From a gamma proteobacterium symbiont of Ctena orbiculata (GTDB lineage Bacteria; Pseudomonadota; Gammaproteobacteria; Chromatiales; Chromatiaceae), in assembly GCA_003094535.1 (NCBI GenBank), contig NATV01000077.1, positions 1 to 33,852 on the forward strand: a stretch of DNA of 33,852 nt, in the 5' to 3' direction. The notes beneath the pieces are model-generated. The model was not told the origin of the DNA. It saw nothing but the letters and a program-made list of their open reading frames with translations, and searched no databases. Below, piece after piece: positions 1 to 33,852 of this stretch. Positions within the stretch are counted from its first letter, which is position 1; each line of letters starts with the position of its first letter. The translations under genes and the position numbers were made by a program.

Positions 1-5
1 TTTTT

Positions 6-129
6 GTGCACTGCGTTAAAGCATAGTGAAAAGGTCAAGATTATTTTCAAAAAAATATCAATAGTTAGCTTTGATAAAAAAAATAGTGCGCTGCAATAAA
101 ATCAGCTAAACCATAGTAAATAGCTCAAG
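6..129. repeat. Imperfect direct repeat upstream of aceK
   Basis: Two related AT-rich units precede aceK. Unit one (6-39) begins GTGCACTGC and ends CATAGTGAAAAGGTCAAG. Unit two (86-129) begins GTGCGCTGC and ends CATAGTAAATAGCTCAAG. The 18-base ends match at 15 positions. The repeat could hold paired sites for a regulator of aceK or be a simple local duplication; no known operator was recognised. Confidence 0.4.
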
Positions 130-162
130 TTTAACGGCCATAATCCCGAGAAGCGCACCAAA

Positions 163-1926
163 ATGATGCAAAACCACCCGCGACAGATCGCGCAATCGAT
201 CCTCACTGGCTTCGAGCGACACTTCTCCTTTTTCCAGGAGATCAGCAGTGCCGCCCGGCAGCGCTTCGAACTCGCGGATTGGGAGGCGGTGCGGGAGGCG
301 TCGGCTAAACGCATCAACTTCTATGACTTGCGCGTACAGGAGGCGATCTCGAGGCTGCGAAGCAACTTCGATATCGATGCGCTGGATGAAGGATTGTGGC
401 AGCAGATCAAGCAGTGCTATGCCGACACCCTGAGGACACATAGCCGACCGGAGCTGGCGGAGACCTTCTACAACTCCGTCTTTTGCCGCCTGTTTGAACG
501 CAAGTACTATGACAACGACAAGATATTCATAGAGTCACAGGTTGATCGCGGCGAATTATCGGAGCGTTACCGCGTCTACATGTCTTTCCATGTGGCCGAG
601 GGTGGGCTGACCGGGACGATTTGGGATATTCTCTCCGCCTTCTATTTCTCACTCCCCTATGAGGATATCAAACGGGATTGCGACCGGGTGGCACAATCCC
701 TGCTGGACCAGGCCGGTTTCGATGAACTGCCGTCGGATCTGCGCTTCGATCTGCTGGAGTCGCCGTTCTACCGAAACAAGGCCGCCTACATCATTGGAAG
801 GATGGTCTACGGGGATAAGATCCGCCCGTTCATTCTGCCGCTGATCAATAACGAAGACGGCGGTCTCTACGTCGATACACTGCTCATCCGAGGCCACCAT
901 GTTGAAGCGGTTTTCAGCTTCGCACGCGCCTACTTCATGGCCAAGACACCGGTACCGGCTGCCACGGTCGAGTTCCTGCACAGCATCATGCCCTATAACA
1001 CACTGGCCGAACTCTATAACAGCATCGGATTCCACAAACAGGCCAAGAATGAATTCTACAGAGACCTGCTCAACCATCTTCAAGCCAGCGAGGATCTCTT
1101 CGTCACCGCAGCCGGGACACCGGGGATGGTGATGCAGGTATTCACCCTGCCCTCCTTCCCCTATGTCTTCAAGGTGATTCGTGACCGCTTTCCCCCTCAG
1201 AAGGAGGTCACCCACAAACTGGTGAAGGAGCGCTATTTCCAGGTCAAGAAACACGATCGAATCGGGCGCATGGCGGATACCCTCGATTTCGTGGATGTCG
1301 CCCTTCCCATGGACAGGATCGAACCCTCACTGTTGAAAGAGCTTAAGGACACGGTTGCCTCTCAGCTCGAATATGATGGCGACATGCTGGTGATAAGACA
1401 CATTTATATCGAGCGCCGGATGGTGCCGCTCAATCTCTATATCCAAGACGCGGATGAGACCCGGGTCCGTGAGATACTTGACGATTGGGGAATGGGGATA
1501 AAACAGCTGATGGGGGTCAATATCTTTCCCGGCGACCTGCTGTTCAAAAACTTCGGCGTCAACTGTCAAGGCAAGGTCGTGTTCTACGACTACGATGAGA
1601 TCTGTTATCTCAGCGAAGTCAATTTCCGCAAGATCCCGCCGCCCCGCAGCTCCCTCGATCTCTACCGGGACGAGCCCTGGTACAGCATCAATCCCAACGA
1701 CGTCTTTCCGGAGGAGTTCATTACCTTCCTCACCACGGACGCCAAGATCCGCAAGATGCTGGTGGATCTGCATCCCGAGCTTTTCGACTACAGCTACTGG
1801 CGCCAGGCGCAGGAGAATCTTGCCGCGGGAATCCAGGCCGATGTGTTTCCCTATCCGCAAAGACTACGCTTCCAACGGCCCGATAGCGTGCAAGCCGAAA
1901 CCATGAAAATTGCCAACATGGCTTGA
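163..1926 (+). CDS. aceK: Isocitrate dehydrogenase kinase/phosphatase AceK
   Basis: This bifunctional cytosolic enzyme phosphorylates and dephosphorylates NADP-isocitrate dehydrogenase, so it sets the split between the TCA cycle and the glyoxylate shunt. The 587-residue length is normal for AceK. The N-terminal half (about 1-310) is the helical regulatory region. The C-terminal kinase-like half shows the nucleotide loop AAGTPGMVMQVF, the ATP-contacting Lys337 in YVFKVIRD, Asp458 in GDLLFKNFG and Asp476 in FYDYDEICY; these line up with the catalytic Lys and Asp residues known from E. coli AceK. Start codons at 163 and 166 are both possible, with only a weak purine-rich stretch upstream. aceB and aceA are not next to it here, whereas E. 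coli has aceBAK as an operon. Identification is firm. Confidence 0.96.
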   Translation: MMQNHPRQIAQSILTGFERHFSFFQEISSAARQRFELADWEAVREASAKRINFYDLRVQEAISRLRSNFDIDALDEGLWQQIKQCYADTLRTHSRPELAETFYNSVFCRLFERKYYDNDKIFIESQVDRGELSERYRVYMSFHVAEGGLTGTIWDILSAFYFSLPYEDIKRDCDRVAQSLLDQAGFDELPSDLRFDLLESPFYRNKAAYIIGRMVYGDKIRPFILPLINNEDGGLYVDTLLIRGHHVEAVFSFARAYFMAKTPVPAATVEFLHSIMPYNTLAELYNSIGFHKQAKNEFYRDLLNHLQASEDLFVTAAGTPGMVMQVFTLPSFPYVFKVIRDRFPPQKEVTHKLVKERYFQVKKHDRIGRMADTLDFVDVALPMDRIEPSLLKELKDTVASQLEYDGDMLVIRHIYIERRMVPLNLYIQDADETRVREILDDWGMGIKQLMGVNIFPGDLLFKNFGVNCQGKVVFYDYDEICYLSEVNFRKIPPPRSSLDLYRDEPWYSINPNDVFPEEFITFLTTDAKIRKMLVDLHPELFDYSYWRQAQENLAAGIQADVFPYPQRLRFQRPDSVQAETMKIANMA

Positions 1927-1969
1927 CGATTTTCGCTCAAGGAGTAAGAAACCACCTAAAAGATGCATG

Positions 1970-2135
1970 CCGCAATTGGACGCAAATCACCACAAATAAG
2001 CGCAAATGGTTTGCGATAAGGATGAAGCGGAGCAACCAAAAATCACATCTGTGTGTTATATATTGGGCCCTGAGGCAGTCATACTCACAGAGATTTCATT
2101 GGCGGTATTGCGCGATGATTTGCGTTCAGTTGCGG
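1970..2135. repeat. Imperfect inverted repeat in the aceK/sugar transferase gap
   Basis: Left arm 1970-1991 and right arm 2114-2135 are inverted copies matching at 19 of 22 positions, with a 122-base spacer. Inside the spacer a perfect 6-bp hairpin with a 3-base loop lies at 2001-2015 (CGCAAATGGTTTGCG). The arms resemble the CGCAAAT/CGCAGAT-type short intergenic repeats seen in many proteobacteria. The 217-base gap holds no convincing gene. It separates two convergent genes, so the structure may also help end transcription. Confidence 0.55.
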
Positions 2136-2143
2136 TTAAACCG

Positions 2144-3544
2144 CTATTGCGCACCTTTGCCGAACAGAACCACCTCGATGGTCTGCAGCAGGATGACTAA
2201 ATCGAGCATGGTGCTGGCGTTCTTTACATAGTAGAGATCATATTCGAGCTTTCGTTTGGCATCCTCTTCCGATGCCCCGTAGGGATAGAGCAGCTGCGCC
2301 CAACCGGTCAATCCCGGCTTCACCCAGTGACGCTGCAAATAGTAGGGTATGTCGTTGGAAAGCTGGAGCACAAACTCAGGCCGCTCGGGACGGGGACCTA
2401 CCAGGCTCATGTCACCGTTCAGAATATTGTAGATCTGCGGCAGTTCGTCGAGCCGGGTCTTTCGCAGGAATCCCCCCAGCTTGGTAATACGCGTATCGTT
2501 TTTGCTTGCCCACCTCGCGACGCCGTCCGCTTCCGCATCGGTTCGCATACTTCTGAACTTGTAGACCTTGAACAGTTTACCGTTTTTACCGACCCGCACC
2601 TGGTTGTAGAGGATGGGATCCCGCCCACCCGACTCGATAAAACTGGCGATTGCAACCAGAACCATGATTGGAGCGGCGAAGACGAATATGACAATTCCCA
2701 CAGACATGTCGAAGGTCTTCTTGATGGTCCGATTCAGTGCCCTTTGCCGGTAGCCATCGGCATACAGCATCCAGCTGGGATAGAGCAGGTCAATGTTGAT
2801 GATAGAGAGTTCCTTCTCGAAAAAGGTCAACAGATCAAGTATCTGAATACCCTTTATCTTACACTCCAGAAGTTCATGGTTCGGTAGCTTCTTGCGTCGG
2901 TCATCCACTGCCACCACGATTTCGTCGACCGCCAAACGGTTCGAAATTTCCAGCAGTGTCTGATCCTTTACGATCTGCCGCTCCTCATCGATCAATTCGA
3001 TTCTATCGCCCAGGTTGACATAGCCAACGACAACTATACCGACGGTGTCTTTGGCCTTGACCGACTCCTCAATCCGATCCGCATTGATCCCCACGCCAAG
3101 CACCAACACACGGCGCTTAAGGGTTTTGTCCGAGGTAACCCTGACAAACAGGGTTCTGGCAACGAGTATTCCCAACAGCGAGATGATGAGACCCTGGGTG
3201 AGCAGTGGGCGCTCTGCGACGGGAAACAGATTCAAGCTAATGAACAGAAACGCCATTATCGTTCCACCCACGAGAAAGCCCAAAATCAGCCGCAGCAGAA
3301 AACCCGACGAAGAGGCCATTGATCCCTTCTGATACAGGCCCAGTGCCGTCAACGAGGAAAACATGATCACGGAGAAGGTGGCCGGTAGATTTTTCAGTGT
3401 CTGGTCGCTGATTTCGAGCGGGTCGCCACCGAATTCATGGCGCAGATAGAATGCACCCAGGATGGATGCAAAAAAGATCAGAATCTCTATGACGGCAAGG
3501 AGGACAACCGCTTTAGAGATATAGACACCGAAAAGCTTGATCAT
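2144..3544 (-). CDS. Polyprenyl-phosphate sugar-1-phosphate transferase (exopolysaccharide initiating enzyme)
   Basis: This membrane protein is predicted to move a sugar-1-phosphate from a nucleotide sugar to undecaprenyl phosphate, the first step of exopolysaccharide or O-unit assembly. The 466 residues begin with about four transmembrane segments (roughly 8-30, 45-68, 82-105, 110-130), then a Rossmann-like middle region (about 140-250), another membrane helix (about 280-300), and the C-terminal bacterial sugar transferase domain. The domain's hallmarks are all visible: KFRSMRTDAE, RKTRLDELPQ, GPRPERPEF, KPGLTGWAQ and YDLYYVKN. Overall architecture resembles the WcaJ/EpsB type linked to PEP-CTERM systems. 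It stands alone: no glycosyltransferases, Wzx/Wzy or export genes lie within the window. The stop overlaps a small palindrome at 2132-2144. Confidence 0.93.
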   Translation of the reverse strand: MIKLFGVYISKAVVLLAVIEILIFFASILGAFYLRHEFGGDPLEISDQTLKNLPATFSVIMFSSLTALGLYQKGSMASSSGFLLRLILGFLVGGTIMAFLFISLNLFPVAERPLLTQGLIISLLGILVARTLFVRVTSDKTLKRRVLVLGVGINADRIEESVKAKDTVGIVVVGYVNLGDRIELIDEERQIVKDQTLLEISNRLAVDEIVVAVDDRRKKLPNHELLECKIKGIQILDLLTFFEKELSIINIDLLYPSWMLYADGYRQRALNRTIKKTFDMSVGIVIFVFAAPIMVLVAIASFIESGGRDPILYNQVRVGKNGKLFKVYKFRSMRTDAEADGVARWASKNDTRITKLGGFLRKTRLDELPQIYNILNGDMSLVGPRPERPEFVLQLSNDIPYYLQRHWVKPGLTGWAQLLYPYGASEEDAKRKLEYDLYYVKNASTMLDLVILLQTIEVVLFGKGAQ

Positions 3545-3801
3545 GACTGCGCTGTTTCTATCCTTCGACCGGGTATGTTGCGGAAATATGACTATCCGGA
3601 ACCGTAAAACTATATATAGTCATTTCAGCTTACCGGTACATAGCGTCCAGATTCTAACAAATTTTAAACAATAGTAACCGGTTGGATTGGTATTCTCGCT
3701 GTTTGCAGAACAAGACCGCCCTGAAAAGCGTCGCCTCTAATCGGCAGTCCACTTTATAATCAACCACAAGCCCACCAGTTAGCGTTTGCAAGGAGATCCT
3801 C

Positions 3802-4005
3802 ATGCCGTATATCAACATCAAGATCACTAAGGAAGGGGTCAGCAAGCAGCAGAAACAGCAACTCATCGCCGGTGCCACCCAGTTGTTGGCGGACGTATTG
3901 GGAAAGAATCCGGCAACAACTTTTGTCACCATAGAAGAGGTCGACACGGATAATTGGGGTGTCGCCGGAGAACAGGTCACGGAACGACGCAAAAAGGGAC
4001 TCTGA
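3802..4005 (+). CDS. 4-oxalocrotonate tautomerase family protein
   Basis: A 67-residue protein of the small tautomerase superfamily, which works as an oligomer and uses the N-terminal proline as catalytic base after Met removal. The start MPYINIKIT gives that Pro directly after Met. The length is typical for 4-OT-like subunits. A strong ribosome-binding site AAGGAG (3790-3795) lies six bases before the ATG and fixes the start. It is a single gene between convergent adk and the sugar transferase, and ends at the bidirectional hairpin 4044-4067. The substrate cannot be told from sequence; catechol-pathway genes are absent nearby, so a housekeeping or promiscuous role is as likely as aromatic degradation. 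Confidence 0.9.
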   Translation: MPYINIKITKEGVSKQQKQQLIAGATQLLADVLGKNPATTFVTIEEVDTDNWGVAGEQVTERRKKGL

Positions 4006-4043
4006 ACAGAGAAGAGCACGCCGGTCAGCTGCGAACGGAGATT

Positions 4044-4067
4044 AAACCCGCTCATTTGAGCGGGTTT
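4044..4067. terminator. Bidirectional intrinsic terminator between tautomerase gene and adk
   Basis: A perfect 11-bp stem (AAACCCGCTCA with TGAGCGGGTTT) closes on a 2-base loop, with A and T runs on the two sides. It lies 38 bases after the tautomerase stop and, on the other strand, 38 bases after the adk stop, so it can end both convergent transcripts. Confidence 0.85.
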
Positions 4068-4105
4068 ATGTCCATTCTCTGATTGAACTGGGTAACTGGC
4101 GGGTC

Positions 4106-4747
4106 TCAGCCGCCGAGTCTCTCCTGGATTGCGTTAACCACCAGGTCACTCTCGGTGGCTGTCACGCTCAGCAGCATATTTTCGTTTTTGTAGAAATCGA
4201 CAAGCGGGGCGGTCTTTTCATTGTAGACGTCAAGCCGATTGGAGATCGCCTCCTCAGTCTCATCGTCACGCTGTACCACGCTGCCTCCACACTTGTCGCA
4301 TACACCCTCAACCTTGGTAGGCATGCTCTTGACATTGTAGATCGCACCACAGTCGACACAGGTGCGGCGGGTGGTGAGGCGATCGAGAATGACCTCGCGG
4401 GGTACATCGATCTCCACCGCAAAATCGAGATCAACGCCGATTTTCTGCAGCAGCTCCTTGAGTGCCTCGGCCTGCGGAATGGTGCGGGGAAAGCCATCCA
4501 GAAGAAACCCCTTCCCGCAATCGGGTTCCTGAAGACGCTGCTCCATGATCCCCATAATCAGATCATCGGGGACCAGGTCTCCCGCCTTCATATAGGCCTC
4601 GGCCTGCCTGCCCAGTTCGCTGCCGGCCTGTACGGCTCCGCGCAGAATATCTCCAGTTGAGATCTGCACCGAACCATCCAGCTGTGTCAACAACTTGGCC
4701 ACCGTCCCTTTTCCTGCACCAGGTGCACCCAACAGAATCAGTTTCAT
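4106..4747 (-). CDS. adk: Adenylate kinase
   Basis: Catalyses ATP + AMP to 2 ADP in the cytosol. The 213-residue protein carries the P-loop GAPGAGKGT (residues 7-15), the AMP-binding STGDILR region, the DGFPRT motif (84-89) and the RRDDETEE-type lid end (here QRDDETEE). The lid domain has four cysteines, Cys130, Cys133, Cys150 and Cys153, arranged CxxC-x16-CxxC. This is the zinc-binding lid type common in Gram-positive bacteria; E. coli Adk lacks these cysteines, though other proteobacteria carry them. A good Shine-Dalgarno (AGGAGT on the coding strand, complement of 4753-4758) precedes the ATG. It is divergent from the lytic transglycosylase gene and ends at a shared terminator. Confidence 0.97.
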   Translation of the reverse strand: MKLILLGAPGAGKGTVAKLLTQLDGSVQISTGDILRGAVQAGSELGRQAEAYMKAGDLVPDDLIMGIMEQRLQEPDCGKGFLLDGFPRTIPQAEALKELLQKIGVDLDFAVEIDVPREVILDRLTTRRTCVDCGAIYNVKSMPTKVEGVCDKCGGSVVQRDDETEEAISNRLDVYNEKTAPLVDFYKNENMLLSVTATESDLVVNAIQERLGG

Positions 4748-4848
4748 TGATCACTCCTATATTCTTGCTCTAAATTTAGCTTCTTTGCCTCGCGACGATT
4801 CAAAGCCGGTTGAATCAATCGCGACGGCTGATTGTCAAAACCGGCGCT

Positions 4849-4854
4849 ATTATA
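4849..4854 (-). promoter_or_regulatory. Candidate -10 box for adk
   Basis: On the minus strand the bases read TATAAT, a perfect -10 hexamer, about 100 bases before the adk start codon. No good -35 hexamer was found at 16-18 bases, so this rests on the -10 box and its location only. Confidence 0.35.
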
Positions 4855-4922
4855 CTGATTTCTGGCAGCAGGATGTCTCCCGATAATTTATAGCCGGATA
4901 AACAATTGATTCGACTTTTGGA

Positions 4923-5594
4923 ATGGCTCTCTTCATGGAAAACCCGCGAGGACAAATCCGCAGATTCAGGATCCCGGACCTTCTCACCAGGTCTGTGGCC
5001 CTACTCTGCCTGCTCGGCCTGATGGCCATCCCCGGCTGCTCCACTTCGCCACCCCGCAACATGGCGGATGCCTGCGCGATATTCGAGGAGAAGGATGATT
5101 GGTATGAGGCATCCGACGAGGCCTTTGACAAGTGGGGGGTACCGATTCACGTGCAGCTGGCGATCATTCACCAGGAGTCCCGCTTCGAGCACGATGCGAA
5201 ACCTCCCAGGGAGAAGCTGTTCTGGTTCATTCCCTGGTTTCGCAAATCCTCCGCCTATGGCTATGCCCAGGCCCAGGACAGCACCTGGGAGTGGTATAAG
5301 CGGGAGACCGGAAATGGCTGGGCCGACCGAAACGACTATGAGGATGCGGTCGATTTCATCGGCTGGTACGGCAGCGTCTCGTACCGCAAGCTGGGCATCT
5401 CGAAATGGGACGCCTACCGGCAATATCTCGCCTACCACGAGGGTCATGGCGGCTACAAGCGCGCCAGTTATCGCAAAAAACCCTGGTTGCTGAAGGTGGC
5501 CCGCAAGGTCGAAGGCAATGCCAAGCGCTATCGGGTGCAGATCGCGGCATGCAAAGAGAAACTGGAGCGCGGCTGGAGTCTGTGGCCCTTCTGA
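4923..5594 (+). CDS. Lipoprotein with lytic transglycosylase (SLT-like) domain
   Basis: Predicted outer-membrane lipoprotein that cleaves peptidoglycan glycan strands. The N-terminus is basic, followed by a hydrophobic stretch and a lipobox-like IPGC with Cys39 as the acylated residue. The SLT-like domain covers about 70-200. Glu85 in AIIHQESRF fits the catalytic glutamate of the lysozyme-like fold, and SAYGYAQAQDSTW corresponds to the conserved (G)xxGLMQ-type segment, here in a variant form. YLAYHEGHGGY is the typical third motif (AYNxGxGxV in the family) in variant form. It belongs to the divergent branch usually annotated as transglycosylase SLT domain protein. The start at 4923 is uncertain: ATG at 4935 would also leave the signal sequence whole. 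No neighbouring cell-wall gene. Confidence 0.85.
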   Translation: MALFMENPRGQIRRFRIPDLLTRSVALLCLLGLMAIPGCSTSPPRNMADACAIFEEKDDWYEASDEAFDKWGVPIHVQLAIIHQESRFEHDAKPPREKLFWFIPWFRKSSAYGYAQAQDSTWEWYKRETGNGWADRNDYEDAVDFIGWYGSVSYRKLGISKWDAYRQYLAYHEGHGGYKRASYRKKPWLLKVARKVEGNAKRYRVQIAACKEKLERGWSLWPF

Positions 5595-5605
5595 ATCCCC
5601 GCTAA

Positions 5606-5790
5606 TTAAGAACAAGGCTGACAGAATTGCATCTTGGGAGCAGGCAGTATTTGAATCCGTTCGGAGAAATCATGGCCAAGGTCCATGAACGCAAGGCTGT
5701 GCACATGTAGCTTTTCGATACCCAACACTTCCAACCAATCTGACAAATCCTGCTCCAGAGAGAGCTGTCCGTGAACCCGGTTTTTTATCT
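5606..5790 (-). pseudogene. Possible C-terminal gene remnant
   Basis: The minus strand reads open for about 62 codons before a TAA (complement of 5606-5608), with codon choice and composition resembling real genes of this window. An in-frame stop lies just upstream and there is no start codon or ribosome-binding site. The translation contains LSLEQDLSDWLEVLG and ends in a CQPC-S tail. I do not recognise the family. The best reading is the surviving 3' end of a degraded gene; chance openness is possible. Confidence 0.3.
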
Positions 5791-6050
5791 CTCTAGTTCA
5801 GTCATTGATTGCCGATATATATACAAACCCAGATAAGCCAATAGGGTTGAATTTCATACACCTGGATATAGAGTTGGTTTAAGGAGACAGAGTAAAAAAC
5901 CAGCTGTTTTTCAATAGTCACTATTAAGGTTTTTAATGCCGAATGCCAACTTTCAAACTTAATACTTTCTATTGAATCCATTCGATGGACCAATACTTAA
6001 GCCAACACTACACTATGTAAGGTTTCTTCCGGCTTACTCTTTTATGACAT
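5791..6050. other. AT-rich leader of the rnf/oxidoreductase operon
   Basis: This stretch is clearly AT-richer than the genes on either side. It holds no convincing gene; a short minus-strand open frame at 5802-5993 looks fortuitous. It must contain the promoter of the downstream operon unless transcription starts further left. I looked for a sigma-54 -24/-12 element and for an FNR-type TTGAT-N4-ATCAA palindrome and saw neither in good form. Confidence 0.4.
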
Positions 6051-6941
6051 TTGGCAAAGGCTATGGATTTTGACATCGCACTAAATATCACATCGGCTAT
6101 CCTCTTCATGGGGATACTGGGTCTATTGCTCTCTTCGATGCTTGCCTTTGCCAACAAAAAGCTCTGGGTCTTCGAGGATCCGCGCATCGACGAGATCGAG
6201 AGCATGCTCCCCGCGACCAACTGCGGAGCCTGCGGCAATGCCGGCTGCCGACCGTTCGCGGAAGCCCTGATCTCCGGTGAGGTCGCCCCGGCACAATGCA
6301 CGGTGAGCAGTGCGGAAGCCATCAGCGAGATCGCGGACTACCTGGGTGTCGACAGCGGCGATGTGGTAAAACGGGTCGCCCGTCTGGCGTGTGCAGGGGG
6401 CTCCCACGTGGCACGCATGCGCGCCCATTACGACGGACTTGAGAGTTGCCGCGCCGCGGCGGTGGTTTCCGGCGGACCGAAGAGCTGTACTTGGGGCTGC
6501 ATCGGCCTGGCCGATTGCGCCGATGTCTGCGACTTTGACGCCATCGCCATGGACCGATACGGACTGCCTCAGGTGGATAGCGAAAAATGCACCGCCTGTG
6601 AAGATTGCGTGGAGATCTGCCCGAAAGACCTCTTTTCCATCCAGCCGGTCGATCGCAGACTTTGGGTAGCCTGCAAAAACCTGCAACACGGCGACACCGC
6701 GGAGAATGAATGCGAGGTTGCCTGCAACGCCTGCGAGCGTTGCGTGAAAGATTCTCCGGAAGGCTTGATTTCGATCCAAAACAATCTGGCCGTGGTCGAC
6801 TACAGTAAAAACAGCCTGGCGTCACCGGTGGCGACTGAACGGTGCCCAACCGGCGCCATCGTTTGGCTCGATGATGACAAGGGAGCGATCAAGGGCATCC
6901 ACGCCAAGCGTATCGTGCGCAAAGAAGCGCTCCCTATGTAA
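6051..6941 (+). CDS. rnfB: RnfB, Fe-S subunit of the Rnf ferredoxin:NAD+ oxidoreductase complex (cluster-deficient variant)
   Basis: RnfB is membrane anchored and exchanges electrons with ferredoxin. The protein has an N-terminal helix (about 10-33), then a [4Fe-4S] domain with Cys58, Cys61, Cys66 and Cys83. A first ferredoxin domain follows with Cys146, Cys150, Cys156, Cys160 and Cys180, Cys183, Cys186, Cys190. A second has Cys225, Cys228, Cys231 but Ser235 where the fourth Cys belongs, and its partner motif keeps only the last Cys (Cys265 in RCPTGAI). At 296 residues it is of the long, clostridial/Thermotoga-like type, not the roughly 190-residue enterobacterial type. The listed start is TTG; ATG at 6063 is an alternative, and neither has a strong ribosome-binding site. 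It leads the operon, 86 bases before the oxidoreductase gene. Confidence 0.92.
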   Translation: MAKAMDFDIALNITSAILFMGILGLLLSSMLAFANKKLWVFEDPRIDEIESMLPATNCGACGNAGCRPFAEALISGEVAPAQCTVSSAEAISEIADYLGVDSGDVVKRVARLACAGGSHVARMRAHYDGLESCRAAAVVSGGPKSCTWGCIGLADCADVCDFDAIAMDRYGLPQVDSEKCTACEDCVEICPKDLFSIQPVDRRLWVACKNLQHGDTAENECEVACNACERCVKDSPEGLISIQNNLAVVDYSKNSLASPVATERCPTGAIVWLDDDKGAIKGIHAKRIVRKEALPM

Positions 6942-7027
6942 GAGGCGGCGGCAGTTCCGGTTCTGAGGCAATAAGGCTAGCCCTGAACCTCAGATAAGAG
7001 ACCCCTATCCAAGTAACTAGACTAGAG

Positions 7028-10000
7028 ATGTGTTCAATGTTTGGTAAGAAAGACGAGAAGAGCTTCAAGTATCCCGGTATTCGCATGGCGATGGACGGCA
7101 ATGGTGCGGTGATCATGTGTGAACGGGAGGCCTCGGATGCGGCGGGCGCCTATCCGATCACCCCCTCGACCCAGATGGGCGAATACTGGGCGGAAGAGAC
7201 GGCCAAGGGACATATCAACGTCTCCGACCGTTCCTTGATCTTCATTGAACCCGAATCGGAGCATGCCGCGGCGGCGGTGACCGCCGGCATGTCGATGACC
7301 GGCCTGCGTGCAACCAACTTCTCCTCGGCCCAGGGCATCGCATTCATGCATGAGTCCCTCTATGCCGCGGTGGGTAAACGCCTCCCCTATGTGCTCAATA
7401 TCGGCTGTCGCGCCATCACCAAGGCCTCGTTGAACGTCCACTGCGGCCATGACGACTTCCACTGCATCGACGATACCGGTTTTTTCCAGGTCTTTGCCAA
7501 CAATGCCCAGGGCGCCGCCGACCTCAACCTGATCGGACGCAAGATCGCCGAACTCTCCCTGACCCCGGCGGCGGTGGCCCAGGACGGCTTCCTAACCACC
7601 CATCTCATCGAACCCCTGATGGTGCCGGAGCGGGAGCTGATCGCCGAGTTCCTTGGCCGTCCCGATGATGAAATCGAGTCGCCGACACCGGCACAGAAGC
7701 TCCTCTTCGGCGATACCCGGCGCCGTGTTCCCATGGTCTGGGATGTGGACAATCCGATGCTCTCCGGCTCGGTGCAGAACCAGGACGCCTATATGCAGAC
7801 CGTGGCCGCCCAGCGCCCCTACTTCTTCCAGCATATCCCGGAGATCGCCGACCAGGTGATGGAGGAGTACTACCAGCTCACCGGCCGCCGCTATCAACGC
7901 ATCGGCTGTTACGACACCGACAAGGCCGATTATGTTATCGTCGGCATGGGTTCGATGATCGTGCAGGCCCATGGAGTTGCCGACTACCTGCTGAAAAACC
8001 GCAAGCTCAAGGTCGGTGTGGTCGACATCACCATGTTCCGCCCCTTCCCCGGCGATCACCTCGGCGCCGTGCTGAAAGGTAAAAAGGGTGTCTGTGTACT
8101 GGAACGTACCGACCAGCCTCTCGCGGAAGATCTGCCATTGATGCGCGAAGTGAGATCGGTGCTCTCAAAGTGCATCGAAAACGGCCAGGTCGCCGCAAGC
8201 AAAGAGCCGCTGCCCTACCCCGAATACGATAGCTACGGCAACTTCAGCGACGCCCCAAGGCTCTACTCCGGTGCCTATGGACTGGGATCAAGGGATCTTC
8301 AACCAGAAGGCCTGATCGCCGCGGTGGAAAACATGCTGCCTGATGGCGAGCATCGCAAGTTCTTCTACCTGGGCATAGATTTCATCCGCGAAGCGGACAA
8401 CCCGAAGCAGGAGATCCATATCCAGCGGTTGCTCGAGGCCTATCCCGAAATCGACAGTATGGCCCTGCGCGGTTCCGAGAATCCCAATCTGATGCCCGAG
8501 GGATCGATTACGGTGCGCATGCACTCCGTGGGTGGTTGGGGTGCCATCACCACCGGCAAGAATCTGGCGATGACCCTCTATGACCTGCTCGGCTACGAGA
8601 TCAAGGCGAACCCGAAGTACGGGTCCGAGAAGAAGGGGCAGCCCACCACCTACTATCTCTCCGCGGCACCGACGCCGATCCCGTTGAACTGTGAATACCA
8701 CTATGTGGATGTCGTACTGAGTCCCGATCCCAATGTCTTCGGCCACTCCAACCCACTGGCCGGCCTTAAGCAGGGCGGTACCCTGATCATCCAGTCCAAT
8801 CTCGGCAGCGCCGATGAGGTCTGGCAGACATTCCCGCGCTGGATGCAGCAGCAGATTATCGACAATGAGATCCGTGTCTTCTACGTCGACGGCTTCAAGA
8901 TCGCCCGCGAAGAGGCCTCCGATGCCGATCTGCAACTGCGGATGCAGGGCAACGCCTTCCAGGGCGCCTTCTTCGCCGGCTCGCCGCTGATGGAGATGGC
9001 CGGGCTGGACGAAAAAAAGCTGTTCAGCGCCATCGAGGACCAGCTCGAGCATAAGTTCGGCAGCAAAGGCCGCCGTGTGGTGGAGGACAACCTGCGCGTG
9101 GTGCGCCGAGGTTTCGACGAGATCCATGAGATCACCGACAAGATGGTGGGATCCGCAACCCAGGCTGCGGTGAAAAAGGAGCTGGGCATGCCGGTGATGC
9201 TGAAACAGCTACCCCAGGCGGAGGGCGGCATCTCCGATGTCCATCGCTTCTGGGAACAGACCGGCAGCTTCTACGCCACCGGCAAAGGCAGCGACAATCT
9301 CTCCGACCCCTATCAGGCGCTTTCGCTGATACCCGCCGCCACCGGGGTGTTTCGCGACATGACCCAGATCCGCTTCGACTATCCCAAGTGGGTCGCGGAA
9401 AACTGCACCGCCTGCGGCGACTGCTACGTGGTCTGCCCCGACAGCGCGATCCCGGGGCTGATCAATACCGTCGGCGACATCTTCAACACCGCCATCAACC
9501 GTATCGAGACCGCGGGTCGCCCAACCCAGTATCTCCGGCGTGAAACCCGCAATGTGGAGAAACGGCTGCGCGAGCTGCTGAATGAAGCTGGCGAGGCAGC
9601 GGACGTCCGAGAGCGCCTCGATCAGGCGGTTCTTGAATCGATCGCAGCAGCGGAAATCGAAGAGAATTCCCGTCCGGTCCTCGAAGAGGAATTCGGTCTG
9701 TTCCTCGATACCCTGGGCGAATTCGACTTCTCCGTCACCAAACCCTATTGGAACAACATGGAGAAGAAGAACAAAAACAGCGGCGGACTCTTCTCCATCA
9801 CCGTCAATCCCTACACCTGTAAAGGTTGCATGGAGTGCGTCGAGATCTGTGAGGACGACGCCCTGGTCGCCACCCATCAGGATGAAGCGGCGATCAAGCG
9901 CATGCGGGATGACTGGGACATCTGGCTCGATCTTCCCACCAGTCACCCATCTTTCAACCGTATCGACGATCTGGACGAAAAAATCGGCGCCCTGCACACC

Positions 10001-11962
10001 CTGTTGCTGGACAAGGCCAACTACAACTCCATGTCCTGCGGTGACGGCGCCTGCCTGGGATGCGGCGAAAAGACCATCATCCATCTCTTTACCAGCACAG
10101 TGACCGCACTGATGCAGCCGCGGGTGAAGGCACACCTGGAGAAGATCGACAATCTGATGGCGCAGTTGGAACAGCATGTTCGACTCAAGCTTGCTGCCGG
10201 CGTCGATCTCAGCAATGCAGATGCGATAGCGGATGTGGTCTCCAGCAACCAGGAGGCCGATCTCACCCTCTCCGACCTTAGCGACAATCTCGACCGCGCT
10301 CACGAAAAGACCGTGATCGATCGCGAATGGCTGCAGTGGGCCACCCAGTTGCTGGAACAGCTGCGGAAGCTGAAGTGGCACTACACCGAGGGTGTCACCA
10401 AGAACGGCCGTGCCGAAATGGGCATAGTCAACGCAACCGGGTGCACCTCGGTCTGGGGTTCCACCTACCCCTTCAATCCCTACCCCTTCCCCTGGGCCAG
10501 CCATCTCTTCCAGGACAGCCCATCGGTGGCGATGGGTCTCTTCGAGGGGCATATGCGCAAGATGGCGGAGGGCTTCGCGGCAATCCGCAAGGCCGAACTG
10601 GAGCTCGCCGGCAAATACAACCCGGGTGAGCATGGCGACTACTTCAAACAGTTCAGCTGGAAGGATTTCAGCAACGATGAGTGGCTGCTCTGCCCGCCGG
10701 TGGTCTCCATCGGCGGTGACGGCGCGATGTACGACATCGGCTTCCAGAATCTCTCCAGGGCATTGGCCTCCGGGATGCCGATCAAGGTCCTGGTGCTCGA
10801 CACCCAGGTCTATTCCAACACCGGCGGACAGGCCTGTACCTCCGGCTATATCGGTCAGGTAGCCGATATGAGCCCCTACGGCAAGGCCTGGAAGGGCAAG
10901 AAGGAGATCCGCAAGGAGGTATCCCTGATCGGCATCGCCCACCGCACCACCTATGTGCTGCAGGGTACGATCAGCAATACCACGCACCTGCTTGAAGGCT
11001 ATATCGACGGCCTCAACAGCCGCCGCCCGGCGCTTTTCAATATCTATGCCGTCTGTCCCCCGGAGCACGGCATCGGCGATGATGTCGCGGCCCAGCAGTC
11101 GAAGATGGCGGTCGAGGCCAGGGCCTATCCGCTGATTAAATACGATCCGGACGGTGGCGAATCCATCGAAGCGTGCATCGACCTGGAAGGCAATCCGGCG
11201 ATGGACCAGGATTGGCCGAGCTACAACATCGACTATCTGGATGAGAAGGGTGAGGCGTGCAAACTCGAGGTACCGCTGACCTTTGCCGATTTTGCGGTCA
11301 CCGAGGGGCGCTTCCGCAAACAGTTCCGCATGGCGCCACCGGAGACCTGGAACGACAACATGGTGCCGATGCATGAATTTATCGAACTCGACGAGGATGA
11401 CCGTGACGGCAAGTTCCCCTATATCTGGGGAGTCGACAGCAAAAACCGCCTGATGCGGATCATCTGTGCGGAAGAGATGGCCCACTCCTGCGAGGAGCGC
11501 CGCCAGTTCTGGCACCAGCTCAAGGGTATTGCCGGCGAACTCGACAAGGTCGACGTCAACGCCCTGGTGGATCAGGCCAAGATCGACATGGCCAACCGCC
11601 TCAGTTCAACCCTGCTCTCCATGGCGGCCACCGGCAATGCAGCTGCCCTGGCCGGATCGATCTCGGCAAACGGCAGTACCGCAGCAGCCGCTGACAGCGC
11701 AGCCATGGGCGATTACGAGCCGGTCTGGATAGAGACACCGGAGTGCACGGCCTGTGACGAGTGTATCGAGATCAATCCCGGTATCTTCGCCTACAACGAT
11801 GAGAAAAAGGCGGTGATCGTCGATCCTCAGGGAGGACAGTTCAAAGACATCGTCAAGGCCGCCGAGAAATGTACCGCCGAATGCATCCACCCCGGCACGC
11901 CCTGGAACCCATCCGAAAAAGACTTGGAAAAACTGGTCAAGCGCGCAGCAAAATATCAATAA
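7028..11962 (+). CDS. Giant 2-oxoacid:ferredoxin oxidoreductase (pyruvate:ferredoxin oxidoreductase/pyruvate synthase type)
   Basis: TPP- and Fe-S-dependent enzyme interconverting pyruvate + CoA and acetyl-CoA + CO2 with ferredoxin. Domain order fits single-chain PFOR/NifJ: pyrimidine domain with AYPITPSTQMGEYW (about 10-260), transketolase C-terminal-like domain (to about 430), gamma domain with MHSVGGWGAITTGK (about 490-690), ferredoxin domain (Cys793, 796, 799, 803; Cys931, 934, 937, 941), then the TPP domain with proximal cluster ligands Cys1009, Cys1012, Cys1139, Cys1343, the GDGAMYDIG motif (about 1230-1238) and NTGGQACTSG. Length is 1644 residues against about 1170-1230 for the family. 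The surplus comes from a helical insert between the two ferredoxin motifs, a second helical insert between Cys1012 and Cys1139, and a C-terminal extension ending in another ferredoxin-like domain (Cys1573, 1576, 1579, 1615 or 1619). Substrate pocket residues differ from textbook PFOR, so another 2-oxoacid is possible; ppsA downstream favours pyruvate. ATG at 7037 is an alternative start. Confidence 0.9.
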   Translation: MCSMFGKKDEKSFKYPGIRMAMDGNGAVIMCEREASDAAGAYPITPSTQMGEYWAEETAKGHINVSDRSLIFIEPESEHAAAAVTAGMSMTGLRATNFSSAQGIAFMHESLYAAVGKRLPYVLNIGCRAITKASLNVHCGHDDFHCIDDTGFFQVFANNAQGAADLNLIGRKIAELSLTPAAVAQDGFLTTHLIEPLMVPERELIAEFLGRPDDEIESPTPAQKLLFGDTRRRVPMVWDVDNPMLSGSVQNQDAYMQTVAAQRPYFFQHIPEIADQVMEEYYQLTGRRYQRIGCYDTDKADYVIVGMGSMIVQAHGVADYLLKNRKLKVGVVDITMFRPFPGDHLGAVLKGKKGVCVLERTDQPLAEDLPLMREVRSVLSKCIENGQVAASKEPLPYPEYDSYGNFSDAPRLYSGAYGLGSRDLQPEGLIAAVENMLPDGEHRKFFYLGIDFIREADNPKQEIHIQRLLEAYPEIDSMALRGSENPNLMPEGSITVRMHSVGGWGAITTGKNLAMTLYDLLGYEIKANPKYGSEKKGQPTTYYLSAAPTPIPLNCEYHYVDVVLSPDPNVFGHSNPLAGLKQGGTLIIQSNLGSADEVWQTFPRWMQQQIIDNEIRVFYVDGFKIAREEASDADLQLRMQGNAFQGAFFAGSPLMEMAGLDEKKLFSAIEDQLEHKFGSKGRRVVEDNLRVVRRGFDEIHEITDKMVGSATQAAVKKELGMPVMLKQLPQAEGGISDVHRFWEQTGSFYATGKGSDNLSDPYQALSLIPAATGVFRDMTQIRFDYPKWVAENCTACGDCYVVCPDSAIPGLINTVGDIFNTAINRIETAGRPTQYLRRETRNVEKRLRELLNEAGEAADVRERLDQAVLESIAAAEIEENSRPVLEEEFGLFLDTLGEFDFSVTKPYWNNMEKKNKNSGGLFSITVNPYTCKGCMECVEICEDDALVATHQDEAAIKRMRDDWDIWLDLPTSHPSFNRIDDLDEKIGALHTLLLDKANYNSMSCGDGACLGCGEKTIIHLFTSTVTALMQPRVKAHLEKIDNLMAQLEQHVRLKLAAGVDLSNADAIADVVSSNQEADLTLSDLSDNLDRAHEKTVIDREWLQWATQLLEQLRKLKWHYTEGVTKNGRAEMGIVNATGCTSVWGSTYPFNPYPFPWASHLFQDSPSVAMGLFEGHMRKMAEGFAAIRKAELELAGKYNPGEHGDYFKQFSWKDFSNDEWLLCPPVVSIGGDGAMYDIGFQNLSRALASGMPIKVLVLDTQVYSNTGGQACTSGYIGQVADMSPYGKAWKGKKEIRKEVSLIGIAHRTTYVLQGTISNTTHLLEGYIDGLNSRRPALFNIYAVCPPEHGIGDDVAAQQSKMAVEARAYPLIKYDPDGGESIEACIDLEGNPAMDQDWPSYNIDYLDEKGEACKLEVPLTFADFAVTEGRFRKQFRMAPPETWNDNMVPMHEFIELDEDDRDGKFPYIWGVDSKNRLMRIICAEEMAHSCEERRQFWHQLKGIAGELDKVDVNALVDQAKIDMANRLSSTLLSMAATGNAAALAGSISANGSTAAAADSAAMGDYEPVWIETPECTACDECIEINPGIFAYNDEKKAVIVDPQGGQFKDIVKAAEKCTAECIHPGTPWNPSEKDLEKLVKRAAKYQ

Positions 11963-12013
11963 GCACGCAGACAAGAGCAATGATGGCTGACAGAAAACGC
12001 TTCTTTTCACACA

Positions 12014-12033
12014 GGCGGGTCTGCGGATCCGCC
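12014..12033 (+). promoter_or_regulatory. GC-rich hairpin between oxidoreductase gene and rnfC
   Basis: GGCGGGTC pairs with GATCCGCC (8 bp including one G-U) around a 4-base loop. It is not followed by a T-run, so it is not a standard intrinsic terminator. It sits 21 bases before the rnfC ATG and may stabilise or separate the transcript or affect rnfC translation, whose own ribosome-binding site looks weak. Confidence 0.4.
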
Positions 12034-12054
12034 CGTTAACCGAGTCTGAGCGCT

Positions 12055-13395
12055 ATGGGACTTCTCAACCTGTTGTTTGGGCTGAAAAGCTTCACCCACG
12101 GGATCCATCCACCCTACCACAAGGATACCGCGGACAAGCCTATCCGACGACTTGCCTTTCCGTCGCAGCTGGTGCTGCCGCTGGATCAGCATATCGGCAA
12201 GCCGGCGATCCCGTTGGTGAAAAAGGGCCAGGAGGTGGTACGCGGAGAGCCGATCGCCAAGGCGGATGGCAACTTTTCGGTACCGCTCCATGCGCCTGCC
12301 ACCGGGCGGGTCCGTGACCTCGAGTTGATGCCGACCCCCAAGGGTCCGAAGTCCACCGCAATCGTTCTCGATGTCTATGAGGGTTCGACCCAGGAGGTAT
12401 TGTGGAATCAGCCCCGGGAGATGAGCGAGCTCAGCCGGGAGGAGATTCTCCAGGCGATCCAGGACAGCGGCATGGTGGGGCTCGGCGGCGCGGCCTTTCC
12501 ATCGCATATGAAGCTGACAATTCCGCCTGATAAACAGGTCGACACCCTGATCGTCAACGGCTGCGAATGCGAACCCTATCTGACCTGCGATCACCGTATC
12601 ATGCTGGAATACCCCAAGGCGCTGATCCGGGGCATTCGCTATGCAATGCAGGCTTCGGCCACCACCCAGGCCATTATCGGCATCGAGGACAATAAGATGG
12701 ATGCCGCCGAGGTCTTGCGCAACAATGTCTCCAAGGGCAGTGCCATCCGTGTGGAGGTGGTGGAGACCAAGTATCCACAGGGTTCCGAGAAGATGCTGAT
12801 CAAGTCGCTGCTCAACCGGGAAGTCCCGACGGGTGGACTGCCCGCGGATGTCGGCGTGGTGGTCAACAACGTGGGCACCCTCGCCTTTCTCGGTCAACTG
12901 CTGCCCCTGGGGCAGGGTTTGATCGAGCGGGTGATAACCGTCGCCGGACCCGGCATCGTAAAGCCAGGCAACTACCTGGTGCCCCTGGGAACACCGGTCC
13001 GTCACATTCTTGAGCAGGCCGGCTATGAGGGTTCGCGCACCGAGTTCATTCTCGGCGGCCCAATGATGGGGCCCGCCGTCTCCGCGATGGATACACCCAT
13101 CACCAAGGGCACCTCGGGTCTGTTGGTATTGAATGAGCCATCAATCGAAGATGAGAGTCAGAGAATCTGGCCCTGTATCCGCTGCGCGCGCTGCGTCAAG
13201 GCCTGTCCCATGCATCTCAACCCCTCTATGCTTGGACTGTTGGCGGCAAAACGCAAATATGACGAGATGGCACAGGATTACCACCTCAACGACTGTTTCG
13301 AATGCGGCTGCTGTTCCTACGTCTGCCCTTCCAACATACCCCTTGTACAATATTTCAGAATCTCCAAGGCGATCAACAGAGAGCAGGCCGCATGA
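12055..13395 (+). CDS. rnfC: RnfC, NADH-binding Fe-S/FMN subunit of the Rnf complex
   Basis: Peripheral subunit that binds NADH and FMN and passes electrons into the Rnf chain; homologous to the NuoF family. The 446-residue protein has an N-terminal barrel-sandwich region (HGIHPPYHKDTADKPI), a glycine-rich nucleotide-binding segment (GMVGLGGAAFPSHMK, about 141-155), NGCECEPYLTCDHR (about 167-180), and two complete C-terminal [4Fe-4S] motifs: Cys374, 377, 380, 384 and Cys414, 417, 420, 424. The length is close to clostridial RnfC; the long Lys/Ala-rich tail of E. coli RsxC is missing. Its stop overlaps the rnfD start by four bases, and it lies 92 bases after the oxidoreductase gene. Confidence 0.96.
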   Translation: MGLLNLLFGLKSFTHGIHPPYHKDTADKPIRRLAFPSQLVLPLDQHIGKPAIPLVKKGQEVVRGEPIAKADGNFSVPLHAPATGRVRDLELMPTPKGPKSTAIVLDVYEGSTQEVLWNQPREMSELSREEILQAIQDSGMVGLGGAAFPSHMKLTIPPDKQVDTLIVNGCECEPYLTCDHRIMLEYPKALIRGIRYAMQASATTQAIIGIEDNKMDAAEVLRNNVSKGSAIRVEVVETKYPQGSEKMLIKSLLNREVPTGGLPADVGVVVNNVGTLAFLGQLLPLGQGLIERVITVAGPGIVKPGNYLVPLGTPVRHILEQAGYEGSRTEFILGGPMMGPAVSAMDTPITKGTSGLLVLNEPSIEDESQRIWPCIRCARCVKACPMHLNPSMLGLLAAKRKYDEMAQDYHLNDCFECGCCSYVCPSNIPLVQYFRISKAINREQAA

Positions 13396-14438
13396 GCAAG
13401 AAACCCACCATTGAGTTGCGCACCTCGCCCCATGCCCATGCGGGGGACGATGTGATCAGGATCATGCGCAACGTGGTCTACGCCCTGGTCCCGATCTCTC
13501 TCTTCACCATCTGGCAGTTCGGACTCAGCGCCCTTGCCCTGCTCATCGTGGTGACCGTCACATGCCTGCTCAGTGAACGTCTTTTCAATCGGCTCAGTGA
13601 AACACCCAGCAGTCTCGGCGACTGGTCGGCCACCATTACCGGCCTGCTGTTGGCCTTGACCCTGCCGCCGGGCTTTCCGCTCTGGATGGGCGCGGTTGCA
13701 GGCTTCATCGCCATCGCCCTCGGCAAGGCCCTGTTCGGCGGCCTGGGGATGAATGCCATGAACCCGGCGCTGATCGGCCGCGCCTTTGTGCAGGCGGCCT
13801 TCCCCGTTGCCATTACCACCTGGACCCCCGCGTTTTTCGAGGGACGCTTCAGCCAGTTCGTACCGACCACCCTGACCCCCCCCTTCCTGCAGCCGCCCGC
13901 GCTCGCCGACTGGGTGGAGACGGTCAAGGTGGACGCCTTCAGCGGCGCCACTCCGCTGGCACTGCAGAAGTTCGAGGGGGTACAAATCGACATCCTGGAT
14001 ATGTTGCTGGGCACCACCGCCGGATCGGCCGGCGAGACCTCGGCGCTGCTGATCCTGATCTGCGGACTCTACCTGGCGGCACGTAAAATGCTCGACTGGC
14101 GAATTCCGCTGATGGTGATGCTGGGAGCCGCGGCCACGGCGGGGATCTTTTTCCTCATCGATCCGGCACGTTATCCCGACCCCCTCTTCGTCCTCTGTTC
14201 CGGCGGCCTCATGCTGGGGGCCTGGTTCATGGCAAGCGACATGGTTGGCTCGCCGGTCACCCCTCTCGGGGTCATTATCTATGGACTGATGATCGGCATC
14301 ATTACCGTGATCATCCGTCTCTTCGGCGGCCTCACCGAGGGCGTGATGTACGCCATCCTGCTCGGCAACGCGGCAACGCCCCTGATCGACCAGATAACCC
14401 AGCCCCGTGTTTTCGGTGAGCAGAGGACAGGCAAATGA
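13392..14438 (+). CDS. rnfD: RnfD, flavinylated membrane subunit of the Rnf complex
   Basis: Integral membrane subunit carrying covalent FMN and taking part in ion-coupled electron transfer. The 348-residue protein has about nine to ten hydrophobic segments. The flavinylation motif DAFSGATPLAL places the modified threonine at residue 187, the same position as in E. coli RsxD. GGLGMNAMNPALIGRAF and FMASDMVGSPVTP are typical family segments. I chose ATG 13392 (MSKKPTIELRTSPH) because it overlaps the rnfC stop in an ATGA arrangement; the longer upstream open frame lies inside rnfC. The gene needs an ApbE-type flavin transferase, which is not in this window. Translation is probably coupled to rnfC and rnfG. 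Confidence 0.96.
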   Translation: MSKKPTIELRTSPHAHAGDDVIRIMRNVVYALVPISLFTIWQFGLSALALLIVVTVTCLLSERLFNRLSETPSSLGDWSATITGLLLALTLPPGFPLWMGAVAGFIAIALGKALFGGLGMNAMNPALIGRAFVQAAFPVAITTWTPAFFEGRFSQFVPTTLTPPFLQPPALADWVETVKVDAFSGATPLALQKFEGVQIDILDMLLGTTAGSAGETSALLILICGLYLAARKMLDWRIPLMVMLGAAATAGIFFLIDPARYPDPLFVLCSGGLMLGAWFMASDMVGSPVTPLGVIIYGLMIGIITVIIRLFGGLTEGVMYAILLGNAATPLIDQITQPRVFGEQRTGK

Positions 14439-15154
14439 GCACCCCCGAAGCCGAAGCCCTGCCACCGTCGACACCTGCAGGAAAGATGATTCAGACCCTG
14501 GTTGGGATTGCCATGCTGTCCGGCTTTCTGGTGGTGCTCACCTATCAGCTGACCAAACCGATCATCGCGGAAAATCAACGCCGGGCGATTGAGGCCGCGG
14601 TATTCACAGTCATTCCCGATGCCGTTGTGCGCAGGGATTTCGTGATCAACGACGAGGGGCTTACCCCGGTTACCGGAGAGGAATCGGTCGAGGGTGTGCT
14701 GATCTACGCCGGGTACAATCGCGACGGGGAGTTGAAGGGGATCGCGGCAAAGGCTGCCGCCCAGGGTTATGCGGATCTGATCCACCTCCTCTACGGCTAC
14801 GACCCCGGCTGCGAGTGTATCCGCGGCATGAAAGTCCTGAAACTCGCCGAAACCCCCGGCCTGGGCGATAAGATCATCACCGATGCCAACTTCGTCGCCA
14901 ATTTCGAGGCCCTGGATGCCAGGCTCAGTAGCGATGGCTCAACCCTGGCCAACGAGATCGTCACCGTCAAAGCCGGCAGCAAGCAGAATCCCTGGGAGAT
15001 CGATGCCATCTCCGGGGCCACCATCTCTTCGAAAGCGGTGGGCAAGGCGATCAATCAGTCGGCCAAGCAACTGCTGCCCAGCATCACCCCCCACCTGGAA
15101 AAGCTGAAACAGCCCCCGGTTCTGCCGGATCAGCATGAGGTCGCTGATGATTAA
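14435..15154 (+). CDS. rnfG: RnfG, FMN-binding subunit of the Rnf complex
   Basis: Membrane-anchored subunit with covalently bound FMN on the outer face of the membrane. The 239-residue protein has an N-terminal helix (about 23-45) and a C-terminal FMN-binding domain with the motif ISGATISSKAV, making Thr196 the predicted flavinylation site. The segment ETPGLGDKI is the usual family hallmark. It begins in an ATGA overlap with rnfD and its end overlaps rnfE. A short extra Cys pair (CECIRG, around residue 128) is visible before KVLKLAETPG. Identification is firm from motifs and from position in the run rnfCDGEA. Confidence 0.95.
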   Translation: MSTPEAEALPPSTPAGKMIQTLVGIAMLSGFLVVLTYQLTKPIIAENQRRAIEAAVFTVIPDAVVRRDFVINDEGLTPVTGEESVEGVLIYAGYNRDGELKGIAAKAAAQGYADLIHLLYGYDPGCECIRGMKVLKLAETPGLGDKIITDANFVANFEALDARLSSDGSTLANEIVTVKAGSKQNPWEIDAISGATISSKAVGKAINQSAKQLLPSITPHLEKLKQPPVLPDQHEVADD

Positions 15155-15791
15155 AGAGAAACCCACCATCACCTGGGAGACGTTCACAGAGGGATTGTGG
15201 CGGGAAAACCCTGTATTCGTCATGCTGCTCGGCATGTGTCCGGTGCTGGCGGTGACCAACTCGGCGATCAACGCCCTGGCCATGGGACTCGCGACTACAT
15301 TTGTCCTGCTTGCCTCCGGCACATTGATATCCCTGCTCCGTCACAACATACCGAAGCAGGTCAGAATCGCCACCTATATCGTGATCATCGCCACCTTCGT
15401 CACCATCGTCGACTACACCATCCAGGCCATCTCCCTGGATCTCTACAACGCATTGGGCGCCTTCATCCAGCTGATTGTGGTGAACTGCATGATCCTCGGG
15501 CGTGCCGAGGCCTACGCCTCGCGAAACAGGCCGCTGAAGGCCGTGGTCAACGGCCTGGGAATGGGTATCGGCTTCACCTTCGCCCTGCTCTGCCTGGGTG
15601 TGGTGCGGGAGATTCTGGGCGCCGGCACCCTGTTCGGACTCGATCTTTTCGGACCCCGTTTCGAACCCTGGGTGGTGATGCTGCTCCCACCCGGCGGCTT
15701 TCTCGTCCTCGGCGCCTGGTTGCTGCTGTTCGAGTGGATTAGGCAGAGGAAAGAGCGGGCGGAACTGGAAACTGCGGCGGAAACAAGATGA
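15147..15791 (+). CDS. rnfE: RnfE, integral membrane subunit of the Rnf complex
   Basis: One of the two homologous six-helix subunits (RnfA/RnfE, related to NqrD/NqrE) that form the ion-translocating core and hold a shared Fe-S centre. The 214-residue protein shows the family segments NPVFVMLLGMCPVLAVTNSA (Cys ligand), VDYTIQAI and QLIVVNCMILGRAEAYASRN (second Cys). I chose ATG 15147 (MIKEKPTITW), which has GAGG six bases upstream, over ATG 15135. It overlaps the rnfG end by eight bases. About six transmembrane segments are visible and the C-terminal tail is charged (RQRKERAELE). Confidence 0.95.
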   Translation: MIKEKPTITWETFTEGLWRENPVFVMLLGMCPVLAVTNSAINALAMGLATTFVLLASGTLISLLRHNIPKQVRIATYIVIIATFVTIVDYTIQAISLDLYNALGAFIQLIVVNCMILGRAEAYASRNRPLKAVVNGLGMGIGFTFALLCLGVVREILGAGTLFGLDLFGPRFEPWVVMLLPPGGFLVLGAWLLLFEWIRQRKERAELETAAETR

Positions 15792-15938
15792 ATATTTTTG
15801 AATGTTTTATTTTTAATTTTGAGTTGCCGGTGTGCGCTACGCGCACGCCGTTGTTAAAACGCGCGAGCGATGCGAGCTCCTCAATTCATAATTCAAAATT
15901 CAAAATTCAAAATTCCCAAGCCCGGAGGGCGCCCAACA
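15792..15938. repeat. Repeat-bearing spacer between rnfE and rnfA (hairpin plus heptamer repeat)
   Basis: The otherwise overlapping operon is broken here by 147 bases of different composition. An AT-rich left part is followed by a 9-bp hairpin with a 3-base loop at 15829-15849 (GGTGTGCGC against GCGCACGCC, one G-U) and a GC-rich stretch. Then comes a heptamer ATTCAAA repeated about 3.5 times at 15891-15915, ending 23 bases before the rnfA ATG. A ribosome-binding site GGAGG (15924-15928) follows. The overall make-up resembles a small inserted repeat element. Confidence 0.65.
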
Positions 15939-16520
15939 ATGGGTAGTGAAACACTCAGCTTCATATTCCTCAACGCGGTCCTGGCGAACAACTTCGTCCT
16001 CGCGCTGTTTCTCGGTCTCTGCCCGTTTCTCGGGGTTTCCGGTAAACTCAACACCGCACTGCCCATGGGGCTTGCAACCATGTTCGTGATGCTGGTCAGC
16101 TCGGTCTGCGCCTACCTGATCAACCTCGTACTGGTGACATTTGAGATCGAGTTCCTGCGCCTGATCGCCTATATCGCGGTCATCGCCAGCGCGGTACAGC
16201 TGGTCGAGATGACCCTGAAGAAATTCACCCCGGGACTGTTCCGCTCCCTGGGCATCTTTCTGCCGCTGATCACCACCAACTGCGCCATCCTCGGACTGGC
16301 CCTGTTCCAGACCTTCAAGGAATATGACTTCCTGCAATCGCTGGTTTATGCCCTGGGTGCGGGCACCGGCTTCATGCTGGCGATCCTGTTAATGGCCGGG
16401 CTGCGGGAAAAACTGGAGCTCTCTACCATGCCCACCATCACCCAGGGGGCGGCGGTGAGCCTGATACTCGGTGGCTTGCTGTCGCTCTCGTTCATGGGAT
16501 TTGCCGGACTCGGAGGCTAG
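15939..16520 (+). CDS. rnfA: RnfA, integral membrane subunit of the Rnf complex
   Basis: The partner of RnfE in the membrane core. The 193-residue protein has about six transmembrane helices and the paired family motifs AVLANNFVLALFLGLCPFLG and LITTNCAILGLALF, each with the Cys expected to bind the intramembrane Fe-S centre. I chose ATG 15939 (MGSETLSFIFLNAVLANN), since GGAGG lies ten bases upstream and the family begins at this point; the longer open frame to the left only reads through the repeat spacer. Its TAG stop is four bases before the next GTG start. Confidence 0.96.
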   Translation: MGSETLSFIFLNAVLANNFVLALFLGLCPFLGVSGKLNTALPMGLATMFVMLVSSVCAYLINLVLVTFEIEFLRLIAYIAVIASAVQLVEMTLKKFTPGLFRSLGIFLPLITTNCAILGLALFQTFKEYDFLQSLVYALGAGTGFMLAILLMAGLREKLELSTMPTITQGAAVSLILGGLLSLSFMGFAGLGG

Positions 16521-16524
16521 GAGA

Positions 16525-16722
16525 GTGTTAGACTATCTGATCGCCATGACAATCATTCCCTTACTGCTGCTCGGTTGGTTGATCGTGCAATCGATCGCGC
16601 GGCGTTTCGCCAAGCTGCATCCTGAATTCGGCCCCCCCAGGGAAGAGGGTACGGGCTGCGGAAAGAGCTGTTCATGCAGCGGCAGCAGCTGCCAACGTCA
16701 AGGAGACCACCTCAGAGGTTAA
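16525..16722 (+). CDS. Small Cys-rich single-span membrane protein, Rnf-associated
   Basis: A 65-residue protein starting with GTG, preceded by GGAGG (16512-16516) eight bases upstream. Residues about 6-24 form one hydrophobic helix ([18 protein letters not shown]), then a basic stretch and a C-terminal tail with five to six cysteines closely set ([13 protein letters not shown]). It is tightly packed: four bases after rnfA and five before ppsA, so it belongs to the operon. It has the general look of small membrane proteins linked to metal or Fe-S handling, but I do not recognise a named family. It could help insert the RnfA/RnfE iron-sulfur centre or deliver metal; that is guesswork from position and cysteines. 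Confidence 0.75.
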
Positions 16723-16727
16723 AAACA

Positions 16728-19136
16728 ATGAATGAGCCATCCAATCAATCCAAAAACCGTGGCCAGGCGCTGAATGAACAGGTCATCTGGTTCGAGCACC
16801 TGAAGATGCAGGATGTGGATCAGGTCGGCGGAAAGAATGCCTCTTTGGGTGAAATGATCGGTGGCCTTGCCGATGTGGGTGTCAGCGTACCGGGAGGTTT
16901 TGCCACCACGGCCCATGCCTTCCGTGAGTTCTTGCGTCACAACAACCTTGCGCAACGGATTGATCCTTTGTTGAAAAACCTCGATGTGGAGGATGTCACC
17001 GCCCTGGCCGAGGCGGGCAAGACGATACGTCAATGGGTTGTTGAATCCAGCTTTCCCGAAGCCCTGGAAAACGCGATTATCGACGCCTACAAAGCGCTCA
17101 CCGGCGATGCGGATAACCCGCCATCGGTGGCGGTGCGCTCCTCGGCAACCGCGGAGGACCTGCCGGATGCCTCATTTGCAGGACAGCAGGAGACCTTTCT
17201 CAATGTCCAGGGTCTGGACAGCGTCATGGTCGCCATCAAGGAAGTCTTTGCCTCCCTCTACAACGATCGGGCGATATCCTATCGGGTGCATCAGGGCTTT
17301 GCCCACGAGGAGGTGGCCCTCTCCGCCGGCATTCAGCGCATGGTACGTTCCGACATCGGCGCAGCGGGGGTCATGTTCACCCTGGATACGGAGTCCGGTT
17401 TCAAGGATGCGGTCTTCATCACCAGCTCCTATGGGCTGGGTGAGACGGTGGTGCAGGGCTCTGTGAATCCGGATGAGTTTTATGTGCACAAGGGGAATGT
17501 GGAAGCGGGACGCCCGGCTATCCTGCGCCGCAATCTCGGCAGCAAGGCGATTAAGATGGTCTACGGAGAGAGCGCGGAGGAGCGGGTGGTCACCGTGGAT
17601 GTGGCGGAACAGGAGCGACGCCGGTTCTCCCTAACCAATGAACAGGTGGAGAGCCTGGCGCAGATGGCGATAACCATCGAAAAGCACTATCAGCGGCCGA
17701 TGGATATCGAGTGGGGCCTAGATGGCAGCGACGGCCGGCTATACATCCTGCAGGCCCGTCCCGAGACGGTGGAGAGCCGGGTCGACAGCTCATCGGTGGA
17801 GCGCTTCAAGATGGAGGAGAAGGGCAAGGTGTTGGCCCAGGGCCGCGCCATCGGTCAGCGCATCGGCGTCGGGGTAGCGAAGGTGATTCACAGCGCCAGC
17901 GAAATGGCCAAGGTCGAACCCGGCGATGTGTTGGTCACCGACATGACCGATCCCGACTGGGAACCGGTGATGAAACGCGCCTCCGCCATTGTCACCAACC
18001 GGGGCGGACGCACCTGCCATGCCGCGATCATCGCCCGTGAACTGGGAATTCCCGCGGTGGTGGGCTGTCACGATGCCACCGAGTCCCTGGTGGAGGGTCA
18101 GGAGGTCACGGTATCCTGCGCCGAGGGCGATGACGGCTTTATCTACGAAGGCCAGCTGAAATTCTCCATCAGTCGTGGCGATGTCACCGCGCTGCCGGAG
18201 CCCCCCGCCAAGATCATGATGAATGTGGCCAATCCCAGCCGCGCCTTTGCCTTCAGCCGTATTCCCAACGCCGGCATCGGCCTGGCACGCCTCGAGTTCA
18301 TCATCAACACCACCATTGGTGTCCACCCCAAGGCATTGATGGAGTTCGACAATCTTCCCGGCGATCTCAAGGCCAAGGTACAGAGCCATATCGATGGCTA
18401 TCCCGATCCGGTGGAGTTTTATGTCGAGAAACTGGTCGAGGGGATCTCCACCCTCGCTGCCGCCTTCAACGGAAAACCGGTGATCGTGCGCACCTCCGAT
18501 TTCAAATCCAACGAATATGCGAACCTGATCGGCGGCAAGCTCTATGAACCCGAAGAAGAGAATCCGATGATCGGTTTCCGCGGGGCGTCGCGCTATATCT
18601 CAGAGAGTTTTAGAGCCTGCTTCGAACTGGAGTGCAGGGCCCTGAAACGGGTTCGGGAAGAGATGGGATTTGACAACGTAGAGATCATGATTCCCTTCGT
18701 TCGCACCCTGGACGAGGCGGCCCAGGTCATCCAGCTGCTGGAGGAGAACGGTCTGAAACGGGGCGAGAACGGCTTGAAGGTGATCATGATGTGCGAATTG
18801 CCCTCCAACGCTGTATTGGCCAGGGAGTTCCTGGAATATTTCGACGGCTTCTCCATCGGTTCCAACGACATGACCCAGTTGACCCTGGGCCTGGACCGTG
18901 ATTCCGGCCTCGTCGCCCAGAGCTTCGATGAGAGAAATCCTGGTGTGAAACGGATGCTGGAGATGGCGATCCAGGCCTGTAACGAGGCCGGAAAATATGT
19001 CGGCATCTGCGGCCAGGGCCCTTCGGATTACCCAGAGCTGGCTGAGTGGCTGGTGGAACAAGGCATCAAGAGCATGTCGCTGAATCCGGACACCGTGATC
19101 GACACCTGGCGTCTCCTGGCCGGTCAGGAGAGCTGA
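16728..19136 (+). CDS. ppsA: Phosphoenolpyruvate synthase (pyruvate, water dikinase)
   Basis: Makes PEP + AMP + phosphate from pyruvate + ATP + water in the cytosol, the entry to gluconeogenesis from pyruvate. The 802 residues match the family length. Order: N-terminal ATP-grasp nucleotide-binding domain ([11 protein letters not shown], about 35-45; [19 protein letters not shown]), phosphohistidine swivel domain with [21 protein letters not shown] (catalytic His431; Thr429 is the residue a PpsR-type regulator phosphorylates), and a TIM-barrel PEP/pyruvate domain with [36 protein letters not shown] and [12 protein letters not shown] (catalytic Cys761). ATG 16728 was chosen because the longer frame runs into the upstream gene. 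It directly follows the rnf genes and precedes its own regulator ppsR. Confidence 0.97.
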
Positions 19137-19164
19137 TCGAAACCGATTGGGGCGTAGTGACCGT

Positions 19165-19989
19165 ATGAAACGCACCATCTTCTTTCTTGCCGATCACACC
19201 GGTATTACCGTTGAGGCCATGGGACGGTCGTTGCTGAGCCAATTCGAAGGTTTTAGCTACGAAACGGTCCATTGGCCTTTCATCGACAGCCTGGACAAGG
19301 CGAGGCGGGTTGCGGAACGAATCAACCAGACGACCATGGAGTCGGAGCAGAAACCGATCGTCTTCACTACCCTGGTCGATCCCCAGATTCGTGACTATTT
19401 CAAACAGCTCGACGTCCCGGTGATGGACTTTTTCGAGACCTTCACCAGCCGACTCGAGGATGAACTCCAGCTGCCTTCCTCCCATGCCCTGGGCCGTTTT
19501 CATACCACCGACAATAACCGGGCCTATGACCAGCGCATCCATGCCGTCAACTTCGCATTGAACAACGACGATGGGGCAGTGACAAAAAACTATACCACTG
19601 CAGACCTGATCCTGATTGGTGTATCCCGTGTCGGCAAGACACCCACCTGCCTCTTTCTCGGTCTGCAACATAGCGTCCTGGCGGCGAACTACCCCCTCAC
19701 CGATGACGACCTGAATAACGATCTGCTACCCAAACCTTTACGCACCTACAAAGATAAGCTCTATGGCCTGACCATCGATCCGCAGCAGTTACAGAGGATT
19801 CGCCAGGAACGGCGCCCGGATCGCCGCTACTCCACCCTCGAGCAGTGTAAATTGGAGATCAAGATGGCGGAGGATCTTTTCAAGCACTACAAGATCCCCT
19901 ATTTGGATACCACATCCATGTCCATCGAGGAGATATCAGCAAGGCTCCTGCAACATATAAACCGGGCCGCAAAGGTCTCTAACGACTGA
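19165..19989 (+). CDS. ppsR: PEP synthase regulatory kinase/pyrophosphorylase PpsR
   Basis: Bifunctional regulator that inactivates PEP synthase by ADP-dependent phosphorylation of a threonine next to the catalytic histidine and reactivates it by Pi-dependent removal (DUF299 family, YdiA in E. coli). The 274-residue protein starts KRTIFFLADHTGITVEAMG, has the P-loop-like GVSRVGKTPT at 152-161, and carries the C-terminal RRYSTLEQCKLEI and YLDTTSMSIEEIS segments. ATG 19165 is preferred over the in-frame TTG 19147. It lies 28 bases after ppsA, so the enzyme and its switch are co-transcribed here; in E. coli the two genes are neighbours but divergent. The target Thr429-Cys-His431 is present in this PpsA. 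Confidence 0.96.
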   Translation: MKRTIFFLADHTGITVEAMGRSLLSQFEGFSYETVHWPFIDSLDKARRVAERINQTTMESEQKPIVFTTLVDPQIRDYFKQLDVPVMDFFETFTSRLEDELQLPSSHALGRFHTTDNNRAYDQRIHAVNFALNNDDGAVTKNYTTADLILIGVSRVGKTPTCLFLGLQHSVLAANYPLTDDDLNNDLLPKPLRTYKDKLYGLTIDPQQLQRIRQERRPDRRYSTLEQCKLEIKMAEDLFKHYKIPYLDTTSMSIEEISARLLQHINRAAKVSND

Positions 19990-20195
19990 TCATGCCGAGT
20001 GGACCGCTAGTCGCCCTATACTGACCGGTGGGACGATATTTTGTTATTTTTCATGAAAGCGCATCGCTATCTCAATATACTTACGCTGGCATGAGACAAA
20101 CACTATTGTGTAAGCTTTGCGACAGCAGGATCGGCTGCCCATATACGCAATAGCAAGCTGTGAAACATCATTTACCTTCAACTTTAATTATATTC

Positions 20196-20201
20196 TATAA
20201 T
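20196..20201 (+). promoter_or_regulatory. Candidate -10 box before the cyclase gene
   Basis: A perfect TATAAT lies 26 bases before the GTG start of the cyclase, in a strongly AT-rich stretch of the 237-base gap after ppsR. The -35 position (TTACCT at 18 bases spacing) is poor. If used, the leader would be very short, in keeping with the missing ribosome-binding site of the gene. Confidence 0.4.
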
Positions 20202-20226
20202 TTACTGATTAATAAGTATATATTAC

Positions 20227-21669
20227 GTGATTAACTGGTTTGTACGACTGTTTCGGAAGGCACCCGTACCCATTGCAATCAAGTGGACGATCTACATCGG
20301 CACCTTGATCACGCTGGTCATGGGCGTACTCGGGTGGTTTCTCATCTCCCAGCAGACCAGCTTCCATATGCGCGAGGTAAAGGGATTTGGTGAAGTCCTG
20401 GTCGAACAGCTGGCCCACTCCGCCAGTGAACCGCTGCTCGCGGATGATCAGTTCAACCTGCAGGGACTGGTCAGCCGCCAGACCCAGAATGAGAAGGTTG
20501 TCGGCGCCGCCATCGTACCCGCCGGCAAACCCTGGATCTCATCCGGCAGTGTTCCCCACCAACTACCCAGTTCTGAAGAGCTGTTACCGATGATCTGGGC
20601 ATGGCGTGACGAAGAGAACTTCAGACATCCGGCGATCACTTTCTTCAGCCCGATCAATTTTCGGGATGTCATTGCCGGCCATGCGATAATCACTCTGGAC
20701 AGGCAGTTTCTCGATCGCAACCAAAAACGCACCATCGGCATTATCGGCTACGCCACCTTTGGACTGATCCTAATAGCAGCCATACTCTCTTATGTCTTGA
20801 GCAAGCGTCTAAGCCGACCGATCACCCTGCTCGCCCAGGCTGGACAGAAGCCCGAGGCGGGGCTGCTGGTCAGCCCGATGGAGACAGACCGCCATGACGA
20901 GATCGGCCAGGTTTACGCCCATTTTGACCGTATGACTGCAGGTCTGCTGGAAAAACGCCAGGTTGAAGACGCCCTCTCCCGCTATGTCTCACCCGTGGTG
21001 GCGGAGAAAATCCTCTCCAATCTGTCACAACCGCGTCTTGCCAACCAGGAGATGGAAGGCAGTATCCTGTTCTGCGACATTGTCGGCTTTACCCGGCTTT
21101 CGGAGGATCTCCCCGCTGACGAGGTGGCAGCCCTGCTCAATCTCTACCTGGGCGCTATCGCCGATTCGGCTCATCGTTGCCGGGGAGTCGTGGATAAATT
21201 CATCGGTGACAGTGCGATGATTCTTTTCGGTGTTCCCGAAGCCGACAACGAACATGGTCAACAGGCGATTCGCTGCGCCTGGCTGATTCAAGCCATGGTG
21301 CGTCATATCAACAAAAAGCGCCGCCAAGCGGGCAAGGAGCCGATCATGTTGCGCATCGGCATCAACAGCGGCACCATGCTTGCCGGGAATATCGGAATCC
21401 CTGACCGACTGGAATATACTGTAGTTGGCGATACTGTGAATCTCGCCTCCCGATTGTGCGGCGCCTCGCCCGCTGACGGCATCATGATGAGCCAGGCTAC
21501 AGCGGAGTTTCCCGGTGTGGCTGAAATGGTGGAATTGCACAGACAGCCAACGCTTAAAATTCGGGGTAAGAAAAATCTTGTCACGCCCTATATTGCGGGA
21601 ACACCATCGCGGGAATTCGGTCAATGGTTGTTGCGTACCATGACCTACATTTTGAAAAAACAGGTTTGA
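20227..21669 (+). CDS. Membrane class III adenylate/guanylate cyclase with HAMP domain
   Basis: Predicted sensor that makes a cyclic nucleotide. The 480-residue protein has a first helix (about 16-41), a periplasmic sensor part (about 42-170), a second helix (about 172-193), a HAMP linker (about 194-250) and a class III cyclase domain (about 265-460). Metal-binding Asp284 (ILFCDIVGFT) and Asp328 (DKFIGDSAM) are both present, as are RIGINSGTMLAGNIG and VVGDTVNLASRL, the latter with the Asn and Arg that contact the transition state. The Lys of DKFIGD and the Asp of GDTVN favour ATP over GTP, so an adenylate cyclase is more likely. The GTG start has no clear ribosome-binding site. Its stop shares a base with the next ATG (TGATG), so the lipoprotein is translationally coupled to it. 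Confidence 0.92.
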   Translation: MINWFVRLFRKAPVPIAIKWTIYIGTLITLVMGVLGWFLISQQTSFHMREVKGFGEVLVEQLAHSASEPLLADDQFNLQGLVSRQTQNEKVVGAAIVPAGKPWISSGSVPHQLPSSEELLPMIWAWRDEENFRHPAITFFSPINFRDVIAGHAIITLDRQFLDRNQKRTIGIIGYATFGLILIAAILSYVLSKRLSRPITLLAQAGQKPEAGLLVSPMETDRHDEIGQVYAHFDRMTAGLLEKRQVEDALSRYVSPVVAEKILSNLSQPRLANQEMEGSILFCDIVGFTRLSEDLPADEVAALLNLYLGAIADSAHRCRGVVDKFIGDSAMILFGVPEADNEHGQQAIRCAWLIQAMVRHINKKRRQAGKEPIMLRIGINSGTMLAGNIGIPDRLEYTVVGDTVNLASRLCGASPADGIMMSQATAEFPGVAEMVELHRQPTLKIRGKKNLVTPYIAGTPSREFGQWLLRTMTYILKKQV

Positions 21670-22625
21670 TGAAACAGCCTTTAAAATCAGTAATAGCCTA
21701 TTTTTCGCTAACCATGCTCGCAGGCTGTCAACTGATTGAAACCAGACAAACAGCACCCGCCCCCGTGGTTGACAATGCGCTCGACAAGAGCCGGCAGCTG
21801 GCGGCCAAGGGACGCTATGGCGAGGCGATCAGCCTGCTCGACCGCGCCAGCAGCAACCGGAATCTCAATAATAGTTACAGAAAAGAACTTGAAAGCTTCA
21901 GAAACCAGCAAAAGCTGGTCGAGGAGGAGTTGAACGATCAACTCCTCATCAGCAACACCTCGGCACTGAAGAATCAACTGCCGATACTGACCAGACTGAC
22001 CCAGGCCAGCCCCGACAAGCCCCACTACGCCGATCTCCTCGAAGAGACCCGGGAGACGCTGCAAAGCATGCAACAGGGCCTGTCGGAGTGTGCTTGGCGC
22101 CATTTCAAGCGAAACAACGCCCTGGCCAAGGATTGCCTTTCGCTCTCCCTGTCGCTGAAGCAGGACAAGGCCGACCAGAACCTGATGGAACATCTGCTGC
22201 AAGAACAGGTGGAGTATAAAAAAGAGGTTGCGCAGAAAGAGCAGGCCAATCGGGAGCATAAGTGGAAAAAGCGTGTCGACAAGAACCTCGCCGAGGCGCG
22301 GCGGCTCATCGAGAGCGGACAGCTCAAGGATGCCAGGCGCGCACTGAAGCGGGTATTGAAGGAGTCGCCGAAGAACGAAACCGCGAAAAAGATGCTCGCC
22401 GATGTCAATCGAACCCTGGCGAAGTATATCGACAACCTGCTGCTGGCCGGCGACCGTCTCTACCGGGACGGGGAAATCGAGGGCGCCAAGGCGACTTGGC
22501 GGGCTGCCCTCACCCTCGATCCGCTGGATCAACGGGCCAGGGAAAAGATCCAGCGTGCGCAACGTGTCCTCAATAACCTTGAAAATCTGAGAAAATCCAA
22601 TGAGAACGGCGAGAAAAGCCCTTAA
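21669..22625 (+). CDS. Lipoprotein with TPR-like helical repeats
   Basis: A 318-residue envelope lipoprotein of unknown job. The start ATG 21669 gives a signal peptide ending in TMLAGC with Cys20 as lipidated residue; the longer upstream frame lies inside the cyclase gene. The mature part is almost all helix, rich in Lys, Glu, Leu and Ala, with TPR-like helix pairs (AAKGRYGEAISLLDRA near 40-56; LIESGQLKDARRALKRVLKESPKNE near 210-235; GEIEGAKATWRAALTLDPLDQRAREK near 270-295) and a charged coiled-coil-like middle. It overlaps the cyclase stop by one base. A likely role is as a partner or sensor scaffold for the cyclase, which is inferred from coupling only. Confidence 0.85.
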   Translation: MKQPLKSVIAYFSLTMLAGCQLIETRQTAPAPVVDNALDKSRQLAAKGRYGEAISLLDRASSNRNLNNSYRKELESFRNQQKLVEEELNDQLLISNTSALKNQLPILTRLTQASPDKPHYADLLEETRETLQSMQQGLSECAWRHFKRNNALAKDCLSLSLSLKQDKADQNLMEHLLQEQVEYKKEVAQKEQANREHKWKKRVDKNLAEARRLIESGQLKDARRALKRVLKESPKNETAKKMLADVNRTLAKYIDNLLLAGDRLYRDGEIEGAKATWRAALTLDPLDQRAREKIQRAQRVLNNLENLRKSNENGEKSP

Positions 22626-22908
22626 ATGACTGTTTTTAATATTATTTAATTCACGCCATCAGACAATTGACCATCCCATCGGTTCTGAGTCAGCAACCAC
22701 CACCCGGCCTCCGCTGGGTTATCAGAAATCTCACAAATCCTGCTAAAAGTGGTGGTTCCTGGATGATGATCCGCTATAATCGCGGCCTGCAATCCCCGTC
22801 TCTCTATCGTCCAGGGTTGAAAAAATTCAGAATCGTCTGTAGCCACAGCCCCAACCGTGCAGCAGACATCCGCATATGATCATTGACGTAAAAGATATTG
22901 ATATACAG

Positions 22909-23814
22909 ATGAAGATTCTGCTGAGACAACTTATTCTCAGTCTTATCTTGGTACCCATGGTGGGTTATGCGGAATCCCTCGATTGGCTACCAACAAGTCC
23001 TGTCTCCTTCTATGAGTTGGCGTCCGCGCATGACCTATCCTCTGAACCGTATGGCACTCGCTATTCACTCTCCCTGGATAGCCTCGAGACCACTCCAGCC
23101 CTCGATCGACCAAGACCCTACGGTTTCGGCAGGGAACTCAACGATACGAGCCCCGTTGACTACCCGGGATTGAGGCGTGACACAGCCTATTTTTTCGGTT
23201 ATCAGTTCTTCATCGTGGGACTGTTATATGTCATGCCGGAGGAGGTCTCCTCCTGGTCTGAGGAGGACAAAGAAGAGTATAACTTCAGTAAGTGGTGGGA
23301 TAATGTCACCGGCCCCCGTTGGGACCCGGATGAATGGTATCTCAACTATATCCTGCACCCCTATTGGGGCATGACCTACTACACCCGGGGCAGGGAACGA
23401 GGACTTACAGAGATGGGTGCTTTCTGGTTCTCCTTTACCCTATCCTCGATCTACGAATTCGGGTTGGAGGCCCTGTTCGAACCGGTCTCTGTTCAGGATG
23501 TCATTTTCACCCCGACCCTTGGTGCCTGGCTGGGCTGGTACTTAGAGGATACCCGTCGTAGCATCAAGCAGCAGTCCAGCTTCAGCACCTGGGACAAGAC
23601 CATCCTCATTGCCACTGATCCCCTCGGCACCCTAAACACCATGGTGGACAAGCTGTTCGGGGTTGGCGTTGAGAGCGAATTGGCATTACGCACCTTTTAC
23701 CAGAGTCCAAAATTGCTGGAGTCCGGGGTAGCCCTCGGGAATGATCCCCATAGCGCGCATACGGATCCAGTGGTACGTGATTACATCGGCGTTCAGCTCA
23801 CCCTGCACTTTTAG
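22909..23814 (+). CDS. DUF3943-type predicted outer-membrane-associated protein
   Basis: Unknown function. The protein has a Sec signal peptide (MKILLRQLILSLILVPMVGYA-type, cleaved near AES) when started at ATG 22909; an in-frame ATG at 22876 adds eleven residues and is also possible. The centre carries the DUF3943 hallmarks: HPYWGMTYYTRGRERG, FWFSFTLSSIYEFGLEALFEPVS and PTLGAWLGWYLEDTRR. Many aromatic residues and a C-terminus ending in LTLHF, with terminal Phe, point to an outer-membrane barrel or barrel-like protein. It is a single gene 250 bases after the lipoprotein and convergent with lptG; the gap 22626-22875 shows nothing I can name. Confidence 0.82.
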   Translation: MKILLRQLILSLILVPMVGYAESLDWLPTSPVSFYELASAHDLSSEPYGTRYSLSLDSLETTPALDRPRPYGFGRELNDTSPVDYPGLRRDTAYFFGYQFFIVGLLYVMPEEVSSWSEEDKEEYNFSKWWDNVTGPRWDPDEWYLNYILHPYWGMTYYTRGRERGLTEMGAFWFSFTLSSIYEFGLEALFEPVSVQDVIFTPTLGAWLGWYLEDTRRSIKQQSSFSTWDKTILIATDPLGTLNTMVDKLFGVGVESELALRTFYQSPKLLESGVALGNDPHSAHTDPVVRDYIGVQLTLHF

Positions 23815-23846
23815 ATAGTAGCAGGAGCCCGGTTACCAGTCTTTGA

Positions 23847-24911
23847 TCAATAGACGCGTCGAAACAACCAGATAGCCAACGCCAGGAACAGCAACAGGGG
23901 TAAAAAGGCGGCAACCAGGGCATTCATTGAATAGACCACCGCCATATAGGCGAAGGCCCTGTTCAACAGATAGAAGACAATCCCCAGCATGGCGCCGACA
24001 AACACCCGTTGTCCGGCTCCCGCACTGCGCAAAGAACCGAAGACAAACGGAATACTCAGAAACAGCATCACCATCGTCACCAGCGGTGTGGTCATCTTGC
24101 CCCAGAAGGCAACCTCATAGTTGATCGAGGCCTGACCGTTTTGTTGCAGGTAACCGACATAGCGCCACAGATCCCAGGCAGCCAACATATGGGGCTTCAC
24201 CGTCAATACATCGAGCGCGGAGGGATCCAGCTGAGCCCGCCAGGCTTGCTCTGGCACTGAAGTTACTGACACCGCCGAGCCGGTGAACTCGCTCTGTTCC
24301 ACTTCCCGGATGATCCAACCCCCTGACTGATGGCTTGCCCGCTCCGCATGTATCGCCTTGAGAAGACGACCATCATCGCCATATTCATAGATCGAAATAT
24401 CCGCCAACTCCGAGTTGGGAAGAATCTGCCGGATATTGATGAAGGTATTGCCGTCGCGTGACCAGAATCCGTAACGGGTCTTGAGGCTGATCTGTCCCGA
24501 CAGAGCCTCGTTTTTCATGCGTTGTGCCTGCTGCTCCGCTACCGGGGCCAGATATTCGCCGATTACCACTACAATCGCGAGCACCAATAATCCCGTCTTC
24601 AGCACCGAGATAACGATTCTGCCGATCGAGACCCCTGCCGCGCGCATCGCGAGGAGTTCCGAATTTCCCGCCAATACACCCAGTCCCAACAGACTTCCGA
24701 GCAGGGTCGCCAGGGGAAAGAGTTCATAACAGTAGCGGGGCATACCCAAGCTCACAAAGGTGTATGCCATTGATGTGGTGTAGCCGCCCTCCACCTCCTC
24801 CAGCTCGGCCACCAATTCAAAGAAGCCGATCAGCACCAGCAACAATGCCAGCACGCCAACGATGCCGATCAACACGGTGCGGCCGATATAGCGATCAAGC
24901 AAGGAGATCAT
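23847..24911 (-). CDS. lptG: LptG, LPS export ABC permease
   Basis: Inner-membrane half of the LptB2FG transporter that extracts lipopolysaccharide and sends it toward LptC/LptA. The 354-residue protein (start MISLLDRYIGRTV) has three N-terminal transmembrane helices, a periplasmic jellyroll-like domain (about 130-265) and three C-terminal helices, the usual LptF/G plan. The segment MRAAGVSIGRI is the coupling helix that contacts LptB. I chose ATG 24911, which overlaps the lptF stop by four bases (ATGA); the open frame continues upstream only inside lptF. The order lptF-lptG is standard. Confidence 0.95.
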   Translation of the reverse strand: MISLLDRYIGRTVLIGIVGVLALLLVLIGFFELVAELEEVEGGYTTSMAYTFVSLGMPRYCYELFPLATLLGSLLGLGVLAGNSELLAMRAAGVSIGRIVISVLKTGLLVLAIVVVIGEYLAPVAEQQAQRMKNEALSGQISLKTRYGFWSRDGNTFINIRQILPNSELADISIYEYGDDGRLLKAIHAERASHQSGGWIIREVEQSEFTGSAVSVTSVPEQAWRAQLDPSALDVLTVKPHMLAAWDLWRYVGYLQQNGQASINYEVAFWGKMTTPLVTMVMLFLSIPFVFGSLRSAGAGQRVFVGAMLGIVFYLLNRAFAYMAVVYSMNALVAAFLPLLLFLALAIWLFRRVY

Positions 24912-26014
24912 GCCATCCCTCTCAACAGCTTGCGGTGCACTCTGCGATAGATGAGGGTATCGGGCAGCAGCAGCAACAACCCGATCAGGGCCAACGTCAG
25001 ATGGACCCACCAGATACCCATCCACTCCGCGGTTGTGCCGTTGACCATCCAGTTTTCCGCCACCCCCTGAAGACTCAGATAGAGGGTGTAGAGGATAAAG
25101 GCCAGCAGCAGGCGGCCGAACGGGCCTTGGCGCGGCATGGAACGGCCGAGGGGAAGACTGAGCAGGGCAAATACCAACAGGCCGAGTATCTGCGCCACTC
25201 TGACCTGGAACTCCGCCCGGTCCCTGATCGAATTTGAGGTCAGCAGCGCATGATTAGAGAGCGACTTGCGGTTGATCTTGGCGACAACGCCATCGGAACC
25301 CTTGATACGCAAGCCGTAGCGTTCGAATTCGCTGACCCGGTAGTCCGCATCACCTGGTGAACCTTCATATCTAAGCCCATCCTCCAATACCAGATAGCGC
25401 TCACCCGACTCTTCGTCGATATATTGATAACCGCGCTGCGCAGTCACCAGACTGAGCACACCTTCCCTTCGCTGCTGCACGAAGACCTTGCGCATCCGTC
25501 TCTGTTCACTCGAAATCGACTCCACATAAAGCACAAGGTCGCCCCGACTGTACTCATTGAAGCGACCGGCGCTGATCCCAGCCAATTCTGTCGCCTGTCC
25601 GCGCTGGGCACTGATCAGCTCAGCGCTCAAACGGCTCGCCCAGGGCTGCACATAGAGCGATAACCAGCCCGTCAACAGCGCGATAGGGGTCACCACAAGA
25701 ATCAGTGAACGGTAGAGTCGAAAGTCGCCGACGCCGCAAGAGGCCAGGGCAACCATTTCACTGTCACGGTACATCCTGCCGATCACGTAGAGCACCGCGA
25801 AGAAAAAGGCCGGTGGTATCAGGCGTGGAATATAGACCACCAGCTGCAAACCAAGCAGCTGAAATAGCAGATGGCTACTGAGATCTCCACTGGCCACCTC
25901 CTTCAGCAGCTTGATGAAGCTGTTACCGAGCATGATCAAGGCGAGCACTAGCAGAATCGCAAGCAGTGCCTTGAACACTTCTCTCATGAGGTAGCGGTCA
26001 ATCAGTGTGATCAA
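24908..26014 (-). CDS. lptF: LptF, LPS export ABC permease
   Basis: Partner permease of LptG in the LPS export machine. The 368-residue protein shows six transmembrane helices around a periplasmic domain, with MVALASCGVGDFRLYRSL as the cytoplasmic coupling segment. The start is TTG at 26014 (MITLIDRYLMREV), which fits the E. coli LptF N-terminus (MIIIRYLVRE) and has AGGA just upstream; the first ATG, at 25987, would cut into the first helix region. It is divergent from pepA, the arrangement found in E. coli and many gammaproteobacteria, with 210 bases between them. Confidence 0.95.
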   Translation of the reverse strand: MITLIDRYLMREVFKALLAILLVLALIMLGNSFIKLLKEVASGDLSSHLLFQLLGLQLVVYIPRLIPPAFFFAVLYVIGRMYRDSEMVALASCGVGDFRLYRSLILVVTPIALLTGWLSLYVQPWASRLSAELISAQRGQATELAGISAGRFNEYSRGDLVLYVESISSEQRRMRKVFVQQRREGVLSLVTAQRGYQYIDEESGERYLVLEDGLRYEGSPGDADYRVSEFERYGLRIKGSDGVVAKINRKSLSNHALLTSNSIRDRAEFQVRVAQILGLLVFALLSLPLGRSMPRQGPFGRLLLAFILYTLYLSLQGVAENWMVNGTTAEWMGIWWVHLTLALIGLLLLLPDTLIYRRVHRKLLRGMA

Positions 26015-26224
26015 ATATCCTGTCCTGCCTTTGCTGCGTTTATCGTAAAATTAAGATTACACCATGCAAGGTGTTAATTGGTTGATGATTGGGTAGACTT
26101 GAGGCAGCTGCTTCAACAGCGGGATCCTGACTTTTCCCTGACCCAAGTGTATATAAAAGTTGAAATTACCACCTATCCTAGTTAACACCAATCTGCAACA
26201 AGAATCTGCGAGGCCACCAATTCC

Positions 26225-27718
26225 ATGGATTACCTGTTAAAAACCGGAGACCCTGCCAAACTTAAGACTCCCTGCCTTGTAGTAGGCATCTTCTCCAAGC
26301 GCCAACTCTCACCCCTGGCGCAGCAGTTGGACAAATCCTGCAAGGGTGCGCTGCAACGCATAGTGAAACGCGGAGATATGGATGGGGAGAGCGGCCAGCA
26401 GTTGCTGCTCTATGATCTGCCCGGAATTGAGGCGGAGCGTATCCTCCTGGTTGGATTGGGTAAACAACGCGAATTCAACAGGAAACAGTATACCAAGTGC
26501 GTCACCGCCGTCACCAAGAGCCTGAATCAGAACCATGCAATGGAGGCTATCTGGGGACTCTGCGAGCTACTCAGCGGCGACTTGACCCTGCAACAAGCTA
26601 TTCGGGAGACCATTGTCAGCGCTGAGGCCAGCCTCTACAAGTTCAGCGAAACCAAGAGTGAAGTCAAAAAAATCCAACGCCCACTGAAACGACTCGCACT
26701 CTTCATACACGACCGCCGCCACCTGAAAACGGCCCAGAAGGCACTCTCCCAGGCATCCGCCATCGCTACCGGCATCACGTTGACCAAGAATCTGGCCAAT
26801 CTCCCGGGTAACCTCTGCACCCCGAGTTATCTTGCTGATCAGGCAAGAAAACTAGGTCGTGACGAGAGCCGCCTCAAGGTGCGTATCCTGGATGAGAAGC
26901 AGATGGCCAAACTGGGCATGGGTTCCCTGCTCTCGGTCTCCCGCGGTAGTCGCCAACCCGCGAAACTGATCATCATGGAGTATTCAGGAGGTAGACCCGG
27001 CGCCAAACCGGTTGTCCTGGTCGGCAAGGGACTGACCTTCGACGCAGGCGGCATCTCTCTCAAGCCCTCGGCGGCAATGGATGAGATGAAATACGATATG
27101 TGTGGCGGCGCCGCTGTCTTCGGCACAATCAAGGCCGCCCTTGCCATGGACATGCCGATCAACGTGATCGGTGTTGTGCCCGCATCGGAAAACCTGCCCG
27201 ATGGCGATGCCAACAAACCGGGCGATATCGTAACCAGCATGTCGGGACAAACCATCGAGATACTCAACACCGATGCCGAGGGACGCCTTATCCTTTGCGA
27301 TGCCCTGACCTATTCCGAGCGATTCAAACCGGCGGTGGTGATCGATATCGCCACACTTACCGGCGCCTGCATCGTGGCCCTTGGCAACCAGGCATCCGGA
27401 TTAATGGCCAATGACGATGCCCTGGCAAAGGAACTGCTTGATGCCGGTAGTGATACGGGGGACCGTGCCTGGCAACTGCCCCTGTGGGACGACTACCAGG
27501 AACAACTCGACAGCAATTTTGCCGACATGGCCAATATCGGCGGCAAGGGCGCGGGAACCATCACCGCTGCCTGCTTCCTCTCACGCTACACAAAAAAGTT
27601 CAAATGGGCACACCTCGATATCGCCGGTACGGCCTGGCGCAGTGGCGCGCATAAAGGCGCCACCGGGCGACCGGTGGGGCTTCTCACCCAATTCCTGCTA
27701 AGGCGTTGCGGTCAATGA
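26225..27718 (+). CDS. pepA: Leucyl aminopeptidase PepA
   Basis: Two-metal cytosolic aminopeptidase (M17 family) removing N-terminal residues, often Leu; in E. coli it also binds DNA at Xer sites and carAB. The 497-residue protein has the N-terminal macro-like domain (1-165) and the catalytic domain. Metal and active-site residues are all visible: Lys268 and Asp273 in GKGLTFDAGG, the Asp of KYDMCGGAA, and Asp350, Glu352 and Arg354 in NTDAEGRL. VGLLTQFL is the usual C-terminal segment. It lies head-to-head with lptF and is followed by holC 31 bases later. A TATAAA at 26152-26157 could be its -10 box. Confidence 0.97.
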   Translation: MDYLLKTGDPAKLKTPCLVVGIFSKRQLSPLAQQLDKSCKGALQRIVKRGDMDGESGQQLLLYDLPGIEAERILLVGLGKQREFNRKQYTKCVTAVTKSLNQNHAMEAIWGLCELLSGDLTLQQAIRETIVSAEASLYKFSETKSEVKKIQRPLKRLALFIHDRRHLKTAQKALSQASAIATGITLTKNLANLPGNLCTPSYLADQARKLGRDESRLKVRILDEKQMAKLGMGSLLSVSRGSRQPAKLIIMEYSGGRPGAKPVVLVGKGLTFDAGGISLKPSAAMDEMKYDMCGGAAVFGTIKAALAMDMPINVIGVVPASENLPDGDANKPGDIVTSMSGQTIEILNTDAEGRLILCDALTYSERFKPAVVIDIATLTGACIVALGNQASGLMANDDALAKELLDAGSDTGDRAWQLPLWDDYQEQLDSNFADMANIGGKGAGTITAACFLSRYTKKFKWAHLDIAGTAWRSGAHKGATGRPVGLLTQFLLRRCGQ

Positions 27719-27749
27719 GATTGTCGGCCAATGCAAACTGGAGCATGAG

Positions 27750-28178
27750 ATGACGCAGGTCGACTTTTACGTGCTCGATGAGCGTGCTGCAGGAAACCGC
27801 TTCACCCTCGCGTGTCGCCTGAGTGAGAAGATCTATCATCAGGGACGCAGGGTATTTATCCACACCGGCTCCGAAGAGGAGTCAAGACATATGAACAGGC
27901 TGTTGTGGACCTTTCGCCAGGGCAGCTTCATACCCCATGGAATGGCCAATGAGTGCGATCCTTTGACCACACCGGTGGTTATCAGCCATGACAAGGAGAG
28001 CGGAGAGGAGAAGGATGTCCTCATCAACCTGGCACGCGATGTACCCAGTTTCTTCAGCCGATTTGAGCGGGTCGCGGAGATCATCGATCGGGAACCAGAG
28101 GTCGTTACGACTGGTCGGGAGCGTTTCCGCTTCTATCGCGACAGGGGCTATCACCTCAACAAACACGACATTAAATAG
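27750..28178 (+). CDS. holC: DNA polymerase III chi subunit HolC
   Basis: Clamp-loader accessory subunit that binds SSB and the psi subunit (HolD). The 142-residue protein has the family start VDFYVLDERAAGNRFTLACRL and the middle HMNRLLWTFRQGSFIPHG, including the Trp-Phe region that makes the SSB contact. The ending FRFYRDRGYHLNKHDIK matches the family's closing YRxRGYxL pattern. The order pepA-holC is the standard gammaproteobacterial one. It ends directly before the next start codon. Confidence 0.95.
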   Translation: MTQVDFYVLDERAAGNRFTLACRLSEKIYHQGRRVFIHTGSEEESRHMNRLLWTFRQGSFIPHGMANECDPLTTPVVISHDKESGEEKDVLINLARDVPSFFSRFERVAEIIDREPEVVTTGRERFRFYRDRGYHLNKHDIK

Positions 28179-28595
28179 ATGAACAGAGACGACATCTCAC
28201 AGGATCAGGATTCTGCCATTCCGTTGTTGGAAGATGTGGTTTCAATGGAAGAAATCGAATCGGAATTTATCGAATTTGCCGATGAAGAGGCGGAAATTTC
28301 GGACAGTGGTATCCCGGAGTATGACGAAGAGCTTCTCGCCATGCGGGATGACATTGCCAAACAGCTCGAAGTTGACCTGCGAGGCATTGTCACCGAGGTG
28401 CTGAATAAGGTGATAGACGACACCACTTCCCGTATCAGCCAGATCCTGCACGACGAACTAGACACTGCTTTGGCTCACCGAATCAGCTACTTGATCGAAC
28501 AACGGCTGGAAGAGGAATTCGGGCCTCGTCGACAACATGCCAAGGATGACGAGGATCAGGATGCGATAGATATCTATCAGGACGACAACCTCTGA
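28179..28595 (+). CDS. Small acidic protein of unknown function downstream of holC
   Basis: A 138-residue, strongly acidic protein with many Asp and Glu residues over the first 60 positions and a helical second half (about 65-120, IAKQLEVDLRGIVTEVLNKVIDD). No membrane helix or signal is present. It starts immediately after the holC stop with no ribosome-binding site of its own, so it is probably translated by coupling. Genes of this type are found between holC and valS in other gammaproteobacteria (from memory); function is unknown. Here valS does not follow. Confidence 0.78.
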   Translation: MNRDDISQDQDSAIPLLEDVVSMEEIESEFIEFADEEAEISDSGIPEYDEELLAMRDDIAKQLEVDLRGIVTEVLNKVIDDTTSRISQILHDELDTALAHRISYLIEQRLEEEFGPRRQHAKDDEDQDAIDIYQDDNL

Positions 28596-28805
28596 GCAGT
28601 ATTCACTGCAAATCCCTGCTTGGCTCCAATCATATGCCCGGCCTGCTTGAGATGCATTTTCGCCCACATTTCAGGGATGGTGGACAGTCATGTTTTCATT
28701 GAAGATATGAACCACTACGCGAGGGCCAAGTGCATGCAGATTAATTGATTCTAATTCTCCAACCCCGAACGGGTTGCACTGTAATTCGTTTATCGTGCAA
28801 CTCTC
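28596..28805. other. Gap after the holC cluster, no clear gene
   Basis: 210 bases between the acidic protein and the convergent membrane protein. The plus strand holds a short open frame ending near 28746 (containing VFIEDMNHYARAKC) without start signals, possibly a scrap of a lost gene. No terminator hairpin stands out. Confidence 0.3.
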
Positions 28806-29294
28806 CTAATCATTCTCACATGCTTGCGAACGATTCTTGCCGCTGACATAGAGCCATGCTCCTAAATAGACGCAGCATAACGACAATAGACCCAAAACCA
28901 GGTTTTCACTCATTGAATAGTAGGATTGTCCCATTACAAATCCGAAAAATATGACGATGATTGCCAACACCGCGACAACCCGGTATTCAGAGTGATTAAC
29001 CAATTTTGCACAGAGATAGCCGGCGTATGTTGTAATTATGCAGCCCGAGACAATAGCCACCAATGACACCATCGAAGTTAACTCTATATTAGAGAGTTTG
29101 GTAGTTATGACTTCGAGAGAATCACCATTGGACGCGAGTATCATGCCGTAAACTATTGATATCGCAATCCCAATAAACACAGTGGCCGTGATATCCACAA
29201 CGGTTGCTATTAAAACAGCTCTTACTGCAGAACCTCTTGGCTTTTGGTGACTAGTTAATTCCGATTTCGGTGTCCTATAGACATCTTCATCCAT
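28806..29294 (-). CDS. Predicted four-helix membrane protein, unknown function
   Basis: A 162-residue protein with a short polar start (MDEDVYRTPKSEL), then four hydrophobic segments at about 24-52, 70-97, 104-124 and 130-150, and a short polar tail. The N-terminal YxxPxSEL pattern resembles the start of several small uncharacterised membrane proteins, but I do not recognise a named family. A good ribosome-binding site (AGGAAG, complement of 29302-29307) lies seven bases before the ATG. The gene is clearly more AT-rich than pepA or the rnf genes, which may mean later arrival. It sits alone between holC's partner and the c-di-GMP gene. Confidence 0.7.
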   Translation of the reverse strand: MDEDVYRTPKSELTSHQKPRGSAVRAVLIATVVDITATVFIGIAISIVYGMILASNGDSLEVITTKLSNIELTSMVSLVAIVSGCIITTYAGYLCAKLVNHSEYRVVAVLAIIVIFFGFVMGQSYYSMSENLVLGLLSLCCVYLGAWLYVSGKNRSQACEND

Positions 29295-29552
29295 CTATGT
29301 ACTTCCTGCTTCCGATGTTGGTTCATGTATCGGTTAGCTACATGAGCCCTATAAAATACTATCCAACTTGATTAAAATCCGGAAATGCGCGACCGATTGA
29401 CAAATTGTTGCGTACTACCACCTAGTCGCTGTATCAGAACGATATATGAGTCTTTTCCGTTAAATCCGCAAAATGTAAATTTTTGTTCACAATCTATACA
29501 TTACGGATATATCGAATCCTTTACCACTTTCAAACAAAACTCGATGCACAAA

Positions 29553-29582
29553 GCTGTCCCGATTCAATGTATTGAAGACAGC
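29553..29582 (-). terminator. Possible hairpin terminator at the end of the GGDEF-EAL gene
   Basis: Two nested 6-bp pairs (GCTGTC with GACAGC; TTCAAT with ATTGAA around a 2-base loop) with a 4-base bulge on one side overlap the stop codon. On the minus strand a moderately T-rich run follows. The T-run is broken, so this is tentative. Confidence 0.3.
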
Positions 29583-32155
29583 CAAATCACATTATCGCCA
29601 TTGGTTTCGGATATAAACTCCTTGAATGGCTTGGGATGCGCTATACCGTACCCCTGACCAAGGTCGATACCCACCCTACGCAGTTCCTCAATAATCTCGT
29701 CATTTTCCACGAACTCCGCTATGGTCGTCAACTCCATTGTATCCGCAACCGTCTTGATTGCCTCGACCATTCCTTTATCGAGTGAGTCAGTATTCATATC
29801 CTTTATAAACATGCCATCGATTTTCAGAAAATCGACGGGCAGGTTTTTTAAATAGCCAAATGAGGAGAGTCCTGATCCGAAGTCATCCAATGCAAAACGG
29901 CATCCCAACTCACGCAGTTCACGGATCATTTTCAATGCACTGGATAGGTTCTGTATGGTCGTTGTCTCCGTAACCTCAAAGGTAATTTTTGAGGGCTTGA
30001 TTTCATACTGCCGCAATAGTTTTTTCAGAAATCGCGCAATGTTCTGACGACTTAGCGTTCCACCCGAAAGATTAATAAAACAATCCGGATAGTCACCCCT
30101 GCATCTTGCCAACATGCGCAGAACTTCTTCTATAACCCAGTAATCGATGCGTTCAACCAGATCATACCTTCCCGCTGCCGGGAGGAAGGCACCAGGAGGT
30201 ATCAGGTCCCCATCCGCGGTACGCATCTTCAACAATACCTCCACTGCAACAATCAGTCTGTCGTCGCTGTTCAAGTCGACTATAGGCTGAGCGTAGAGGA
30301 CCATCCGATCCTCCTCCAAGGCACTGTTGATGCGTGAAACCCACTGCATTTCTCCAAGTCTGTTTCTGGTTGTCGCGCTATCCTTTTCATAAACGACAAT
30401 ACGGTTTCGACCTGAATCCTTGGCTGAGTAACAGGCTGCATCAGCGGTACTCATCAGTTGCACCACATTCTGGCTATACAGGTTAATAGGAGAAACGCCT
30501 ACGCTAAGACTGATTCTAAAACTTTGATGATCCCAGTAAAAAATGTGCTCTTGAACATCCTCGCGTAGTGAATCGATGCGTTCAATTGCCTGTGGCAGAG
30601 GACAGTCTATCAAGATGGCGCTGAATTCATCGCCACCCACGCGAGCAAGTACATCGCTCCCTCTAAAGTGTTTGCGCATAAGACGCGCCAACTGACGTAA
30701 TAATTCATCGCCTGCAACGTGGCCGCAAGTATCGTTCACTATCTTGAATTGATCCAGATCCATAAAACAGAGGATATGTTCTCTACCTCTATTTCTTGCT
30801 GACTCCAGGGCACTCTCCAAATGGGACTCGAATGCGCTGCGATTTATTAAATCTGTGAGGCTGTCGTGGCTTGCCTGGCGGTGCAGTTCTGCCTGCAACC
30901 GGTATTCTCGGGTAATGTCACGTATCACAATGACCACACCGTCACTCTCGGTATTGTGGCTGCTGACCAGGGTAGCTGTAACCTGAACCTGCAACGTTTC
31001 TCCATCCGGGATGAGAAGCGACACTTGCTCATTCACGACCTGATTGGGCATGCTGTCGCGGCAGCTGGCCAGCAACCCTTGTATGGTCCACTCCTCACCG
31101 TTGCTCATAAGTCTCAACAATTCGGAAAAATGCAGTCCGATTGGTCTCTCGGAATCTGTCCTGCACAGTCTCGTCGCGGCGGCATTTAGATAAGTGATTG
31201 TTCCATTCATATCTACAGCGATCACACTGTCACCAATCGATGCCAATGTGGTATGAGCTTGATTTCGCTCATTTCGCAATGCCTTCTCCGCTGAGCGTTG
31301 TGCAGTAATATCCTGAATATAAACGTAGGCCTCGTCAGCAACATCAATCATTTGATAATGCGCAAGCAGATTCACATCTCCGATTTTTTTCTCACCAAAC
31401 ACTTGGCGTTCACCATTGGCAAGGCGTTCAAGGGAACCGGGGTGATTTTCAGGTAACACGCAGATTGGATCGACCTCGTCGAACCTTCGCATCAACTTGG
31501 TAAATGCTGGATTTCTGAATGTTATCTTTCCGTTGAGATCAAAAGCGATGATCGGATTCGGGTTTTCACGTGGAAAAGCAGCCAATTGCACATTGCGGGA
31601 TTCCGTATATTTCAGCTCTTCAACCATTAAGCTAAGGAGATTTGCCTCGTAACGACGGGTCAGAAACAGATAGATCAAAAGTGCAAACAAACTAGTCAGT
31701 AGCAACGCGGCAAGAGCTGCCTGGATACTATGCCCCAAGGTCTGTCGGTAGGTATTTTCAAGACTCATGGAAAGGGTTAAGGTGGCAGCACCTCGATAAG
31801 AATACGAAATCTCCTTGTTGACTATATATCTGCGTGCGGAAGGTTGGTAAGGACCATAACTTGCAATAATGAAACCATTCCGTGCTACCAACTTTACCTC
31901 ATCGATATCTTTATGGTTCGCAGCCCATTGTTTAACCAGGGCGGAGAGTGTTTCATAATTGCCCTTCTGGAGTTCGGTCTCGGCAATCAAGGAGATCGTT
32001 TCGAGTTGGCTTTTTGCTACTTCTTCGGTGAACTCGATGTGTTCGTTATGATTACTCCAGATTGCAACTGCAATGGCCATAGAAAGCACCAATATGAACA
32101 ACAAGGTTGCTAGCACAACCCAGGTCAGTGTCGGCAGATGCAATTCCTTGTTCAC
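29564..32155 (-). CDS. Membrane PAS-PAS-GGDEF-EAL protein (c-di-GMP synthesis/breakdown)
   Basis: Predicted sensor that makes and/or degrades cyclic di-GMP. The 863-residue protein has a first helix (about 11-33), a periplasmic part (about 34-140), a second helix (about 143-166), two PAS-like regions (about 190-292 and 298-415), a GGDEF domain (about 425-590) and an EAL domain (about 605-850). The cyclase motif GGDEF (507-511) is intact and the inhibitory RxxD site is present (Arg498, Asp501). The EAL signature reads EVL (639-641), a common active variant; Asn695, Glu727, Asp757, Asp758, Lys778, Glu814 and Gln834 are all present, so phosphodiesterase activity is plausible too. Its ATG overlaps the stop of the PhnD-like gene by four bases. 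Confidence 0.93.
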   Translation of the reverse strand: MNKELHLPTLTWVVLATLLFILVLSMAIAVAIWSNHNEHIEFTEEVAKSQLETISLIAETELQKGNYETLSALVKQWAANHKDIDEVKLVARNGFIIASYGPYQPSARRYIVNKEISYSYRGAATLTLSMSLENTYRQTLGHSIQAALAALLLTSLFALLIYLFLTRRYEANLLSLMVEELKYTESRNVQLAAFPRENPNPIIAFDLNGKITFRNPAFTKLMRRFDEVDPICVLPENHPGSLERLANGERQVFGEKKIGDVNLLAHYQMIDVADEAYVYIQDITAQRSAEKALRNERNQAHTTLASIGDSVIAVDMNGTITYLNAAATRLCRTDSERPIGLHFSELLRLMSNGEEWTIQGLLASCRDSMPNQVVNEQVSLLIPDGETLQVQVTATLVSSHNTESDGVVIVIRDITREYRLQAELHRQASHDSLTDLINRSAFESHLESALESARNRGREHILCFMDLDQFKIVNDTCGHVAGDELLRQLARLMRKHFRGSDVLARVGGDEFSAILIDCPLPQAIERIDSLREDVQEHIFYWDHQSFRISLSVGVSPINLYSQNVVQLMSTADAACYSAKDSGRNRIVVYEKDSATTRNRLGEMQWVSRINSALEEDRMVLYAQPIVDLNSDDRLIVAVEVLLKMRTADGDLIPPGAFLPAAGRYDLVERIDYWVIEEVLRMLARCRGDYPDCFINLSGGTLSRQNIARFLKKLLRQYEIKPSKITFEVTETTTIQNLSSALKMIRELRELGCRFALDDFGSGLSSFGYLKNLPVDFLKIDGMFIKDMNTDSLDKGMVEAIKTVADTMELTTIAEFVENDEIIEELRRVGIDLGQGYGIAHPKPFKEFISETNGDNVIWLSSIH

Positions 32156-33033
32156 TCAACCACTCCTCTGGCTCTTAAAGCAGTAAAAATATCTCTTAAT
32201 TTCTTATAATCGCTCGCTTCCACACTGACCAGGGCAGTTGCCGTCTTTTTTATTGGACGCAGGACCTGACCTGTTTCTGGATTTCCAGCTGTGAGATGCA
32301 GTAAATGTCGACGCAGTAATTCTACCCTGTCGTGATCTATGCCTGAGGGAGCTATAAAAAGGTGCTCAGATATATCGGGAGTCGTGGCGACTGCTACAAG
32401 TCCTCTATGTTGATACTTCCTGAATACAGCCTCTTTCACGGCACCCGCATCGGCATCTCCAGCAAGTACGGCAAGTGCGACATTGTCATGGCTGTGAAAA
32501 TAACGGTGACTTGCGAAATCATCAACATCGATACCCGCCTCAAACAATAGCTGCCTGGGTACCAGGTGACTCATAGTCGAGGACTTGCTGCCAAAGGCGA
32601 AGTGGGATCCCTTGAGGTCCTCGAGTGTGCGAATGCTACTCCCCTCCTTGGTAAAGATTTTTCCAGTGAAGGTTGGGATTCCATCTATCTCCAGCCGGGC
32701 CAATAGATTAGGAACCCCGTATTTATCTGACAATTGTACGAATAATGCAGGCCCGATGAATGCGAGATCCACCTGGTCATTTATGATTGCATCGAAGTGT
32801 GACTCGTATGACTCCCCAATCCTCACCTCGACCGGTTTTCCGAAGCTTAGGCTCAGATATTCCGCCAATGGAGTGAACATCGCCCGAAGTTCCGCATGGG
32901 AACGATAAGGATGAATCCCAAGAACCAGAGACTCCGTACTGCCTGTTGCGGTAGTAATACAAATGAGCGTTAGGGCGACTACCCTAACCGCTAACCGTTT
33001 CATCCATAAACTGGTCCAAGGTGTGTTTAGCAT
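32152..33033 (-). CDS. PhnD-like periplasmic phosphate/phosphonate-type binding protein
   Basis: Predicted periplasmic ligand-binding protein of the PhnD/PtxB family. The 293-residue protein has a Sec signal peptide (cleaved near TATGS) and family features: LGIHPYRSHAELRAMFTPLAEYLS, DQVDLAFIGPALFVQL, LEDLKGSHFAFGSKSSTMSHLVPRQL (split by residue changes) and GDADAGAVKEAVF. No ABC permease or ATPase is next to it. Instead it overlaps the GGDEF-EAL gene by four bases, so it most likely feeds ligand information to that sensor. The start at 33033 has GGGAG close upstream; ATG 33003 (MKRLAVRVV) is an alternative that leaves the signal peptide whole. Confidence 0.88.
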   Translation of the reverse strand: MLNTPWTSLWMKRLAVRVVALTLICITTATGSTESLVLGIHPYRSHAELRAMFTPLAEYLSLSFGKPVEVRIGESYESHFDAIINDQVDLAFIGPALFVQLSDKYGVPNLLARLEIDGIPTFTGKIFTKEGSSIRTLEDLKGSHFAFGSKSSTMSHLVPRQLLFEAGIDVDDFASHRYFHSHDNVALAVLAGDADAGAVKEAVFRKYQHRGLVAVATTPDISEHLFIAPSGIDHDRVELLRRHLLHLTAGNPETGQVLRPIKKTATALVSVEASDYKKLRDIFTALRARGVVE

Positions 33034-33161
33034 ACACTCCCAATCCCGGGTTCGGGGTTTCTCCTAAAATTAATCCATCACCCCTATCCAACCACAATTT
33101 CTGAAGTGTTTAAGCATATCCTAGTAGCAACGGCAGAATCTACAAAAAAAGCGGTTGGGTA

Positions 33162-33440
33162 TCAGGCGGATCCCATGTGAAGCATCTTCTGCTCTTTCCG
33201 ACTTCGATTGACTATTTTTCTGCAGATTTTCTTTTCCAGCATCGCCATGATATCGCCGTCAAGCTCATCCGCTGCCCTGTTTTCACCACCCCGACGAAGA
33301 CTTGCAGCCATAAGTTCTAGCTCTCTGATACTGCCTTTCACCCGGTTTCGCCTTTGGCGCGCACTACCCACACCCGTTTTAAACTGCCACTTTTGGTCGT
33401 CGGTTATCAGTAAATGAGGAATTACATTCTCTTTCAGCAT
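33162..33440 (-). CDS. Small basic protein of unknown function
   Basis: A 92-residue protein from ATG 33440 (MLKENVIPHLL), preceded by a GGTGA-like ribosome-binding site; an in-frame GTG at 33449 adds three residues. It is basic (many Arg and Lys) and mostly helical, with no signal or membrane helix. Segments such as SIRELELMAASLRRGGENRAADELDGDI suggest a folded helical domain. I do not recognise a family. The 128-base gap to the PhnD-like gene shows no terminator, so transcription could run on into it. Confidence 0.5.
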   Translation of the reverse strand: MLKENVIPHLLITDDQKWQFKTGVGSARQRRNRVKGSIRELELMAASLRRGGENRAADELDGDIMAMLEKKICRKIVNRSRKEQKMLHMGSA

Positions 33441-33610
33441 ATCGGTCACCGCTATTTTATTGTGACAATCTTGTTGTTATCGAGACGACTGCATTTGTCA
33501 AAATCAGTCTGTAAGTTAAATATAACTCTATAATTTTTCACGAAAAGTGATCTTTTACGCTGGAATAGTGTGAAAAATGCACATGTTGCGGTGCCTCGCG
33601 TCCTGTCTAA

Positions 33611-33658
33611 CGAAGGGTTCGAATCAAAGCCTCCCTGTCCACCAAATCAATAGGGGCC
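33611..33658. repeat. tRNA-Ser-3'-end-like repeat, copy 1
   Basis: A 48-base unit, identical to copy 2 (33775-33822) at 46 positions. It holds GGGTTCGAATC, which is T-arm-like, then CTGTCCACCAAAT, resembling an acceptor end and downstream flank. The T-stem does not pair properly, so this is not a working tRNA. Similarity to copy 2 extends leftward (GCGTCCTG) with a shorter middle. Confidence 0.6.
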
Positions 33659-33774
33659 GAGGGACTCCTTTGCCTGGGTGCCGACTGATGGGAGGGATTG
33701 ATTCGCCTTCGGCTCACCCCTCCGGGGCACCTTCGCTTCGCTCGGCGTCCTGCGGCGCTTCGCGCCTGGTCGAA

Positions 33775-33822
33775 CGAAGGGTTCGAATCAAAGCCTCCCT
33801 GTCCGCCAAATAAATAGGGGCC
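33775..33822. repeat. tRNA-Ser-3'-end-like repeat, copy 2
   Basis: Second copy of the 48-base unit, 164 bases after copy 1. It ends CTGTCCGCCAAATAAATAGG and so runs into the long inverted repeat at 33802-33849. The 116 bases between the copies are rich in short CTTCG/GCGCTTCGCGC hairpin-like strings and contain no gene. Confidence 0.6.
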
Positions 33823-33849
33823 CTGTTGGGCCCCTATTTATTTGGCGGA
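33802..33849 (-). terminator. Perfect 22-bp inverted repeat, probable terminator of a tRNA-Ser gene just outside the window
   Basis: Two perfect 22-base arms flank the loop TGTT. The inner 16 pairs combine a GC block (GGGGCCC) with an AT block (AAATAAATA), so on the minus strand the hairpin ends in TATTTATTT, as an intrinsic terminator would. On that strand the bases entering from the window edge (complement of 33843-33852) read CTCTCCGCCA, the usual 3' end of tRNA-Ser with CCA. The tRNA body itself would lie beyond 33852. Confidence 0.55.
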
Positions 33850-33852
33850 GAG

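Follow-up and report, generated by a model that had tools for sequence, protein, structure and literature searches.

Introduction

Oxidoreductases of the pyruvate type (POR) and the Rnf complex are classically linked through diffusible ferredoxin. In Bacteroidetes and Chlorobi, Rnf operons have been given the order rnfBCDGEA (PMC3534657). A PFOR within such an operon is already known from the Solemya velum symbiont, whose rnf2 operon carries PFOR genes between rnfB2 and rnfC2, with pyruvate as the proposed electron donor (PMC4287430). Three rnf clusters have been described in the genome of Allochromatium vinosum, their role being called entirely unclear (PMC3368242). In tubeworm symbionts a dimeric KorAB is co-localised with TCA genes (PMC6315080), and a 'PFOR-like' gene was reported to drop in expression together with korAB(3) (PMC11636981).

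Here we analysed a window of 33,852 nucleotides (contig NATV01000077.1) from a Candidatus Thiodiazotropha-like symbiont of Ctena orbiculata, kin of the sulfur-oxidising clam symbionts. A first-pass annotation had found a PFOR inside the rnf genes and knew of no standard operon of this kind; that view does not hold, since the Solemya velum arrangement is in print and the organisation turned out to be common. The available text of the Solemya velum account makes no mention of ppsA or ppsR, a tail ferredoxin, the breadth of phyla or split non-catalytic forms (PMC4287430). Likewise, the literature that we searched, which lay outside subscription papers and supplements, yielded no account of a cross-phylum distribution, of the tail ferredoxin or of split PORs beside korAB, and no structure or biochemistry of any member of the group.

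Gene order of the operon

The genes rnfB-POR-rnfC-D-G-E-A, a small Cys-rich gene, ppsA and ppsR lie on a single strand between positions 6051 and 19989, with no internal stops and no gap above 147 bases. Open reading frames and matches to Pfam and NCBIfam models confirmed the gene content, strand and spacing of the first-pass annotation. From rnfB to ppsR the intergenic distances are 86, 92, −94, −4, −20, 147, 4, 5 and 10 bases, so that of the several ATGA overlaps claimed only the 4-base ATGA between rnfD and rnfG stands, while the two further overlaps measure 94 and 20 bases. Scanned for consensus sites, the operon gave no more promoter-like sites (3; shuffle mean 6.3) or terminator-like sites (10; shuffle mean 11.2) than shuffled sequence. 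The same order recurs in other genomes, which rules out an assembly artefact of the source genome.

All six Rnf subunits (RnfABCDGE) are encoded, and B, C, D, E and A pass their NCBIfam cut-offs. The Fe-S electron-input subunit RnfB (6051..6941, +; 296 aa) matches the Pfam FeS and Fer4 models and TIGR01944 (94.6 bits, cut-off 68.7); its start is TTG, with an alternative ATG possible at 6063. RnfC (12055..13395, +; 446 aa) scores 510.9 bits with TIGR01945 (cut-off 246) and RnfD (13302..14438, +) 287 bits with TIGR01946 (cut-off 207), the latter perhaps starting later, at 13392 or 13464. RnfG (14435..15154, +), with its FMN_bind domain, narrowly missed its cut-off (99.9 against 102 bits). RnfE (15135..15791, +) reached 240.9 bits for a cut-off of 213.4, and RnfA (15939..16520, +; 193 aa from the ATG at 15939, in a frame open from 15870) 233.1 for 229.3. 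RnfD carries SGATP and RnfG SGATIS, SGAT-type motifs that we take to be their flavin attachment sites. Compared with the operon type described for Bacteroidetes and Chlorobi (PMC3534657), the six subunits and their B-C-D-G-E-A order are the same, whereas here POR is inserted between B and C, and ppsA and ppsR are appended.

The small gene after rnfA (16525..16722, +) is conserved in that place and encodes 65 aa from a GTG start; the protein probably has a single membrane helix, and its tail is rich in Cys. Its layout resembles that of the Nqr operon, which includes NqrM and ApbE and has the gene of a small membrane Fe-S maturation protein after the structural genes (review PMC12174285). In the Pfam search, however, the protein gave only chance-level matches (best E 0.068) and no NqrM match up to E=1, so we did not place it in the NqrM family; a role as an NqrM-like maturation factor is possible.

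The operon ends with the PEP synthase gene ppsA (16728..19136, +; TIGR01418, 1195 bits for a cut-off of 740), the sole over-cut-off copy in the assembly, and ppsR (19147..19989, +; NF049928, 354.3 for 350 bits), which encodes the PEP synthase regulatory kinase/phosphorylase. Searching for linked ppsA and ppsR gave a divided answer: with taxon labels assigned in the present analysis, ppsA follows the module in 17/17 Thiodiazotropha/Sedimenticola-type loci but in 0/37 others. One of these 37 (L030) has a ppsR-like gene, and a further genome of another family (G125) has ppsA downstream. PpsA is therefore no integral part of the module; ppsA is a local addition that informs on the lineage.

The Rnf-linked POR

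The gene between rnfB and rnfC (7028..11962, +) encodes a single-chain, pyruvate-type 2-oxoacid:ferredoxin oxidoreductase of 1644 aa, in a long Rnf-linked form, with Pfam matches to POR_N, PFOR_II, POR, TPP_enzyme_C, Fer4_13 and other Fer4 models. It has the POR_N, PFOR_II, POR and TPP domains, the two ferredoxin-type clusters and the active-site residues in common with NifJ and the single-chain PFORs of D. africanus (1b0p) and M. thermoacetica (6cin-6ciq), but is longer than these (1171-1231 residues) and bears a tail ferredoxin. Against the equivalog model TIGR02176 it scored 399 bits, far below the cut-off of 911, whereas the NifJ of the same genome scored 1732; because of this miss we did not file the POR as NifJ, with which it shares a superfamily. 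A Foldseek search with the model of residues 770-1644 retrieved 6ciq (E 1.3e-17, TM-score 0.41 by query length). By sequence and by fold, the closest solved relatives of POR are pyruvate enzymes.

Residues 770-941 (9335..9850, +) hold two ferredoxin-type [4Fe-4S] sites, C793/796/799/803 and C931/934/937/941, which a helical stretch separates in the predicted model. The TPP motif runs from GGDGA (1229-1233) to YSNTGG (1262-1267; 10712..10828, +). An Ala/Ser/Gly-rich linker (residues 1536-1560; 11633..11707, +), predicted to be disordered (model pLDDT <50), leads to a C-terminal ferredoxin domain with a single [4Fe-4S] site (residues 1569-1644; 11732..11959, +; C1573/1576/1579/1615), recognised from Fer4_13 and ferredoxin I matches and from the model. 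POR retains the TPP GDG motif and the equivalents of T31, E64, R114 and N996, D. africanus residue names that we take to denote PFOR active-site positions. Across 90 aligned members, from which L048 was excluded as too short, the TPP motif, the substrate residues and the three [4Fe-4S] sites are kept in 89-90, and this alignment supports a PFOR-type active site. The POR of three loci (L039, L046 and L075) has no tail ferredoxin, which is therefore not essential to the group.

Distribution of the POR-rnf unit

A search for the neighbourhood rnfB-oxidoreductase-rnfC, suggested by the first-pass annotation, found it widely conserved. Among the best 80 of 171 related loci, drawn from several phyla, rnfB lies upstream of POR in 74 of 76 testable cases, and rnfC comes after it in 70 of 73. 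A locus counted as testable when its flank extended over 300 bases or when the gene itself was observed. The record titles name Gammaproteobacteria, Gemmatimonadota, Planctomycetota, Opitutaceae, a spirochaete, deltaproteobacteria and Rokubacteria. The unit is present in A. humboldtianum (L024), A. palmeri (L026) and A. warmingii (L028), in named Chromatiaceae strains, in the purple sulfur bacterium Marichromatium gracile (L023) and in Shewanella (L031, L045), L045 being Shewanella canadensis. In a class sample of 369 genomes, rnfB or rnfC adjoins POR in all 21 genomes with a POR of the window group (group labels of 29 class genomes were assigned in the present analysis). Starting from RnfB at roughly 49% identity or more, we found POR or split POR directly adjacent in 26 of 28 fetched loci; the exceptions are L210, at a contig edge, and L212 (= G249), where rnfB stands at the opposite end of the operon. 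The distances of POR, RnfB and RnfC agree closely (Mantel r 0.95-0.96, 0/999 permutations, 62 sequences, uncorrected for species relationships). Such recurrence across loci and genomes rules out chance adjacency, although being neighbours is in itself no proof that the proteins touch.

Other arrangements are also found. The POR of L075 has no rnf gene within about 10 kb on either side, the short contig L059 reads korB-X-POR without rnfB or rnfC, and rnfC is missing within 642 bases in L072 and within 1.5 kb in G036. In the fetched stretches no rnf gene adjoins the two-chain PORs of L128, L129 and L131, or the POR followed by an Nfn-like-domain protein in L180, L182 and L183; the L180 contig holds a split-POR rnf operon further along (L181).

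Split forms and korAB-like enzymes

A sister form of POR is split in two, occupies the same place in the operon and lies beside a second, korAB-like oxidoreductase. It adjoins rnfB in 21/21 loci, a chosen subset that leaves out places such as G319:C41 and G390:C248. No rnfC was seen in 6.3 kb of L190 or in the 4 kb downstream in L188. In 20/20 PORb1 sequences the equivalents of T31, E64 and N996 and the four proximal-cluster cysteines are absent, and all eight ferredoxin-type cysteines, of both clusters, are retained. Partly retained are the D of the TPP motif (8/20), its second G (4/20) and the R114 equivalent (13/20). A GGDG in some PORb1 aligns near residue 1005 of the POR encoded in the window, outside the TPP motif column. 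The N1264 column of PORb2 shows N in 16/17, yet in another alignment the loop is deleted in all four PORb2 that were included, and the column carries no weight. A quick tree sampled 16 of the 90 window-group PORs and 8 of the 20 PORb1, and its long branches may join falsely.

Where POR identity was at most about 51% and at least 3.5 kb upstream was available, a korB-like gene precedes rnfB in 16/16 loci and korA in 15/16. The alpha chains of L127 and L061 pass the broad model TIGR03710 (489 and 533 against 483 bits) but fall below the 2-oxoglutarate synthase cut-off of PRK09627 (175 and 203 of 579 bits), and their beta chains stay below that of TIGR02177 (230 and 238 of 262 bits); we use korAB for these putative enzymes as a label, not as a substrate assignment. 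As described, the tubeworm clusters resemble these operons in their korAB and 'PFOR-like' genes (PMC6315080, PMC11636981). For protein X, the 18 longest reading frames were profiled, of which that of L068 is apparently not the true frame and those of L072 and L077 are incomplete. Judged by their residues, some POR forms seem to have lost the chemistry and kept the wiring, so POR may be a part of the pump.

Discussion

We hold with moderate confidence that a dedicated pyruvate-type POR, and not only free ferredoxin, is the low-potential electron partner of this operon's Rnf, and we infer that it is an electron-input module physically tied to the complex. The gene order, the joint inheritance, the conserved active-site and cluster residues and the tail ferredoxin behind a linker predicted to be disordered are all read from sequence and models. 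POR would dock on Rnf and its tail ferredoxin would swing, pyruvate being the probable substrate and the reaction presumably being coupled to an ion gradient. In either direction, the electron path would link the thiamine site of POR, the three [4Fe-4S] sites inside the enzyme, the ferredoxin domain on the flexible tail and RnfB, and would continue from RnfB by way of the remaining Rnf subunits to RnfC and NAD. In this host, which has ppsA and ppsR in the same operon, the unit would most likely draw on NADH and the ion gradient to convert acetyl-CoA by carboxylation to pyruvate and then to PEP, with stored polyhydroxyalkanoate or acetate as possible sources of the acetyl-CoA.

The module might instead run oxidatively, from pyruvate to acetyl-CoA, and store the energy released between POR and NAD in an ion gradient, with ppsA and ppsR sharing the promoter or diverting flux. 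This is how the Solemya velum account itself reads its operon (PMC4287430); the korAB-like pair before rnfB would be compatible with a TCA cycle running in either direction, oxidative or reductive, and sucC lies immediately downstream in 7/18 split-POR loci. We regard it as possible, though on the doubtful side, since ppsA follows the module throughout the window's lineage, and since the assembly also encodes aceE and a true NifJ. These two offer other possible routes for pyruvate oxidation and thereby a weak lean to synthesis in the host. The presence of ppsA and ppsR, which the first-pass annotation took to favour synthesis from acetyl-CoA, does so within this lineage and has no bearing on the direction of the module elsewhere. 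No match to ATP-citrate lyase (PF16114) was found in the assembly, nor in any of 14 control genomes, and a table that is flattened in its available form gives citrate cleavage for Endoriftia and does not list it for Thiodiazotropha (PMC6593406). On balance we lean modestly towards synthesis.

A comparably doubtful explanation is ordinary co-regulation, in which POR and Rnf are merely co-expressed and soluble ferredoxin passes between them with no physical link. The classical connection is of this kind, and L075 demonstrates that a POR of the group can exist without neighbouring rnf genes. Against it stand the near-constant adjacency across phyla, the joint inheritance of POR, RnfB and RnfC, the tail ferredoxin, and the electron-transfer sites kept in forms without active-site residues. 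Another 2-oxoacid as substrate (2-oxobutyrate, a branched-chain or an aryl oxoacid) is improbable: the low TIGR02176 score and the true NifJ elsewhere in the assembly would suit it, but the active-site equivalents are conserved, the best solved relatives are pyruvate enzymes and ppsA lies next door.

Returning to a POR tied to Rnf, we tentatively extend this reading, with somewhat less than even confidence, to a POR that belongs constitutively to an enlarged Rnf, as a subunit at its periphery; the whole would act as an ion-pumping 2-oxoacid:NAD oxidoreductase whose ferredoxin arm is tethered. In the sister lineage the split form would then be a pseudoenzyme without chemistry of its own, a purely wired adaptor between the separate korAB-like enzyme and Rnf. 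In the Gemmatimonadota type an active POR and a korAB-like enzyme would share one Rnf, which the korAB-like enzyme would reach through the degenerate POR-domain protein X.

If this is true, low-potential electrons could bypass free ferredoxin, and carbon enzymes would be wired directly into an ion pump. It would also provide an example of an enzyme surviving as a wire once its chemistry was lost. In sulfur-oxidising symbionts and purple sulfur bacteria, NADH and the ion gradient would then directly drive the fixation of CO2 onto acetyl-CoA.

Operon organization in the window

ORFs and family hits place rnfB, a pyruvate-type 2-oxoacid:ferredoxin oxidoreductase (POR; 7028-11962), rnfC, D, G, E and A, a gene for a Cys-rich membrane protein of 65 residues (16525-16722), ppsA and ppsR on the plus strand at 6051-19989. 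The successive gaps or overlaps from rnfB to ppsR are 86, 92, −94, −4, −20, 147, 4, 5 and 10 bases, bearing out the one-strand gene run described in the first-pass annotation. Short attcaaa repeats occur inside the 147-base rnfE/rnfA gap (15792-15938), and aceK (isocitrate dehydrogenase kinase/phosphatase, the glyoxylate-bypass switch; 163-1926) lies ~4 kb upstream of rnfB.

The host, a gammaproteobacterium, resembles Candidatus Thiodiazotropha, and the closest POR found in the genome collection (95% identity) comes from a Ctena orbiculata symbiont. The window assembly (4.29 Mb in 182 contigs) also encodes a true NifJ (1732 bits), aceE and two more over-cut-off copies of rnfC; its single over-cut-off ppsA is the operon's own. 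At G000:C60 (L093), an NAD(P)-reductase-like ORF adjoins a 1191-aa canonical NifJ in the same genome.

Sequence properties of the window POR

The 1644-residue window POR is complete as judged from its sequence. In an alignment of 90 members (L048 was excluded as too short), 89-90 keep the residues at positions aligned with Desulfovibrio africanus T31, E64, R114 and N996, the cysteines of three [4Fe-4S] sites and the TPP GDG motif. A fourth site is formed by a C-terminal ferredoxin domain, the tail ferredoxin, whose cysteines are kept in 82 of the 90; of the eight gapped rows, L039, L046 and L075 stop short of the domain and the remaining five are truncated, or nearly truncated, at contig ends. 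The linker ahead of this domain (residues 1536-1560) is freely variable and predicted to be disordered, and the domain itself is confident in a structure model of residues 770-1644 (pTM 0.81, mean pLDDT 80). The best match of the model was the PFOR 6ciq (E 1.3e-17, TM 0.41 by query length). The window POR missed the NifJ equivalog cut-off (399 vs 911 bits).

POR inside rnf operons across bacteria

The first-pass annotation knew of no standard operon with a PFOR inside rnf, a claim contradicted by sections of the Solemya velum symbiont genome paper, which place PFOR genes between rnfB2 and rnfC2 and suggest that Rnf may take electrons from pyruvate as donor (PMC4287430). The POR-between-rnfB-and-rnfC core is already published, then, and what we add is its breadth across bacteria. 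No account of that breadth, of the tail ferredoxin or of a split form was met in the portions of the literature searched.

A pattern scan of 84,980 species genomes yielded 171 stretches coding for relatives, of which the best 80 were examined; a flank was testable when 300 bases were present or the gene itself was seen. Among these best 80 of 171, rnfB lies upstream of POR in 74 of 76 testable loci, rnfC downstream in 70 of 73, and both flank it in 66 of 69, so that the rnfB-oxidoreductase-rnfC neighbourhood for which a genome search had been proposed does recur. The pattern is broken by L059, L075 and, for rnfC only, L072. Record titles assign members of the best 80 to Chromatiaceae, Shewanella, Opitutaceae, Planctomycetota, Gemmatimonadota, Rokubacteria, a spirochaete and deltaproteobacteria. 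The deltaproteobacterial POR of L075 (9986-14503) belongs to the window's group and lacks the tail ferredoxin, and no rnf was found within ~10 kb on each side of it.

In an evenly drawn sample of 369 genomes of the class, 29 had a POR match at E<=1e-100. By our assignment, 21 of them carry a POR of the window's group (at least 54% identity), three the split form only, four a two-chain form and one (G196) a fragment placed in no group. Either rnfB or rnfC adjoins the POR in all 21; rnfB is relocated behind rnfA in G249, and no rnfC was found within 1.5 kb of the POR in G036. Searching the same 369 genomes with RnfB gave 35 places in 31 genomes, 30 of them given as loci: 26 of the 28 with ~49% identity or more adjoin POR or split POR, and the two at 35-41% have another rnf gene order and no POR in their 1.5 kb flanks. 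The distances of POR, RnfB and RnfC agree (62 sequences, species descent not factored out).

ppsA, ppsR and the direction of the reaction

ppsA is present in all 17 loci from Thiodiazotropha, Sedimenticola and one Chromatiales, with ppsR in 16, and in none of the 37 other loci with at least 7.7 kb downstream; genome G125, of a different family, also has ppsA. Because of ppsA and ppsR, the synthetic direction, from acetyl-CoA and CO2 to pyruvate and on to PEP, is favoured in the window host. Sections of the paper on Kentron, another thiotroph, propose PFOR carboxylation during polyhydroxyalkanoate mobilisation, and a table there shows PFOR, Rnf, PEP synthase and polyhydroxyalkanoate for Thiodiazotropha (PMC6593406). 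Operation of the POR-Rnf unit in the oxidative direction is possible.

A split POR group that has lost active-site residues

A second POR group (27-31% identity over full-length matches) is split into two pieces, PORb1 and PORb2, in the order korA-korB-PORb2-rnfB-PORb1-(sucC-sucD)-rnfC-D-G-E-A. rnfB precedes PORb1 in 21 of 21 loci examined. Farther upstream are PORb2, in 18 of the 19 loci that could be tested, and korB, in 16 of 17; rnfC follows PORb1 in 16 of 18 (not in L188 or L190) and sucC is downstream in 7 of 18. In L136 (12648-15153), the PORb2 of genome G034 is seemingly split by a frame change ahead of the tail ferredoxin.

All eight cysteines of the two ferredoxin-type sites are kept in 20 of 20 PORb1 sequences. 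None of the 20 retains any of the four cysteines of the proximal cluster or a counterpart of T31, E64 or N996. The remaining positions are less clean (R114 equivalent 13/20; TPP motif D 8/20, second G 4/20), and a Pfam scan of two PORb1 matched neither TPP_enzyme_C nor POR (gamma). Of 17 PORb2 sequences, only one retains a proximal cysteine (a single C), none keeps the GDG D and G, and 16-17 have the cysteines of the tail ferredoxin. The split form is presumably inactive. This residue pattern, together with the position in rnf, makes it seem that POR retained its place and wiring after loss of the active-site residues. An enzyme merely co-expressed beside rnf would make that persistence hard to explain.

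In a quick 31-sequence tree, subject to long-branch warnings, both rnf-linked groups join (98), with two-chain PORs, Nfn-neighbour PORs and NifJ outside the pair. PORs at 34-36% identity with intact active-site positions and no adjoining rnf were seen in L180 (2827-10676), L182 (2724-10795) and L183 (5603-13618), each followed by a protein of 951-969 residues; the only one scanned, from L180, has Fer4_20, Pyr_redox_2, NAD_binding_1 and DHODB-type Fe-S domains and resembles a fused NfnA and NfnB.

Genes neighbouring related operons

A third arrangement, korA-korB-X-rnfB-POR-rnfCDGEA, fits loci with a POR of ~51% identity or less, from Gemmatimonadota, Planctomycetota, Rokubacteria, Benthicola, Halieaceae and one other gammaproteobacterium. 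Where at least 3.5 kb is present upstream, korB is found in 16 of 16 such loci and korA in 15. Taking the 64 loci with 3.5 kb upstream together, korB occurs in 18; the two additional ones are L039 and L046, in which korAB and a PORb2-like gene come after rnfA. Profile comparison aligns protein X (~335 residues) with PORb2 (probability 95.8, E 6.8e-9) and, weakly, with POR itself (77%). The korA and korB of L127 and L061 have POR_N, POR and TPP_enzyme_C domains and fall below the cut-offs for 2-oxoglutarate enzymes; korAB is therefore used as a label. In the window lineage korAB is missing at this place and ppsA-ppsR is present. Parts of a tubeworm symbiont study report that expression of a 'PFOR-like' gene and korAB(3), putative counterparts of those described here, drops together (PMC11636981).

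As at 16525-16722 in the window, a protein of 60-70 residues that has a Cys-rich tail and one likely membrane helix is matched after rnfA in 43 of the best 80 of 171 loci; a 44th match (L073) looks fortuitous. Gemmatimonadota have similar small ORFs too, and a crude pattern finds them in 40 of 55 testable loci overall. This protein may be an Rnf counterpart of NqrM. A protein of ~285 residues adjoins rnfA in L034 (19538-20395), L133 (1862-2716) and L138 (2520-3371); scans of two of them (L034, L133) showed an NAD-binding flavin-reductase-like domain.

POR as a probable partner of Rnf

To the extent that sequence can indicate it, the component parts of a POR-Rnf module are present. POR would serve as a dedicated electron-input module of Rnf, probably docking to it, with pyruvate as its likely substrate and the tail ferredoxin acting as a mobile arm.
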